NCBI RefSeq assembly: GCF_900114765.1 | Contig: NZ_FOUD01000018.1 | Coordinates: 1-64,000 of the forward strand | Length of the DNA: 64,000 nucleotides | Direction of reading: 5' to 3' | From: Halopseudomonas pachastrellae | Lineage (GTDB): Bacteria > Pseudomonadota > Gammaproteobacteria > Pseudomonadales > Pseudomonadaceae | Shown here: piece by piece, positions 1 through 64,000 of the stretch | Numbering within the stretch: the stretch's first letter is position 1 | How the letters are laid out: every line of letters starts with the position of its first letter | Notes under the pieces: generated by a model | What the model was told of the DNA's origin: nothing | Databases searched by the model: none | Seen by the model: only the letters and a program-made list of their open reading frames with translations | Position numbers and translations under genes: made by a program

Positions 1-736
1 CGCCGTCTTGCAATGTGGCGTCAGCCTCCAGCTGCAGGCGGGGTTTCAGAAAGTCGTAATCGCGGCGGGCCACACGGTCCGGGCGGGTAGCAGCAGTCAG
101 GCTGAAGCGTTTGACTACAGGTTGATCGGCCACCAGACCGGTGCCCTGGCTGTAGCCGATCTCGGGCAGGCGCGGGTAGCAGGTCTGGTCATCGCCAAAC
201 ACCAGGGTATGGCCGTCACGCTGGTGCTCAAAGTGAAAGTGCAGGCCCTCTTCCTCGCACAGGCGCTGGATAAAGTGCAGGTCGCTCTCATCGTACTGAG
301 TGCAGTAGCGCCGCGTGGGCAACGGCGTATTGAGGCTGAAGCGGTAGGCGTCGCTGTGGATGCCGTGCTCCTGCAGTACGGCGGCGATAATCTCGGACGC
401 CGTGCGGTGCTGGAAGATGCGCTGGTTGATGCGGTGCTGCAGGTAGCCCAACTGCGGCTGCAGACGCAGCTGATAGCGTGTCAGCCGGCAACCGGACTCA
501 CCCTGGGTGAGCTGATCGATAAAACCGTGAAAACCGCTACCGGCACCGGTATCCAGCCAGACTGGCAGGTGCAACAGGCTTGAGAGGTCAATATCTGGAC
601 GTTCGCTGACCAGCGTCAGCAGCACCGCATAGGGCTGGTTAAGCGCTTCATGGGCAGTGAACTCGAGTACCTTGAAATCGTGTTCGGCGCCGTCGATTTC
701 GAGGCTGAAGTGCGCCTGGTTGGCGGGGGAGAACAT
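1..736 (-). CDS. vgrG: Type VI secretion spike protein VgrG (TssI), N-terminal part, cut by the window edge
   Basis: The reverse strand is open from an ATG at 736 to the left edge, giving the first 245 residues of a longer protein. It starts MFSPANQAHFSLEIDGAEHD and shows the gp27-like base typical of VgrG. Recognisable stretches are the QYDESDLHFIQRLCEEEGLH segment near residue 140 and the following FEHQRDGHTLVFGDD. VgrG trimers form the spike that tips the Hcp tube of the type VI secretion system and carries effectors. GAGGAA lies just before the ATG. The gp5-like beta-helix and any C-terminal effector domain lie outside the window, so cargo cannot be judged. No other tss gene is visible here, so this looks like an orphan vgrG island rather than the main cluster. 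Confidence 0.92.
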   Translation of the reverse strand, partial: MFSPANQAHFSLEIDGAEHDFKVLEFTAHEALNQPYAVLLTLVSERPDIDLSSLLHLPVWLDTGAGSGFHGFIDQLTQGESGCRLTRYQLRLQPQLGYLQHRINQRIFQHRTASEIIAAVLQEHGIHSDAYRFSLNTPLPTRRYCTQYDESDLHFIQRLCEEEGLHFHFEHQRDGHTLVFGDDQTCYPRLPEIGYSQGTGLVADQPVVKRFSLTAATRPDRVARRDYDFLKPRLQLEADATLQDG

Positions 737-857
737 CCGTTGTTCCTCGGCAGAGACAAATGCGAGAGCCGAGATTACGGATCGAGGGCGAGCTTGGCAG
801 GTGATAATCCGGCAAAAGGCGATGCAGTGCGCATTTTGCCGCGCAATCGGCGCTTGG

Positions 858-1316
858 CTATTGCCAGGTAGCGAACCAGGCAATCAGCAACGAGCACACC
901 GCCGTGATACTAAGCGGCCTGCGCAGGGCCGGGTACCAGACGGGGGCGACGCCGTGATCAACGGCCCAGAGGTCGGCAAAATACAGGGCGGCAAAGGCCA
1001 GCAGAATAACCGGCAAGCCCAAGTCATTAGGTAGCGCCAGGGCAAACCAGCCCAGCAGCGGCGGGATAACCGAAAGCCCCAGTTGCACCGGCGCCTTGTC
1101 ACTGTTCTCTTCCGCGCGCATCGCCAGGCCCCAGTGGATTGCACCGAGAAACGCGAGCGTAATTGCCGCGTAACTCAGCAACTCCTCCAGTACGCGCTCG
1201 CGCCAGGCCTCAGGCGTCACCCACAGCCCCAATGCCCCGGAGACAAAAGGCACAAGGCCCGCCAAGCCCAGCGCAAAAGCGAGTTTGGGGGGCTGTGTCG
1301 CATTGAATGGATGCAT
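858..1316 (-). CDS. DUF3429 family integral membrane protein
   Basis: This predicted protein of 152 residues starts MHPFNATQPPKLAFALGLAG. The frame is open further upstream, but the Arg-rich extension there does not look like protein, so the ATG at 1316 is chosen. About five hydrophobic segments are visible, near residues 12-32, 45-65, 78-95, 100-118 and 137-150, with an AIHWGLAM motif after the second. That pattern fits the DUF3429 family of small inner-membrane proteins. The family has no established function. It lies between the partial vgrG and the tgpA operon on the same strand, with no sign that it belongs to either. Confidence 0.75.
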   Translation of the reverse strand: MHPFNATQPPKLAFALGLAGLVPFVSGALGLWVTPEAWRERVLEELLSYAAITLAFLGAIHWGLAMRAEENSDKAPVQLGLSVIPPLLGWFALALPNDLGLPVILLAFAALYFADLWAVDHGVAPVWYPALRRPLSITAVCSLLIAWFATWQ

Positions 1317-1386
1317 GCAAACTCCGCTGCAAAGTTGTCCCGAGGTGAGTCTGATTATAGGGCGCTGCGGCGGCCAGGCAACAGCG

Positions 1387-3399
1387 CTAATCCAGGGCCT
1401 GGCTAGGCGCCGGCGGGCGCCGTCTGGGCAAGGATCGCAGCAGCGTCTGCAGCGCGGGCTGCAGTTGAGCCTGCGCCTCACCCGGCTGACGCTGCGCATA
1501 GCTCTGCTCTATAAAACGATCAAAAAAGCCGTCGATGGCCGCGCGCTGCTGCGGCAACGCCTGTCGCAGACGCGCCTGCCAATCCCGCGGCCCCTCACCG
1601 GCGCGTACGCCAAGACCCAGTTTGCCCAGGCGCTGATCCAACCGTTGCCAGGCCAGTTGCGCAGGCGAACCGGCCAGGCGCCGGGGCCGTAGCCAGATCA
1701 GTGCCTGCACCACCATGACCAGACCAACCAGCGACAGCACCACTACACCGATGCGCCGCCAGTCAGCGGTGCCCAACCAACGCTTGAACAGCGCCAGCTG
1801 CTCTTCGGACTGAAAATTGAGTACGCGCAGCTGCCACTGGTAATTGATGTCGTCCCAGGTCAGACGCAGGTTATTGACCCAACCGATATCGCGGTAGCGT
1901 GAGCCGGCCAACGGCGCGTCAGCCAGAAAACTGCCCTCCTCGCGCATGGCCTCTTCCAGCCCGCGCTCAATGCGGCTTGGAGCCACCTGAAAGGTCGGAT
2001 CAAAGGATTGCCAGCCCTGCCCCGGCAGCCACGCTTCAATCCAGGCGTGGGCATCAAACTGATGGACCAACAGATAACCACCGCGGGGGTTCAGCTCGCC
2101 GCCCTGATAGCCGGTCACCACCCGGGCGGGAATGCCGGCGGCGCGGAGCACAAAGGTCATGGCGCCAGCATAGTGCTCGCAAAAGCCGCGCCGGGTATCA
2201 AACAGAAACTCATCATTGCTGTGCCTGCCCAGGGTGGGCGGACGCAAGGTGTAATGGTACGGCTGCTGGTTGAAATGCCGCAGCAATGCATTCACCAGCT
2301 CAGCGTCAGAGGCGTAGCGCTGGCGCAGCTCCTCGGCCCAGGCGCGGCTGCGCGGGTCACTGTCCTCTGGCAGTTGCAACAGGCGCTGACGCTCATCGTC
2401 CGGCAGGCCGTCGCGCTGACGCTGGACGTGCTCAAAGGCAGTAGCCGTATAGCCGAAGGTGCTGCTCAGCGGGCGCTTGGCACGCAGGGTATCGTCACCC
2501 ATTGCACGTAGTTCAGGACTATCCGAGACACTCCCGGGCAAGCTGTAAAGCCAATTGCGGCCTGTGGGTTGTGCGACGACCTGGTACTCCAGCGCAGCGC
2601 CACTGCGCTCCACAGCCAGCGGCTGGCGCCCCTCCAGCAAACGGTCCTGCGACCACACCCTGCCATCAAAGCGGCTGAGGGTCATAGCGCGCCAGTAGAG
2701 CTTGCTGGGCGACGGGATATCCCCCTCAAAGCTCGCGCGGAACGCCAGTTCAGGGGACTGCGCCAAATTAGCGATATCCGCCGGCGCCATGGTGTCAGAC
2801 AGCCCGGTGCGACTCTCGGCGCTGGGCAGGTTGATCGTCCACAGCGGCGCCAGCCGGGGAAAGAACAGAAACATCAGCAGCATCAACGGCAGCGCCTGCA
2901 GCAACATGGCTGCCGCGCTGCGCAGCGCGCGCCAAGGGTCATTGCGCTCAGGGCTTTGCTGCAGGCCGATCAGCGCCGCCACCAGCACCACGGCACCAAC
3001 GCACTGATAGAGCGTCAGAGGAATACCCTGATCAAACAGAAAGGCTGTGGCCAGGATAAAGAAGCCCAGATAGATAACCACCAGCGCATCACGCGGGTTA
3101 CGCATCTCCAAAAGCTTGAGCATGAACAGCAACAAAAGCAGCATCACGGTGGCGTCGAGGCCGATCAGCGTGCCCTGGGTGAAGAACACCGCAACCCCTG
3201 TCAGCAGCAACCCACCGGCCCGCAGGATGCGCCCGGGATACCCCCAGCGCATGCGCTGAATCTGCACGCGCCAGGCCGCACAACCAAGCCAGAGCACGGC
3301 TACCCACCAGGGCAGGCGCGGCAAATGCGGCAGCAGCACCACCACTTGGGCACCCAGCAGCCAGGCCAACGCATTACGCGGAATCAATGCCGTGCTCAC
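1387..3399 (-). CDS. tgpA: TgpA-like transmembrane transglutaminase (DUF3488 / transglutaminase core / DUF4129)
   Basis: This 670-residue membrane protein has about five N-terminal membrane segments (DUF3488), a periplasmic transglutaminase-like domain, a further membrane helix near residue 555 and a cytoplasmic DUF4129-like tail. The transglutaminase triad is visible: Cys in RRGFCEHYAG, His in QFDAHAWIEAW and Asp in FDPT. In P. aeruginosa the homologue TgpA (PA2873) has been reported as essential; the substrate is unknown to me. The start is taken as the GTG at 3397-3399, which overlaps the stop of the DUF58 gene as GTGA and implies translational coupling. A longer frame from 3441 would overlap the upstream gene by 46 bases and is less likely. 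It is the last gene of the moxR-DUF58-tgpA operon. Confidence 0.9.
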   Translation of the reverse strand: MSTALIPRNALAWLLGAQVVVLLPHLPRLPWWVAVLWLGCAAWRVQIQRMRWGYPGRILRAGGLLLTGVAVFFTQGTLIGLDATVMLLLLLFMLKLLEMRNPRDALVVIYLGFFILATAFLFDQGIPLTLYQCVGAVVLVAALIGLQQSPERNDPWRALRSAAAMLLQALPLMLLMFLFFPRLAPLWTINLPSAESRTGLSDTMAPADIANLAQSPELAFRASFEGDIPSPSKLYWRAMTLSRFDGRVWSQDRLLEGRQPLAVERSGAALEYQVVAQPTGRNWLYSLPGSVSDSPELRAMGDDTLRAKRPLSSTFGYTATAFEHVQRQRDGLPDDERQRLLQLPEDSDPRSRAWAEELRQRYASDAELVNALLRHFNQQPYHYTLRPPTLGRHSNDEFLFDTRRGFCEHYAGAMTFVLRAAGIPARVVTGYQGGELNPRGGYLLVHQFDAHAWIEAWLPGQGWQSFDPTFQVAPSRIERGLEEAMREEGSFLADAPLAGSRYRDIGWVNNLRLTWDDINYQWQLRVLNFQSEEQLALFKRWLGTADWRRIGVVVLSLVGLVMVVQALIWLRPRRLAGSPAQLAWQRLDQRLGKLGLGVRAGEGPRDWQARLRQALPQQRAAIDGFFDRFIEQSYAQRQPGEAQAQLQPALQTLLRSLPRRRPPAPSQALD

Positions 3400-4370
3400 G
3401 CTCGCGCCTCCAGCCCATAGAGTGCCAGCGCTCGCAGACAAACCTCGCGGTGGCTATCGCCCTGGGCCGGCTCGATACGTACACCCGGCAAGCTCAGGCC
3501 GTAAGGGCGCTGTTCACGCTCCATCTCCAGCACCCAGCCGGTCAGAACACCCAGACACTCATCCAGGTCGCGGCCGGAAGCGGCGGCCAGATCCAACCAC
3601 AGGCTTTGCTGCTGTGGCTCGGCAAACACCTTGCTATGCAGCCCCTGACCGCGAGACCAGGCGCGCCAATCGAGGCGTCTGCGCGAGTCACCCGGGCGGT
3701 AGGCACGTAGCCCCTGAAAGTCGGCAACCCCTTCCTGCTGTGCAAGGGGCTGGTCGTCCTCCTCGCCATCAGGTGCCGCGCCTACCGGCAGCGGGGCACT
3801 GACCGGTTTGGGGTACACCAGTACCTGCCAGTCCAGATCAACCAAACTCCAGGCAACAAACCAGCCGAGCGGGTAACGGGTTTCAATGCGCAAACGCTCC
3901 AGCGCCAACCAGCCGCGGCGCTCGGTGGGGTGAAACAGCGTCAGCGCCTGCTCTCCACCCGCCGGTACGTCCACCGACACGGCATCCAGCCCGGGCCACC
4001 GCAATTTAAGCGCCTGGTGCTCGCGGCGCTCTGAGCGCAATGTCAGCCCCAGCGGCACCTGCTCACCGGCAAACACGGCGCGCCCGCCGGTGGCTCGCAG
4101 CTGCACGGCAGCCAGATTGCGATAGGTGTGGTGCAGGGCAACCCAAAACAGGCTTAGCAAGGTGAAGGTAAGCCCGTAAACCAGACTATTCTGGTAGTTG
4201 ATGGCGCCGATCAGCATGATCAGCAGCAACAGCAAAAAGGCCATGCCGGCGCGACTGGGCAGGATAAATATCCGCCGATGGTCCAGCCGCAGAGAGCGGG
4301 CTGGCGGGATTCTGCGACGCAGCCAGCCCTGGTGCCAGCGCCGTGCCCTGGCGCGGATAGCGGCAGTCAC
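3396..4370 (-). CDS. DUF58 domain protein of the MoxR-TgpA operon
   Basis: This 324-residue protein has two adjacent membrane helices near residues 42-80 (AFLLLLLIMLIGAINYQNSL and the next stretch). A conserved DUF58 block follows: FQGLRAYRPGDSRRRLDWRA, at about residues 218-237. DUF58 proteins are related to von Willebrand A domains and are regularly paired with MoxR AAA+ ATPases, which are thought to act as chaperones for them. It starts with GTG at 4368-4370, overlapping the moxR stop as GTGA, and its own stop overlaps the next start in the same way. The three genes are therefore coupled. Its exact role is inferred from context only. Confidence 0.88.
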   Translation of the reverse strand: MTAAIRARARRWHQGWLRRRIPPARSLRLDHRRIFILPSRAGMAFLLLLLIMLIGAINYQNSLVYGLTFTLLSLFWVALHHTYRNLAAVQLRATGGRAVFAGEQVPLGLTLRSERREHQALKLRWPGLDAVSVDVPAGGEQALTLFHPTERRGWLALERLRIETRYPLGWFVAWSLVDLDWQVLVYPKPVSAPLPVGAAPDGEEDDQPLAQQEGVADFQGLRAYRPGDSRRRLDWRAWSRGQGLHSKVFAEPQQQSLWLDLAAASGRDLDECLGVLTGWVLEMEREQRPYGLSLPGVRIEPAQGDSHREVCLRALALYGLEARA

Positions 4371-5284
4371 ACCGGCGAGACCTCGTTAAGCAGCCAGCGC
4401 GCCAGGCTGTCACCGCCATGCCCGGTCGGGTCGTTGGTTGCACGCAAGCGGTGGCTGACAACCGCGGGCAGCACCGCCTGCACGTCTTCAGGAATCACGT
4501 AATGGCGCTGCTCCAGCAAGGCCCAGGCCCGCGCAGCCGCCAGCAAGCCCAGGCTGGCGCGTGGAGACAAGCCCCAGGCGCAGCTATCGCTGTTACGGGT
4601 GTGGTTGACCAGGCGCAGAATGTAATCGACCAACGCCTCGCTGGCGGTCACCTGCGGCACCTGCGCCTGCAGCGCACGCAACTGCTCATGCCCCAATATC
4701 GGCTCAACCGCGTCCAGGCGAGTGCGGCGCTCGGCTCCCATCAGCAGATTCTTTTCAGCTGCCTCGCTCGGATAGCCAAGCGACAGACGCATGAGAAAAC
4801 GGTCGAGCTGGGACTCAGGCAGCGCAAAGGTGCCGGACTGCGATACCGGGTTCTGCGTGGCAATCACAAAAAACGGATCGGGTAGCTGGCGAGTTGCACC
4901 GTCTACCGTTACCTGCCCCTCTTCCATGGCCTCCAGCAGTGCGCTCTGGCTTTTGGGTGTGGCGCGGTTGATCTCGTCAGCGAGAATCAACTCGGCAAAG
5001 ATGGGCCCCGGATGAAAGACAAACTGGGCGCTGCTGCGATCAAACACCGAGGTGCCCAGGATATCGCCGGGCAGCAGGTCGCTGGTGAACTGAATACGCT
5101 GGTAGCTCATGCCCAGCACCCGGGCTAGCGCTTGCGACAGCGTGGTCTTGCCCATGCCCGGCAAATCCTCGATCAGCAAGTGCCCCTTGGCCAGAATGCA
5201 TGCCAGTGCCAGCTTGATCGAATGGGACTTGCCCAGCAGTACCTTGTCTATCGCGTCCTGCGCCGCGCTTAACGCATCCTTCAT
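4367..5284 (-). CDS. MoxR-family AAA+ ATPase
   Basis: This AAA+ protein of 305 residues has a Walker A motif DLPGMGKTTL near residue 41, a Walker B LILADEIN near residue 106 and the sensor stretch FFVIATQNPVSQSGTFALPE. That combination is typical of the MoxR branch. MoxR ATPases act as chaperones that remodel or activate partner proteins, usually the DUF58/VWA proteins encoded beside them. The ATG at 5284 is preceded by GAGG at good spacing. A GTG two codons upstream at 5290 is an alternative start. It is the first gene of the operon. A 17-bp palindrome lies 19 bases upstream. Confidence 0.92.
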   Translation of the reverse strand: MKDALSAAQDAIDKVLLGKSHSIKLALACILAKGHLLIEDLPGMGKTTLSQALARVLGMSYQRIQFTSDLLPGDILGTSVFDRSSAQFVFHPGPIFAELILADEINRATPKSQSALLEAMEEGQVTVDGATRQLPDPFFVIATQNPVSQSGTFALPESQLDRFLMRLSLGYPSEAAEKNLLMGAERRTRLDAVEPILGHEQLRALQAQVPQVTASEALVDYILRLVNHTRNSDSCAWGLSPRASLGLLAAARAWALLEQRHYVIPEDVQAVLPAVVSHRLRATNDPTGHGGDSLARWLLNEVSPV

Positions 5285-5302
5285 GCTCACCTCTTCTCCG
5301 GG

Positions 5303-5319
5303 CTACCATGCCATGGTAG
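5303..5319. promoter_or_regulatory. Perfect 17-bp palindrome upstream of moxR, candidate operator
   Basis: CTACCATG-C-CATGGTAG is a perfect inverted repeat with 8-bp arms. It lies 19 bases upstream of the moxR ATG, in the 113-120 bp space shared with the divergent lipoprotein hydrolase gene. There is no T-run, so it does not look like a terminator. A protein-binding site or a leader hairpin is equally possible. No known family site is recognised. Confidence 0.35.
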
Positions 5320-5403
5320 GTGCAAGCGCTCCTGCGCGAAAGACAAACGCAATAGCTTGTAACAGCCTATACGCTGCTCATCATGCGAATGTGAGGGGGT
5401 TCC

Positions 5404-6306
5404 ATGCGGTTACTGCGCACTCTGTCGGTGCTGCTCACGATGTTGCTGGGCGGCTGCTCAGCCTTAGCACCGGTCAACTGGCTGGTGCCGAGCAGCGGCT
5501 ACGACACCCTTGCAGGCCTCAGCTATGGTGAGCTGCCGCGCCAGCAACTGGACGTTTACCTGCCAGTAAAGTTGAAACCGGACGCCCCTGTGGTGGTGTT
5601 CTATTACGGTGGCAGTTGGCGCAACGGCGAGCGCGCTGACTATCGGTTTGTCGGGCAGGCGCTGGCCAGTCGCGGCGTGATCGCCGTGATCCCCGACTAC
5701 CGACTCTACCCCGAGGTGCGTTATCCCGAGTTTCTGCGCGATAGCGCCAAGGCGCTGGCCTGGACGCAGGCACACCGAGGCGAATGGAGCAGCCCGAACG
5801 GCCCGCTGTTTGTCATGGGCCACAGCGCCGGCGCCTACAACGCGGCCATGCTCGCGCTGGATGAGCGCTGGCTGGCGCAGCAAAGCCTCTCTCCCGAGGT
5901 GATCAACGGCTGGATCGGCCTGGCCGGCCCCTATGATTTTCTGCCGATCATCAACCCCGACGTGCAGCCGGTTTTCTATCACCCGCAAACGCCGGTCGAC
6001 TCGCAACCGCTAGTCCACGCTAGCGCAAAGAGTCCGCCAGCACTGCTGCTGGCCGGCGCAGACGACGACCTGGTTGACCCGCAGCGCAATACCGAGCAGT
6101 TAACCCAGGCGCTGCAAGCGCAGGACGTGAGCGTCCAGAGTGAGGTGCTGGCTGATCTCGGCCACATCAAGATCCTGCTCACCCTGGCCGCTCCCTTTCA
6201 GCATTGGGCGCCGGTGATCGAGCAGGTTACCTGCTTTGTTAGCGCTCAGGCCGGCGAAGGTTTCTCGCCGCCCTCTTCCTCGGCCTGCAGCGTCTCCAGC
6301 CGGTAA
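5404..6306 (+). CDS. Alpha/beta hydrolase lipoprotein (carboxylesterase-like)
   Basis: This 300-residue protein has a lipoprotein signal peptide ending in the lipobox LLGGC (lipidated Cys at residue 18). The rest is an alpha/beta-hydrolase fold related to the BD-FAE / HSL-like esterases. The nucleophile elbow GHSAG (near residue 139), the acid in AGADDDLVD and the His in LGHIKI form the expected triad, and an oxyanion-type YYGGSW precedes them. It is probably anchored to the outer or inner membrane on the periplasmic side and cleaves an ester. The substrate is unknown. Its last 61 bases overlap the 3' end of the convergent TAXI gene, so the final residues (SPPSSSACSVSSR) may be non-conserved tail. 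Confidence 0.85.
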   Translation: MRLLRTLSVLLTMLLGGCSALAPVNWLVPSSGYDTLAGLSYGELPRQQLDVYLPVKLKPDAPVVVFYYGGSWRNGERADYRFVGQALASRGVIAVIPDYRLYPEVRYPEFLRDSAKALAWTQAHRGEWSSPNGPLFVMGHSAGAYNAAMLALDERWLAQQSLSPEVINGWIGLAGPYDFLPIINPDVQPVFYHPQTPVDSQPLVHASAKSPPALLLAGADDDLVDPQRNTEQLTQALQAQDVSVQSEVLADLGHIKILLTLAAPFQHWAPVIEQVTCFVSAQAGEGFSPPSSSACSVSSR

Positions 6307-7598
6307 ATCATGTAGCGCACGTGCAAGTGCAGGCTGTAGAGCTCGTGGGCATAGGAGAGCGGAACATCAACGTGGTTCAGCTCCGACTCCAGCGCTTTCA
6401 GCCCCTGTATCTGCTCGGCGTATTGCTGCTTGATCTTGCCGCTGTAGATCAGCTTGTCGATGCGCCGCAGGTGCTCGTACCAGCGATACACCCGAGCACG
6501 CACGCGCCAGCGATACAGCGGCCCCATGGTCTTGAGTAGCGGAAACATGATGGCGATAAAGGGAATGATCAGCACGACATAGCGATCAATCGCCGAGGCC
6601 ACCTGAAACGGCAGGTAGCGCTGCAAAAAAGGCATCCCCTGGCGGTGGTAGTAGTCTGCCTCCTTGCTCAGCTCAAGCCCCATGGGCTCACCGGCCGGAA
6701 AACGCCCCGGTTTGTCGAGCAGGTTGCCCTCGCGCAACACCTTGCGCGCAGCTTCCAGCACCACCGCTGTCAGCGCCGGGTGAAAGTCCTGATTTCCTAC
6801 CAGCGTGGCAACCGGTGACAACACCTTGGTGTCTTGCTGAGGCATGTTGGTTGCGATGTTCAGCAGCCCCGTGGGCACCTCCAATGCCTCCAGAAAGTGC
6901 AAGCGCGCAGCAAAGGCATCGGCTTGGGCGAGATTGACCAGGGAGATGTCCGGGTTAGCCGCCAGGCGCGTTACCAGCCGGTTGTCAGCGGGCAACACCA
7001 GAAAAGCCGCGTCGAGCTCACCGGCCAGGAGCGCGTCGGTCGCGGCAGAACTGCCCATCTTGCGCCACAGGCCGTTGTTGAGCAGATCCAGTCGCGAGCC
7101 ATCCTGACGCTGTTCGAACAAGCCCCTGAGCACCGCCCAGGTGCCGCTGCCTTCACTACCCACCGCCACGCGTTTGTCCTGCAGATCCGACAGGCGGGTG
7201 ATGTCCACACCCTGACGCTGAAACAGCCACAACGGCTCGTGATACAGCGCCGACAAGCCGATCAACTGGTTACGCTGTCCTGGCTCCAGCAGCAGCTCGG
7301 TGCCACTCTGGATCAGCCCAAGTTGTACCTCCCCTGAGCCATCGGTCAGACGCTGCAGGTTATCCAGCGACCCGCGGCTGGGGCGCAGCTGCAATTCCAG
7401 ATCCTGGTTCGCCAACTCCCGCTGCATGGCCAGGCCAAAGCGGTGATAGCTGCCCCCTTCGCTACCTGTAGTCATGACCAGCACTCGAGGTGGCGCCGGG
7501 TCAAGAAAGCGAAACAACAACCACAGCACCAACAGCGCCAACGGGACAATCCACAAGTTAGTGCGAACAAAGAGCCCTATCTGCTTCAGGTTTTGCAT
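6246..7598 (-). CDS. TAXI-family solute-binding protein with membrane anchors
   Basis: This protein of 450 residues has a TRAP-associated extracytoplasmic immunogenic (TAXI) domain, seen in MTTGSEGGSYHRFGLAMQRE and the GLIQSGTELL region. Unlike a classical soluble binding protein, it has an uncleaved-looking N-terminal helix (residues about 12-32). It also has a second helix near residue 345 (VVLIIPFIAIMFPLL), followed by a basic, probably cytoplasmic, tail of some 90 residues. No TRAP permease gene (dctQ/dctM type) is adjacent. The ligand and the transport role are therefore uncertain; a sensing or accessory role is possible. The gene overlaps the convergent hydrolase by 61 bp. Confidence 0.85.
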   Translation of the reverse strand: MQNLKQIGLFVRTNLWIVPLALLVLWLLFRFLDPAPPRVLVMTTGSEGGSYHRFGLAMQRELANQDLELQLRPSRGSLDNLQRLTDGSGEVQLGLIQSGTELLLEPGQRNQLIGLSALYHEPLWLFQRQGVDITRLSDLQDKRVAVGSEGSGTWAVLRGLFEQRQDGSRLDLLNNGLWRKMGSSAATDALLAGELDAAFLVLPADNRLVTRLAANPDISLVNLAQADAFAARLHFLEALEVPTGLLNIATNMPQQDTKVLSPVATLVGNQDFHPALTAVVLEAARKVLREGNLLDKPGRFPAGEPMGLELSKEADYYHRQGMPFLQRYLPFQVASAIDRYVVLIIPFIAIMFPLLKTMGPLYRWRVRARVYRWYEHLRRIDKLIYSGKIKQQYAEQIQGLKALESELNHVDVPLSYAHELYSLHLHVRYMIYRLETLQAEEEGGEKPSPA

Positions 7599-7715
7599 CC
7601 TGCTACTCCAGAAACGATTCGTGCTGACAGTCTACCCCGCTTGGGCGCAAAGCACCGGCCAGACGCCAAAGAAGCGCCGACCAGCCTTCCTGGATCTGCT
7701 GCGGTTCGAGCTGCG

Positions 7716-8198
7716 CTATTCGACCACTACACCTGCTGAAGGAGCAGTCTGGTAGGCAGCCGTGCCCCACAGCGGCACGGTGGACAGGCTGTGTTTGAAG
7801 CTGCCGGTGGTTTCCTTGGTGGAGTAGGACAAATACATCAGCGTCTGGTGCTGCGGATCGTAAATGCGCCGCACCTTCATGGTCTTGAAGAAAATGCTCT
7901 TGGACTGCCTGAAGACAATCTCACCCGAGTCACTTTTATCAATCTGGGCAATCATCTGCGGCGTTATCTCGCCGGTCTGACGGCAGGAGATTGCGCTGTC
8001 GCTGGGGTCTGAAAAGCTGAGGTTTGCTTCAATAGAGGCGATATGGCAAGTCACACCAGGCACCTCGGGGTCTACCAGCGAGTGCAGCTTGATGTCCTTG
8101 AGAGTAAATACCCCGAGTGATACATCTCCGACCTCGTTGTTATCCGAACACCCCGCCAGCAGGCCGACCATAGCTGCCAGTACCAGTACTTTTTTCAT
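7716..8198 (-). CDS. creA: CreA family periplasmic protein
   Basis: This protein of 160 residues starts MKKVLVLAAMVGLLAGC, a signal peptide with a lipobox-like LAGC. The mature part matches the CreA family, for example DVSLGVFTLKDIKLHSLVDP and VTCHIASIEANLSFSDPSDS. CreA is a small conserved exported protein of unknown biochemical role. It is named for its position beside the creBC two-component genes in E. coli, which are not present here. The ATG at 8198 is chosen over an upstream frame extension because the signal peptide starts there. The gene is monocistronic and is followed by a 117-bp gap before the TAXI gene. Confidence 0.85.
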   Translation of the reverse strand: MKKVLVLAAMVGLLAGCSDNNEVGDVSLGVFTLKDIKLHSLVDPEVPGVTCHIASIEANLSFSDPSDSAISCRQTGEITPQMIAQIDKSDSGEIVFRQSKSIFFKTMKVRRIYDPQHQTLMYLSYSTKETTGSFKHSLSTVPLWGTAAYQTAPSAGVVVE

Positions 8199-8305
8199 TT
8201 TCACTCCGTTTCGCCATCCACACTGCATTCAGCCGCTAGTGTACGCGGCGCCTGCAGCCCGAGAGAAACGAGTTTCCCGAAAACGTGTCATGAGTCCGGC
8301 ATAAA

Positions 8306-8355
8306 AAAGCGCTGATCCCCCGAAGCCCTTGGCACCGGAGCTGATCAGCGCTTTT
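8306..8355 (-). terminator. Rho-independent terminator downstream of ureG
   Basis: AAAAGCGCTGATC at 8306-8318 pairs perfectly with GATCAGCGCTTTT at 8343-8355. The A and T runs on the two sides make it usable in both directions. It begins 8 bases after the ureG stop and closes the urease operon. Confidence 0.75.
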
Positions 8356-8363
8356 AAAATAAC

Positions 8364-9002
8364 TTACTGGCCGACTGCTTCGCTCGGCGGGGCCTTCAGC
8401 ATGCCTTGGGCGGCGATGAACTCGATGATCTGCTCTACGCCCTGACCGCTCTTGAGGTTGGAGAATACAAACGGACGCTCGCCGCGCATCTTCTTGGCGT
8501 CGCGATCCATTACATCCAGATCGGCACCAACCAACGGGGCCAGGTCAGTCTTGTTGATGATCAGCAGGTCAGAACGGGTGATACCCGGGCCGCCCTTGCG
8601 TGGAATCTTGTCGCCGGCAGACACGTCGATCACGTAGAGGGTCAGGTCAGACAGCTCCGGGCTGAAGGTCGCAGCCAGGTTGTCACCGCCGCTCTCCACC
8701 AGCACCAGTTCCATGTCCGGAAAGCGCTCCTGCAGCTCGGCCACCGCGGCCAGGTTCATGGACGCGTCTTCGCGAATCGCGGTGTGCGGGCAGCCGCCGG
8801 TTTCTACCCCCAGAATGCGATCTTCCGGCAGCGCCTGATGGCGCAGCAGAAAATCGGCGTCTTCGCGGGTGTAGATGTCGTTGGTAATCACGCCCAGGTT
8901 GTAGTGCGGATACAGGCGCTCGCAAAGGGTGCGCACCAGTGCGGTCTTGCCGGACCCGACCGGTCCGCCGATGCCTACCCGCAGTGCAGGTCTGGAAGTC
9001 AT
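8364..9002 (-). CDS. ureG: Urease accessory GTPase UreG
   Basis: UreG is a SIMIBI-class GTPase that delivers nickel to the urease active site together with UreD and UreF. The protein has 212 residues with the P-loop [11 protein letters not shown] near residue 8, the metal-binding Cys-Pro-His motif in [14 protein letters not shown], and the G4-type motif NKTD in [17 protein letters not shown]. Length and motifs are complete. It is the last gene of ureDABCEFG, 13 bases after ureF, and a strong terminator follows. Confidence 0.97.
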
Positions 9003-9015
9003 GTGTCAGTGCTCC

Positions 9016-9705
9016 TTAAGATCGAAATAATCGGGTGTATTGATGTTCATGGCGGGCGCTGGCAAAGGCCAGGCCCGGTAATCCTGCGCCGAGATCATCG
9101 GCGGACAGTGTGGCGGCGGTATCCACCACCGCAGGCAAATCGGGCAGCATGCGATCCAGCAACCGCTGGGCGTCGGTCTGCCCGAGCGGAATCAGCTTGG
9201 TAGCGGCGCCGGTCTGGTTTTCCAGCCAGCTCCAGAGCGCACCCAGCGCCAGCGCGCGAGCGCCGGTCTGCCAATGCTGGCCGGCCATTGCCAGTGCGGT
9301 CATCAGCGCAATCGGCTCGCCCTGCGGCCATTCGATCGCCGCCGGCACCGCCAGCGACTTGAGCAGGCGCAGCAGCGCCCCACCCTGCTGGCTGTCTTCC
9401 AGATAAAGCTCAGCGGTTTCCCGGTTGGCCAGCAGCCAGTCATTCCAGGAAAACAGCGCGCCTTCGTCGTCGCGCTCCAGCGCGTCGTACTGGCGCAGCA
9501 GCAACGGAATATCCAGCTTCGCCAGCGAGTGACCGAGCAAACCGCCCAGCCAGTGGGCGGCACTGTCGATGTCACTCACCCAGTTCTGCTCAATGGCGTA
9601 CTCCAGCCCTTGCGAGTAGGCGTAGGCACCAATCGGCAGCGCCGGGCTGGCCAGCTGCAGCACACGCAGCAGGGCGAGATCAGCGACCGGGCTCACCTCA
9701 GTCAT
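9016..9705 (-). CDS. ureF: Urease accessory protein UreF
   Basis: UreF is the accessory protein that bridges UreD and UreG in the urease maturation complex. It has 229 residues counted from the ATG at 9705. The family's N-terminal block LLQLASPALPIGAYAYSQGLE is present here in the form LALLRVLQLASPALPIGAYA. A second ATG two codons upstream at 9711 is an alternative start. The start lies inside the end of ureE (8-14 base overlap), so the two genes are coupled. The protein is mostly helical, as expected. Confidence 0.94.
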   Translation of the reverse strand: MTEVSPVADLALLRVLQLASPALPIGAYAYSQGLEYAIEQNWVSDIDSAAHWLGGLLGHSLAKLDIPLLLRQYDALERDDEGALFSWNDWLLANRETAELYLEDSQQGGALLRLLKSLAVPAAIEWPQGEPIALMTALAMAGQHWQTGARALALGALWSWLENQTGAATKLIPLGQTDAQRLLDRMLPDLPAVVDTAATLSADDLGAGLPGLAFASARHEHQYTRLFRS

Positions 9706-10186
9706 GGGCATGCCCAGCGAGGCGCAGCAGCGGCGCGGCCGGCGTGGCTACGCTGTAGCTGTGGTTGTGATACGCGCCCTTCTCCGGGTTGAACGGCGCG
9801 GTGATCTGCTCGACCTCCAGCCCGAAGCCAACCAGCATGGCGTCCAGCACGTGATCGCACTGGTAGCGCAGTTCGGTGACGTGCACTTCCAGCGCCACGT
9901 GGCGGTTGCCCATGTGATAGGCAGCGCGGGCCAGTTTGAGGGTGTCGTCACAAACCACCCGCGAGAGTTTTTCCGGCGCGGCGGCGATCATCAGCACACT
10001 GCCATCGAGGCACTGCAGACGGTCGCCCTGCGCCAGCACGCGGCCACGCGGCAGAAACAGACCCACTTCATCACCGGCGACCGTCTTGGCGCGCAGGCGG
10101 CTGCGGGTGCGCAGTTCGTAGGTCAGCTCCAGTACGTGGTCATGGGGGCCAGACTCATCTTCCAGCCAGGCATGACATTCCAGCAT
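9698..10186 (-). CDS. ureE: Urease accessory nickel chaperone UreE
   Basis: UreE binds nickel and hands it to the urease maturation complex. The protein has 162 residues. The ATG at 10186 follows AAGGAGAG at good spacing; longer open frame upstream overlaps ureC and is not used. The C-terminal half contains the conserved YHMGNRHVALEV and HDHVLDAMLVGFG-like stretches (seen here as CDHVLDAMLVGFGLEVEQI). The His-rich tail found in some species is reduced to GHAHD. It lies between ureC and ureF. Confidence 0.94.
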   Translation of the reverse strand: MLECHAWLEDESGPHDHVLELTYELRTRSRLRAKTVAGDEVGLFLPRGRVLAQGDRLQCLDGSVLMIAAAPEKLSRVVCDDTLKLARAAYHMGNRHVALEVHVTELRYQCDHVLDAMLVGFGLEVEQITAPFNPEKGAYHNHSYSVATPAAPLLRLAGHAHD

Positions 10187-10196
10187 CGTGCTCTCC

Positions 10197-11897
10197 TTAA
10201 AACAGGTAGTAACGCTGCGCCAATGGCAGCTCGTCAGCCGGCTCGCAGAGCAGCTCAACGCCGTCGGCCTTGACCACGTAGGTCTGCGGATCGACGCTGA
10301 TGTCCGGCTGATAGTCGTTCAGTTTCATGTCGGCCTTGCTGATATTGCGAGTGTTGCGCACCGCTTCGAGGCGACGCTTGAGCCCCAGCTTTTCGGCAAC
10401 GCCACCGTCAATCGCGGCCTGCGATACGAAGGTCAGGCAGGTGGTGTCCATACCCCGACCGAAGGCGCCAAACATCGGCCGGTAATGCACCGGTTGCGGC
10501 GTCGGGATGGAGGCATTCGGATCACCCATGGGCGCAGCCGCAATGGCCCCGCCCTTGAGAATCAGGCTCGGCTTGGTGCCGAAGAAGGCAGGCTTCCACA
10601 GCACCAGATCCGCCAGCTTGCCGACCTCAATCGAGCCGACCACATGACCGACGCCCATGGTGATGGCCGGGTTGATGGTGTACTTGGCGATATAGCGTTT
10701 GACCCGCGCGTTGTCAGACCAGTCGTCGTCCCCTTCCAGCGGGCCGCGCTGCACTTTCATCTTGTGCGCGGTTTGCCAGGTACGGGTAATTACCTCACCG
10801 ACGCGGCCCATGGCCTGGGAGTCGGAGGAGATCATGCAGAAGGCGCCCAGGTCATGCAGGATGTCTTCGGCGGCGATGGTCTCGCGGCGAATGCGAGAAT
10901 CGGCAAAGGCCACATCTTCGGCGATGGCCGGATCAAGGTGGTGGCAGACCATCAGCATGTCGAGGTGCTCGTCGACCGTGTTGATGGTGTAGGGCCGCGT
11001 CGGGTTGGTCGAGGACGGCAGCACGTTGGATTCGCCGCAGGCCTTGATGATGTCCGGCGCGTGACCGCCACCAGCGCCTTCGGTGTGGTAGGTGTGAATC
11101 ACCCGGCCGTTGATGGCCGCCAGGGTGTCTTCCACAAAACCGGATTCGTTCAACGTGTCAGTGTGGATCGCCACCTGCACGTCAAAGGCATCGGCCACGC
11201 TCAGACAGCAGTCGATCGCCGCCGGGGTGGTACCCCAGTCTTCGTGTAGCTTCATGCCCATGGCACCGGCCTGGATCTGCTCTTCCAACGGGTCCGGCAG
11301 GCTGGCGTTGCCCTTACCGAGAAAACCCAGGTTCATCGGGAAGCATTCGGCCGACTGCAGCATCTTGCCGATGTGCCAGGCACCGGGCGTACAGGTGGTT
11401 GCGTTGGTGCCGGTGGCCGGGCCGGTGCCACCACCAATCATGGTGGTGACGCCCGACATCAGCGCCTCATCAATCTGCTGCGGGCAGATGAAGTGAATGT
11501 GCGCATCGATACCACCAGCGGTGAGGATCATGCCCTCACCGGCGATGACTTCTGTACTCGGGCCAACGATGATATCGATACCGGGCTGAATGTCCGGGTT
11601 GCCCGCCTTGCCGATGGCCTGGATGTTGCCATCCTTGATCGCCACATCGGCCTTGATCACGCCCCACCAATCCACAATCAGGGCGTTGGTGATGACGGTA
11701 TCCGGCGTCTCGGCGCGGGTGCGCTGGCTTTGGCCCATGCCATCACGGATGACCTTGCCACCACCGAACTTCACTTCTTCACCGTAGCGGGTCAGATCCT
11801 TCTCGACGCTGATCCACAACTCGGTATCACCGAGGCGGACGCGGTCGCCGGTGGTCGGGCCGTACATTTCCGCATAGGCCTGTCTGCTGATTTCCAT
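10197..11897 (-). CDS. ureC: Urease alpha subunit (catalytic), UreC
   Basis: UreC is the catalytic subunit of urease, which hydrolyses urea to ammonia and carbamate in the cytoplasm. The 566-residue protein is full length. The di-nickel ligands are visible: His133 and His135 in GIDAHIHF, and the Lys to be carbamylated, Lys216, in [13 protein letters not shown]. The mobile-flap Cys-His lies in LMVCHHLD. The C-terminus YYLF is typical. The gene is 21 bases downstream of ureB and is followed 10 bases later by ureE. Confidence 0.98.
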
Positions 11898-11918
11898 TGC
11901 TCGCTTCTCCCAATCTGT

Positions 11919-12224
11919 TCAGAGACTGCCCATGACGTCGCCACGGAAGCCATAGACCTTGCGCTCACCCGCCAGCGCAACCAGTTCTACCTCGCGGCTC
12001 TGGCCCGGCTCGAAGCGCACCGCGGTACCGGCAGCGATGTTGAGACGAAAGCCGCGTGCCGCGTCGCGATCAAACTGCAGCGCCGGGTTGGTCTCGGCAA
12101 AGTGATAGTGGGAGCCAACCTGCACCGGGCGGTCGCCCGCGTTGGCAACGCTGATCACCAGCGTTTCGCGGCCTTCGTTCAGTTGCAACACGCCGGGGCG
12201 GGTCTGCACTTCTCCTGGAATCAT
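11919..12224 (-). CDS. ureB: Urease beta subunit UreB
   Basis: This 101-residue structural subunit of urease starts [20 protein letters not shown] and contains the conserved [11 protein letters not shown] motif. It assembles with UreA and UreC into the (UreABC)3 enzyme. It sits 10 bases after ureA. UreA and UreB are separate genes, as in most proteobacteria, not fused as in Helicobacter. Confidence 0.97.
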
Positions 12225-12234
12225 GTTGGGCTCC

Positions 12235-12537
12235 TCACGGAATCGGGTTGTGAACGGTGACCAGCTTGGTGCCGTCCGGGAAAGTGGCTTCGATCTGCAC
12301 CTCGGCCAGCAGCTCCGGTACGCCTGGCATGACCTGCTCGCGGGTCAGCAGCGTGCGGCCATAACTCATCATGTCGGCCACACTGCGGCCGTCACGTGCG
12401 CCTTCCATGATGGCGGCGCTGATATAGGCCATCGACTCGGGGTAGTTCAGCTTGACGCCACGGGCCAGCCGGCGCTCGGCCAGCAGCGCAGCGGTGAACA
12501 GCAGCAGCTTGTCTTTCTCGCGGGGTGTCAGCTCCAT
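12235..12537 (-). CDS. ureA: Urease gamma subunit UreA
   Basis: This 100-residue structural subunit of urease starts [20 protein letters not shown], the usual UreA opening. It contains [20 protein letters not shown] and ends VTVHNPIP, as in other UreA proteins. It lies 15 bases downstream of ureD and 10 bases upstream of ureB in the same operon. Confidence 0.97.
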
Positions 12538-12552
12538 GAAGAGGGCTCCGTC

Positions 12553-13410
12553 TCAAGTGTTCCAGATGCGTGGTGCACAGGGTTCACGGCCGTTGATCAA
12601 CGGTCGCAGCTGCCGCCACAAACGAATAAAGGTGTTGCGTGCATGCTCGGCATGCACACCCAGATAACGGCCAATCAGCAGCCCGTTACGCTGAGTCAGC
12701 GCCAGCTCGGGGCAGTCGGTCAGGCTCTCGCGCAGGTCATCCATCTGCTGTCGGTCCAGCTGCACGGTCGCCAGCCAGGTGCCACTGACGCCACAGCCGC
12801 CAAGGCCCCAGCGCGCTTCGAGCAACGGATCGCCGCCGACAAACTGGTTACGTTCAATGTAGATCGGGCGGCCATCGCGCCAGACGTCGAGGCGCTGGTC
12901 TACCTGACCATAGCTGAAGCCCTCTCCGGCTGCCGGGCGCCCCAAGCAAAGCAGGTCCCAGGCAACGCAGCGGGCGTCTGCCGCCAGATCGATACGGGTA
13001 ATCATGCGGGCATTGCAGCCCTCAAAGGCGATGGTGTCCTGCGGGAGGTATTCCAGGCTGCTGCCTTGCGCCAGCGAAAAACGGTTGTGCTGCACCTGCA
13101 GCGTGCCGTTGTCGCGAGCGCGGTAAAACTTGCCGGAGGACGGCGTGGTTAGCACCGCGCAGGCATCCTGCTGCATGTCGGCCTGCAGACGCAGATTATC
13201 GCCACTGACCATGCCGCCGGGCGGGTGAAGAATATACAGGTGCGGACAGCCCACCCCTTCCGGAGTAAACGGGCGCTGCACGCGCAGCGGGCCGCGGTGA
13301 CTGGTATGAGCGAGCTGGGTGCGCGCGCCAGAGCGAGCAAAACCAAGCCGTAGCCCTGCCTGCCAGTTTAGTGCGCTGTCGAGCTGCTCAAGGTGCCAGG
13401 CGTGTGTCAT
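12553..13410 (-). CDS. ureD: Urease accessory protein UreD
   Basis: UreD (UreH) is the scaffold that binds apo-urease and recruits UreF and UreG. The 285-residue protein has the family blocks CPHLYILHPPGGMVSGDNL and TTPSSGKFYRA. It is the first gene of the urease operon, so the promoter should lie in the 274 bp shared with the divergent rnk gene. No unambiguous promoter boxes were found there. No urea transporter or nickel permease gene adjoins the cluster. Confidence 0.95.
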   Translation of the reverse strand: MTHAWHLEQLDSALNWQAGLRLGFARSGARTQLAHTSHRGPLRVQRPFTPEGVGCPHLYILHPPGGMVSGDNLRLQADMQQDACAVLTTPSSGKFYRARDNGTLQVQHNRFSLAQGSSLEYLPQDTIAFEGCNARMITRIDLAADARCVAWDLLCLGRPAAGEGFSYGQVDQRLDVWRDGRPIYIERNQFVGGDPLLEARWGLGGCGVSGTWLATVQLDRQQMDDLRESLTDCPELALTQRNGLLIGRYLGVHAEHARNTFIRLWRQLRPLINGREPCAPRIWNT

Positions 13411-13684
13411 GCGTACTCGTTTCCAGCCAATAAACGCCGATTATAGAGCAAGTGCCATGCCACTTGAGTGCTCCCGAATTCCGGGAGACGCACGAGGACA
13501 GCGCACAGAACAATGCACCAAATTAACGCATTGACCATTTGGACAGCTTTGTATTGCACCGCATTGGCGCACAATTAGACACACTCCCTACCTTGTAAGT
13601 AAACGCCAATCTGGTAGGGTCGGGAGGTCGGTGTTCTGCCGACGTTTTCCTATTTATTTTTTACCCAACTCTGCTCAAGGAGTA

Positions 13685-14104
13685 ATGCCGTTCGCCATGA
13701 ACAAATCCCCTGCAATCGTCATGACACGTCTGGACATTCAACGTCTGGAAAAGGTAATGGCTGACATACCAGCCCCTCTGGAAATGCTCGAAGCGCTGGA
13801 AGACGAGATGCTGCGCGCACGGGTCATCGGCCACAAGCAAATTGCCAGCGACGTGGTCACGATGAACTCAACGGTGAGGTTTGTCGATGAAGCCAGTGAT
13901 CGGGAGTTCGTGCTGACCCTGGTCTACCCGGATCAGGCGGGCCGCCCCGGCACCATTTCCGTGCTGGCGCCGGTGGGTATGGCATTGATCGGGTTAAAGG
14001 TCGGCCAGAGCATCAACTGGCAGGGCCCGGCCGGGCGTCCGCTGCGGCTGAAAATCATTGATGTGCTCTATCAGCCGGAAGCCAACGGTGACTTTCACCT
14101 CTAA
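13685..14104 (+). CDS. rnk: Rnk, regulator of nucleoside diphosphate kinase
   Basis: This 139-residue protein resembles the GreA/GreB C-terminal fold, with a short N-terminal coiled coil that in Rnk proteins binds RNA polymerase. Typical stretches are MTRLDIQRLEKVMADI and the C-terminal VLAPVGMALIGLKVGQSINW. The start at 13685 (MPFAMNKSPAIV) follows AAGGAG directly. An internal ATG at 13697 is an alternative, and the longer frame upstream lacks a ribosome site. In Pseudomonas, Rnk has been linked to nucleotide pools and exopolysaccharide control. It is transcribed away from the urease operon. Confidence 0.9.
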   Translation: MPFAMNKSPAIVMTRLDIQRLEKVMADIPAPLEMLEALEDEMLRARVIGHKQIASDVVTMNSTVRFVDEASDREFVLTLVYPDQAGRPGTISVLAPVGMALIGLKVGQSINWQGPAGRPLRLKIIDVLYQPEANGDFHL

Positions 14105-14107
14105 TTG

Positions 14108-14128
14108 ATTGCCCCTGCGCGGGGCAAT
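14108..14128. terminator. Short hairpin between convergent rnk and rmuC
   Basis: ATTGCCCC and GGGGCAAT form an 8-bp stem with a 5-base loop directly after the rnk stop, in the 32-bp gap between convergent genes. There is no T-run on either side, so termination efficiency is uncertain. Confidence 0.35.
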
Positions 14129-14136
14129 GCACCGTA

Positions 14137-15711
14137 TCAGGGCGTTTCTTCGCTGCGCTCGTGTGACAACTCGAGCGCAGCGCGGTCAGTCCACTCCTCG
14201 CTGAGTTCTGCCTTGACCGAGACACCCAGCTCCTTGAACTCGTTAACCTGCTTGACCAGATTCCCGCGCCCATCGACCAGTTGATCCCGCGCCTTGCGAT
14301 ACGCCTGTGAGGCTTTTTCCAGGCTGCCCTCGATGCCATCCATGCTCGCCAGGAACGTACGCAGCTTGTCGTGAATCTTGCCCGCCCGCTCGGCCAGCTC
14401 GGCGGTATGGCGGTTCTGGTCTTCAAAGCGCCAGAGCTGACGCACGATGTTCAGACTGGTGAGCAGCGTGGTCGGGGTAGCCACCAGCACGTTCTGCTCA
14501 ATCGCCTTTTGGAACAGCCCTTCGTCAGCCTTCAGCGCCTCGACAAAGGCTGACTCGATGGGGATAAACATGAACACCATTTCAGGTGCATTGAGCCCCG
14601 GCAGCTCGAAGTAGTTACGATCCGACAACTCACGAATGCGGTCGCTGACCGACTGCACGTGCTCGCTCAAAGCGATGCGCCGTTCGGCTTCATCTTCGCT
14701 GTTGATGTAGCGGGTGTAGGCGTTGAGCGACACCTTGGCGTCGATGATCAGGTGTTTATCCTGCGGCAGGTAGACCAGCACGTCCGGGCGCTGACGTTTG
14801 CCCTCGGCGTTGTTGATGCTGACCTCGCGCTGGAAGTCCTTGCCCGCCCGCAAACCCGATCGTTCCAGCACGTTCTCCAGAATCAGCTCACCCCAGTTAC
14901 CCTGCGTCTTCTTCTGGCCACGCAGCGCGGTACTCAGGTCATGGGCTTCCTGGGTGATTTGGCGGTTCAGCTCTTTCAGGTGATTCAGCTCAGCCGACAG
15001 CGTGGCCTGCTGCTGGGTGTCCTTGTGGTGAATGTCTTCGACCTTGGCGCGGAACTGCTCAATCTGTTCGCGGAACGGTTTGAGCAGCGCGTTGAGCGAC
15101 TCCTGACTGGTCTGCGAAAACGCCTGCCCCTTGGACTCGAATATCTTGCCAGCCAGCTGCTCAAACTCCATCTTCAGCTGATCGCGGCTGTCCTTGAGCA
15201 GTTGCTGCTGTTCAGCAAAGTGCTGCTGGCGTTGCTCCAGCGAGCTCTCCAGGGTGGAGTGGCGCACCTTGAGTTCTTCATATTCGTGCTGCACGGCATC
15301 CAAACGCCCCTGCAGCCGCTGACGCTCGCTGCGCAGCTCATCCAGCTGCCGCCCCTGCTCTGTTCCCAGCGTTTGCGCGCGCTCGGCCTGCAGTTGCCAA
15401 TACTGTTGTTGAGCCTGCTGCTCGCTGAGCCGGGATTGCAGGTTTTGCTGCTGTTCGCGCAACTCGGCCAATGACTCTTGCAAATGCTCGATACGGGTCA
15501 GCTGCGCAGCACGCTCACTGCCCTGCTGATGCAGTTCCAGTTGCGCTTGCTGCGCCACCATCTGCGCCTCGCTCTGTTTCAGCTGAGCCTCGGACAGCTG
15601 CTCCTGCAAAGCGGCGCTGCGGCGCATCAGCAGCCAGGCAGTGAGCCCCCAGCCAGCCAGCAGGGCAAGTGAAATCAGTGGCAACAACAGAGTCAGATCA
15701 AGCGCGGGCAT
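14137..15711 (-). CDS. rmuC: DNA recombination protein RmuC
   Basis: This protein of 524 residues has an N-terminal membrane helix (about residues 6-27), a long coiled coil rich in Gln and Glu (about 30-200), and then the RmuC nuclease-like core. The core is seen in GNWGELILENVLERSGL, RPDVLVYLPQDKHLIIDAKV and MVFMFIPIESAFVEALKADE. RmuC limits certain recombination and inversion events in E. coli. Length is normal for the family. It is convergent with rnk and lies 58 bp downstream of the HerA-like ATPase gene on the same strand. Confidence 0.93.
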   Translation of the reverse strand: MPALDLTLLLPLISLALLAGWGLTAWLLMRRSAALQEQLSEAQLKQSEAQMVAQQAQLELHQQGSERAAQLTRIEHLQESLAELREQQQNLQSRLSEQQAQQQYWQLQAERAQTLGTEQGRQLDELRSERQRLQGRLDAVQHEYEELKVRHSTLESSLEQRQQHFAEQQQLLKDSRDQLKMEFEQLAGKIFESKGQAFSQTSQESLNALLKPFREQIEQFRAKVEDIHHKDTQQQATLSAELNHLKELNRQITQEAHDLSTALRGQKKTQGNWGELILENVLERSGLRAGKDFQREVSINNAEGKRQRPDVLVYLPQDKHLIIDAKVSLNAYTRYINSEDEAERRIALSEHVQSVSDRIRELSDRNYFELPGLNAPEMVFMFIPIESAFVEALKADEGLFQKAIEQNVLVATPTTLLTSLNIVRQLWRFEDQNRHTAELAERAGKIHDKLRTFLASMDGIEGSLEKASQAYRKARDQLVDGRGNLVKQVNEFKELGVSVKAELSEEWTDRAALELSHERSEETP

Positions 15712-15769
15712 TCAGTTCTCCTTTAACAGCGGCCATTATCCCTGTGCTCGCGGTCGAATGTAACCGCCC

Positions 15770-17242
15770 TCAGCGACTGCGCAGCGAACCCAGCAACCCG
15801 CGGACGATCTGCCGACCAAGCTGCGTGCCAATAGAACGCATGGCACTGCGGCCAAAAGACGTGATCATGTCCGTCAACTCATCAGCCATGCTCTTTTCCT
15901 TGCGCGCTCGTCCGCTGCCCTGCGTGCGCGTCTGCGGCTTTTCTTCAGACAACGAGCGTTCGGCCTGCTTCTGCAGCAGCTCGTAGGCGGACTCACGGTC
16001 GACCGCTTCGTCATACACGCCCTTGAGTGGCGATGCGGCAATCATCGCAGCGCGCTCCGCATCAGTGAGCGGCCCCATCTGGCTGTCCGGCGGCCGCACC
16101 CAAATCTGCTGCACAATGGACGGCGAGCCCTTCTCGTCCAGCACCGACACCAGCGCCTCACCCACGCCCAGCGCGGTAATCACTGCTTCCGTATCCAGTG
16201 CAGGGTTGGCGCGGAAGGTCTGCGCTGCTGCACGCACGGCCTTTTGATCACGCGGGGTAAAAGCGCGCAGCGCGTGCTGAACCCGGTTGCCGAGCTGCGC
16301 CAGCACGGTGTCGGGCAAGTCCAACGGGCTTTGCGTGACAAAGTAAACACCCACGCCTTTGGAACGAATCAGCCGCACGACCTGTTCAATCCGGTCGAGC
16401 AACGCTTTGGGCGTGTCGTTGAACAGCAGGTGCGCTTCATCAAAGAACAGGACGAAGCGCGGTTTGTCCGCATCCCCCACTTCGGGCAGTTGCTCAAATA
16501 GTTCGGACAACAACCAAAGCAAGATGCAGGCGTAGCCCAGCGGGCTTTCCCGGTACAGGCGTTCGGCATGCAGGATGTTGACCACGCCCTGGCCGTGTTC
16601 ATCCACCTGCAAAAAATCATCCAGCGAGACGGCAGGCTCACCAAAGAGCTGCTCACCGCCTTGCTGCTCTAGGCGCAGCAAGGAGCGCTGAATAGCACCG
16701 ACACTGGCCGGCGAGATGTTGCCGTAGCGCGGGCCAAGCTCAGCACGCTGCTCGTGTACATGATTGAGCATCGCGCGCAGGTCTTTCATATCGAGCAGCA
16801 GCCAACCCTGATCGTCGGCAACGCGAAACAGAATGTCGACGATCCCGCTCTGGGTTTCGTTCAGCCCCAGCAGGCGCGACAACAGCTGCGGACCCAGCTC
16901 GGAAATGGTCAGGCGCAGCGGGTGCCCTTTCTCGCCGTACACATCCCAAAACACCGCCGGCGCGCCTTTGGGCTCAAGCGCTTCTATGCCCACCCGTTGG
17001 GCGCGCTGCTGCAACTTTTCAGACACCACGCCCGGTTTGGCGATCCCGGAAAAGTCGCCCTTGATGTCCGGCACCAGCACGGGCACACCCTGCTGGGAGA
17101 AGGCCTGCGCCAGCACCTGCAGGGTGATGGTCTTGCCGGTGCCGGTGGCCCCGGCAATCAGACCATGTCGATTGGCCATACGGGGTTGAATCGCAACAGC
17201 GGCAGTGGCGTTGGCGCCAATAAACAACGGGGAAATGGTCAT
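15770..17242 (-). CDS. HerA-like / DUF853 family ATPase (YjgR type)
   Basis: This protein of 490 residues has a P-loop GATGTGKTITLQVLA near residue 31, a Walker B FVLFFDEAHLLFND, and the conserved FVTQSPLDLPDTVLAQLGNR stretch. These identify the DUF853 branch of the FtsK/HerA superfamily (E. coli YjgR). Its cellular role is not established. The ATG at 17242 follows AAGGAGAGG; the frame runs 14 codons further upstream without a better start. The C-terminal 60 residues are basic and low in complexity, which is common in this family. Confidence 0.9.
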   Translation of the reverse strand: MTISPLFIGANATAAVAIQPRMANRHGLIAGATGTGKTITLQVLAQAFSQQGVPVLVPDIKGDFSGIAKPGVVSEKLQQRAQRVGIEALEPKGAPAVFWDVYGEKGHPLRLTISELGPQLLSRLLGLNETQSGIVDILFRVADDQGWLLLDMKDLRAMLNHVHEQRAELGPRYGNISPASVGAIQRSLLRLEQQGGEQLFGEPAVSLDDFLQVDEHGQGVVNILHAERLYRESPLGYACILLWLLSELFEQLPEVGDADKPRFVLFFDEAHLLFNDTPKALLDRIEQVVRLIRSKGVGVYFVTQSPLDLPDTVLAQLGNRVQHALRAFTPRDQKAVRAAAQTFRANPALDTEAVITALGVGEALVSVLDEKGSPSIVQQIWVRPPDSQMGPLTDAERAAMIAASPLKGVYDEAVDRESAYELLQKQAERSLSEEKPQTRTQGSGRARKEKSMADELTDMITSFGRSAMRSIGTQLGRQIVRGLLGSLRSR

Positions 17243-17351
17243 CTGCACCTCTCCTTGAGACCGGGGCTCGTACTCCGTTCGCATTATGTACCAGGGCGCT
17301 CACGACGCAAGCACGGCGGGCTTTCAGCTGACTGCACAGTCATTCTCGCGC

Positions 17352-17367
17352 TCCCCCATTAGGGGGG
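17352..17367 (+). promoter_or_regulatory. GC-rich palindrome upstream of the DUF1302-DUF1329 operon, candidate regulator box
   Basis: TCCCCCATTAGGGGGG contains perfect arms CCCCC/GGGGG around ATTA, centred about 127 bp upstream of the first ATG. A nearly identical sequence (TCCCCCAACAGGGGGG) lies upstream of the hydrolase-PQQ dehydrogenase operon at 26821-26836. G-rich boxes are known targets of MalT, the prototype of the LAL regulators. The LAL gene between the two operons is therefore the likely reader, by inference. Confidence 0.6.
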
Positions 17368-17486
17368 GATAAACCACCCAGTCATCCGCTTAGAGTCGAT
17401 CACAGCGATGTTTGATGGACGGCCAGCGCCTGCTGTCAGCCCGCGAGGTTCCTCAATAACAACAAGCGCTCGACGCGAGGACAGAC

Positions 17487-19286
17487 ATGAAAAGCATAAA
17501 AACAAAAACCAACGTGCAAAGCAGCCTCAAGCCCATGGTCGTCGCCATCGCCATGGCCGCCGCCCTGCCCGCCCACGCCGTACGGTTTGATATTGGCGAG
17601 GTCGAGGGGCAATTCGACTCCAGCATTTCAATAGGCTCAAGCTGGGCTACTGCCAGCCCGGACAAAGACTTCATCTGGGCAAACAGCGGCGGGAACGCTA
17701 ACGCGGCCAACACAGACGACAATAGACTCAACTTCGACAAGGGTGACGCCTTCTCGACCATCTTCAAGGGTATCCATGACCTCTCGCTGCAATACGGCAG
17801 CACTGGGGTTTTCCTGCGCGGCAAGTATTGGTACGACTTTGAGCTCAAAGACGGCCACCAAGACCTGTACGACATCAGCGATGACAACCGAAAAACCGCC
17901 GCGAAAGGGTCGGGTGTCCAGCTGCTTGATGCCTTCCTATATCACAACTACTCAATTGGCGACATGCCGGGCTCAGTGCGCATCGGCAAGCAGGTAGTGA
18001 GCTGGGGTGAAAGCACCTTTATCCAGAACGGCATCAACAGCATCAACCCGATTGACGTAGCTGCTTTCCGCCGTCCAGGTGCCGAAATCAAGGAAGGCCT
18101 GATTCCGGTCAACATGCTCTATCTGTCCCAGAGTCTGACAGACAATCTGGGTATGGAAGCCTTCTACCAGCTGGAGTGGGATCAAACCGTTATCGACAAC
18201 TGCGGCACCTTCTTCTCACCGAGCGACACCCTGGCTGACGGCTGCTATCAGGTCGGCGTTGGTGGCAGTCAAAACGGTGCCAACGGAGACCCGACGTTCG
18301 TCTACGTGCCACGCGCTGGAGATGTGGATGCCAAAGACGAGGGTCAGTTTGGCGTCTCCTTTCGTTACTACGCCGAGCAACTGCATCAGACCGAATTCGG
18401 TCTGTATTTCATGAACATTCACAGTCGTCTACCAACCTACAACACCATTTCAGGTGGCGGTCAGACGGTGATCGGAGCAGAACCGAATTCTCAGACCGGG
18501 CAAGTTGATGTGGCTCTATTGGGCAACTACTTTCTCGCCTATCCCGAGGACATTCGCATCTATGGCATGAGCTTCCAGACCAACCTGGGCGGCACCGCCT
18601 TGTCCGGTGAGGTCAGCTACCGCCCTAACCAGCCAGTACAGATCAGCTCAAACGACCTGACCGGCGCCGCGCTGGGCAACAGCGCCACACCACTCACCAC
18701 CAGCGGTCATGTACCAGGCGCGGTTCTTGGGGTACCGATTCCGGCCGGCACTGTCATTCAAGGGTACAAGCGCCTGCCAGTTACCCAGGCTCAGGTGACC
18801 GCTATCCGTATCTTCGACAACGTCTGGGGTGCGCGCAGCATGACGGTCATTGGTGAGGTCGGGTACAACCACGTCAGTGGTATCAAGAAAGGTATTAACG
18901 AGCTTCGCTACGGACGCGACTCGCTCTACGGCTCCGGACCACTTGCGGTGCCCGGTGTGTGCGAGGGCCTGAACGCTGCCGATCCGTCCGAGTGTACCTA
19001 TGACGGCTTCTACACCAGCAGCTCATGGGGTTACCGCGCACTGGTCAACATGGAGTACGACGGCTTCGCAGGCATTGCACTCAAACCCAGCTTCGCGTTC
19101 TCCCACGACGTAGATGGTACCGGGCCGAATTTCGTCGAAGGTTCGATGGCTGCCAGTGTCGGCCTGACCGGCGTGTACAACAACAAGTACAACGCCAGCA
19201 TCAACTACACCAACTTCTTCGGTGGCGATTACAACCCCAACACCGACCGTGACTTCGTCGCCCTCAGCGTCGGCGTTAACTTCTAA
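17487..19286 (+). CDS. DUF1302 family outer-membrane protein
   Basis: This protein of 599 residues has a signal peptide (cleavage after LPAHA near residue 33) and ends in GVNF with a terminal Phe, the usual signature of an outer-membrane beta-barrel. The body shows the DUF1302 pattern: RFDIGEVEGQFDSSISIGSS at the mature N-terminus, KQVVSWGESTFIQNGINSIN and a long series of alternating strands. DUF1302 proteins are repeatedly found with DUF1329 partners in clusters for steroid, hydrocarbon or alcohol breakdown. An outer-membrane uptake or exposure role has been proposed, not shown. It is followed 18 bases later by the DUF1329 gene. A candidate operator lies upstream at 17352. Confidence 0.9.
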   Translation: MKSIKTKTNVQSSLKPMVVAIAMAAALPAHAVRFDIGEVEGQFDSSISIGSSWATASPDKDFIWANSGGNANAANTDDNRLNFDKGDAFSTIFKGIHDLSLQYGSTGVFLRGKYWYDFELKDGHQDLYDISDDNRKTAAKGSGVQLLDAFLYHNYSIGDMPGSVRIGKQVVSWGESTFIQNGINSINPIDVAAFRRPGAEIKEGLIPVNMLYLSQSLTDNLGMEAFYQLEWDQTVIDNCGTFFSPSDTLADGCYQVGVGGSQNGANGDPTFVYVPRAGDVDAKDEGQFGVSFRYYAEQLHQTEFGLYFMNIHSRLPTYNTISGGGQTVIGAEPNSQTGQVDVALLGNYFLAYPEDIRIYGMSFQTNLGGTALSGEVSYRPNQPVQISSNDLTGAALGNSATPLTTSGHVPGAVLGVPIPAGTVIQGYKRLPVTQAQVTAIRIFDNVWGARSMTVIGEVGYNHVSGIKKGINELRYGRDSLYGSGPLAVPGVCEGLNAADPSECTYDGFYTSSSWGYRALVNMEYDGFAGIALKPSFAFSHDVDGTGPNFVEGSMAASVGLTGVYNNKYNASINYTNFFGGDYNPNTDRDFVALSVGVNF

Positions 19287-19304
19287 TAAGAAACGGAGCA
19301 AGCG

Positions 19305-20678
19305 ATGAAAATAATGAAAAAACGATCCCTGCACCTGCTTGGCGGTGCCCTGCTCAGCACCCTGGCGCTGTCGGTCAGCGCTGCCGTCTCCCCCGAGGAG
19401 GCCGCCAAACTACAAACCACCCTGACGCCCATGGGCGCAGAGCGCGCTGGCAACGCCAGCGGCACCATTCCGGAATGGACCGGTGGCATGGCTACCGACG
19501 CTGCAGCCGTTGACGGCGATGGCTTCTTTGCCGACCCCTTTGCCGGCGAGCAGCCGCTGTACACCGTGACAGCGGCCAATATGGATCAGTACGCCGAGCT
19601 GCTGACCGCAGGGCAGAAGGCCATGATGCAGCGCTATCCGGACACCTACAAACTGCGTGTATTCCAGAGCAACCGCAGCGCCACCGTACCCCAGGAGGTG
19701 TTCGATGCCGTAGCGCGCAACGCGGTCAACACCCGCCTGGCCGAAGGGGGCAACGGCCTGGAGAATTTTGATACCGCCTACCCCTTCCCCATCCCGCAGA
19801 GCGGCGTTGAAGTTATCTGGAACCATATCACCCGCTACCGCGGCGGCAGCTTCGAGCGAGTGATTGCCCAGGCCACACCGCAGGCCAACGGCTCCAACAC
19901 CATGGTCATCCTGCAGGACGCCTTCAGCTTTGCCACCGCGCTGACCGATTACGGCCCGAAGATTTCCGACAACCTGATGTTCTATTTCACCCAGCGTATC
20001 CTGTCACCATCGCGTCTGGCCGGTGACGTGCTGCTGGTGCACGAGAACATCAACCAGTTCAAGGAGCCACGTGCCGCCTGGATGTATAACGCGGGCCAGC
20101 GCCGCGTACGCCGCGCCCCGCAGGTTGCCTATGACGGCCCGGCGTTCAGTGCCGACGGCACCCGCGTGTCGGATAACTACGATTTGTACAACGGCTCACC
20201 TGACCGCTACGACTGGAAACTGGTCGGCAAACGCGAGCTGCTGATCCCGTATAACAACTTCGCCATCGCCTCGCGTGAGCTGAAGTACGATGACATCATC
20301 CAGCAGGGCCACATCAATCAGGATCTGGTGCGCTACGAAGTGCATCGCGTGTGGGAGGTGGAAGCCACGCTCAAGGAAGGTCAGCGGCATGTTTATGCCA
20401 AGCGCCACTTCTTTATCGATGAAGACAACTGGCAAGCCGGCGAAATTGACCACTACGATGGCCGTGGCGGCCTGTGGCGGGTGGCCGAGGCGATTGCCCT
20501 TCAGCGCTTTGACCTCAAGATCCCGGGCTACGCACTGGAAACCCTGTACGACCTGCAGAACGGCCGCTACATGGCGCTGGGCATGACCAACGAAGAACGC
20601 AAGAACTACGACTTCAGCTTTGAAGCCTCCTCAGCGGACTTTACCCCGAACGCGCTGCGCGCCGCCGGTATCCGCTAA
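19305..20678 (+). CDS. DUF1329 family periplasmic protein (LolA-like fold)
   Basis: This 457-residue protein has an N-terminal signal peptide (residues 1 to about 26, ending SVSAAVS) and the DUF1329 core. Typical stretches are ERAGNASGTIPEWTGGM near the start, WNHITRYRGGSFER, RVRRAPQVAYDGP and AKRHFFIDEDNWQAGEIDHY. The fold resembles LolA/LolB lipoprotein carriers. Members are paired with DUF1302 barrels and probably handle a hydrophobic compound between the membranes; this is inference. The ATG at 19305 follows CGGAG. It is the second and last gene of the operon, with a terminator at 20687. Confidence 0.9.
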   Translation: MKIMKKRSLHLLGGALLSTLALSVSAAVSPEEAAKLQTTLTPMGAERAGNASGTIPEWTGGMATDAAAVDGDGFFADPFAGEQPLYTVTAANMDQYAELLTAGQKAMMQRYPDTYKLRVFQSNRSATVPQEVFDAVARNAVNTRLAEGGNGLENFDTAYPFPIPQSGVEVIWNHITRYRGGSFERVIAQATPQANGSNTMVILQDAFSFATALTDYGPKISDNLMFYFTQRILSPSRLAGDVLLVHENINQFKEPRAAWMYNAGQRRVRRAPQVAYDGPAFSADGTRVSDNYDLYNGSPDRYDWKLVGKRELLIPYNNFAIASRELKYDDIIQQGHINQDLVRYEVHRVWEVEATLKEGQRHVYAKRHFFIDEDNWQAGEIDHYDGRGGLWRVAEAIALQRFDLKIPGYALETLYDLQNGRYMALGMTNEERKNYDFSFEASSADFTPNALRAAGIR

Positions 20679-20686
20679 CCCCCTGC

Positions 20687-20738
20687 GCTCCCCCTGCCGT
20701 TTCCGCTGCTCCGGGCGGCACGGGGGAGCCTTCTTTCT
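20687..20738 (+). terminator. Terminator of the DUF1302-DUF1329 operon
   Basis: GCTCCCCCTGCCG at 20687-20699 pairs with CGGCACGGGGGAGC at 20716-20729 with one bulged base. A pyrimidine run CTTCTTTCT follows. It begins 8 bases after the DUF1329 stop. Confidence 0.65.
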
Positions 20739-20739
20739 A

Positions 20740-20906
20740 GCGGCAAGCTGCAAGCTTCAAGCGGCAAGCCGATCTCCGCCACTCCCCCGCCCTGCTTTTG
20801 GTCTTGGCTTTTGGTCTTGAATTTTGGTCTTGGCTTTTGCTTTTCGCTTGAAGCTTGCGGCTTGCGGCTTGCGGCTTGAAGCTCGCGGCTTGCGGCCGCA
20901 AGCCGC
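20740..20906. repeat. Intergenic repeat block with mirrored GCTTGCGG units and a 22-bp palindrome
   Basis: The left arm (20740-20770) carries GGCAAGC/GCAAGCTTC units. The right arm (20846-20906) carries the complementary GCTTGCGG/GCTTGAAGC units several times. Between them TTTTGGTCTTG occurs three times at 13-bp spacing (20796, 20809, 20822). The block ends in a perfect 22-bp palindrome, GCGGCTTGCGG then CCGCAAGCCGC (20885-20906), which touches the stop codon of the LuxR-type gene. Both converging genes end here. The block resembles the REP-like and simple repeats common between Pseudomonas genes, and the palindrome may help terminate the regulator transcript. Confidence 0.7.
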
Positions 20907-23611
20907 TACGCCTGCTGCAACATCACCGCGGCCTGTGCACGGTTATCGACCTTGAGCTTGGCGAAGATGCTTTTCATATGCGATTTGATGGTCTCGGGAG
21001 TTACGCTCAGGTCGCGGGCAATCTGCTTGTTCGACTTGCCCTCCGCCACCAGCTGCACAACCTGGCGCTCCTTGACCGTGAGCGCCAGCAGCGCCTCACT
21101 GCAGTGCTCGCCCTGTGTCGCAGCATCAATGCCCAGCAGGTTGGCGGCCCGCTGCTGCAGCGTCGGCGGGCACAAACGCGCCAGCAGCGCGCAGGTATCC
21201 TGGGTTGGCAGGTCGGTCAGCAGGCTGGTAGCGCCGCTGCGCTCCAGCAAATCCAGCACTGACGAGAGCAACGTAAGCGCCGCGCTGGCGCCTTGTTCGC
21301 GGCTGAGCAGCAAGCCGGTGACGGCTCCCAGCTCAAGGTAATGAAGCCAGATGCCCGACGCTTTCAGGCGCTCCAGCAGCGTGGACGCCTGCTCCAGCAG
21401 ATCCGGCTCGCAGGTGTCCTCATCCAGCGCCAACCAGAGGCGCGCGAGCAGCGCAAAGTACTCGCGGTCGACCCACTGATCCGGCCATTCCAGGCTGGCG
21501 AGTTGCTGCAACAAGTTGCAGCACACCTGAGCCTCGCGCGGCTTGCGCTCCAACAGGTGCAAACGCACCCGCTCAAGCAGCGCACGCGCCTGCAGGCGCG
21601 GCCAATCCCGCGCCAGCGCAAGCGACTCCAGATCATCCAGCAGGCGCCGGGCCTGAGCAAAACGTCCCTGCTGCGCCAGCAGGCGCACCTGTGCGGTGTA
21701 GGCCAGCGCCGTGCATTCGATAAAGCTGCCCGTTTTGATGTAGGGCAGGCACTCCTGCAACAGGTTTTCTGCCTCGGCATAATCACCAAGCAGGTAATGC
21801 CCAAACGCGCCCAGGCCTTTAGGTAACGCCGTCAAAACCGGGTTAGGCCGGCGCAAGTCAGCAGCGCGCTGGTTATCCGCCTGCTCCAGCAGCTCATCCA
21901 GCGCTGCGATTCCCTGCACGATACGGCCCTGATACATCTCGGCCAGGCCATACAGTGACTGGCGATAGCATTCATGCAGGAAGTAACCGCGATTGCCCTG
22001 ACTACGGCGCTGGGTGGGCGGCAAGGCGTACAGCTGATCCCACTCGCACGCGCGCATGTGCGCGCCACAAATTACATTGAGCAAAACGTGCGCCGCCCAC
22101 TGGGTGCAACAGCCTGACTCCACGCACTTGCGGGCCAGCGGCGCCGCCAGGGCATAGCGATCATCCAGCGCCCAGAGCATGGCCTTGATGGCCTGCACTT
22201 CCCAATAGATAGCGCTGGACTCTTCGCCAGCGCCCTGCTGCTCGATTTCCGCCTCCAGCTCCCGGGTCAGCCGCATTGCTGGCCCGTGCTCCAGCGCAAG
22301 GCCCATAGCCCAGGCGCGGGTGACTTTGAGCGGCAGCGGGCTGTCGCTCGCCTGCATCTGCCAGCGCTTTTCCAGCACAACCAGGGTGCTGAAATCACCC
22401 TGTTCGATGAGTGTGGTGGCGCAATCCTGAATCCATTCACGCAGCTGTGCGACATCACCACTGTCCATGCCCAGCCTGATGGCATCAAACCAGAGTTGTC
22501 GCTCGGCAAACCAGCACGCGGCCTGCAGCATCAGCTCGCGTGCCGCCGCCTCGTCATGTCGCAGGCAGGCAGTGCGCAAATGCTCACGGAACAGCGGATG
22601 CAGACTGAACCAAGTATCGTGATCATCCAGCACATTGATGAACAGCTGGCGTCGGCGCATGAGCAGCAGCAACTCATCGGCCTGCGCTTCGCCGAACAGC
22701 ACCTGCAGCAAGCCGGCGCTGAACTTGTCGAGCACGCCAACCGCACACAGACAGCGCGCCAAGCGCTCAGGCAACTGGGCCAGAATGTCATCGAACAGGT
22801 GGGTGATGCTGCGTGGCAAATGGCGCCCGGTGCCCTGCGCGGGGGTCAGCAGATAGGCCCGCAGGGCCGCGATCCAGCCGTCTGATGCCTGTTGGATGAT
22901 ACAGATATCGCCGCCAAACTCCGGCTGAACACCGCCCTTGCGAAACAGGGCTCGGGTTTCCTCCAGCTCAAAGCGCAGCATGGCGCTGCCGATCTCCAGG
23001 CGGTCGTCTGCATACAGGTGCTCGACAATCGCCTCCGGCAGATCCTTGCGCCCCACCAGCACGAGGTGCACGTGCTCAGGCGCGCGCTGCACAAATACGC
23101 GCAGCGCCTCCACCAGCACCGCGTCGTCTATGCAGTGGTAGTCATCCAGGAACAGGGTCAATGGCACCGGCTGCCTGGCAAGCTCATCAATCAGCAGACA
23201 GCTGAGCGCTTCGGCGCTGAAAAAACCGAGCTCGGCACCCAGATCAAGGCAGCGCCGTCCCACCTCCGGCAAGACTTTATTGATTGCCGCGCAGATGTAG
23301 TACAGCAGCCGCTGGGCGCTGTCATCCTCGGCGTCCAGCGACAGCCAGGCGACAGTCTGCCCCAACGCACTCAGGCGCTCTGCCCAGATGGTTGCGAGGG
23401 TTGTTTTGCCAAATCCGGGGGGCGCCTCCAGCACCGCGAGGCGACGCTCCAGCAACTGGTCTGCGTAGTGTTCAAGGCGGGGCCGGGGCAGAATGCCTCG
23501 ACCACGGCGTGGGGGGGATATCTTGGTGGCCAACAGCAAAGGCAGTTCGTTCCCCCAGTTCTGCCCGGGGGCGGATTGCGGCGCAATCCAGGCTACGCGA
23601 TTCCTGTTCAT
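20906..23611 (-). CDS. LuxR-family transcriptional regulator of the MalT / LAL type
   Basis: This large regulator of 901 residues has an N-terminal STAND/AAA-type NTPase, with Walker A EAPPGFGKTTL at residues 62-72 and Walker B LTLFLDDYH near residue 150. A long helical TPR-like middle region follows, then a C-terminal LuxR helix-turn-helix (TVKERQVVQLVAEGKSNKQI to about residue 890). This is the MalT/AlkS architecture, in which an inducer and ATP drive activator assembly. It lies between the DUF1302-DUF1329 operon and the PQQ dehydrogenase operon, which share a palindrome upstream, so it is the probable activator of both. No inducer can be predicted. A 7-bp stem hairpin sits in its leader 24 bases before the ATG. 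Confidence 0.92.
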   Translation of the reverse strand: MNRNRVAWIAPQSAPGQNWGNELPLLLATKISPPRRGRGILPRPRLEHYADQLLERRLAVLEAPPGFGKTTLATIWAERLSALGQTVAWLSLDAEDDSAQRLLYYICAAINKVLPEVGRRCLDLGAELGFFSAEALSCLLIDELARQPVPLTLFLDDYHCIDDAVLVEALRVFVQRAPEHVHLVLVGRKDLPEAIVEHLYADDRLEIGSAMLRFELEETRALFRKGGVQPEFGGDICIIQQASDGWIAALRAYLLTPAQGTGRHLPRSITHLFDDILAQLPERLARCLCAVGVLDKFSAGLLQVLFGEAQADELLLLMRRRQLFINVLDDHDTWFSLHPLFREHLRTACLRHDEAAARELMLQAACWFAERQLWFDAIRLGMDSGDVAQLREWIQDCATTLIEQGDFSTLVVLEKRWQMQASDSPLPLKVTRAWAMGLALEHGPAMRLTRELEAEIEQQGAGEESSAIYWEVQAIKAMLWALDDRYALAAPLARKCVESGCCTQWAAHVLLNVICGAHMRACEWDQLYALPPTQRRSQGNRGYFLHECYRQSLYGLAEMYQGRIVQGIAALDELLEQADNQRAADLRRPNPVLTALPKGLGAFGHYLLGDYAEAENLLQECLPYIKTGSFIECTALAYTAQVRLLAQQGRFAQARRLLDDLESLALARDWPRLQARALLERVRLHLLERKPREAQVCCNLLQQLASLEWPDQWVDREYFALLARLWLALDEDTCEPDLLEQASTLLERLKASGIWLHYLELGAVTGLLLSREQGASAALTLLSSVLDLLERSGATSLLTDLPTQDTCALLARLCPPTLQQRAANLLGIDAATQGEHCSEALLALTVKERQVVQLVAEGKSNKQIARDLSVTPETIKSHMKSIFAKLKVDNRAQAAVMLQQA

Positions 23612-23634
23612 GAAGTCAGTCCATGCCGAGCACG

Positions 23635-23656
23635 GGCTGCCTGAGGCAGCCTTTTT
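23635..23656 (+). terminator. Hairpin with T-run in the leader of the LAL regulator gene
   Basis: GGCTGCC-TGA-GGCAGCC followed by TTTTT reads as a terminator on the plus strand, where no gene leads into it. On the minus strand it forms a hairpin 24 bases upstream of the regulator's ATG. It could stop antisense transcription or shape the leader of the regulator mRNA. Confidence 0.45.
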
Positions 23657-23824
23657 ATTGTTATTCGCACCAACAACCCTAGCAGGGGATTGGCAAAGCG
23701 CCTAGCAGGAACACCGGGCAATCCGGGGGGTGACCTGCCAGCACGGTCACCCCATCATACGAACGCCCTTGTTTAGAGTAAATACTCAATTAGCGCAACC
23801 GGTCACGGTCTGACCACCGGCAGC

Positions 23825-25909
23825 CTATTGGGCCTGCTCCTTCTGCGTGTCCGCCCAGCTCTCGTATTCGCGCTGCATGATGTAGAGCTTGATCTGCTGA
23901 GCCTGCTCGGCTGAAAGGCTGTCAGCAAAGGAGGCCATGCCTTTGCCACGGAAGGCGCCCTGCAAAACAATGGCCTCCCAGGCGTCGCGCACCGCATCAC
24001 TGGAATAGCGCAGATCAGGAATGGTGCCACCGCCGACCGCACCCACACCATGACAGACCGTGCAGTAAATGCCGTAATTCAGCTCGCCCTGCTCAATGTC
24101 GCTGGCGGCCGCGACCACCGGCTGCGGCACCCGGTCAGGCGTCTGCAGCGGCGCAGGCGTGGAAAGCTGCGCCTTGCCATCGAGCTTGAACACCAGCATG
24201 CGGCTAACGTTGCGCGTGCCTGTGGCCACTGCCGCATCGCCGCCAAACAGCGCCGCCGCACCGCCCCACCCTGCCATCAAGGCCACATATTGCTGACCAT
24301 TGTGCTGATAGGTCATGGGCGCAGCGATGACCCCGGTCTGGGTCGGGAACTGCCAGAGCAGCTCGCCCTGATCCGCGGTATAGGCCTCCAGCTGACCGGC
24401 AGAGGTGCCTTGAAACACCAGGTTGCCGGCTGTCACCAGGGTGCCGCCGTTCCAGTGATTGGGCCGTTCCACACGCCAGGCTGGCGCCTGCTTTTCAGGG
24501 TCCCAGGCGATCAGCGCGCCGGTGGCATACTCGCGCGGCAACGAACGGTTTTCCAGGCCCGACCCGGTATTGAAGGCGTTGCGTACGACAAAGTTGCCAC
24601 CCTCGTTGGCGTAGGTCGCGGGGATTTCCTGATACGGCAGGTAAACCAGCCCGGTCAGCGGGCTATAGGACATCGAGTGCCAGTTGTGCGCACCAAACGG
24701 GCTTGGCCAGATAAGCGCAGGCTCATTTTCATAGCGCGCATTGGCGGCCTCAACCGGGCGCCCGGTCGCCATGTCGATACGCTCGGCCCAGGTCACCTTG
24801 CCGAACTTTTCGGCCGACAGCAGCTCGCCTGTGGCGCGATCAAGCACATAGAAAAAGCCGTTCTTGGGGGCCTGCATGATGACCTGACGGGGTTTGCCAT
24901 CGATCTCCAGCTCTGCCAGGGTCAACTGCTGCGTGGCGGTGTAGTCCCAGCTGTCCCCGGGGGTAGTCTGGTAGTGCCAGACCAGCTCTCCGGTTTTCGG
25001 TCGCAGCGCCAGAATCGACGACAGATACAGGTTGTCGCCGCCGCCCGGGCTGCGCACTTCGCGGTTCCACGGCGAGCCATTGCCGGTACCGACGTACAAC
25101 AGATTCAGCTCGGCGTCATAGGCCATGCTGTCCCATGCGGTGCCGCCCCCGCCCAGGTCCCAGCGCGTCTGGTCACTCCAGGTCTTGAGCGCGGTCTCCA
25201 GAGCCGGGCTATCCTGCGGACCATCGGCCGGATTCGCCGGCACGGTGTAGAAGCGCCAGCGCAACTCCCCCGTCGCCGCGTCGTAGGCAGAAAAGTACCC
25301 TCGCACGCCGAACTCGGCGCCGCCGTTGCCAATCAGTACCAGATCCTTAAGTACCCGGGGCGCGCCAGTAATGGTGTAAGGCTTGCTGTCATCGGTGGTC
25401 TGCTGGGTCCACAGCGGCTTGCCGGTTTTGGCGTCCAGCGCGATCAGGCGGCCATCCAGCGTGCCGACATAGACCTTGCCTTGCCAGAGCGCGACACCGC
25501 GGTTAACCGCATCGCAACAGGCCGAACGCCCCTTCGCCTTGTCTACGCCCGGGTCAAAGCTCCAGAGAATCTCGCCACTGTCGGCGTCCACCGCCATCAC
25601 CCGGCTCCATGACAGCGAGGTATAGAGCACGCCCTCGTGATACAGGGGCGTGGCCTCCAGCCCCCGGGTGTTGTCCAGGTCGATTGACCAGGCCAGGCCC
25701 AGTTGCTCGACATTCTCGGTGGTGATCTGGTTCAGCGGGCTGAAGCGCTGTTGGGCCCAGGTACGATCGTAGCTGAGCCATTGGCTACCGTCGGTTTCGC
25801 TGGCCAGCATGGCTGCGGTATCCACTGGCGCGGCTTGCACGGCGCCAGCAAGGGCAAACAGGGGAAGGATCAGACTATTGCGCAGGGCGCGGGTTGTCGG
25901 GTGTGTCAT
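23825..25909 (-). CDS. PQQ-dependent alcohol dehydrogenase with C-terminal cytochrome c (quinohaemoprotein)
   Basis: This 694-residue periplasmic enzyme has a signal peptide (cleaved near AVQAA, residue 26), an eight-bladed PQQ propeller and a C-terminal cytochrome c domain. Visible features are the adjacent-cysteine pair CC in GRSACCDAVNRG and the catalytic Asp in GDSWDYTATQQ. The haem site is CTVCH near residue 605, with a probable axial Met in GKGMASF. That is the layout of type II quinohaemoprotein alcohol dehydrogenases, which oxidise alcohols to aldehydes and pass electrons down the respiratory chain. The substrate is unknown. It follows the alpha/beta hydrolase gene by 53 bases on the same strand, probably as one operon. 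No PQQ synthesis genes are in the window. Confidence 0.95.
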   Translation of the reverse strand: MTHPTTRALRNSLILPLFALAGAVQAAPVDTAAMLASETDGSQWLSYDRTWAQQRFSPLNQITTENVEQLGLAWSIDLDNTRGLEATPLYHEGVLYTSLSWSRVMAVDADSGEILWSFDPGVDKAKGRSACCDAVNRGVALWQGKVYVGTLDGRLIALDAKTGKPLWTQQTTDDSKPYTITGAPRVLKDLVLIGNGGAEFGVRGYFSAYDAATGELRWRFYTVPANPADGPQDSPALETALKTWSDQTRWDLGGGGTAWDSMAYDAELNLLYVGTGNGSPWNREVRSPGGGDNLYLSSILALRPKTGELVWHYQTTPGDSWDYTATQQLTLAELEIDGKPRQVIMQAPKNGFFYVLDRATGELLSAEKFGKVTWAERIDMATGRPVEAANARYENEPALIWPSPFGAHNWHSMSYSPLTGLVYLPYQEIPATYANEGGNFVVRNAFNTGSGLENRSLPREYATGALIAWDPEKQAPAWRVERPNHWNGGTLVTAGNLVFQGTSAGQLEAYTADQGELLWQFPTQTGVIAAPMTYQHNGQQYVALMAGWGGAAALFGGDAAVATGTRNVSRMLVFKLDGKAQLSTPAPLQTPDRVPQPVVAAASDIEQGELNYGIYCTVCHGVGAVGGGTIPDLRYSSDAVRDAWEAIVLQGAFRGKGMASFADSLSAEQAQQIKLYIMQREYESWADTQKEQAQ

Positions 25910-25962
25910 GGGCTACTCGTCTGTGATTGTTTTTATTGTGCAGACCTGATGGCATGCAGTGA

Positions 25963-26757
25963 TCAGGTCGTTTTGCCGACAAAACGGCGAATGGCTTCGG
26001 CCACCTGGCCGGGTTGTTCCAGGGCAACCGAGTGTCCTGCGCCAGCAACCACCTGGCAGTCGCCCTGGCCGCTGTACTCGATAATCTGCTGTGACTGGGC
26101 AACGCTGTAGGCATGGTCCTGCTCGCCCGCCAACACCAGCAATGGCACCCGCAGGCCGGCAAGCTCCGGCAACACCGAGCGCCGATGAACGACACCGCGC
26201 GCCGCCTCGCCAATACCGGGCCCCAGCTCGCGCATGCGTGCCCGCCAGCGAGCACAGAGCGCCGCCTGCGATGGGCTACGTAAGGTGTCGTCACCAAACA
26301 TGATGAACATCAGGGTGTCGATCTGATCGGCTGCGCCGTCGCGGGCCAACTGCTCAACCAGCGGTTCGAATTCCGCCAGCTGCCGTTCCAGATCGGCGCT
26401 GCTGCCCATCACGATGCAGCCGGCCAGTCTCTGCGGATAACGTGCCGCCAGCCGCAAGGCAACAAAGCCCCCCATGGAATTGCCGGCGAAGTAACAGGGC
26501 GCGAGCTCCAGCGCGTCGATCAGGGCAAGTGCATCCTCGGTCAGGGTGTCCATGTCCAGATTGCCGGCGCAGCTGCTCAGCCCCTGCCCTCGGTGGTCGT
26601 AGACCAGCATCTCGAAGTCCTGGTGCAGCTGTTCGATCAGCGGCTCAAACATCCGCCAGTCAAAGAACAGAGAATGGCTCAGCACCAGAACCGGCTTGCC
26701 GGGCTGAGGGTAACGCTCGAAATGCAGGCGGACGTCGTTCACCATCAGGTACGCCAT
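25963..26757 (-). CDS. Alpha/beta hydrolase (3-oxoadipate enol-lactonase-like)
   Basis: This cytoplasmic-looking alpha/beta hydrolase has 264 residues and no signal peptide. The nucleophile elbow GNSMGG (near residue 93), the acid in LAGEQDHAY and the His in GAGHSVALEQP give a complete triad. Overall layout is closest to PcaD-like enol-lactonases and related esterases, but the substrate cannot be read from the sequence. It is the first gene of the operon with the PQQ dehydrogenase. A candidate operator lies about 70 bp upstream. Together they suggest ester or lactone cleavage coupled to alcohol oxidation; that link is inference. Confidence 0.85.
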   Translation of the reverse strand: MAYLMVNDVRLHFERYPQPGKPVLVLSHSLFFDWRMFEPLIEQLHQDFEMLVYDHRGQGLSSCAGNLDMDTLTEDALALIDALELAPCYFAGNSMGGFVALRLAARYPQRLAGCIVMGSSADLERQLAEFEPLVEQLARDGAADQIDTLMFIMFGDDTLRSPSQAALCARWRARMRELGPGIGEAARGVVHRRSVLPELAGLRVPLLVLAGEQDHAYSVAQSQQIIEYSGQGDCQVVAGAGHSVALEQPGQVAEAIRRFVGKTT

Positions 26758-26820
26758 GGGCGCATGCTCCGGTCGGCTAATCAGACCCTGATGCTAGAAG
26801 ACGTCACCCGAGAGGATTCA

Positions 26821-26836
26821 CCCCCCTGTTGGGGGA
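26821..26836 (-). promoter_or_regulatory. GC-rich palindrome upstream of the hydrolase-PQQ dehydrogenase operon
   Basis: In gene orientation the site reads TCCCCCAACAGGGGGG, centred about 71 bp upstream of the hydrolase ATG. It matches the site at 17352 in 14 of 16 positions, including both arms and the flanking A residues of the spacer. It is a candidate binding site for the LAL regulator encoded between the two operons. Confidence 0.6.
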
Positions 26837-26871
26837 TATAGGGGAGCTTGATAGGCGGGTACAGAACGCGC

Positions 26872-27459
26872 TCAGTTAGTCTGGCTGCCGTCCAGGGCAA
26901 AGAACTGGCCACAGCTCCAGACGCCGGTGCGGTCAGTGCCCTGCTGCTCATGCTCTACCGCCAGCTCGGCCAGCTCGTAAAACACGTTTCGCCCGATCAG
27001 CGCTTCGAGATTGCCGCGCACCAGAATGTAGGGCGCTGGCTCCTGGGTGTCCGGGTCGACCTGCACGCGCAGCGGATGCTCGGCGTCCAGCGTCACGTCA
27101 TCTTCCAGGTTAGTGGTGAAGTGCAGCCGCTGCTGCTCGCCCTGCCCCTCAACCCGCAGGCGAGTGGCAACAAAGGGCGCATCATCGACCTGAATGCCCC
27201 AGCGCTCCACCGGCGTTACCAGATAGTAGCGGCCATCGGCGTCCAGTCGCAGAATGCTGGAAAACAGCTGCGCCAGCGCCTTGCGCTCAATCGCGTCACC
27301 TTCGTGATACCAGGTGCCGTCGCGGGCGATACGCATGTCCATTTCGCCACTCAGTGGCGTATCCCACTGCTCTACCGGAGCAGGCTCACGGCGTTGTAGC
27401 GCGCCACGCTGCGGAATGCTGTCAAGAAGGGATTGCGGGGGTGGTGCACGACGGGACAT
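26872..27459 (-). CDS. DUF1285 family protein
   Basis: This soluble protein of 195 residues has the DUF1285 pattern: MDMRIARDGTWYHEGDAIER, then LAQLFSSILRLDADGRYYLV and VERWGIQVDDAPFVAT. The family is widespread in Pseudomonas and relatives and has no assigned function. The start MSRRAPPPQSLLD is preceded by CAGGAGAG. It is followed on the same strand by the hydrolase operon but is separated from it by 114 bases with its own operator, so it is probably a separate unit. It lies 68 bases downstream of the DUF4823 lipoprotein gene. Confidence 0.85.
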   Translation of the reverse strand: MSRRAPPPQSLLDSIPQRGALQRREPAPVEQWDTPLSGEMDMRIARDGTWYHEGDAIERKALAQLFSSILRLDADGRYYLVTPVERWGIQVDDAPFVATRLRVEGQGEQQRLHFTTNLEDDVTLDAEHPLRVQVDPDTQEPAPYILVRGNLEALIGRNVFYELAELAVEHEQQGTDRTGVWSCGQFFALDGSQTN

Positions 27460-27527
27460 GAACTCTCCTGTTGGATTCGCCGGACGGCCCCTGCAAACCG
27501 GCAGTGCGCAACGCCCTGCCCAGCCTG

Positions 27528-28127
27528 TCAGTGCCGACCCAGCAATTGCCGGGTGTAATCCTGCAGCGGTGGCCGCAGCAGGTCATCGGGCGAGGCGTTG
27601 TAAAAATGCAGAAAACCGCCACGGATCTCGATGCGGGCATAGTCGACCAGATGACGAGAGCCCACTTCAAGCAGCATCAGCTGCAGCACGCCGCGGTCGC
27701 GACCAACATCGCCCCACTGCTCCGAGGTTTCCCACTCCTCCCGGCTACCGACTGCGTCTTCGGCGGCGGCAAATCGGGTGTAGAGCAGGTAGTCGTAGCC
27801 AAAACTGCCGGCCTCGGCCAGTGCTTCCTCCAGCCCCAACGGCTGGGGTGAGCGACGTACCACCGGAAAGACCTCAACCGCAGCAGCAAACGCCTCTTCT
27901 GCTACGACATTCGGCCGGGCGTAGGGTTCGCCAATCGGCAGAAAATGCCCCTGGGCGATGTAGAGCTTGGAGTCGGACTGCAGCACCCAGGTACTGCTGC
28001 GCTCAATGCGATAGTGGTTGAGCAGGCCCGCATCGCCCATGTAATAGCCGGCCTGCTGCTGCATGTCCGATGGCTTCATACAGCCCGCCAGTGACAGCAT
28101 TCCCAATACAATCAACAACGTGCGCAT
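27528..28127 (-). CDS. DUF4823 family lipoprotein
   Basis: This 199-residue protein has a clear lipoprotein signal, MRTLLIVLGMLSLAGC, with the lipidated Cys at residue 16. The mature part has features of DUF4823 lipoproteins, such as YLLYTRFAAAEDAVGSREEW and GGFLHFYNASPDDLLRPPL. The role is unknown. It is preceded on the same strand by the radical SAM gene, 22 bases away, so the two may be co-transcribed. Confidence 0.8.
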   Translation of the reverse strand: MRTLLIVLGMLSLAGCMKPSDMQQQAGYYMGDAGLLNHYRIERSSTWVLQSDSKLYIAQGHFLPIGEPYARPNVVAEEAFAAAVEVFPVVRRSPQPLGLEEALAEAGSFGYDYLLYTRFAAAEDAVGSREEWETSEQWGDVGRDRGVLQLMLLEVGSRHLVDYARIEIRGGFLHFYNASPDDLLRPPLQDYTRQLLGRH

Positions 28128-28149
28128 GTGACCTGCCCTCGGTTATCAA

Positions 28150-29046
28150 CTAGAGACCACGCATCCACTCTGGCCGCAGACCCGCCGATTGCGGACGGGC
28201 GATCGCCTGTTCAATCTGCCCCAACAGCTGCGCCTTGTCGCGGCCCAGCTCGCCCTTGAGCACCAGCGCATTGGATGCATGGTCGCTGCGAAAGGTAGTG
28301 TTGTCCAGCTCCAGCGCACCGACAAAACGCTGCAGTTCATGGAACAGCTGTTCCTGGGTCAGCGGGGTAAAATCCGGATACCGGGTCTGAAAACGCTCCA
28401 TGCCCTGAGGGAAGCTGACAACCAGGGTGGAGACAAACTCGGGCTGGGTTTCATTCACCAGACGAGCCGAGTTGTCAGCGTGCTGGTCGCTTAAACTGCT
28501 GCCGCCCAAACCGTTAAGAATCATCACCGAGCGCTTCAGTCCCGCTTCGCCAGCCTTGTGCAGAGCGTCAGCGGTGGAGGCATAGCTTTCGCCCTTGTTG
28601 ACCCGCTCCAGCACCTCGTCATCGCCTGACTCGGCGCCCACATAGAGCATCGCTAACCCGGCATCACGCAACTCGCGCAACTCCTCGACCGACTTGCGCT
28701 TGAGATTGCGCGGCAGGCAGTAGGAGGTTACGCGCTCGACGCTGGGAATGTGCTCGGCAATTGCCTGCAGGATGCGCATCAGCCGATGGGTCGGCAGCAC
28801 CATGGCGTCGCCGTCGGCAAGGAATATGCGCTGCACAATGTAGCGCTCCCCTACCTTGCGAATTTCTTCCAGCACCTCGGCCTCGTCACGGGCACGAAAC
28901 TTTTTCTGTGGTGCCGTATACATCTCGCAAAAGGTGCACTTGTTCCAGGAGCAGCCGTTGGTCACCGGCAGGATCAGCGAATGCGCCTCACTTGGCGGAC
29001 GAAAAACCGGCTCTATGTAACTGACAGGAAAGGCTTCTTGCATCAT
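28150..29046 (-). CDS. Radical SAM protein (YgiQ/Elp3-like, B12-free type)
   Basis: This protein of 298 residues has the iron-sulfur motif NGCSWNKCTFCEMYT at about residues 30-44, with cysteines spaced C-x4-C-x2-C. A radical SAM barrel follows: LADGDAMVLPTHRLMRIL, MLYVGAESGDDEVLERVNKG. This matches a subgroup of radical SAM enzymes of unknown reaction found in many Pseudomonas genomes. No B12 domain or additional cluster motif is seen. It begins at 29046 with two consecutive Met codons; the second is equally possible as the start. Confidence 0.88.
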   Translation of the reverse strand: MMQEAFPVSYIEPVFRPPSEAHSLILPVTNGCSWNKCTFCEMYTAPQKKFRARDEAEVLEEIRKVGERYIVQRIFLADGDAMVLPTHRLMRILQAIAEHIPSVERVTSYCLPRNLKRKSVEELRELRDAGLAMLYVGAESGDDEVLERVNKGESYASTADALHKAGEAGLKRSVMILNGLGGSSLSDQHADNSARLVNETQPEFVSTLVVSFPQGMERFQTRYPDFTPLTQEQLFHELQRFVGALELDNTTFRSDHASNALVLKGELGRDKAQLLGQIEQAIARPQSAGLRPEWMRGL

Positions 29047-29247
29047 CAGGGCATCTCTTTCTTATGGCACTGCAAACGACAAAACCGCTCATCATAGCGG
29101 TCAAACCTGTCGATTCAAACCACCCGGACGTGTTTAGCCCGGCGTGACGCACTTCACATATAGTCTCCGTGCCAGTCGCGGCTTTTGCTCCATCACGACA
29201 CAACCTGACCAATTGCCCCGACCTTTTCCAAGCACAGGACAACAATA

Positions 29248-30918
29248 ATGAAAGCTGCTTTCCCGCGCCCGGACGGGCTCCCCCTATTCAAGACCCTTAG
29301 CCTGGCGATAGCCACCCTATCACTGGCCGGCTGCCTCTCCAGTGGCGGCGGTGGTAGCGATGACACCACGCCCGACCCGCTGGCCGTGAGCACCAGTGAA
29401 GGCCAGGTGCTCGGCATCAAGACAGACAACCTGCGTATCTTTCGCGCCATTCCCTACGCCAAGCCCCCGGTCGGCGAGCTGCGCTTTGCACCGCCCGAGC
29501 CACCCGAAGCGCGTAACGGTACGCTGACCTTATCCGAGGATTTCGGCAATATCTGTCCGCAGAGCAACATCACCACCGGCGCGGCAGCCGGCGACGAAGA
29601 CTGCCTGTACCTCAACGTGTACACACCAACCGACGCCAAGGACCTGCCGGTGATGGTGTGGATTCACGGCGGCGCCTTTGTCTTTGGCAACGGCGGTGAC
29701 GAGTATGATCCGACCCGCCTGGCAGCAGAAGATGTGGTGGTGGTTACCCTCAACTATCGCCTGGGGAACCTGGGCTTTCTTGCCCACCCCTCACTCGCGT
29801 CCAATGGCGGCAACTTCGGCCTGATGGACCAGCAGCAAGCGATGCGCTGGGTGAAACAGAACATCGAAGCCTTCGGTGGAGATTCCGACAACGTCACCCT
29901 TTTTGGTGAGTCGGCCGGCGGACACAGCGTCATGAGCCACATCGTCTCGCCGCGGGCAGAAACCGAGGGCTTGTTCCAGCGCGCCATCGTACAGAGTGGT
30001 TCCTACGCCCCCTTCCAGGTGCCCAAGGCTGCGGCCCAAGCCGGCGGCGTGGGCGTCGCCAACGCTTTGGGCTGTACCGACCCGGATACCGCCGCCGACT
30101 GCCTGCGCGCCCTGCCGGTGTCCAGTCTACTGGCCGCCCAGGGGTCACAATCGATGCCCACCGTCGACCCGGACTCCGACCTGCTGCCCAAGTCGATCAT
30201 GCAGGCACTGAACGATGGCAGCTTCAATGACAGTCTGGATGTGCTGATCGGCAGCAACCAGAATGAAGGCACCCTGTTCGTAGCGCTGGACGAGGTTGGC
30301 GGCAACCCGATTGACGACGAAGCCGAGTACCGCAGCCGCGTCGACGCCTTCTTCCAGCCTTACCAGGCCAGCGTGCCCTACGACGCCGATCAGATTGCGA
30401 CCGACTATCTGGCCCGGGTGGCCGGCAGCGCCAAGCCCTTTGAAGCAGCACTATCGGCGATCTGGACCGACTTCATGTTTGCCTGCAACGCCTACGTGCA
30501 TGCCGGCACCTTCGCGGGCGCCAGCATGAATACCTTTCAGTACTGGTTCCGCGATGAAGACGCGCCCTGGACACTGGTACCGCCGGTTGCGGTGAGCTTT
30601 CCGATGGGTGCAACCCATGCCGGCGAGATTCCGTACCTGCTCTACGGGGATACCGTCATGCAAGCGCGCTATGCCGGCGATACGGCAGACCTGCTGAGCC
30701 TGTCCGAGGAAATGGTCGACTACTGGACACAGTTCGCCAAGACCGGCGACCCCAACACCACCGACGGCGTTGCTGCCAGCTGGGCCCAGGCCGCTACCGG
30801 CAACCTGCAGGTGCTGGATGTGCCCAACGCCAGCAGCGCCAGCGCGCTCAGCTTCCTGGGCTACCACAACTGCGCCTACTGGCAGGCGCCACCACTGACG
30901 TTGCCGGCAGCACGGTAA
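29248..30918 (+). CDS. Type-B carboxylesterase, predicted lipoprotein
   Basis: This protein of 556 residues has an N-terminal lipoprotein signal ending in the lipobox LAGC (Cys at residue 29) and a Gly-rich linker. The carboxylesterase family B fold follows. The nucleophile elbow is FGESAGGHS near residue 220, the acid Glu lies in SNQNEGTLF and the His in GATHAGEIPYLLYG. The oxyanion hole is in WIHGGAF, and Cys pairs in the usual places suggest disulfides. It should sit on the periplasmic face of a membrane or on the cell surface and hydrolyse esters. The substrate is not predictable. It is monocistronic with a strong terminator. Confidence 0.92.
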   Translation: MKAAFPRPDGLPLFKTLSLAIATLSLAGCLSSGGGGSDDTTPDPLAVSTSEGQVLGIKTDNLRIFRAIPYAKPPVGELRFAPPEPPEARNGTLTLSEDFGNICPQSNITTGAAAGDEDCLYLNVYTPTDAKDLPVMVWIHGGAFVFGNGGDEYDPTRLAAEDVVVVTLNYRLGNLGFLAHPSLASNGGNFGLMDQQQAMRWVKQNIEAFGGDSDNVTLFGESAGGHSVMSHIVSPRAETEGLFQRAIVQSGSYAPFQVPKAAAQAGGVGVANALGCTDPDTAADCLRALPVSSLLAAQGSQSMPTVDPDSDLLPKSIMQALNDGSFNDSLDVLIGSNQNEGTLFVALDEVGGNPIDDEAEYRSRVDAFFQPYQASVPYDADQIATDYLARVAGSAKPFEAALSAIWTDFMFACNAYVHAGTFAGASMNTFQYWFRDEDAPWTLVPPVAVSFPMGATHAGEIPYLLYGDTVMQARYAGDTADLLSLSEEMVDYWTQFAKTGDPNTTDGVAASWAQAATGNLQVLDVPNASSASALSFLGYHNCAYWQAPPLTLPAAR

Positions 30919-30925
30919 CCCCAAC

Positions 30926-30952
30926 AACGGCCCCGTCACCAGCGGGGCCGTT
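30926..30952 (+). terminator. Rho-independent terminator after the carboxylesterase gene
   Basis: AACGGCCCCG (30926-30935) pairs perfectly with CGGGGCCGTT (30943-30952), with a 7-base loop, followed by TTCAGTCTT. It overlaps the last base of the convergent amidohydrolase stop codon and may serve both directions. Confidence 0.65.
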
Positions 30953-31974
30953 CAGTCTTCGCTTTGCGCGCGGGGCAACACCGCCAGGAAGTTGTCCAGA
31001 GCAACCGCTTGCGCCACGTCCTCGCTTAGAGCATCAAGAAACGGATCAAACCCGCTCATATACTTGCCCAGGCTGTCGAAGCGACCGACCACGTCGGAGC
31101 CGAGCATGAAACGACTCGGAAAGTCCTCAACCAATTGCACCCACTCCGGATCCGGCTCGCCCTCTGCGTTCAGCAAATAAGGCTCGCGTACCGTCCAGGA
31201 CATGTCGATATACAGGTTCGGGTAAGCCGTCAGCATGCGCCGCAACGTGGGCAGCAAGAACTCCAGACGATCCTGATGACGATGAATCTCCATGCTCGTG
31301 CCGGCATGGGCCCAGATAATCCGAACGCCTGGGTGATTACGCAGCGGCTCTTCGATCTCCTGCAGATACAGCGGATTGCGCTCACGCCAGGAGGTGACAT
31401 TGCTGTGCACCATCACCGGCAGATCAAACTCTTCGGCCAGGTCATACACCCGGTTCATCGCCTCGCTGTTGGCACGCGGCGCCTCGCCGTGAATCAGCGC
31501 GGTCAGGGTGTCATGACGAGTGAAGACTTCCCCCAACCCTTGCCACACGCCCGGATACAACTCCAGCATGCGGCGGATGTGCGCATCGGCGTTCTTGTCG
31601 TTGGGGTTAAAGCCGGAGAGGAAAGGATGGAAACGGTGACGCTGATCGGCCGGCACCTGCTCCAGCGCCTTGGCAATCAGCATGTCGGTGGCGCTAAACC
31701 AGTAGGCACTGCCATCGTCACCGGCATAGTAGCGCGGCCGCTTGGGCTCGTTTTCATGCCATTGCTTGGCAACCGGAATCCCGGACAGCATGACATGCTC
31801 GACATTGGCCTCATCCATGGCCTCGATCAAGCTGTACAGCCCGGCACTTTCCTGGAAGAAATCAACGAAATGCAGGTGGGCGTCACTGTAGCTGTACTCG
31901 CGCGCAGACAGCGACGTCGAAAACAGCAAACCGGCGCAAGCGGCGCCGGTCAAAAAACTGCGGATAAAGGGCAC
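30952..31974 (-). CDS. Exported amidohydrolase (amidohydrolase 2 / TIM-barrel metal-dependent hydrolase)
   Basis: This protein of 340 residues has a signal peptide (cleavage near TSLSA, residue 23) and a metal-dependent hydrolase barrel. Metal ligands are visible as HxH in SDAHLHF, His in VMVHSN, His in IIWAHAGTS and Asp in LGSDVVGRFD. Secretion is unusual for amidohydrolase-2 proteins, most of which are cytoplasmic. The substrate is unknown. It lies 55 bases downstream of a TetR regulator gene on the same strand, which suggests that the regulator controls it. Confidence 0.85.
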   Translation of the reverse strand: MPFIRSFLTGAACAGLLFSTSLSAREYSYSDAHLHFVDFFQESAGLYSLIEAMDEANVEHVMLSGIPVAKQWHENEPKRPRYYAGDDGSAYWFSATDMLIAKALEQVPADQRHRFHPFLSGFNPNDKNADAHIRRMLELYPGVWQGLGEVFTRHDTLTALIHGEAPRANSEAMNRVYDLAEEFDLPVMVHSNVTSWRERNPLYLQEIEEPLRNHPGVRIIWAHAGTSMEIHRHQDRLEFLLPTLRRMLTAYPNLYIDMSWTVREPYLLNAEGEPDPEWVQLVEDFPSRFMLGSDVVGRFDSLGKYMSGFDPFLDALSEDVAQAVALDNFLAVLPRAQSED

Positions 31975-32029
31975 GGGGCGACTCCTGTCGTGGGCTCCGA
32001 AAGCTCAGACTGTCGCCCGGGCCGCGAGT

Positions 32030-32677
32030 TCAGGAGGGGTCGGCGGCCTCGGATTCCTTGCGCCGCTTGAAGCGGTTACCCATACGCACGCCCACATCCA
32101 TCAGGAACTGCATGTAGCCCTCCTGATCCTTGATGACATCCTGCCAGAACGGCGAGTGATACATGGCCATGGCGCCATGCACCAGCGCCCAGGCTGCACA
32201 GTAGTGAAAATAGGCGGGGACGTCTTCGAGCTTACCGTCATCAATACGCGACTGGATCATGCCGGTTACATGATTGAAGTTGGAGGTGCGGATCTGGTGC
32301 AGCTCCTCGACCATAGACGGCAGCTGGTTAGACTTGACGACCTTTTCTTCCAGCCGGTCAAACAGGCGATAGCGCTCCGGATCGCTCATGCGAAATTCAA
32401 AATAGTCCCGCGGCAGTGCGGCATTATCACGCTCGATAGCTTCGGAATGCATCATCTCGGCAAGGTCGCGCTCGTAATCCAGCATCAGGCGCAGATAAAT
32501 CTCGGCCTTGGATTTGAAATGCTTGTAGATGGTGCCTTTGCCAATACCGACTTCGTCGGCGATCATCTCCACCGTGACGCTGTCTTCGCCCTGCTCCAAA
32601 AACAGGCGCAGGGCACTATCCAGAATTTCCTGTTCGCGACGACGAAATTCGCGGACTTTTCGTGACTCTTTCTGCAT
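32030..32677 (-). CDS. TetR/AcrR family transcriptional regulator
   Basis: This regulator of 215 residues starts at MQKESRKVREFRRREQEI. The N-terminal helix-turn-helix is at about residues 18-60 (ADEVGIGKGTIYKHFKSKAE), followed by an all-helical ligand domain. The ATG at 32677 is chosen because the family usually begins about 10-15 residues before the first DNA-binding helix; an ATG at 32713 is possible. A TTTGGCA/TGCCAAA inverted repeat just upstream may be its own operator. It precedes the exported amidohydrolase gene and is divergent from the aminotransferase-fold gene. Confidence 0.9.
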   Translation of the reverse strand: MQKESRKVREFRRREQEILDSALRLFLEQGEDSVTVEMIADEVGIGKGTIYKHFKSKAEIYLRLMLDYERDLAEMMHSEAIERDNAALPRDYFEFRMSDPERYRLFDRLEEKVVKSNQLPSMVEELHQIRTSNFNHVTGMIQSRIDDGKLEDVPAYFHYCAAWALVHGAMAMYHSPFWQDVIKDQEGYMQFLMDVGVRMGNRFKRRKESEAADPS

Positions 32678-32695
32678 TAAGCTACCCGGATTCAA

Positions 32696-32722
32696 TTTGG
32701 CAAAGTGCATCATTATGCCAAA
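32696..32722. promoter_or_regulatory. Inverted repeat TTTGGCA-N13-TGCCAAA, candidate TetR operator
   Basis: The two 7-bp arms are perfect inverted repeats. They lie 19 bases upstream of the TetR gene start and in the divergent space to the aminotransferase-fold gene. The position suits autoregulation. The spacing is wide for a single TetR dimer, so this is tentative. Confidence 0.35.
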
Positions 32723-32870
32723 GTGATGACCCTGTGCCCATATTTGCTTACAAGCTGACTATCCAGTTCAACTGTGTCTAAATGTGCTCTACAAGGCCAT
32801 TTGGCGGACCTGGAAAGCCCCTTGGTGCCAAGAGTCCGAACATTGGCAGAAATGACACCCGGAGCCCCGC

Positions 32871-34034
32871 ATGATCGACAACCACCGCTGGCAAGCAGAA
32901 TTTCCGCAGGCAAACGGCCTTTGCTATCTCAACCATGCCGCCGTCGCGCCTTGGCCCAAACGGGCGGCTGATGCGGTCAGCGCCTTTGCCAGCGAGAACC
33001 TGCAACAGGGTGCGCAGGACTATCCGCGCTGGAGCCGCGCCGAAAGGACACTGCGCGACCAGCTGCGTACCCTGCTCAACGCGCTGCACAGCGACGACAT
33101 TGCACTGGTCAAGAACACCTCCGAGGCACTGTCGTTTGTTGCCCAGGGCGTGGACTGGCAGGTTGGCGATCAGGTCATCATCAGCAATCAGGAGTTCCCG
33201 TCCAACCGCCTGCCCTGGGAAGCCCTCGCCGAGCGAGGCGTTGAAGTAGTCGCCGTCGAGCTGGGCGCGGAACCCGAGCAGGCGCTGATCGACGCCATGG
33301 GACCAGGCACCCGCCTGCTGAGTATCAGCTCGGTGCAGTACGGCACCGGCCTGCGGCTGGACCTGCCGCGTCTGGGCAACGCCTGCCGGGAACGCGGCGT
33401 GCTGTTCTGCGTTGACGCCATTCAGACACTGGGCGCCCAACCTTTTGACGTTCAGCAGATCGATTGCGATTTTGCCATGGCCGACGGCCACAAGTGGCTG
33501 CTGGCGCCCGAGGGGCTGGGCGTATTTTTCTGCCATGCCCGCGTACGCGACCAGCTACAGCTCACACAGCATGGCTGGCATATGGTCGATGCTATCGGCG
33601 ACTACGACCGCGTCGACTGGCGCCCTGCCCGCTCAGCCCGCCGATTTGAGGCTGGCAGCCCGAACACCCTGGCGCAGCAGGCCATGTCGGCCAGCCTGTC
33701 GCTACTGCTCGAGGCCGATATGAACTGGGTTGCCGCCCAACTGGACGCGCGCGTCTGTTTGCTGGCTGAGCGCCTGCAGGCCTTGCCTGGGGTCAAGGTG
33801 CTGAGCGACCTGCGCGCCGGGCGCCGCTCGGGCATCATCACCTTTGCCGTTGCTGGCCAGGACCACAAGGCGCTGCACAAGGCATTGATGGATCGGGGGG
33901 TCGTCTGTGCGCTACGCGGTGGCGGCATTCGCTGGTCGCCGCACTTCTATACGCCCCAGTCGACACTGGAGAGCGCTTTGGCTCAATTGGCCGAGTTGAT
34001 CACCCAAACAAGCGATAACAACCCTTCACGATAA
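32871..34034 (+). CDS. Aminotransferase class V-fold PLP-dependent enzyme (cysteine desulfurase-like)
   Basis: This protein of 387 residues has the class V fold. The PLP Lys lies in ADGHKWLLAPEGLG (near residue 207). The cofactor Asp/Gln pair is in FCVDAIQTLG, and the N-terminal motif is YLNHAAVAPWPKRA. It resembles the isopenicillin-N-epimerase/CsdA-like branch rather than the iron-sulfur IscS/SufS enzymes, and no iron-sulfur partner gene is adjacent. The substrate is unknown. The ATG at 32871 lies after a CCGGAG-type site. Confidence 0.88.
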   Translation: MIDNHRWQAEFPQANGLCYLNHAAVAPWPKRAADAVSAFASENLQQGAQDYPRWSRAERTLRDQLRTLLNALHSDDIALVKNTSEALSFVAQGVDWQVGDQVIISNQEFPSNRLPWEALAERGVEVVAVELGAEPEQALIDAMGPGTRLLSISSVQYGTGLRLDLPRLGNACRERGVLFCVDAIQTLGAQPFDVQQIDCDFAMADGHKWLLAPEGLGVFFCHARVRDQLQLTQHGWHMVDAIGDYDRVDWRPARSARRFEAGSPNTLAQQAMSASLSLLLEADMNWVAAQLDARVCLLAERLQALPGVKVLSDLRAGRRSGIITFAVAGQDHKALHKALMDRGVVCALRGGGIRWSPHFYTPQSTLESALAQLAELITQTSDNNPSR

Positions 34035-34104
34035 GCTGAGGCGAGCGTATTCCAAATCAGTTTATAAAAGCGGCAAAGCGCAGTGGAAAGCCAGACAATT
34101 TCGA

Positions 34105-34111
34105 CAATACT
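34105..34111 (+). promoter_or_regulatory. Candidate -10 element of the RgsA-like sRNA (sigma-S type)
   Basis: CAATACT resembles the sigma-S extended -10 pattern C-TATACT and sits 7-8 bases before the expected 5' end of the sRNA. No good -35 element is seen, which is compatible with sigma-S. RgsA in Pseudomonas is reported to depend on RpoS. Confidence 0.4.
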
Positions 34112-34117
34112 GAAGCT

Positions 34118-34233
34118 ATCAGGAACGACATACCCCCCAAGTGTCGTTCCTGAGCGGGCGGGCTCTGTCCTGCCTCTGTATCACTCCTAATGGTCTTGGC
34201 CCGAATTCATCCCCCAGAATTCGGGTTTTTTTT
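34118..34233 (+). ncRNA. rgsA: RgsA (P16)-like small RNA
   Basis: A non-coding unit lies directly beside tatD. It opens with a perfect 10-bp stem AGGAACGACA / TGTCGTTCCT (34121-34130, 34142-34151) whose 11-base loop contains six C residues. It ends in a textbook terminator: CCCGAATTC / GAATTCGGG followed by eight T residues (34200-34233). In P. aeruginosa the sRNA RgsA (P16, PA2958.1) occupies exactly this place, next to the tatD-pilZ-holB-tmk block. The predicted length of about 116 nt agrees with what I recall for RgsA. The identity rests on synteny, size and structure, not on alignment. The 5' end is estimated from a CAATACT -10. Confidence 0.7.
34200..34233 (+). terminator. Strong Rho-independent terminator of the RgsA-like sRNA
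   Basis: A 9-bp stem CCCGAATTC / GAATTCGGG with an 8-base loop is followed by eight T residues. It is the strongest terminator on the plus strand in this part of the window, and no protein gene ends immediately before it, which supports a non-coding transcript. Confidence 0.85.
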
Positions 34234-34612
34234 GCCTTCTCAGGTTACCTGGAAAACTCGACAGGGTGTTACTCAAGGCGCTTTACCGAATGCCCAAACG
34301 GCGGACTGTGCACCGGGTTTCGTCCCGTTTACGCGGGCGAGTAGCGCAAGGCTGACGGGAAAAAGAGTCATAGGATGTCTGAGGAGCGTAGCGACGAGTT
34401 TTTGAGTGGCCGGCGAGGTCTCCCCGTTAGCCCGAGCAACGCAGCGAACCCGAAGGGCCGCGTAGTCGGGTGCCCGGGGGATCGCTAAGGGGGCCGGGCA
34501 AGCGGCCCCCTTAGCTCGCCGTGAAGGCGAAAGACTAGCCCAATAACAGCGCAATGCGGGAAACGCTCACCTAGCGGCGCACGACCTCGCCAATCGAGAA
34601 TGGGCTTTGCGC
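34234..34612. other. 379-bp intergenic element without a convincing gene, rich in stem-loops
   Basis: Between the sRNA terminator and tatD no frame shows protein-like composition; the reverse frame of 93 codons is Arg/Ala/Pro-biased. The stretch contains a perfect 11-bp stem CTAAGGGGGCC / GGCCCCCTTAG (34485-34495, 34504-34514). It also has CCCGTTTACGCGGG near 34323 and CTCGCCGTGAAGGCGA near 34515. The composition is reminiscent of repeated intergenic elements scattered in Pseudomonas and related genomes. It may be such an element, or the untranslated 3' region of the tatD operon read on the minus strand. Confidence 0.5.
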
Positions 34613-35392
34613 TCAACCAACCGCCAGCGGAAACAGCCGATGGAAGTTATCCGTCGTCTGCTGCTGCAGTTGCTCGAGGGTTTCGCCACGCAGTTCGGCG
34701 AGAAACGCCGCCACCTCGCAGACGTACTGCGGCTCGTTGGGCTTGCCGCGGTGCGGTACCGGGGCTAGATAGGGGGAGTCGGTTTCAACCAGCAGACGAT
34801 CCGCCGGCACCTGCCGGGCTACCTCACGCAGCGCCTCGGCATTGCGGAAGGTAACAATGCCCGAGAGTGAAATGTAGTAGCCCATATCCAGCGCGGCTCG
34901 GGCCATGGGCCAGTCTTCAGTGAAGCAATGCAGTACACCGGCGTTGGCCAGGTCCGCTTCACGCAGCATGTCCAGGGTATCCTGGCGAGCTGCACGGGTA
35001 TGAATCACGACCGGCTTGCCGGTCTTGCGAGCAGCCTGCAGGTGAATGGCGAAGGACGCCTTCTGCTGCTCGGCCAGCTCCGGTTCATAGTGGTAATCCA
35101 GCCCGGTCTCACCGATGGCGACAGTACGCGGATGCGCCAGCGCATTCAGCAGCCAGTCCAGGTCGGTATGGCGGCCGTCTTTCAGGTCCAGCGGATGCAC
35201 GCCCACGCTGCAATAGACATCCGCGTGCGTATCGGCGAGCTGCTGTACAGCGGCTGCGTTATTGGCGTCCACACCGATGCACAGAAACTTGCCGACGCCA
35301 CGCGCTCTGGCGGCATCAAGCAGGGCATCAAGGGATCCGTTGTAGGGGGTCAGGTCCAGACGATCAAGGTGGCAGTGCGAGTCAATCAGCAT
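34613..35392 (-). CDS. tatD: TatD family metal-dependent DNase
   Basis: This protein of 259 residues starts MLIDSHCHLDRLDL. The TatD metal site is complete: HxH in DSHCHLD, Glu in AIGETGLDYH, His in VVIHTRAA, His in VLHCFTEDW and Asp in VETDSPYLAP. TatD proteins are metal-dependent nucleases/hydrolases of the cytoplasm. It is the last gene of the long minus-strand run mltG-tmk-holB-pilZ-tatD, 5 bases after pilZ. This position is the same in P. aeruginosa. Confidence 0.94.
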   Translation of the reverse strand: MLIDSHCHLDRLDLTPYNGSLDALLDAARARGVGKFLCIGVDANNAAAVQQLADTHADVYCSVGVHPLDLKDGRHTDLDWLLNALAHPRTVAIGETGLDYHYEPELAEQQKASFAIHLQAARKTGKPVVIHTRAARQDTLDMLREADLANAGVLHCFTEDWPMARAALDMGYYISLSGIVTFRNAEALREVARQVPADRLLVETDSPYLAPVPHRGKPNEPQYVCEVAAFLAELRGETLEQLQQQTTDNFHRLFPLAVG

Positions 35393-35397
35393 AACAA

Positions 35398-35754
35398 CTA
35401 CATGGTGTGGGTCGGGCGGTCGGACTGCAGTGCGCCGGCCAGATAAGTTTCGATCTTGCTGCGGGCAGTGTTGTCCTGATCACTGAACTGCACGCCAATA
35501 CCGGCAGCGCGGTTGCCCTGGGCGCCCTTGGGGGTAACCCAGATAACCTTACCGGCTACCGGAATCTTCTCCGGCTCTTCCATCAGGTTGAGCAGCATGA
35601 AGACTTCGTCGCCCAGGTGATAACTTTTGTTGGTCGGGATAAACAGCCCACCGTGCTTTACAAACGGCATATACGCCGCGTAAAGCACAGACTTGTCCTT
35701 GATGGTCAGCGACAGAATGCCGTTACGCGGACCCGGAGCAGCAGGGGTGGTCAT
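35398..35754 (-). CDS. pilZ: Type IV pilus biogenesis protein PilZ
   Basis: This 118-residue protein is the founding PilZ type, required for type IV pilus assembly in P. aeruginosa. It contains SLTIKDKSVLYAAYMPFVKH, GGLFIPTNKSYHLGDEVFML and VTPKGAQGNRAAGIGVQF. Like P. aeruginosa PilZ it lacks the usual RxxxR c-di-GMP binding motif at the N-terminus, so it probably does not bind the nucleotide. It lies between holB and tatD, as in P. aeruginosa. Confidence 0.95.
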   Translation of the reverse strand: MTTPAAPGPRNGILSLTIKDKSVLYAAYMPFVKHGGLFIPTNKSYHLGDEVFMLLNLMEEPEKIPVAGKVIWVTPKGAQGNRAAGIGVQFSDQDNTARSKIETYLAGALQSDRPTHTM

Positions 35755-35792
35755 CTGTTATTCCTTTTTGGTATCAGGCAATGGCTGGAAGG

Positions 35793-38461
<2,669 letters not shown>

Positions 38462-38465
<4 letters not shown>

Positions 38466-39295
38466 TGATAAACCTGTTCTGCCAGGGTTTGCAGGAGGCG
38501 GGTCTGTGGCCCTGCCGGCCAACTCCGCTCGCCCAGCCGCACCACCGGCCAGACTCCAATCAGACTGTTGCAGCAGCAGACTTCCTGCGCACTGTACAGC
38601 ATATCCATATCCATCATCCGCTCCTCGACCGGCACGCCCTGCGCCGCCAGGGTATCGAGCAGATAGTCACGCATCACGCCGCGCACCCCGCAATGGGTCA
38701 GCAATGGGGTGATCCAGCTACCGTCGCGCCAGACCAGCAGATTACTCATGGTGCACTCAACCGGGCGCCCCTGCTGATCACACACCAACCCTTCGGCAAA
38801 CTCGCTGCTCTGCCACTCGCTGCGCGCCAACACCTGATCCAGCCGGTTCAGGTGCTTGAGCCCCGCCAGCAAAGGCTGTTCGGACAAACGGGTGCGGCAG
38901 GGAAACAACGCGATACCATCGCGGCGACGGGGGTCAGCCGGCGCCAGCGGCGCGGCGAAGAGAATACGACTGGGCGTCGGCTGCGCTGGCGCTGCATAAC
39001 CGCGCGGGCCGGAGCCGCGTGTCAGCGTCAGCTTCAACACGCCCTCGCCCAGCCGTTCCGCCGCATCCACCAATTCCGCCTCGATCAACGCTCGATCGCA
39101 AGGTAGCGACAGCGCCTCGCAGCCACGCGCCAGGCGTTGCAGATGACGGGCCAGCAACGGCATACGACCGCCAACCACCCGCAATGTCTCGAACAGGCCA
39201 TCACCGTAGGCCAGCCCCCGATCGCTCAGGGGCAGGCTGTCAGTCAACTTACCGTTGACCTGGGTCCAACCCGCTACCTTGCCGTCACCAGTCAT
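38462..39295 (-). CDS. pabC: Aminodeoxychorismate lyase PabC
   Basis: PabC is a PLP enzyme that releases p-aminobenzoate and pyruvate from aminodeoxychorismate in folate synthesis. The protein is 277 residues, of the class IV aminotransferase fold. Visible are [18 protein letters not shown] at the N-terminus, the PLP Lys in [18 protein letters not shown], and [13 protein letters not shown]. Its ATG overlaps the fabF stop (ATGA) and its stop overlaps the mltG GTG. A few extra N-terminal residues compared with relatives are possible. Confidence 0.93.
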
Positions 39296-40533
39296 TCGCA
39301 GCGACGGAATACCAAGCTGCCGTTGGTGCCACCAAAACCGAAGGAGTTGGACAGCACCACGTTCAGCTCGCGCTGCTGCGCCTGATTCGGAACATAGTTC
39401 AGGTCACAATCCTCGCCGGGGTTGTCCAGATTGATGGTCGGCGGGGCAACCTGATCACGCAGCGCCAGCACACTGAATACCGCCTCGACGGCCCCGGCGG
39501 CACCCAACAGATGGCCGGTCATGGATTTTGTCGAACTGATCGCCAGCTCACTGGCATGCGCACCGAAAACGCTCTTGACCGCGCGGGTCTCGGCTACATC
39601 GCCAGCGGGTGTCGACGTTCCGTGGGCGTTGATGTAATCGACCTCGTCCGGGTTCAGGCCGGCATCCTTGAGGGCGTTATCCATGCACTTGGCACCGCCA
39701 CGGCCGTCTTCCGGCGGCGCAGTCATGTGATAGGCATCACCGCTCATACCAAAGCCGACCAATTCGGCGTAAATGGTCGCGCCGCGAGCCTTGGCATGCT
39801 CATACTCTTCCAGCAGCATGGCACCGGCACCGTCGGACAGAACAAAGCCATCGCGGTCACGATCCCAGGGGCGACTGGCGCCTTGCGGGTCATCATTGCG
39901 GGTGGACATGGCACGCGCCGCGCTGAAGCCGCCCAGGCCCAGGCCAGTGGTGGCCATTTCAGAACCGCCGGCGACCATCATGTCGGCCTCGCCATAGGCG
40001 ATATTGCGCGCGGCCATGCCGATGCTGTGCGTGCCCGTGGTACATGCCGTGGTCAACGCGTAGTTGGGCCCCTGCAGACCATACTGAATGGAGAGGTAGC
40101 CAGCGACCATGTTGATGATTGAACCCGGTACGAAGAACGGCGAAATCCGGCGCGGGCCGCTGTTCAACAACTGCTCATGGTTCTTCTCGATATTGGTCAA
40201 ACCGCCAATGCCCGAGCCCATCACCACACCGATTCGATCACGATTCTGGTCGGTAATTTCCAGACCGGAATCCTTGATTGCCTGGATGCAGGCAGCCAGA
40301 CCGAACTGAATGAACAGGTCCAGCTTGCGCGCTTCCTTGGCCGCCATGTACAGCTCAACCTCGAAGTCGCGTACCGAACCGCCAATACGGGTGCTAAAGG
40401 CACTGACATCCATATGCTCGATCGGGCCGATACCGCTCTTGCCCGCCAGCGCGGCCTGCCAACTGCTTTCGACCGTATTACCCAGGGGAGACAGCATTCC
40501 CAGACCAGTTACTACCACGCGTCTGCGCGACAC
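39292..40533 (-). CDS. fabF: Beta-ketoacyl-ACP synthase II, FabF
   Basis: FabF elongates acyl-ACP by condensation with malonyl-ACP. The 413-residue protein has the catalytic Cys in [13 protein letters not shown] and the two His in [12 protein letters not shown] and [12 protein letters not shown]. The start is a GTG at 40531-40533 with AAGGAG upstream. It overlaps pabC by four bases. An acpP terminator lies between acpP and fabF, so fabF probably has its own promoter; a weak candidate (TTGCCG, 17 bases, GACAAT) is present in the gap. Confidence 0.97.
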
Positions 40534-40689
40534 GGCACACTCCTTATTAAACGCTTGAACACCAAGGCAGCCGGCAACGGCCGCAAAACTGCCCTATTGT
40601 CGACGCAAACGGCGACAGCGGCAAGACAGGCCATTATCCGTGAGCCCGCTCGGCAACCCTTACCTGCGCGACAAAAACACGCAGACACA

Positions 40690-40725
40690 AAAAAGCCGCA
40701 GGCCCGTGAGGCCCTGCGGCTTTTT
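40690..40725 (-). terminator. Rho-independent terminator of acpP
   Basis: AAAAAGCCGCAGG (40690-40702) pairs perfectly with CCTGCGGCTTTTT (40713-40725). Read on the minus strand it follows the acpP stop by 20 bases and separates acpP from fabF. Confidence 0.85.
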
Positions 40726-40744
40726 CTGTCAGCAAGCGACTTGA

Positions 40745-40981
40745 TTACTTCTGGTGAGCATTCACGTAGTTGATAGCTTCCTGAACGGTGGTGATCTTCT
40801 CGGCTTCTTCATCCGGAATCTCGGTCTCGAACTCTTCTTCGAGAGCCATCACCAGCTCAACGGTGTCCAGGGAGTCAGCGCCAAGATCTTCAACGAAAGA
40901 AGCGCTGTTGGTCACTTCTTCTTCTTTGACACCGAGCTGCTCGGCAACGATTTTCTTGACGCGTTCTTCGATGGTACTCAT
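40745..40981 (-). CDS. acpP: Acyl carrier protein AcpP
   Basis: AcpP is the 78-residue carrier of growing acyl chains. The phosphopantetheine Ser lies in the DSL motif of [14 protein letters not shown], and the protein is highly acidic, as expected. It has its own promoter (TTGAAA-16-TATAAA) and its own terminator, in keeping with the high expression of AcpP. It lies between fabG and fabF. Confidence 0.98.
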
Positions 40982-41031
40982 ACCTTGTTCTCACTCCTAT
41001 TTGCAGTTCCGAGAAGCCGGACTGCGGGTAG

Positions 41032-41059
41032 TTTATAGAAACAATTCTCTTGGTTTCAA
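41032..41059 (-). promoter_or_regulatory. Sigma-70 promoter of acpP
   Basis: On the minus strand TTGAAA (41059-41054) and TATAAA (41037-41032) are separated by 16 bases, a near-consensus promoter. The predicted start lies about 45 bases before the acpP ATG. Confidence 0.65.
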
Positions 41060-41155
41060 GCGTGAATCGTATCTGACGCAAATGAGGTCAAAGCCTGCGG
41101 CTTCCACCTGTTGAAACTCGTCACCGCCGACAGCAACGCCACCGGCGGCAGCCAG

Positions 41156-41896
41156 TTACATATACATGCCACCGTTGACCGGCAGTGTAGCACCGGTAAT
41201 GTAGCCCGCACTCTCGCTGGCCAGGAAAGCAACCGCCGCAGCGATTTCCTCAGCCTGCCCCAGGCGCGCCAGTGGAATCTGCTCCAGCATGACCGAACGC
41301 TGGCTGTCATTAAGCGCACGCGTCATGTCGGTGTCAATAAAGCCAGGTGCAACCGCGTTCACAGTAATGGCGCGCGATCCGACTTCACGGGCCAGTGCAC
41401 GGGTAAAACCTTCCATACCCGCCTTGGCTGCCGCGTAGTTGGACTGACCGGCATTACCCATGCCAGCGACTACCGAACTGATATTGATGATACGCCCCCA
41501 GCGACCCTTGGTCATGCCCCGCAGGACAGCCTTGGACAAACGGTAGACCGAGCTGAGGTTGGTGCCGATGACGTCATCCCACTCATCATCCTTCATGCGC
41601 ATCAACAGGTTATCGGCAGTAATACCCGCGTTGTTGACCAGGATCGCCGGCGCACCATAGCTCTCGGTGATCGCAGCCAATACTGCAGCAACCGAGTCGG
41701 GGTCACGTACATCCAGCTTCATGCCGGCGCCCTTGTAGCCCGCAGCAGCCAGTTTTTCGCCGATTGCCTGGGCGCCCTGATCACTGGTTGCTGTCCCTAC
41801 AACGACGGCACCCTGCGCTGCCAGCGCGTGGGCGATCGCCTGCCCAATGCCTCTGCTCGCGCCGGTGACCAGCGCTACCTTTCCTTCCAGACTCAT
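41156..41896 (-). CDS. fabG: 3-oxoacyl-ACP reductase FabG
   Basis: FabG reduces 3-ketoacyl-ACP with NADPH. The 246-residue short-chain dehydrogenase has the nucleotide motif TGASRGIG, NNAG in ILVNNAGIT, and the catalytic Ser and Tyr-x3-Lys in NISSVVAGMG and SNYAAAKAGM. The ATG at 41896 follows GAGGAGC; the frame runs on into fabD without a better start. It lies 10 bases downstream of fabD. Confidence 0.97.
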   Translation of the reverse strand: MSLEGKVALVTGASRGIGQAIAHALAAQGAVVVGTATSDQGAQAIGEKLAAAGYKGAGMKLDVRDPDSVAAVLAAITESYGAPAILVNNAGITADNLLMRMKDDEWDDVIGTNLSSVYRLSKAVLRGMTKGRWGRIINISSVVAGMGNAGQSNYAAAKAGMEGFTRALAREVGSRAITVNAVAPGFIDTDMTRALNDSQRSVMLEQIPLARLGQAEEIAAAVAFLASESAGYITGATLPVNGGMYM

Positions 41897-41906
41897 GCCA
41901 TGCTCC

Positions 41907-42845
41907 TCAAGCAAACTGTGCGCGGCAGGCCTCAAAACCCGCAGCACTTTCCAGGCTGTGATTGTTGACACCCTTGGCGCAACGCTTGTTCAGCCCACCG
42001 AGCACCTTGCCCGGACCACATTCGACCAGATCAGTCACACCCTGATCGGCCATATATACCACCGACTCAACCCAACGCACCGGGCTGTAGAGCTGCTCAA
42101 CCAGCAACTGACGCAGCGCCGCCTGATCAGCCGCCGGGCGCGCGGTAACGTTCTGCACCAGGGTAATCTCAGGTGCCTGCCAGTTCAGCGCAGCAAAATC
42201 ATTCGCCAGTTGCTCGGCGGCCGGCTGCATCAAGGCGCAATGCGACGGCACACTGACCGGCAGAGGCAGCGCACGCTTGGCGCCAGCGGCCTTGCAACCT
42301 TCGATAGCGCGCTCAACCGCTGCCACCTGACCGGCAATAACGACCTGGCCGGGGGCATTAAAGTTCACTGCACTGACCACCTCGCCCTGAGACGCTGCCG
42401 CGCACAGATCGATGATCTGCTGATCTTCCAGACCCAGAATGGCGGCCATGCTGCCCTGCCCTTCGGGTACGGCCTGCTGCATCAGTTGACCACGGCGCTC
42501 AACCAGACGCACGGCGTCGGCAAACTGCAGCACACCTGCGGCAACCAGCGCGGAGTACTCACCCAGGCTGTGGCCGGCAACAAAGTCAGGGCGCGCGGCG
42601 GACTGCTCACACCACAGGCGCCAGAGCGCTACCGATGCAGTCAGGATAGCCGGCTGCGTACGGTCAGTGCGATTCAGATCTGCCTCGGGGCCATTCTGGC
42701 TCAGCGCCCACAGATCATAGCCCAACGCATCGGAGGCTTCGGCAAAGGTGTTCTTGATGACGGCGTGCTGTTCAGCCAGCTCACCAAGCATGCCAACCGA
42801 CTGCGAACCCTGACCGGGAAAAACAAAGCCGAGGGAATACGTCAT
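41907..42845 (-). CDS. fabD: Malonyl-CoA:ACP transacylase FabD
   Basis: FabD transfers malonyl groups from CoA to ACP. The 312-residue protein starts MTYSLGFVFPGQGSQSVGML, has the active Ser in VAGHSLGEYSALV and the His in SVPSHCALM. It lies 157 bases downstream of plsX. In E. coli fabH sits in that interval; here it is absent. Confidence 0.97.
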   Translation of the reverse strand: MTYSLGFVFPGQGSQSVGMLGELAEQHAVIKNTFAEASDALGYDLWALSQNGPEADLNRTDRTQPAILTASVALWRLWCEQSAARPDFVAGHSLGEYSALVAAGVLQFADAVRLVERRGQLMQQAVPEGQGSMAAILGLEDQQIIDLCAAASQGEVVSAVNFNAPGQVVIAGQVAAVERAIEGCKAAGAKRALPLPVSVPSHCALMQPAAEQLANDFAALNWQAPEITLVQNVTARPAADQAALRQLLVEQLYSPVRWVESVVYMADQGVTDLVECGPGKVLGGLNKRCAKGVNNHSLESAAGFEACRAQFA

Positions 42846-43002
42846 ATCATCATCCTGTTATCAAAAGATTGCAGAGCTAAGGGGCTGGACCACGCTGCAC
42901 AGCTTGCTGCCTGACCAGCGACCTTGCAGGCTACAACAGGCGGACGCACGACACAGCAACAGACCCCAACTGGTTTTTTGGATGCCCTGCTCCCGGTCAA
43001 GG

Positions 43003-44022
43003 TCACAGCGCAGCCCGATATTCCTGCACGCAACCGGCAATACGTTCCGGCAGTCGCACCTCGCAGGCACGCATCGTGTGCCCAATGGCCGCCACCATCG
43101 CCGCCTCGTCTGCGGCGCCATGGCTTTTCATCACAACACCACGCAAGCCAAGCAAGCTGGCGCCGTTGTAGCGCGCCGGATCGTGCCGCTCACGCACGGC
43201 GCGTGTTGCATGCAACACCAGCGGCGCCAGCCAGCGTAGCAAACGACTATCTGCTACCGCCGCACGCAACTCGGCCTGCAGATAGCCAGCCAGGCCTTCG
43301 CTGGCCTTGAGCAGCACATTGCCGACAAAGCCGTCGCACACCACCACATCAGCCTCACCACGAAACAGGCCATCACCTTCTATGTGCCCGATGTAATTGA
43401 GCTGAGCACAGGAGGCCAGAAGGCCGGCAGCATCACGTACCTGACGATTACCCTTGTGGGTTTCACTGCCGATATTGAGCAAGGCGACGCGCGGCGCCGG
43501 ATTACCGCTCAGCTGCGCCGCGGCAGCCGAGCCCATGAGCGCAAACTCAAACAGCTGCTCGGCCGGGCAATCGACATTGGCACCCAGATCCAGCACATGG
43601 CAAAGCTTGCCGGACACCGGCAAGGCCGCCATGATCGCCGGCCGCCGCACGCCATCGAGCGTGCCCAGCACGGACCGCGCCAGCACCATCAGTGCACCGG
43701 TATTGCCGGCACTCAGACAGCCATCCACCTCACCATCGCGCACCAACTGCAACGCAACGCGCATGGACGCATCGCGCTTGCCACGCAGCACGCTGGCAGG
43801 CGGGTCATCAGCAAGGATCTGTTCGCGGGCAGGCCGCAAGGCAATTCGCCCGGAGGCAAGATCGGCAGGTGTCAGCAACGGCTCGACGCTATCGGCAGCG
43901 CCAACCAGAGTGATATGCAGGGAGGGATACAAGGAGAGGCTGCGCAGGGCAGCGGAGACAATGCAGCGGGGACCGCGGTCCCCGCCCATCACATCAATCG
44001 CTATGCGGATTGACGCGGACAA
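43003..44022 (-). CDS. plsX: Phosphate acyltransferase PlsX
   Basis: PlsX makes acyl-phosphate from acyl-ACP for phospholipid synthesis. The 339-residue protein starts MSASIRIAIDVMGGDRGPRC and contains SAGNTGALMVLA, DLGANVDCPAEQLFEFA and CDGFVGNVLLKASEG, all conserved in PlsX. It is 3 bases downstream of rpmF, in the usual rpmF-plsX arrangement. Confidence 0.97.
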   Translation of the reverse strand: MSASIRIAIDVMGGDRGPRCIVSAALRSLSLYPSLHITLVGAADSVEPLLTPADLASGRIALRPAREQILADDPPASVLRGKRDASMRVALQLVRDGEVDGCLSAGNTGALMVLARSVLGTLDGVRRPAIMAALPVSGKLCHVLDLGANVDCPAEQLFEFALMGSAAAAQLSGNPAPRVALLNIGSETHKGNRQVRDAAGLLASCAQLNYIGHIEGDGLFRGEADVVVCDGFVGNVLLKASEGLAGYLQAELRAAVADSRLLRWLAPLVLHATRAVRERHDPARYNGASLLGLRGVVMKSHGAADEAAMVAAIGHTMRACEVRLPERIAGCVQEYRAAL

Positions 44023-44025
44023 AAC

Positions 44026-44208
44026 TTATTCGTCGTTGTCCTTGTTCACTACCTGACGACCACGGTAGAAACCGTCAGGAGAAACGTGGTGACGAAGATG
44101 AGTTTCACCAGTGGTCTTGTCGACAGACAAGGCAGCGGAGGACAGCGCATCGTGGGAACGACGCATGCCGCGTGCGGAACGGGACTTTTTGTTCTGCTGA
44201 ACAGCCAT
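44026..44208 (-). CDS. rpmF: 50S ribosomal protein L32
   Basis: L32 is a small protein of the large ribosomal subunit. The 60-residue product starts [20 protein letters not shown] and is strongly basic. The zinc-binding Cys residues found in some L32 variants are absent, as usual in Pseudomonas. It sits between yceD and plsX. Confidence 0.96.
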
Positions 44209-44227
44209 GACTAATAAGCTCCTAAGC

Positions 44228-44749
44228 TCAGGTATCGCGTTTTAAATTGGCCAGCACGCTGAAAGGATTAGGCTTCTCAGACTTTTCCTCCAGCTCCGCC
44301 GTCTCAGGGCGATACCCTGGCGGATGCTGACATGTTTGTGGCGGATGCATCGGCACTGCTGGCAGCGCCAACAGCAGCTCGTCTTCGATCAGCGCAAACA
44401 GATCGAGAGGCTCCTCACCCACAAAAACCGGTTCATATCGACGCGGCAGCTGTTTGGCGGCCTCGTCGCTTTTTACAAACCCCACATCACATTCACTGTC
44501 GATCGGCACCACGACCTGTTCCAGGCAACGCTGACACACCAGAGGTGCATCTACCTGATACCGGCCATGCATGGTGGCGATACCCTGTTCGTCGCGAGAG
44601 AAGTACAGCTCGACCTGTACATCACCCGTCGGCGCATCCAGCAGCGCAGCTAAACGCCCAAGACTGGCCGTCTTCACCACGCCTTCCAGCGTGATTCTGC
44701 GGTCTACCAGCCGGAGCGGCTCGATGTGCGGGGGTATGGTTCCAGACAT
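44228..44749 (-). CDS. yceD: YceD / DUF177 family protein, 23S rRNA accumulation
   Basis: This 173-residue protein belongs to the DUF177 family, which in E. coli and plants is needed for normal 23S rRNA accumulation. The conserved pair of Cys lies in [12 protein letters not shown] near residue 74. It is co-transcribed with rpmF, the typical arrangement, and is divergent from maf. Confidence 0.92.
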
Positions 44750-44880
44750 AAGCGCGCAATTCTAGGGGGACATGCCCCGCCTGTCAAAACTATTTAGACT
44801 CGATTGTCCTGCCGTTCGGCGGCTCGCAAAGCGTCCATAGATGCCGCTACCATGGGCGCCCAGCCAACCGGAGAGTCACC

Positions 44881-45459
44881 ATGCTGCCACTTGTCCTTGC
44901 CTCGAGCTCAATCTACCGCAAAGCCCTGCTCGAACGCCTGCAACTCCCCTTCGAGTGCGCAGCGCCAGACATTGACGAGACAGCGCAGCCCTTCGAGTCC
45001 GCAGCCAGCCTGACCGAGCGCCTGGCCCGCAGCAAGGCTGAGGCCCTGGCCGAGCGCTACCCCGCCCACCTGATCATCGGCTCCGACCAGGTTGTCCTGC
45101 TGGACGGAGAGCCCGTCAGCAAGCCGCTCGACCACGCCGGCGCAGTTGATCAGCTCACCCGCAGCAGCGGACGCACCCTAACCTTTTCTACCGCACTGTA
45201 TCTCTACAACAGCGCCAGCAAACAAGGCCAGGGCATCGTCGAGCCCTACCATGTCACCTTTCGCTCACTGACCGGCGACGAAATCGAACGTTACCTGCGC
45301 AGTGAGCAGCCCTACGACTGTGCCGGCAGCTTCAAGTCCGAAGGCCTGGGCATCACCCTGATCGAACGCATGCAGGGCGACGACCCAAATAGCCTGATCG
45401 GCCTGCCGCTCATCCGCCTGCGCGCCATGCTGGCAAAAGAAGGCGTTCAGCTCCCCTGA
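44881..45459 (+). CDS. maf: Maf-like nucleoside triphosphate pyrophosphatase (YceF type)
   Basis: Maf proteins hydrolyse modified or unwanted nucleotides; the YceF branch prefers m7GTP. The 192-residue protein shows LASSSIYRKALLERLQLPFE at the N-terminus, SDQVVLLDGEPVSKP and the C-terminal CAGSFKSEGLGITLIERMQG block. It is the only plus-strand gene in this part, divergent from yceD and directly convergent with sppA (the stop codons are adjacent). Confidence 0.93.
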   Translation: MLPLVLASSSIYRKALLERLQLPFECAAPDIDETAQPFESAASLTERLARSKAEALAERYPAHLIIGSDQVVLLDGEPVSKPLDHAGAVDQLTRSSGRTLTFSTALYLYNSASKQGQGIVEPYHVTFRSLTGDEIERYLRSEQPYDCAGSFKSEGLGITLIERMQGDDPNSLIGLPLIRLRAMLAKEGVQLP

Positions 45460-46458
45460 TCAGCGCAGCTGCGGACCACCCAGACCGGCACGGGTAGCCA
45501 ATTCAGCCCCCATACTGGCGCCCAACTGACGAGTGAAACGCTGCAGCGGCGACTCCTGACGGGTAAAGTCCACCAACTCCTCCGCACCAATCACGTCACG
45601 CGCAACCGCAGAGGTGCTGGACAACCCGTCAATCAGGCCAAGCTCCAGCGCCTGCTCACCCGACCACACCAGACCGCTGAACAGATCCGGGTTTTCCTTC
45701 AGGCGATCACCACGCCCCGCCTTCACGCTATCAATGAATTGCTGATGGGTGGTATTGAGCACCTGCTGCCAGAACGCCTTCTCCTCCGGCTTCTCCGGCT
45801 GGAAAGGATCAAGAAACGCTTTATGCTCGCCGGCCGTGTAAGTGCGGCGCTCCACCCCGAGCTTCTCCATGGTATCGACAAAGCCGAAGCTGGCAGCCGT
45901 TACACCAATCGAGCCCACCAAGCTGGCCTTGTCCGCGTAAATATCATCAGCCGCCGATGCAATGTAGTAGGCACCGGAGGCACCGAGATCGGTAATCACG
46001 GCATACACCTTGATATCCGGGTGCAGAGCGCGCAGGCGCTTGATCTCGTCATAGACGTAGCCCGACTGCACCGGACTACCACCAGGGCTATTGATACGCA
46101 GCACCACACCCTGGGTGTTTTCGTCCTCGAACGCCTCGCGCAGCGCCCCTACCAGGTTGTCGGCACTGGCCTCCTCCTGGTCAGCGATCACGCCGCGCAC
46201 CTCGACCACTGCCGTGTGCGGCCCGACGCTGGTTGCCGCGCCCATCCTGCCAAACGGCGAGATAAGCAAGAGTGCGACGAACAGATATACAAAGGTCAGC
46301 GTCTTGAAAAAGATGCCCCAACGACGCGAGCGACGCTGCTCCTGCAGCGAAGCGGTCAGCGTTTTTTCCAGCAACTTCCAGGCCTTGGCATCTTCCTTGG
46401 CCTCACGACGTTGCTCACCCGACACCATATTGCCTTCCGTCCAACGATCCTGATCCAT
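45460..46458 (-). CDS. sppA: Signal peptide peptidase SppA, 36K type
   Basis: This inner-membrane serine protease degrades cleaved signal peptides. It is 332 residues long, starting [21 protein letters not shown] membrane helix lies near residues 57-75 (TFVYLFVALLLISPFG). The catalytic Ser is in TDLGASGAYYIA, and the Lys of the dyad is probably in DKASLVGSIGV. The ATG overlaps the HAD stop as TGATG, so it is coupled to that gene; the longer frame upstream is not used. Confidence 0.94.
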   Translation of the reverse strand: MDQDRWTEGNMVSGEQRREAKEDAKAWKLLEKTLTASLQEQRRSRRWGIFFKTLTFVYLFVALLLISPFGRMGAATSVGPHTAVVEVRGVIADQEEASADNLVGALREAFEDENTQGVVLRINSPGGSPVQSGYVYDEIKRLRALHPDIKVYAVITDLGASGAYYIASAADDIYADKASLVGSIGVTAASFGFVDTMEKLGVERRTYTAGEHKAFLDPFQPEKPEEKAFWQQVLNTTHQQFIDSVKAGRGDRLKENPDLFSGLVWSGEQALELGLIDGLSSTSAVARDVIGAEELVDFTRQESPLQRFTRQLGASMGAELATRAGLGGPQLR

Positions 46459-47141
46459 CAAACTCTCTCCAACCCGATGCCACGAGAATCTGCCCGCTGC
46501 CCGGACAACCAGGGCGCAAGCTCGACAAACCTGTCCATACACGCCACCGGCGTCAGCCTCTCAAGCTGATCGCGCGACTGCGCACCGTAACTGACCGCCA
46601 CCGCACGCATACCGGCGTTGTGCGCCATCTGAATATCAAAGCTGCTGTCACCCACCATCACAGCTGCGCCCGAGCCACGCCCCAGCTCCCGCAAGATCTG
46701 ATGCAGCATGGCCGGATCGGGCTTACTGACAGTCTCGTCAGCGCAACGCGTGGCGTCAAAATAATCCAGCAGATCATGCTGACCGAGCACTCGGCTCAGA
46801 CCACGGCGCCCTTTACCCGTTGCGACAGCGAGCAGATAACCCTGTTCACGCCAGTCATCCAGCGCCTGCCGAACACCGGCAAACAAGGGCACCGCCTGCT
46901 GATCATCGCTCAGGTAAATGTCGCGATAGGCATCAACCACAGGCACTGCCAGATCAGGGCGCTGCGGAAACAGCACCGCAGCCGCCTCCGGCAGACCAAG
47001 CCCGATAATGCCCTTGACCGCCTCGTCACTGGGCACCGGCAGACCGACAGCCACCGCAGCGCTCTGCATGGTGCTGACGATGTGACCTATCGAGTCGGCC
47101 AGAGTGCCGTCCCAGTCAAAAATCAGCGTATCAATCGACAT
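46458..47141 (-). CDS. HAD-family hydrolase (phosphoglycolate phosphatase-like)
   Basis: This 227-residue HAD phosphatase has the nucleophile motif [10 protein letters not shown] near residue 8, the Lys in [11 protein letters not shown] and the acidic motif [13 protein letters not shown]. It resembles Gph, but the true substrate is not known. The ATG at 47141 lies inside the last codons of rluC (11-base overlap) and its stop overlaps the sppA start, so the three genes form one operon. P. aeruginosa has the same order. Confidence 0.92.
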
Positions 47142-48096
47142 GGGCGGCCAACCTGCGCAGCGTCTCATCCCACATAGAGCCCGGCTCAGCCTGCACTTGC
47201 AGCGCTTCGCCATCGGCCAGCGTCACCGCCAGCGAGCGCGCATGCAAGAACAGCCGCTTGCCGCCCAGCTCGCGCAGCTCCCGGGAAAAGTCATCGTCAC
47301 CGTATTTAGGATCACCCCCAATCGGGTGACCGGCGTACTTTGCGTGCACACGAATCTGATGGGTGCGCCCGGTAATGGGCCGCGCCTCAACCAGGGTGGC
47401 GCGCTCACCAAAGCGCTGCAGCACACTGAACTCGGTCAGGCTTTCCTTACCGGCCGGATCAACCTCTACCATGCGCTCACCGGAGCGCAGGTTGTTTTTC
47501 TGCAATGGCGCATGCACTTTCTTCGTCGCCCCCGGCCAGCGCCCGCGCACCAGCGCCCAGTAGCGCTTATTCACCCCGTCACCGCGCAGCGCAGCATGCA
47601 GGTGACGCAACACGCTGCGCTTCTTGGCGATCATCAGGCAGCCGGAGGTATCGCGATCAAGCCGGTGCACCAGCTCCAACTGAGGGCAATCAGGACGCAA
47701 CTGACGCATCGCCTCAATCACCCCAAAATGCAGACCACTGCCACCGTGCACTGCCAGCCCGGCCGGCTTGTTGACCACGATCAAGCCCTTGTCCTCGAAC
47801 AGAATATTCTGCTCAAGCGCATTCAAAATGCCCTGCCCCACCAGCACCGGCTCATCCGGCGCCGGCAGACGAACCGGGGGAATGCGCAACTGATCACCCG
47901 CCTGCAAGCGGTAATCGGGCTTGACTCGCCCCTTGTTCACCCGCACCTCGCCCTTGCGCAGAATGCGGTAGACGAGGGTTTTGGGCGCGCCCTTGAGGCG
48001 CGTAATCAAGTAATTATCGATCCGCTGCCCCGCCTGATCGGCGGAGATGTGATCGAACTGAACCTGGGCGGGAAGGTCTGGAGCGGTGTTTTTCAT
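47131..48096 (-). CDS. rluC: 23S rRNA pseudouridine synthase RluC
   Basis: RluC makes pseudouridines at 955, 2504 and 2580 (E. coli numbering) of 23S rRNA. The 321-residue protein has an S4 domain at the N-terminus ([15 protein letters not shown]) and the catalytic Asp in [14 protein letters not shown]. The ATG at 48096 aligns with the usual RluC start; a frame 12 codons longer is possible. It is divergent from rne, whose promoter lies 28 bases upstream of this start. Confidence 0.95.
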
Positions 48097-48123
48097 CGGC
48101 GCATCATACAATTTTTCATGCAA

Positions 48124-48152
48124 TTGAAGCACTTAAAAAATGCTGCTATAGT
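48124..48152 (+). promoter_or_regulatory. Sigma-70 promoter of rne
   Basis: TTGAAG (48124-48129) and TATAGT (48147-48152) are separated by 17 bases. The expected transcript start near 48159 gives rne a leader of about 614 nt. Long regulated leaders are the rule for RNase E genes. Confidence 0.7.
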
Positions 48153-48158
48153 CCGGCG

Positions 48159-48772
48159 AGCTGCCGATTCTGCAGCCGGGGAACTCAGGCTAGACAACGG
48201 CCTGCCACCCCCAGAAACAACCACACGGCGGCCTGACGCAGCAAGCAGAACTCAAAACGTCGACAGGCCCTGTGTTTGACCGACTGGGCGCCCACGGGCG
48301 ACCAGAACATTAACCCGCTCCCGTTCAATGTACGGAGCGGCACCCGATTCAGATGGGTAAGTGTTTAGGTGGAGATGCACAGCTTCAGGATCATGTGACG
48401 AGCGTAGACACTTGCCAACAAGCATGTCCCCGTCCCCAGTCCAGCTGATTCCTCCCCAAGGATTCCCTGCAATAGCGCCACGGCGCGCAGGCAATACGGC
48501 CCGACGGCCTCCGCAGACCTTGCGTAGACGCCCCAGGACCCATCCGGCAGCTCATCCGCTGCCGCGCCCCGCCAGACCGCACGGCAGGGAGTCCCGAAGC
48601 AGTTTCTCTGTATGCAGTAGCAGTAACAGACAGAACTGTCGCCACTCAGGTGGCGATGTGAACTCTGCATCTCGGCTTGGCCGATGACAGAAACACACCT
48701 GACACCTAACTGAAGAGTCGCAGGTGCCGTGCCCGTGTAGACCGGATAGCTCTGGAAACACAACGGTACTTC
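48159..48772 (+). promoter_or_regulatory. Long 5' leader of rne
   Basis: No protein-like frame is seen here; the reverse-strand frame that covers part of it continues antisense into rne and is Cys/Arg-biased. The stretch from the predicted start point to the rne ATG is about 614 nt. In enteric bacteria RNase E controls its own mRNA through such a leader, and a similar loop is likely. The upstream part contains short GC-rich inverted repeats (for example GGCGCCC/GGGCG near 48288), but I did not fold it. The ribosome site before the ATG is weak. Confidence 0.6.
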
Positions 48773-51700
48773 ATGAAAAGAATGCTCATTAACGCAACTC
48801 AACCCGAAGAGTTGCGTGTCGCCCTGGTAGACGGTCAACGCCTCTACGATCTGGACATCGAGTCCGGCGCCCGCGAGCAAAAAAAGGCCAACATCTATAA
48901 AGGCCGTATCACCCGCGTCGAACCCAGCCTGGAAGCCGCCTTTGTCGACTTCGGCTCCGAACGCCACGGTTTTCTCCCCCTCAAGGAAATCTCCCGCGAA
49001 TACTTCTCCAAGCAGGTTGAAGGCCGCGTCAACATCAAGGACGTTCTAAAAGAAGGCCAGGAAGTCATTGTCCAGGTCGACAAGGAAGAACGTGGCAACA
49101 AGGGCGCAGCCCTGACCACCTTTATCAGCCTGGCCGGTCGCTATCTGGTACTGATGCCGAACAACCCCCGTGCCGGCGGCATTTCTCGCCGCATCGAGGG
49201 CGAAGAGCGTAACGAGCTGCGCGAAGCCCTGAACAGCCTGAACGTACCGGCCGACATGGGCATGATCGTGCGCACCGCCGGCCTTGGCCGTAGCGCAGAA
49301 GAACTGCAATGGGACCTCGACTACCTGCTGCAACTCTGGGAAGCCATCAAGGGCGCCTCGGAAGAGCGCAAGGCCCCGTTCCTGATCTACCAGGAAAGCA
49401 ACGTCATCATCCGCGCCATCCGCGATTACCTGCGCCAGGACATCGGTGAAGTACTGATCGACAGCGAAGAGGTCAAGGAAGAAGCCCTGAGCTTCATCAG
49501 CCAGGTCATGCCGCAGTATGCGAGCAAGGTGAAGCTGTACGAAGACAGCGTACCGCTGTTCAACCGCTTCCAGATCGAGAGCCAGATCGAAACCGCCTTC
49601 GAGCGCGAAGTGAAACTGCCGTCCGGCGGCTCCATCGTGATCGACCACACTGAAGCCCTGGTTTCCATCGACATCAACTCCGCCCGCGCAACCAAGGGTG
49701 GCGATATCGAAGAAACTGCGCTGCAGACCAACCTGGAAGCAGCCGAAGAGATAGCTCGCCAACTGCGCCTGCGCGACATCGGCGGCCTGATCGTCATCGA
49801 CTTTATCGACATGACACCGGCCAAGAACCAGCGAGCCGTCGAAGAACGCGTACGTGAAAGCCTGGAAGCCGACCGCGCCCGCGTACAGGTTGGCCGCATC
49901 TCGCGCTTCGGCCTGCTGGAGATGTCCCGTCAGCGTCTGCGCCCGTCTCTGGGTGAGACCAGCGGTATCGTCTGCCCGCGCTGTAATGGCCGCGGCACCA
50001 TCCGCGACGTCGAGTCCCTGTCCCTGTCCGTGCTGCGCCTGATCGAAGAAGAAGCCCTGAAGGACCGCACCGCCGAAGTACGTGCCCACGTACCCGTACC
50101 GGTCGCCACCTTCTTGCTCAACGAAAAGCGCGACGCCCTGGCCAAGACCGAAGCCCGCACCCGCGTACGCGTGCTGGTCCTGCCCAACCCGCATATGGAC
50201 ACCCCGCACTTTGACGTGCAGCGCCTGCGTGACGATCACGAATCGGTCCTCAACGGCGAGTCCAGCTACACCGCCACCGCTGCTGTCGAAGTGGAAGAAC
50301 CCGCTCCGGTCAGCCAGACCCGCGCCATCGTGCGTCAGGAAGCAGCCGTCAAGGCACTCTCCCCTGCCCGCCCGGCACCGACTCCGCCGGCACCGGTCGA
50401 AGCTGTGCAAGCCGCTCAACCGAACCTGTTCAAGGGTCTGATCAAGAGCCTGGTAGGCCTGTTCGCCAGCGAACAGCCGGCTGCAGAGCAAGCCGAGAAG
50501 CCGGAACAAAGCGACAGCAACGAGCGCAAGCGTGAGCGCAATCCGCGTAACGCCGACGAGCGCCGCAACAACCGCAACCGTCGCCAGCGCGGTGAGCGCG
50601 GTGAGCGCAACGATCGTGGCAACCGCCAGGAAGGTGACCGCAAGGCACAAGGCGCCAAGCCCGAACAGCGCAGCGAGAACGACGCCAGCGAAGCCCGCAA
50701 GAACGAAGCCGGCAACACTCGCCGCCGTCGTCGCCCGGCTGACGCCGAACAGCGCGCCAACCGCGAGGACGATAGCCAGAACCGTCAGCCACGTGAGCAA
50801 CGCGAGCGCCGCGCCCCGCAACCGCGCGCAGAAGAAGCCGAGCAAAACGATGAGCTGAACAACCTGCAGGCCACCGCTGACGAAGCCCAAGACAACGCAG
50901 CCGAGGGTAACGAAGGCGAGCGTCCCAAGCGCCGTTCACGCAGCAGCCAGCGTCGTCGCAACAACCGTCGTCGTCCGCAGGCCGAAGGCGCTCAGCAAGA
51001 AGGTGACAACAGCGAAGCCGGCACCACCGCCGTCGCCGCAGCCGTTGCCACCGCTGCCGACGCCCCCAGCAGCGATGCAGCAGTAACCACTGCAGTCGAC
51101 GCCGATGCTGAGACCGTCACCGACGTGCAAACACCGGTTGAAGCGGGCCTGACCGAAGCTGCCAGCAAGCTGGAAGCCTCCATCGAGACCGCCGTCGAGG
51201 CCTTCACCCAAGCCCAGCCGGTTGACAAGTCCGACAGCGAAGAGCAGCCGCAGGCCGCTACCGAGGCAGCGACTGACGATGCTCAAGGCGAAGCGTCTGG
51301 CGAGCAAACCGAGCAGGCAGAAGCCCGCCCGTCCCGCCGTGAGCGTGGCGAGCGCAACCGCCGTCCGCGCCGCGAGCGCAATGGCAACCGCGCCGAGGAC
51401 ACTGCAGAGCAGTCCGAGCAGCCTGCAGAGACACCTGCTACTGCAGCTGTAGCAGAGCAAAGCGCCGAAGCAGCGACCGATAGCGCGCAAGCCGAGCCAG
51501 CTCCGGCAGAGCAAGCGCCCGCAGAAGCAGCGCCTGCTGCCGCGCCCGTCGCAGAAGCCGCTGTAGCCGCAGCCGAGCCAGCTCCAGAGCAGCCCGCCGC
51601 AGCGCCTGAGGCAGAGCAGCCTGCGCCGGCTGAAGCGCAAGACGCCGCCATTCCGGCACTGACTGAAAGCGGCCGCGCCTATAACGACCCGCGCGAAATC

Positions 51701-52090
51701 CGCAAACGTCAGCTTGAGGCCAAGCGCCAGGCCGAAGAAGCCGCCCTGGCAGCACAAAGCGAGACAGCTCCGGCCGCCGAGCCTGCTGCAGCCGAGTCGG
51801 TCGTAGCGCAAGCAACTGCAGCCGAAGCTGAGCCCGCCAAGGCAGCAGAGACTGAAGCTCAGGTAGAGGTTGCACCTGCCACCCAACCGCAGCAGGCAGA
51901 CCTGCTGACGGAGCCGGCGGCAAGCGCAGAGCAGTCCATTGCCGAACCAGCCGCAGCTGAAGCCAAGGTCGAGGCTAGCACCGAGTCCGACACCGAAGCA
52001 GAAGCAGAGGCCACCGACGCCAAGGCAGAAAGCGAAGACAGCGAGCAGACCCGCAAGGAAACGCCCGCAGTCGACAGCGAAAAGCCCTGA
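48773..52090 (+). CDS. rne: Ribonuclease E
   Basis: RNase E is the main endoribonuclease for mRNA decay and rRNA/tRNA processing. The 1105-residue protein has an S1 RNA-binding domain (about 37-120). The catalytic Asp residues are in [11 protein letters not shown] (about 300) and VIDFIDM (about 343). The Zn-link is [12 protein letters not shown] near residue 404. An Arg-rich region lies at about 580-730 and again around 855-880. The C-terminal third is a low-complexity Ala/Glu/Pro/Gln tail, the scaffold for degradosome partners, and it varies strongly between species. The leader is long and a hairpin lies inside the first codons, which suggests autoregulation. Confidence 0.97.
48792..48817 (+). 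promoter_or_regulatory. Hairpin in the first codons of rne
   Basis: ACGCAACTC and GAGTTGCGT form a perfect 9-bp stem with an 8-base loop, 20 bases inside the coding sequence. From memory the E. coli rne gene has a nearly identical stem at the same codons. That would be more conservation than the protein sequence requires. Confidence 0.45.
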
Positions 52091-52102
52091 CGGGTAGCAA
52101 CT

Positions 52103-52135
52103 AAAAAGGGGATGCCGATCGGCATCCCCTTTTTT
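52103..52135 (+). terminator. Rho-independent terminator of rne
   Basis: AAAAAGGGGATGCC and GGCATCCCCTTTTT form a perfect 14-bp inverted repeat around GATC, 13 bases after the rne stop, with a T-run. The symmetry lets it work for murB on the other strand too. Confidence 0.9.
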
Positions 52136-52200
52136 GTACCCACGCCCCACAAAAAAGAGCGGCGCATGCGCCGGGCTTTTACCTTCAGTCCACCCACACC

Positions 52201-53232
52201 CTATGGCAGAGCGGCAGCCCCAACCACCGGCGGCTCCTGCTCCAGCTCAACACCATAACGTGTCAGCACATCGGCACGAATGCGCGCTGCAAGCGCCAGA
52301 ATCTGCGCACCGGTTGCGCCACCATGGTTGACCAGCACCAGTGCCTGCTCGCTATGCACGCCGGCTGCACCATCGCGAAAGCCCTTCCAGCCAGCCTGAT
52401 CAATTAGCCAGGCCGCTGCCAACTTCACCCCACCGCCCGCCTGAGCGTATTGCGGCATGGATGGAAACCGCTCCGCGAGCCGCTGCGCCTGATCAACCGG
52501 CACCACCGGGTTTTTGAAAAAGCTGCCCGCATTGGGCAATGTCAACGGATCGGGCAGCTTGCTTTGCCGAATGCGCATAACCAGCGCGGCTACCACGCGC
52601 GCATCGGCGGCCTGCAGGCCCGTCGCTCGCCAGGCCTCAGCCAGCGGCGCGTAGTCCACAGCCAGGCGCGGCCGCCGCCATAACCGCAGGCGTACCCGCA
52701 GAATGACGTAGCGACCAGCCTCGCGTTTGAAGCGGCTATCACGATAAGCAAAGTCGCATTGCCCGCGATCAAACCAGCACAGCTCGCCGGTCTGCCGATC
52801 CAGCGCCTGCACACTATCAAGACAGTCACAGAGCTCGACGCCGTAAGCACCAATGTTCTGCACTGGCGCCGCGCCGACAGTGCCGGGGATCAGAGCCAGG
52901 TTTTCAATCCCGCTCAACCCCAAGTCCAGCGCCCAACAAACCAGCTGGTGCCAGCTCTCGCCTGCTTCAGCCTCGATCAGCACCTGCTCGCGGCCACGCG
53001 ACAGCACTCGCCGCCCGCGACTGGCGACGCGCACAACCAGGCCGGTCACGGGCCCGGCCAGGATCATATTGCTGCCACCACCGAGCAGCGTCACCTGCCA
53101 GCCCTCACGCTCGGCCAGCAATAGCGCCTCACGCAGCTGCGCATCAGTCTCGGCTTGCACAAAATGCGCTGCCGGGGCAGCCAACGCCATCGTGTTGAAG
53201 GGCTTCAGATCGACCCCGTTTCGCAGCAGCAT
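52201..53232 (-). CDS. murB: UDP-N-acetylenolpyruvoylglucosamine reductase MurB
   Basis: MurB is the FAD enzyme that makes UDP-MurNAc. The 343-residue protein has the FAD site LLGGGSNMILAG, GTVGAAPVQNIGAYG, and the catalytic Ser in PNAGSFFKNP. It is of the long (type I, E. coli-like) form. Its ATG overlaps the phosphatase stop as TGATG. It is the last gene of the exbB-exbD-lpxK-trm112-kdsB-ptp-murB operon. Confidence 0.96.
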   Translation of the reverse strand: MLLRNGVDLKPFNTMALAAPAAHFVQAETDAQLREALLLAEREGWQVTLLGGGSNMILAGPVTGLVVRVASRGRRVLSRGREQVLIEAEAGESWHQLVCWALDLGLSGIENLALIPGTVGAAPVQNIGAYGVELCDCLDSVQALDRQTGELCWFDRGQCDFAYRDSRFKREAGRYVILRVRLRLWRRPRLAVDYAPLAEAWRATGLQAADARVVAALVMRIRQSKLPDPLTLPNAGSFFKNPVVPVDQAQRLAERFPSMPQYAQAGGGVKLAAAWLIDQAGWKGFRDGAAGVHSEQALVLVNHGGATGAQILALAARIRADVLTRYGVELEQEPPVVGAAALP

Positions 53233-53693
53233 CAGTGCCCGTGCTCCGCGAGCAGGGCATCGGAGGCAGCCTCAAGCATATCCAGCACCTGCTCAAAGCC
53301 TTGCTCACCACCAAAATACGGGTCGGGCACTTCCTGCGGCCAGCCCTCGACTCCAGCCATAAACAAACGCACCTGCGCCCGGCAATTGGCCGGCGCACGC
53401 TGCAGCAGATTCGCCAGGTTGCTGCGATCCATGGCCAGGATCAGATCGTACTCATGGAAGTCACCATCACGGACCGCGCGAGCACGCTGGCCACTGATAT
53501 CGTAGCCGCGCCGGCGGGCTGCAGCCTGCGCCCGTCGATCCGGCGGCTCACCGGCGTGGTAGCCGCCTGTACCGGCCGAGTCGACCTGATAGGCGCGCTG
53601 CAGACCACGCTCGGCCAAACGCGCCTCGAACACACCCTGCGCACTGGGCGAACGGCAAATGTTACCCAGACAGACAAACAGCACCTGCTTCAT
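53232..53693 (-). CDS. Low-molecular-weight protein tyrosine phosphatase
   Basis: This cytoplasmic phosphatase of 153 residues has the C-x5-R-S signature in [14 protein letters not shown] at the N-terminus and the general-acid Asp in VPDPYFGGE. In P. aeruginosa the homologue lies at the same place between murB and kdsB. Its substrate is unknown. It overlaps kdsB by four bases (ATGA) and murB by one. Confidence 0.93.
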
Positions 53694-54448
53694 GCCGACT
53701 CCAGCAGCGCCCGTACACGGGCCAGATCCTCAGCGGTATCGACCCCTGCCGGCAGGCTCTCGCACGCGTCGGCAACACGAATGCGGGTACCAAACCAGAG
53801 AGCGCGCAGCTGCTCAAGACACTCGGCCGTTTCCAGCGGGCTCGCCGGCCAGCCGACGTAGGCATGCAGAAAGCTGACCTTGTACGCATAGATGCCGACG
53901 TGACGCCGAAAGGGAATCTGCTCAGGCAGCGGCGCCGGCCCATTGGCGAACTGATCGCGACACCAGGGCATCGGCGCACGACTGAAGTACAGGGCATAAC
54001 CCTGATGATCGGTCACCACCTTGACGGCATTCGGGTTGAACAGCGTTTCGCTGTCAGTGATCGGCTCAGCGAGTGTCGCGATGCCGGCATCACTGGCAGC
54101 CAGCAAATTGGCCGCCACCTGGTCGATGACCGCTGGCGGAATCAGCGGCTCATCACCCTGCACGTTGACCACGCAGGCGTCATCGGCCAGGCCGAGCTGA
54201 CTGACCACTTCCTGCAGGCGATCCGTACCGGAGGGGTGATCCTCACGCGTCAGCACCACTGCCGCACCAAAAGCCTGACAGGCCTCGACGATACGCGGGT
54301 CGTCGGTAGCCACGGTAACGCTGGCCGCCCCGCTCTTGCGCGCCTGCTCCCAGACGTGCTGAACCATCGGCTTGCCGGCAATCTGCTGCAGCGGCTTGCC
54401 TGGCAGGCGCGTGGAGGCGTAGCGGGCCGGAATAATCACATGGAACAT
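53690..54448 (-). CDS. kdsB: 3-deoxy-manno-octulosonate cytidylyltransferase KdsB
   Basis: KdsB activates Kdo with CTP for lipopolysaccharide. The 252-residue protein has the nucleotide motif [30 protein letters not shown] and RHVGIYAYK. It is 3 bases after the Trm112-like gene and overlaps the phosphatase gene. It works in the same pathway as lpxK two genes upstream. Confidence 0.97.
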
Positions 54449-54451
54449 GGC

Positions 54452-54637
54452 TTAGCCACCCAGCTTTTCGTCAGCATCCAGTGCGCGCGCTTCGGACTCC
54501 AGCATCACCGGGATACCGTCGCGCACCGGAAAGGCCAGCCCGTCTGCGCGGCACCAGAGTTCCTGTTTGTCATTGCTCAACACCAGCGGCCCCTTGCACA
54601 GAGGGCAAGCCAGTACGTCCATCAGTTTGGGATCCAT
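54452..54637 (-). CDS. Trm112 family small protein (YcaR type)
   Basis: This protein of 61 residues starts MDPKLMDVLACPLCKGPLVL, with a CxxC pair, then ELWCRADGLAFPVRDGIPVM. It matches the Trm112/YcaR family, which is typically encoded between lpxK and kdsB. Trm112 in other organisms activates methyltransferases; in Pseudomonas the role is not known. Confidence 0.92.
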   Translation of the reverse strand: MDPKLMDVLACPLCKGPLVLSNDKQELWCRADGLAFPVRDGIPVMLESEARALDADEKLGG

Positions 54638-54640
54638 CGA

Positions 54641-55666
54641 TCACTCCTGGATTGATTCGCAAGCCCTTTCGGGCGCAGGCAACAGCGCCAGCAGCGCTGT
54701 TGCAAAGTCATCGCTAAGCTGCGCATCGACACTCAGATACCACCAATTGTCGCGCGCAATCGCGGCACATTTGACCGCATCTTTCTCGGTCATCAGCAAC
54801 GGCTTGTTGGCTGGCAAAGGCGCCAGCACCTGCTCATCATAGCGGGCATGATCAGCAAAGATGTAGGTCTCGCATTCGAAGGCCAGCGTCTGCAGGGTGG
54901 CGAAAAAACGCTCGGGATTGCCAATGCCCGCCATCGCGGCCACCTGACGAGAGCCCGACCAGCGGTTAGCGGCAACCCGCTCACCGCTCACAAGGTTGAC
55001 CAGCACGCCAGGCGCCAGTTGCATCGCGTAGCCCTTGGGGCCGTCAGCGGTAGCGCCGTTACGCACTACCAGATCAACCGATTGCAGGCGCTCAGCCGGC
55101 TCACGCAGCGGCCCTTCGGGCAGACAGCGCCGGTTACCCAGGCCACGCTGCTGATCGAGCAAAACCAGCTCAACACTGCGGCCCAGGGCGTAATGCTGCA
55201 GACCATCGTCACTGATAATCAGGTCTACCCCTTCTTCCAGCAGCCGACGAGCGGCCGCCGGCCGGTCCGGGTCAATGACCAACGGCACCTGGCAGCGCTG
55301 CACAATCAGCAGCGGCTCGTCACCGGCAATAGCCGGCGCATCAGCTGGGGAGACAAACCAGGGGAATGAAGGTGGCGCGGCTCCGTAACCGCGACTGACC
55401 ACGCCGGGCCGGTAACCCTGACGTCGCAAAAACTCGACCAGCCAGACCACCATCGGCGTCTTGCCAGTCCCGCCGACGGTGATATTGCCCACCACAATCA
55501 GCGGCACCGGCGGCTGCCATTGGGCACGCTGTCCATCCAGATACTGCTGGCGACGCCGCACCACAACGCGGCGATACAGCGCAGACAGCGGACGCAGCAG
55601 CTTCAGCCAGCCAGCCCGACTGTACCAGGCGCGCAGCAGCCGCTGCTCCAGGGACGAACCGCTCAC
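54641..55666 (-). CDS. lpxK: Tetraacyldisaccharide 4'-kinase LpxK
   Basis: LpxK phosphorylates the lipid A disaccharide at the 4' position on the cytoplasmic face of the inner membrane. The 341-residue protein has the P-loop VVGNITVGGTGKTPMVVWL near residue 56 and DLIISDDGLQHYALGR. The start is GTG at 55664-55666, overlapping the exbD stop as GTGA. Confidence 0.96.
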   Translation of the reverse strand: MSGSSLEQRLLRAWYSRAGWLKLLRPLSALYRRVVVRRRQQYLDGQRAQWQPPVPLIVVGNITVGGTGKTPMVVWLVEFLRRQGYRPGVVSRGYGAAPPSFPWFVSPADAPAIAGDEPLLIVQRCQVPLVIDPDRPAAARRLLEEGVDLIISDDGLQHYALGRSVELVLLDQQRGLGNRRCLPEGPLREPAERLQSVDLVVRNGATADGPKGYAMQLAPGVLVNLVSGERVAANRWSGSRQVAAMAGIGNPERFFATLQTLAFECETYIFADHARYDEQVLAPLPANKPLLMTEKDAVKCAAIARDNWWYLSVDAQLSDDFATALLALLPAPERACESIQE

Positions 55667-56097
55667 TGCGTGGCGTCCGCCTCGATTTCACTGGTGGTCA
55701 GACGCAGCTTACTGAAGCCGAGCTGGCCGGCGGCGTCCATCGCGATGATGACGTACTGGTGCGGCGTTTGTGCGTCAGCGGTAATAATTACCGGCAACAG
55801 GGTATCCCCGCCGGATTCTCTGCGCAGCGCAGCTGTCAGGGTTTCCAGGTCCGAGCGCATCAGGGTTCGATCGTTCAGCGCCATCTCGCCGTTGGCGGCG
55901 ATGGTCAGCTCCAGTTGCTGGATGCTGCGATCTTCAACCCGCTGACCGGAAGCAGCCTGCGGCAGCTCCAGCTTGAGTTGAGTTTCTCGGGTAAAGGTGG
56001 TCGACACCATAAAGAAGATCAGCAGCAGAAACACCACATCAATCAACGGTGTCAGGTTGACGCTGACCTCTTCGATCTTCTGCCGGCGAAAGTTCAC
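55663..56097 (-). CDS. exbD: ExbD/TolR family proton-channel protein
   Basis: This 144-residue protein has a short cytoplasmic start (MNFRRQKIEEVSVNLTPLID), one membrane helix with the conserved Asp in NLTPLIDVVFLLLIFFMV, and a periplasmic domain. ExbD/TolR proteins energise outer-membrane processes together with ExbB/TolQ. The start is GTG at 56095-56097, two bases after the exbB stop. There is no tonB or tolA next to it, so which partner it drives is not known. Confidence 0.9.
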   Translation of the reverse strand: MNFRRQKIEEVSVNLTPLIDVVFLLLIFFMVSTTFTRETQLKLELPQAASGQRVEDRSIQQLELTIAANGEMALNDRTLMRSDLETLTAALRRESGGDTLLPVIITADAQTPHQYVIIAMDAAGQLGFSKLRLTTSEIEADATQ

Positions 56098-56099
56098 GC

Positions 56100-56768
56100 T
56101 CAGGCTCCCTTGCCACCGGCGGCAGCCAGCTTGCGGCCGTTGCCATTGCCGTTGAAGTCCACCTCACGGTTGCCCAGCACGACCTCTACCAGCTTAGTCG
56201 CCTCCTGCTCCATGGTGACCACCAGTTCATCAACACGGCGCACAAAGAAGCGATGGAAGAAGACCGCCGGAATGGCCACGGTCAGACCCGCAGCCGTGGT
56301 GATCAACGCCTTGGAAATACCACCGGCCAGTACGCCCGTGTTGCCGGTGCCCTGCACCATGATGGCGCCGAACACGTCAATCATGCCGATGACGGTACCC
56401 AGCAGACCCAGCAAAGGCGTGATCGCAGCGATGGTACCCAGGGTGTTGAGGTAGCGCTCCAGCTCATGCACCACCTTGCCGGCGGCTTCCTGGATGCACT
56501 CTTTCATGATGTCGCGGCCATGGCGCGAATTGGCCAGGCCTGCGGCGAGAATCTCGCCCAGTGGCGAATCGGCACGCAGCGACTTGAGTTTGGCTGCGTC
56601 CAGTTGACCATCCTTGACCCATTGCCAGACCTGACCGAGCAAACCTGCCGGTGCGACCCGCGCCGCGCGCAAGACCCACAAACGCTCAAAGACGATAGCC
56701 ACAGCAATGACTGACGACAGGATGATGGGCGCCATCAACCAACCGCCAGAACTGATCAATTCCCACAC
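56100..56768 (-). CDS. exbB: MotA/TolQ/ExbB family proton-channel protein
   Basis: The protein is 222 residues long if read from the GTG at 56768, which has GGAGGGA eight bases upstream and yields VWELISSGGWLMAPIILSSV, the usual start of this family. The frame extends further upstream without family features. Three membrane helices are visible, near 10-30, 120-140 and 160-180, with the conserved TPLLGLLGTVIGMI. It partners ExbD and is the first gene of the envelope operon. Confidence 0.9.
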   Translation of the reverse strand: MWELISSGGWLMAPIILSSVIAVAIVFERLWVLRAARVAPAGLLGQVWQWVKDGQLDAAKLKSLRADSPLGEILAAGLANSRHGRDIMKECIQEAAGKVVHELERYLNTLGTIAAITPLLGLLGTVIGMIDVFGAIMVQGTGNTGVLAGGISKALITTAAGLTVAIPAVFFHRFFVRRVDELVVTMEQEATKLVEVVLGNREVDFNGNGNGRKLAAAGGKGA

Positions 56769-56845
56769 AAGCGATCCCTCCCCAAAATGGTTGCCTACTC
56801 TAGCACAGGCTGCCGCCCTGTCGGCCGGCGAATAACCCTTCTTTA

Positions 56846-59092
56846 TCATTGATGCCAGAAACGACGTGCGGCCTCCCGCCAGCGCCATTCGGGGCTAATC
56901 GGCCCCGAGCGGCCAAGGATAAAACCGACCGCCCCCGAGTGGCCAGTATAAATCGCATCACTGCCCAATTCTTCGTAGCGCTGCACAACCAGCGGATGCG
57001 GATGCCCGTATGGGCTGTGATACGCAGCGCTGAATACCACCCAGTCCGGCGCCACCCGCCGGATGAACGCAAAGCTCGACGAACTGCGACTGCCATGATG
57101 CGGCGCCAGCAACAGGTTTGCCGGCGCCAGCAGCGGCAGCAGGGCATACTCCTCGGCCTGACGAATATCGCCCGGCAACAACAAGACCTGGCTGCCGGCG
57201 CGCACCTGCAACACGCAGGACTGGCCATTGGCAGGCGCATCAGGCAGCGCCGCACGCAACAGCGTGAACTCGACCCCATCCCAAGACCAGCTTTCCCCGT
57301 GGCGGCACACCTGCGCGCCCAGCCCCGGCAGGCGCTCGGGCTGACCCGCAACCAGGCGCTTGGTCGGCAGCATACGCACCACACTGGGTGCGCCACCGGC
57401 GTGATCGTTATCGCCATGACTGACCAGTAGCATGTCCAGTTGCTCAACCCCCAAAGCCAGCAGGCTGGGCACCACGACCGCCTCGCCGAGATCAAAGCCG
57501 CTGGCCAGCCGTGCACCGGCGTCATACAGCAGCGTGTGCTCAGACGTCTGCAGCAACACCGATAAGCCCTGCCCCACATCCAGCGTCACGACACGCAGCT
57601 CCCCGGGCGCCGGCCGCGTTTGCTCGGCCATCAGTAGTGGCAGCAGACACAGCAACGCCAGCGGCCGCAGGACAACGCTGCCGGGCAACAGCAAAAGCAC
57701 GCACCCAGCCAGGGCCAGACTCCAGCTCCCCCAGCCCGGAAAAGACAGATAAATCAGCGGACTCCAGCTGCCCGCCCAGGCAAGCACCGTCATCAACAGG
57801 TTGAGTAACCAGGCAGCCAGCAGCAACGGCTGCCCCCAGCCGACCGTCAGCTCCATAACGCTGCCCAGCAGTGCCAGCGGCACTACCAGCAGGCTTATCC
57901 AGGGAATCGCCAGCAGATTGATCAGCATCGAGGCGCCACTGGCCGGCATGCCCCAGAGCACCAGCCAGGGCCAGAGCCCGATAAAGGCAACCCACTGGGC
58001 CCGCCCCCAGCGCCACCACAAACTGCAGTTATGCAGCCGTCCGCCCATTGCCAGGATCAACAGCGCAACCGCCATAAACGACAGCCAGAAGCCGGCACGC
58101 AGGGGCGCCGCCGGATTGGCCAGCACAACCATGCACATCGCCAGCAGCCAGACCGTAAGCGGCGCAACGGAGCGACGCCACAGCTGCAGCAACAGAGCCG
58201 CCGCACACATCAGCAGCGCTCGCTGCACCGGCACTGCCATCCCGGCCAGCAGCGCGTAACCGGCTGCAGCGCCCAGCGCCAGCGGCGCAGCCAGCCACAG
58301 TTGGGGCCAGGGCCAATGCCAGGGGGAGCAGCGCAGCAGCAGCTGCACCAATACAAAAAAGGCCAGAGCCAGCATGCCAACGTGCAGGCCGGAGATGACC
58401 AGCAAGTGGCTCGTGCCCGTGCGCTGCAGCACCTCCCAGTCGGCATCGGAGAGGGCCTGGCGATCCCCTATCAGCAAGGCCAGCAGGCGCTTGTTGTCCT
58501 CGGACACCAAAGTGGCGCCCAGATGCCGGTGCAATCGATCACGCCATTGCCCCAAGGGCGGCGCAGCTGCGATGCGCTGCCCGCCCCGCACACTCCCCAC
58601 AGCACCGATGCCCTGGGCGTACAGCCAAGCCTCGTAATCAAATGTACCCGGGTTGCGCATGCCTCTCGGGGCACGCAAACGTACCGTCAGTTGCCATTGC
58701 TCGCCCGCACGGACGGCCTCTCCACCCCACCAGTGCAAGCGCATCAACGGCAGGCGCTGGCCCTCCAGACTACGCCCATCACGCAACATGAAGCGCCATC
58801 CGGTCTCGGTTTGCTCAGGCAAGGCGGCGACGGTCCCGACCAGCTCCAGCGTCTGATTATCCAAGCGCGATGGAAGACGCTGCCCAAGCTGCCATTGATG
58901 CCAGGCCAGCGCCCAGCACGCGCCCAGCGCAAAGACCAGGAGCAGCCGACCTGCAGGCCGGCGACGCAAGAAAAAGGCAATCAGCGCAAGGACCAGCCAG
59001 CCCCACCAGAGCAGCGCGGGCAAGCGGGTAAAACAGAGCGGGATCAGCAGGCCGACCAGCAGCGTGGTCAGCAGCAAGTAGGGGTGAGTCAC
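56846..59092 (-). CDS. comEC: ComEC/Rec2 DNA-uptake channel with metallo-beta-lactamase domain
   Basis: ComEC is the inner-membrane channel for single-stranded DNA in natural transformation. The protein is about 748 residues from the GTG at 59092, which has AGGA upstream; an ATG at 59131 would add 13 residues. It has N-terminal membrane helices, a DUF4131/OB-like region, the Competence domain with many helices (HLLVISGLHVGMLALAFF) and a C-terminal metallo-beta-lactamase domain with HGDNDHAGG and HHGSRSSSS. All parts are intact. It is divergent from the DUF2062 gene. No other competence gene is nearby apart from pilZ. Confidence 0.95.
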   Translation of the reverse strand: MTHPYLLLTTLLVGLLIPLCFTRLPALLWWGWLVLALIAFFLRRRPAGRLLLVFALGACWALAWHQWQLGQRLPSRLDNQTLELVGTVAALPEQTETGWRFMLRDGRSLEGQRLPLMRLHWWGGEAVRAGEQWQLTVRLRAPRGMRNPGTFDYEAWLYAQGIGAVGSVRGGQRIAAAPPLGQWRDRLHRHLGATLVSEDNKRLLALLIGDRQALSDADWEVLQRTGTSHLLVISGLHVGMLALAFFVLVQLLLRCSPWHWPWPQLWLAAPLALGAAAGYALLAGMAVPVQRALLMCAAALLLQLWRRSVAPLTVWLLAMCMVVLANPAAPLRAGFWLSFMAVALLILAMGGRLHNCSLWWRWGRAQWVAFIGLWPWLVLWGMPASGASMLINLLAIPWISLLVVPLALLGSVMELTVGWGQPLLLAAWLLNLLMTVLAWAGSWSPLIYLSFPGWGSWSLALAGCVLLLLPGSVVLRPLALLCLLPLLMAEQTRPAPGELRVVTLDVGQGLSVLLQTSEHTLLYDAGARLASGFDLGEAVVVPSLLALGVEQLDMLLVSHGDNDHAGGAPSVVRMLPTKRLVAGQPERLPGLGAQVCRHGESWSWDGVEFTLLRAALPDAPANGQSCVLQVRAGSQVLLLPGDIRQAEEYALLPLLAPANLLLAPHHGSRSSSSFAFIRRVAPDWVVFSAAYHSPYGHPHPLVVQRYEELGSDAIYTGHSGAVGFILGRSGPISPEWRWREAARRFWHQ

Positions 59093-59272
59093 GGAAACAT
59101 CCTGTTTTCCTGTGGGCAGCTGCCGACGCATCTCGCTGCTTGGTTGGCAGCGCTACAGGCACCTCCGGAAAGACCCGGAAAAAAAACGGCACCAGACCCT
59201 CGCCGTCAGGCAGTAGTGCAGAGGTATCAATCCGGGCATAATTGGCCAACGCCCACCTAGCCGAATCCTGCG

Positions 59273-59803
59273 ATGCCACGCCGTTTTCTCAAACGCATGA
59301 TGCCCCACCCGGATCGGATCAAAGGCAGCAAGTCCCTGCAGTTCATGGGCAACCTGCTGCACGATCCCAACCTCTGGCATCTCAACCGCCATAGCGTCTC
59401 CCGCGCGATGGCCGTTGGCCTGTTCGTCGCCTTCCTGCCGATTCCGATGCAGATGGCCGTGGCAGCGGCGGTGGCCATCGTTGCGCGCTCCAACCTGCCG
59501 ATTTCTGTCAGCCTGGTCTGGCTGACCAACCCGGTCACTATGCCGCCGATCTTCTTTGCCCAGTACAAGGTCGGTACGTTGCTGCTGGGCGCACCAGAGC
59601 GCAGCATGCCGATGGAGCTATCCTTCACTTGGCTGATGTCCGAGCTGCAGCACATCTGGCAGCCGCTGCTGCTAGGCTCATTGATCGTTGGCACGGTCAT
59701 CGCCGGACTGGGCTACGTCCTGACGCTGTTGTATTGGCGCATCTGGGTGTCGCGCAACTGGCAGCGCCGCAAATTGCGACGCCGTCGCCAGTCGCCCGAG
59801 TAA
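59273..59803 (+). CDS. DUF2062 family membrane protein
   Basis: This 176-residue protein has a basic N-terminus (MPRRFLKRMMPHPDRIKGSK) and DUF2062 features: LWHLNRHSVSRAMAVGLFVA, FLPIPMQMAVAAAVAIVARS and WLTNPVTMPPIFFAQY. Two or three membrane helices are visible. The family has no assigned role. P. aeruginosa has the same gene between comEC and the Lol genes. It is 7 bases from the end of lolD, convergent. Confidence 0.9.
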   Translation: MPRRFLKRMMPHPDRIKGSKSLQFMGNLLHDPNLWHLNRHSVSRAMAVGLFVAFLPIPMQMAVAAAVAIVARSNLPISVSLVWLTNPVTMPPIFFAQYKVGTLLLGAPERSMPMELSFTWLMSELQHIWQPLLLGSLIVGTVIAGLGYVLTLLYWRIWVSRNWQRRKLRRRRQSPE

Positions 59804-59810
59804 TCAGCGC

Positions 59811-60494
59811 TCAGACCTGCTCGCGCAGTTGCCCGTGCTTGAGGGTGAAGGTGCGATCCATACGCGCTGCCAGCGCCAGATCGTGGGTGACCACCAGAAA
59901 GGCAGTCTGCAGGGTTTGGCTGAGCTCCAGCATCAGTTGCTGAATGCTTTCGGCGGTCTGCTGATCAAGGTTGCCGGTCGGCTCATCCAACAGCACACAG
60001 GCAGGCTGACTGATCAAGGCTCGGGCAATGGCCACCCGCTGACGCTCGCCACCGGACAGCTCGGCCGGCTTATGGCCAATGCGCTCGCCCAGCCCTACCC
60101 GCTCCAACATTGCAGTTGCACGCTCTCGGCCCTCACTGATCGGCGTTCTGCCAATCAGCAGCGGCATGCACACGTTCTCCAGGGCAGTGAACTCCGGCAA
60201 CAGGTGATGGAACTGATAAACGAACCCCAGCTCCTGATTGCGCAGGCGACCGCGCTCAGCCTCCTTCAGCGTCGACAATTGCTGCCCGGCCAGTCGTACT
60301 TCGCCCGAGGTCGGCGTATCAAGCCCGCCGAGCATGTTCAGCAGAGTGGTCTTGCCTGAGCCGGAACTGCCGACAATGGCGACGCGCTCACCGCGCAGCA
60401 AGCGCAACTGGACCTCATCCAGCACCCGCAGGGTTTGCGGGCCGACTGAGTACTCCTTACTCAGATCACGGCATTCGAGAACGACATCAGTCAT
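59811..60494 (-). CDS. lolD: Lipoprotein-releasing ABC transporter ATP-binding protein LolD
   Basis: LolD powers the release of outer-membrane lipoproteins from the inner membrane to LolA. The 227-residue protein has Walker [18 protein letters not shown], the ABC signature [16 protein letters not shown] and Walker [13 protein letters not shown]. The ATG at 60494 overlaps the end of the permease gene by 8 bases; the longer frame upstream is not used. Only one permease gene adjoins it. Confidence 0.97.
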
Positions 60495-61731
60495 AACGCA
60501 GGGCCTCCGCCGGCTCGGTACGTGATGCCCGCCAGGCGGGATACAAGGTAGCAAGGAAACTCAAACTCAGGGCGGTGGTACAAATCACCACAACATCGCT
60601 CCAGATCAGCTCTGAGGGCAGATAGCTGATGAAATAGACATCCGAGCTGAGGAACTGGATACCCAGCACCCGCTCCAGCCAGGCGACCATATCGGACACA
60701 TTCAGCGCTGCCAGCACGCCGAGGATGCAGCCACTGACAGTACCAACGATGCCGATCAGTGAGCCCTGCACCATGAAGATGCCCATGATGGAGCCGGGCG
60801 TGGCGCCCAGGGTGCGCAAAATCGCGATATCGGCCTTTTTGTCCGTTACCACCATGACCAGCGTCGAGATGATGTTGAACGCTGCCACCGCGACGATCAG
60901 CATCAGCAGCAGACCAATCATGGTCTTTTCCATCTTGATTGCCGCAAACAGGTTGCCGTGGGTGCGCGTCCAGTCCTGGGCGTAATAGTCGCCCGGCAGC
61001 TCGCGAACCAAGTCCCAGGCCACCTGCGGCGCCTCGAACAGGTTCTGCAATTGCAACCTCACACCCTGCACCTGTCCCGGCTGCCAGCGACTCAGGCGCG
61101 CCGCGTCGGCAACGTGAATCATCGCCAATGAGCCATCCAGCTCGGCACCGACCTTGAACACACCGGCCACCGTGAAGCGCTTCAAGCGCGGGAAGACCCC
61201 GGCCGGCGTCACCGACGCTTCGGGCAGTACGAAGGTAAGCTTGTCGCCCGGAGCGACATCAAAGCGCTTGGCAATCAACTCGCCAATGACGATACCAAAC
61301 TCGCCTTCGGCCAGATTATCCAGCGAGCCGGACTGCATGTGGTTCTGCAGGATAGAGACGCGCTTTTCGGCCTGCGGGTCAATCCCGTTGACCAGCACCG
61401 GGGCCACGCTGCCGTTATGCGTCAGCATGCCCTGCAATTGAATGAAGGGCGCCGTGCCGACAACCTTGGGGTTGCTCTCCAGCTGCTCTGCCAGCGAGCG
61501 CCAATCATCGATGGGCTGATAACCGTTGATGGTCGCATGCGGGACCATGCCCAGGATGCGGGTTCGCAGCTCGCGATCAAAACCATTCATCACCGACAGC
61601 ACCAGGATCATGACCATGACGCCGAGCGTCAGGCCCAACATGGAGATCAGTGAGATAAAAGAAATGAAGTGATTACGCCGCTTGGCGCGGGTATATCGCA
61701 GGCCGATAAAAAAGGGTAAGGGTCTGAACAT
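60487..61731 (-). CDS. lolC: Lipoprotein-releasing ABC transporter permease (LolC/LolE type)
   Basis: This 414-residue permease has one N-terminal membrane helix (about 25-50), a large periplasmic domain and three C-terminal helices, the LolC/LolE layout. The conserved start [20 protein letters not shown] is present. The periplasmic loop [20 protein letters not shown] is placed like the LolC Hook that binds LolA. The ATG at 61731 is chosen; the frame continues upstream into the divergent gene without family features. P. aeruginosa has two permease genes around lolD, here there is one, so it may form a homodimer (LolF-like). Confidence 0.93.
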
Positions 61732-61842
61732 GAAAAGCAGGCTACCTTGTATCCGGCCCCAGCCGGTGAATTGTGCGCGACATGTTACACTGAACGACGG
61801 AGGCTGGTCAGCGCCTGTCATCAGCGCCCAACGAGAATCGCC

Positions 61843-62403
61843 ATGCACACAGACCATGAAGACCACCGTGAGTTCTTTCGTATTCAGGATCAGGTGTATC
61901 TTGAGTGCAGCCCCATCGACGGCCCAGAGGTAGAACTCGATGCTCAACAGAGCACGCTGTTCAATCTGCTGGCCGACATGCACATGCTCGACTACGAGTC
62001 GCAGCATCTTCTGCGCCAGATCAGCGAGCGCGACCGCGCGTTGGCGCAATACCTGAAAATCATCAATAAACGCATCGACCTGCTCGGTCGCTCCGTAGCC
62101 CAGGAGCTGACAGCAGACCTTGGCGCGCCACGGCAGGTTACCCTGAGCGAGGGCGGCGTCGATTTTGACCACCCCGCCCCCTTCCCCGAAGACAGCTGGC
62201 TGGCTGTGCGCATGGTACTGCTACCAGCGCCACTTGGACTGGTCATGCCGGCGCGCGTCACCCGCTGCGAGTCGACTCAGACGCCCGGCACCTGGCGCAT
62301 TGCAGTGAACTTTGATGTCATCAACGATGCCCAACGCCAACTACTGGCTCGGCATATCCTGCAAAAACAGGCGCAAGATATACGCGCCGCTAAATCGACC
62401 TGA
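61843..62403 (+). CDS. PilZ domain-containing protein
   Basis: The protein is 186 residues from the ATG at 61843 (MHTDHEDHREFFRIQDQVYL). An RxxxR-like c-di-GMP site is only partly visible (HREFFRI). The middle part is helical (LLADMHMLDYESQHLLRQIS), and the C-terminal part with TLSEGGVDFDHPAPFPEDSW and a beta-rich end fits a PilZ barrel of the kind found at this place in P. aeruginosa (PA2989). Function unknown; binding to c-di-GMP is not certain. It is divergent from the Lol genes. Confidence 0.75.
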   Translation: MHTDHEDHREFFRIQDQVYLECSPIDGPEVELDAQQSTLFNLLADMHMLDYESQHLLRQISERDRALAQYLKIINKRIDLLGRSVAQELTADLGAPRQVTLSEGGVDFDHPAPFPEDSWLAVRMVLLPAPLGLVMPARVTRCESTQTPGTWRIAVNFDVINDAQRQLLARHILQKQAQDIRAAKST

Positions 62404-62415
62404 AAGGAACTCACC

Positions 62416-62703
62416 ATGAAAAGCCTCTCTGCCCTGCTGTTTGGCGCCAGTGTACTGCTGGCCACAACCGCCCAGGCTGACACCCTGCGCATCCCCGTTG
62501 GAGAACAGGCGGGCAGCAATCAGAGCGCCCTGCCCCAGCGCGGCGCCAGCTTCGACAGCGTCAGCTCACGCTGGGGCGAGCCCAGCCGCCGCCATGCCGC
62601 GGTAGGTCAGCCGCCAATCACACGCTGGGATTATCCCGGCTTCAGCGTCTACTTCGAGTACGACAAGGTGATCAACAGCGTCCGGCAACACAAGGCGCCC
62701 TGA
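62416..62703 (+). CDS. Small exported protein of unknown function
   Basis: This predicted protein of 95 residues has a signal peptide (MKSLSALLFGASVLLATTAQ, cleavage near residue 21). The mature part is short and ends RWDYPGFSVYFEYDKVINSV. It has a good AAGGAA ribosome site and lies 12 bases after the PilZ gene and 6 bases before the glycerophosphodiesterase gene, so it is very likely translated in that operon. The end of the mature part resembles small secreted proteins encoded next to glpQ-like genes in other Pseudomonas. No function is known to me. Confidence 0.75.
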   Translation: MKSLSALLFGASVLLATTAQADTLRIPVGEQAGSNQSALPQRGASFDSVSSRWGEPSRRHAAVGQPPITRWDYPGFSVYFEYDKVINSVRQHKAP

Positions 62704-62709
62704 TCTGAC

Positions 62710-63438
62710 ATGACACTGATCTACGGCCACCGCGGTGCACGAGCAGAAGCACCGGAAAACACCTTGCCCAGCTTCCAGAAGGCGCTGGACGCCGGCGTCA
62801 CCCGAGTCGAGCTGGACCTGCACCTGTCGGCAGATCAGCAGTTAATGGTCATCCACGATCCGACGCTCAAGCGCACCACCGGGCTACGCGGCAAGGTAGC
62901 TCAGCACACCGCCGCCGAGTTGACGCGCATGGACGCAAGACTCGGCCTGCCCGGCTGGCCCACACCCTGCCCTATACCGACGCTGGAGCAACTACTGCAG
63001 GCCTGCCCGCAGATTGAGCACTATCAACTTGAAGTCAAAAGCGGGTCCGAGCGCCAGTCCCGCATCGTGCTCAATGCAATCATGGCGCTGGTCGAGCGCT
63101 ATCAACTGCACGACAAGGTGGTGGTTACCTCGGCCAGCCGCACACTGCTGCGCTACGCCAAACGCAGCGGTTTTGCGCTACCTACCGGCCTGGTTGAGGA
63201 GTACGGGCTGCTCAACCCGCTGAAAAGTGCGCGCCGTTACGGCTGCCAGTATCTGATCCTCAACTGGAAGCTGTGCAACGCCGAGCGTCTGCGCCAGGCT
63301 CAGGCGCAGGGCCTGCACGTTTCAGTCTGGACGGTGAACGACGCCGCCCGCATGCAGCAACTGATCAACATGGGCGTCGACAGCCTGATCACGGACTACC
63401 CGGCAAGAGCGATGGAAGTGAGTCAGGGGCGCGGCTAG
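62710..63438 (+). CDS. Glycerophosphodiester phosphodiesterase, cytoplasmic (UgpQ type)
   Basis: The enzyme splits glycerophosphodiesters into glycerol-3-phosphate and an alcohol. The 242-residue protein has the active-site motif GHRGARAEAPENTLPSFQ at the N-terminus, VELDLHLSADQQLMVIHDPT and VWTVNDAARMQQLINMGVDS near the end. There is no signal peptide, so it is the intracellular type. It ends against sth, with a stem-loop between the two. Confidence 0.94.
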   Translation: MTLIYGHRGARAEAPENTLPSFQKALDAGVTRVELDLHLSADQQLMVIHDPTLKRTTGLRGKVAQHTAAELTRMDARLGLPGWPTPCPIPTLEQLLQACPQIEHYQLEVKSGSERQSRIVLNAIMALVERYQLHDKVVVTSASRTLLRYAKRSGFALPTGLVEEYGLLNPLKSARRYGCQYLILNWKLCNAERLRQAQAQGLHVSVWTVNDAARMQQLINMGVDSLITDYPARAMEVSQGRG

Positions 63439-63448
63439 CGCGCCCCTG
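63424..63448. terminator. Hairpin between convergent glycerophosphodiesterase and sth genes
   Basis: CAGGGGCGCG and CGCGCCCCTG form a 10-bp stem with a 5-base loop that overlaps the glycerophosphodiesterase stop. There is no T-run. It may end both transcripts, but the efficiency is uncertain. Confidence 0.4.
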
Positions 63449-63452
63449 CGGG

Positions 63453-64000
63453 TCAAAACAGACGGTTCAGACCGTCCAATGCCGCGACACGATAGGCTTC
63501 GGCCATGGTCGGGTAGTTGAAGGTAGTGTTAACGAAGTAGTTCATGGTGTTGGCGCCATCTTTCTGGTTCATGATGGCCTGACCAATGTGCACAATCTCC
63601 GCCGCCTGGTCACCAAAGCAGTGAATACCAAGCACTTCCAGGGTTTCGCGGTGGAACAGAATCTTCAGCAGGCCAACCGGCTCACCACTGATCTGCGCCC
63701 GGGCAATGCTCTTGAAGAACGCCTGACCGATCTCGTAGGGCACGCGGGCCTCGGTGAGTTCGCGCTCGGTCTTGCCCAGCGAGCTGATCTCCGGAATCGT
63801 GTAGATGCCGGTCGGCACGTCGTCAACAAAGCGCCAGGCATCGTTGCTGACAATATTGCCGGCCGCCGAACGCCCTTGGTCAAACGCAGCACTGGCCAGG
63901 CTCGGCCAGCCAATCACGTCACCCACGGCGTAGATGTTCGGCACACTGGTGCGGTAGTTTTCATCCACCTCAAGCTGACCGCGACCATTGGGGTGCAGGC
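63453..64000 (-). CDS. sth: Soluble pyridine nucleotide transhydrogenase, C-terminal part, cut by the window edge
   Basis: The reverse frame is open from the right window edge to the stop at 63453, about 181 residues. The part seen is the end of the NAD domain ([20 protein letters not shown]) and the whole dimerisation domain ([40 protein letters not shown]). The enzyme is a flavoprotein that moves reducing equivalents between NADPH and NAD+. The N-terminal FAD domain lies outside the window. The gene ends next to the glycerophosphodiesterase gene, as in P. aeruginosa. Confidence 0.93.

Follow-up and report, generated by a model that had tools for sequence, protein, structure and literature searches.

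MalT of Escherichia coli is the prototype of the LAL (large ATP-binding LuxR) regulators, and the MalT boxes are asymmetric G-rich repeats. A GerE domain similar to that of the LAL considered here is found in response regulators of the NarL/VraR type, and the heptamers recognized by NarL are arranged as a 7-2-7 pair. AlkS of Pseudomonas putida GPo1 and Alcanivorax is described as a LAL activator of alkane catabolism, with a 20-bp inverted repeat as operator that in GPo1 lies upstream of two promoters (PMC8784404). It acts on genes for alkane monooxygenase and on PalkS2, which is its own.

The kinds of genes discussed below have also been met in other settings. For example, DUF1302-DUF1329 pairs have been tied to the use of Tween 20 (PP_0765/PP_0766 of P. 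putida; PMC10866462) and of monoterpenes (AmeAB of Castellaniella; PMC6394551), and the portions of these two reports at hand name neither LAL control nor an operator. PQQ-dependent alcohol oxidation is likewise the business of ADH-IIB and of the ped/exa regulon, where the regulator type differs: the ped regulators, as given in the available part of the source, are AgmR/PedR1 and PedS2-PedR2 and not a LAL (PMC12997753). The LAL regulator considered here, its operator and its regulon are not described in the titles or abstract beginnings of the matches listed from open-licence PubMed Central.

A LAL gene flanked by two operons with matching palindromes

The window, meaning the whole 64-kb stretch of DNA analysed from Halopseudomonas pachastrellae, a marine relative of Pseudomonas, encodes a 901-aa protein (20906..23611, minus strand) with the predicted architecture of a LAL of ~900 aa, namely an N-terminal MalT-like STAND ATPase and a C-terminal GerE domain. 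The ATPase region, GKTT P-loop included, matches 8bob, a structure of MalT, across residues 26-410 (E 7e-36), and GerE (PF00196) occupies residues 843-897 (E 6e-19). With 265.4 bits against the NCBIfam MalT equivalog cut-off of 537 bits, the protein does not classify as a MalT orthologue, and, in contrast to the NarL/VraR-type regulators, it has no receiver domain among its Pfam matches.

One neighbouring operon, on the plus strand, was recognized from its ORFs and Pfam matches and comprises genes for DUF1302 (PF06980; 17487..19286; 599 aa), a candidate outer-membrane beta-barrel, and for DUF1329 (PF07044; 19305..20678; 457 aa), a LolA-like periplasmic protein. The other, on the minus strand, begins with an alpha/beta hydrolase (25963..26757) and continues with a dehydrogenase (23825..25909) that carries PF01011 and PF13442 and scores 643 bits with TIGR03075 (cut-off 480), so that a PQQ propeller fused to cytochrome c, as in type II quinohemoprotein alcohol dehydrogenases, is predicted. 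Its closest solved relative is 1kv9 (1053 bits), which we take to be ADH-IIB of P. putida HK5.

Upstream of each operon's first gene lies a candidate LAL operator: operator 1, TCCCCCATTAGGGGGG, at 17352-17367 (plus strand), and operator 2, TCCCCCAACAGGGGGG, at 26821-26836 (minus strand). A sequence-only reading of the locus had put their agreement in gene orientation at 14 of 16 bases and their distances from the start codons at about 127 and 71 bp, and both figures hold, the distances being those from the site centres to the ATGs at 17487 (plus) and 26757 (minus). The same reading had likened the sites to the G-rich boxes of MalT; this analogy finds no support because the site is a symmetric 7-2-7 inverted repeat with the core CCCCC-N4-GGGGG. 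Judged by its arrangement, the site is closer to operators of the NarL or AlkS type, although the letters recognized by NarL differ; the likeness to AlkS concerns the layout.

The two palindromes are the sole exact matches to TCCCCCANNAGGGGGG in the 64 kb scanned, as had been claimed for its intergenic regions, and also the only two in the whole 3.93-Mb genome. A first-order Markov model built on the window predicts 0.0005 exact matches in 64 kb and 0.028 in 3.93 Mb, where two are observed. Degenerate copies, on the other hand, are at background: 14 sites with two or fewer mismatches occur in the genome versus 13 for a reversed control pattern, a composite search at one spacing, again allowing two mismatches, gave 14 versus 13 for the reversed control, and in the window there are six copies with up to three mismatches versus 7.2 expected. 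The loci of the 16-mer sites with up to two mismatches were compared by tblastn with the window's ten query proteins. The regulon thus looks local in this genome and confined to two operons, and a larger one finds no support. One further CCCCC-N4-GGGGG was seen in the genome, on contig C19.

Conservation of the sites and of their spacing

An orthologue of the LAL is encoded in 16 of 37 genomes of the genus, and the site pair (one or no mismatch) is present in all 16 and in none of the 21 genomes without the orthologue, an association with a Fisher value of 8e-11 when the 37 genomes are treated as independent. In each of the 16, DUF1302 is preceded by one near-exact site and the hydrolase/PQQ-dehydrogenase operon by a second, which stands before the hydrolase in eight genomes and directly before the PQQ dehydrogenase, with no hydrolase match beside it, in the other eight. 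Both operators are therefore kept in 16/16 orthologous promoters. Even where the outer neighbours differ, DUF1302 and the hydrolase or PQQ dehydrogenase retain their sites, and the flanks around them have mostly diverged across the 32 promoters.

The position of the site relative to a -10-like hexamer is conserved as well. In all 32 promoters a TANNNT begins 23 nt (24 promoters) or 24 nt (8) after the 16-mer, and none was found at any other offset from 10 to 34 nt. In H. pachastrellae the hexamers are TAGAGT (17391..17396, plus strand; 23 nt) and TAGCAT (26791..26796, minus strand; 24 nt), and no -35 element was evident. Paralogous genes served as controls: CCCCC-N4-GGGGG with at most one mismatch was upstream of 0/14 DUF1302 and 0/14 PQQ genes. 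Nor is there a general rule for DUF1302 promoters, as a 6-4-6 palindrome with TANNNT occurred in 6 of 54 paralogue upstream regions (14 paralogue loci plus 40 stretches chosen by hand, a subset of the listed paralogues) versus 7.7 in mononucleotide shuffles.

Outside the genus, the 16-mer with at most one mismatch is found in 22 of 59 genomes, mostly without known context, and for this reason it is specific only jointly with its spacing. In other Pseudomonadaceae, palindrome and spacing persist beside LAL homologues of ~40% identity, which also share the recognition-helix core ETIKSHMK and adjoin partly different target genes; six exact sites beside such LALs preserve the -10 geometry. The helix core itself is present in 16/16 orthologues and in all five distinct distant LALs that were read. 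These other genera have the palindrome between the LAL gene and a divergent gene, and the -10-like hexamer faces the latter. Among 298 family genomes covered by both the LAL search and the composite-element search (overlap inferred), palindrome, spacing and TAGNNT occur together with a LAL in 20, and a LAL without the element in one, G188, where the centre of the site is 5 nt long.

The sequence-only reading had named two findings that would speak against it, frequency of the motif in unrelated promoters and lack of conservation upstream of orthologues. In the species' own genome and in the genus neither was observed. A common operator for the neighbouring LAL is strongly supported by these comparisons (pair in 16/16 vs 0/21, geometry in 32/32, site and geometry kept beside the distant LALs, 0/28 paralogue controls), and they also favour the earlier suggestion of a single activator linking outer-membrane and periplasmic functions in one regulon.

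Probable activation by the LAL and competing explanations

We consider it highly likely, on the strength of sequence comparison, that the adjacent LAL uses both palindromes as its operators; from a class II position it would activate the two operons as one catabolic unit. The LAL very probably binds a single conserved palindrome before two neighbouring operons and thereby switches both on together. Its C-terminal GerE domains would occupy the 7-2-7 inverted repeat TCCCCCA-NN-AGGGGGG as a dimer. With TANNNT as the -10, an assignment made by pattern, the site centre would fall at a fixed place near -43.5 or -44.5, beside the -35 region, in keeping with the position near -42 of class II-type activator promoters, and the LAL would contact RNA polymerase from there. 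Activation rather than repression is suggested by this position and by the regulator family. By analogy with MalT and AlkS, an inducer and ATP would be bound by the STAND ATPase/sensor region before activation. The DUF1302-DUF1329 pair may transfer a hydrophobic substrate across outer membrane and periplasm, and with the hydrolase and the periplasmic quinohemoprotein alcohol dehydrogenase turned on jointly, the combined unit would probably serve a hydrophobic alcohol or ester. Like AlkS, this LAL would be a MalT-type activator of a pathway for hydrophobic substrates, with targets of its own.

A regulator encoded elsewhere could conceivably own the palindromes and the LAL be merely a neighbour, which we regard as improbable. 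Because the LAL and both targets are present in exactly the same 16 genomes of the genus, co-occurrence alone does not name the binding protein. Furthermore, one distant cluster, that of P. delhiensis (L052), encodes a second LAL-like GerE protein that has one site before its own gene and could also bind. The remaining L052 site, like the first one in L057, is flanked by divergent DUF1302 and DUF1329 and faces DUF1329 instead of DUF1302, which we count against the LAL. Against another regulator stand the LALs of ~40% identity, which retain the site while target genes partly differ; the paralogue L158, the sole one of its kind read, in which a changed helix (ETVKSYMK) coincides with a degraded site; and the rarity of the composite element without a LAL (one family genome, G044, or 1/277, overlap inferred).

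Very improbable, and rejected here, is that the sites are terminators or RNA hairpins of upstream genes. CCCCC-N4-GGGGG can form a short hairpin and site 2 lies 35 bp past the stop of DUF1285, but neither site is followed by a T-run or appears in the terminator list, the TANNNT follows at a fixed distance, and in four loci (L044, L046, L050, L056), where DUF1285 and the hydrolase are 3.3-3.8 kb apart, it is the hydrolase that keeps the site. Chance likeness of two GC-rich intergenic stretches, to which the window's 62% GC and the background level of degenerate copies might lend some colour, has practically no weight against two exact genomic matches, both at operon starts, and, decisively, against conservation in 16/16 genomes amid mostly diverged flanks.

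Control by the LAL thus being preferred, the locus offers a concrete hypothesis for DUF1302 and DUF1329, which are families of unknown function, namely a role in taking up a hydrophobic alcohol or ester. A promoter under the proposed LAL operator could be used for finding the inducer, and an operator with known spacing in several genera gives access to a regulator family that is large and little studied.

Upstream of the LAL gene

Here the picture differs from AlkS. Autoregulation through the palindrome found no support in the genus: the best matches upstream of 15 orthologues, the sixteenth lying at a contig end, have 2-5 mismatches. Instead, the upstream regions of the LAL genes carry a different conserved element. 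In H. pachastrellae the LAL promoter region (23754..23787, minus strand) contains an operator-like 15-bp element, GAGTATTTACTCTAA (23773-23787), overlapping TTTACT-17-TATGAT, and this element is shared with a TetR/aldehyde-dehydrogenase locus, the TetR gene being on contig C29. The likeness suggests a cascade from TetR to LAL with GAGTAWTTACTCTAA as candidate TetR site, in which one TetR-type repressor may control both the LAL gene and the aldehyde dehydrogenase.

It is tempting, if somewhat less than an even bet, to see here a two-tier switch for hydrophobic alcohols. The TetR-type repressor, encoded divergently from the aldehyde dehydrogenase gene, would repress the LAL, and upon relief the LAL would activate the import pair and periplasmic alcohol oxidation through the rigid operator-to-10 geometry. 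As part of this tentative reading, the LAL may keep its operator, spacing and link to DUF1302/DUF1329, a constant import core, across the Pseudomonadaceae while the catabolic enzymes are exchanged. The enzymes do differ between loci: the place of the quinohemoprotein dehydrogenase found here is taken elsewhere by an operon for acyl-CoA dehydrogenase, ligase and SDR.

Paired palindromes and the genes that they precede

The LAL regulator gene (20906..23611, minus strand; 901 aa) lies between the two operons, downstream of the dehydrogenase, and encodes a MalT-like STAND region with a C-terminal GerE domain; its product is 92% identical to that of Pseudomonas abyssi MT5. Operon 1, on the plus strand, comprises DUF1302 followed by DUF1329, and operon 2, on the minus strand, an alpha/beta hydrolase followed by a quinohemoprotein alcohol dehydrogenase, in which a PQQ propeller is joined to cytochrome c and whose nearest solved structure is the chain 1kv9. 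The sequence-only reading had placed a near-identical palindrome before each operon, and both its positions, 17352..17367 (+) and 26821..26836 (-), and its agreement of 14 in 16 bases were reproduced, as were the distances from centre to ATG, 127 and 71 bp. Its observation of no other such 16-mer in the intergenic regions of the window was extended to the whole genome of 3,934,694 bases, where these two are the sole exact matches (expected per genome under a first-order Markov model, 0.028); allowing up to two mismatches gave 14 sites, compared with 13 for the reversed control pattern.

Published work bears on what the cluster might act upon. In P. putida, use of Tween 20 is reported to require PP_0765/PP_0766 (PMC10866462), and an insertion in Castellaniella ameB, a DUF1329 gene, is reported to reduce growth on monoterpenes (PMC6394551). 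Taken together with the quinohemoprotein alcohol dehydrogenase, these reports make a hydrophobic alcohol or ester the probable substrate.

Within the genus, LAL orthologues (44–100% identity, E below 1e-200) occur in 16 of 37 genomes, and the same 16 carry the DUF1302 (65% or more) and dehydrogenase (71% or more) orthologues. Conservation of the motif at orthologous clusters was borne out, as all 16 possess two sites (up to one mismatch), one before each operon. Four extra single matches were found in three of these genomes (two in G001, one each in G020 and G026). Among the 21 genomes without the LAL, six had any match (G005, G023, G027, G031, G035 and G036) and none had the pair; the two copies in G027 are ~220 bp apart, with G replacing the first conserved A. 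The association between LAL and site pair gave a Fisher value of 8e-11 among genomes that are related to one another. Of 59 genomes from beyond the genus, 22 matched at up to one mismatch, mostly without known context; at this tolerance, therefore, the 16-mer by itself lacks specificity.

Judged from locus organization, the palindrome is associated with the downstream operon and not with the upstream neighbour. At four loci (L044, L046, L050 and L056), DUF1285 lies 3.3–3.8 kb from the hydrolase and the site is still at the hydrolase; likewise, at L050, L051, L055 and L056, the site is still at DUF1302 in loci that yielded no HerA match. A hydrolase match adjoins the dehydrogenase in eight of 16 genomes, with the site 906–949 bp before the dehydrogenase match, and in the other eight, where no hydrolase match was found in the locus, the site is 87–199 bp before it.

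Promoter geometry and co-occurrence with the regulator

Information content is 2.0 bits at the C run, first A and G run of the palindrome in each of the two promoter sets, and 2.0 and 1.3 bits, respectively, at the second A; in the flanks, a few site-adjacent bases rise to 1.7 bits and most other positions stay below 1. A TANNNT hexamer starts 23 nt after the 16-mer in 24 promoters and 24 nt after it in eight, and no promoter has one elsewhere between offsets 10 and 34. If this hexamer is taken as the -10 element, the palindrome centre would fall near -43.5 or -44.5. Operator layout, position and protein family are all consistent with a class II promoter activated by a LAL dimer. Inverted-repeat operators are already known for LAL activators, AlkS being an example (PMC8784404). 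Searches of an open-licence library found no earlier description of the cluster's LAL regulator or its operator. The operator is unusually clean and usefully connects the regulator with DUF1302 and DUF1329, families whose function is unknown.

Across the family, a LAL at E 1e-100 or better was found in 21 of 298 genomes, and the exact composite element (palindrome, spacing and TAGNNT) in 21 of 398, a set taken from handle numbers to include those 298. In the 298, both occurred in 20 genomes, the LAL alone in one (G188, which carries a variant with a 5-nt centre), the composite alone in one (G044, between LysM and DprA genes) and neither in 276; the 100 further genomes had no composite. The reversed control of the composite was absent from the LAL-bearing genomes but abundant in some genomes of another genus, g14. 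In these g14 genomes (e.g., G137 and G144) it occurs up to 26 times per strand and is probably a dispersed repeat.

The recognition helix ETIKSHMK was present in all 16 orthologues and in all five distinct distant LALs read (L052–L054, L057 and L156; L153–L155 and L157 duplicate L052–L054 and L057). A 38% LAL paralogue in G026 (L158) has ETVKSYMK and a degraded site. Upstream of paralogous genes, the best match to CCCCC-N4-GGGGG had 2–4 mismatches, both within 400 bp of 14 DUF1302 paralogues (50–53% identity; each the top match in its genome, drawn from 14 of the 21 genus genomes without the LAL) and within 1300 bp of 14 PQQ paralogues (36–49%). The idea that the palindrome-to--10 geometry is a general feature of DUF1302 promoters was rejected, with 6 of 54 upstream regions against 7.7 in shuffles. 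DUF1302 paralogues in three genus genomes (L097, L098 and L104) are preceded by a different palindrome, TCACCC-N4-GGGTGA, with no TANNNT at 22–24 spacing; it is possibly the site of another regulator.

Sites at distant LAL loci

P. delhiensis, P. citronellolis, P. schmalbachii and Stutzerimonas chloritidismutans encode LALs of ~40% identity. Exact CCCCC-N4-GGGGG sites number six in their loci (L052, L053, L057 and L054), and each has TAGNNT after it at unchanged spacing. In L052 and L057 a site between divergent DUF1302 and DUF1329 is directed at DUF1329. A site in L054 is directed at DUF1302, one each in L053 and L057 at the gene divergent from the LAL, which in L057 encodes an acyl-CoA dehydrogenase, and one in L052 (6136-6179) at the gene for a second LAL-like protein, a GerE protein of 829 aa. 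Neighbours in L054 and L057 include acyl-CoA dehydrogenase, AMP-ligase, a DUF5938 protein and two SDRs. Moreover, L054 (= L157) and the G188 locus (L156) have a site with a 5-nt centre between the LAL and its divergent gene; TAGTAT follows 23 nt past the last G, so that the distance from C run to -10 is unchanged.

Two more composite copies precede the gene for a 52% relative of the second LAL-like protein (L264:30-73, G218) and a DUF1254-DUF1214 gene (L266:1501-1544, G203). Because of these two and the copy before the second LAL-like gene in L052, the regulon looks larger in other LAL-bearing Pseudomonadaceae, and the second regulator may be part of it. Four very distant LAL matches (L058–L061) had no palindrome, except for one in L058.

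The region upstream of the LAL gene

The stretch at 23754-23787 (-), in front of the LAL gene, contains an operator-like element, GAGTAWTTACTCTAA, which overlaps a promoter-like pair, TTTACT-17-TATGAT. It recurs with 0–1 mismatches in 15 of 15 orthologues; the 16th lies at a contig end, and its genome has a copy on another contig, by the dehydrogenase end. At up to one mismatch, the sole other match in the H. pachastrellae genome (L200:1499-1520; L200 and L204 are one place) sits in the intergenic stretch from which a TetR gene (PF13972) and an aldehyde dehydrogenase gene diverge. Of 35 loci read for the element, those in this genome, G034, G028 and G018 have both of these genes beside it; seven have the aldehyde dehydrogenase gene but yielded no TetR match, 11 have the LAL gene, PQQ dehydrogenase genes or both, and 12 have none of them. 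With two mismatches allowed, the reversed control matched as often as the pattern itself in some genomes. The element common to both loci suggests a cascade from TetR to LAL, in which TetR would bind GAGTAWTTACTCTAA and repress the LAL gene.

Two further structures were observed between the dehydrogenase and LAL genes or near the LAL start. An inverted repeat, GGGGTGACC-9-GGTCACCCC, lies between the two genes at 23727-23753 (-); of the upstream regions compared, only those of the window and of its closest relative, L138, have both arms intact. Finally, a terminator-like hairpin on the plus strand at 23634-23652 lies just upstream of the LAL start, and a similar hairpin occurs in L138 and L142.
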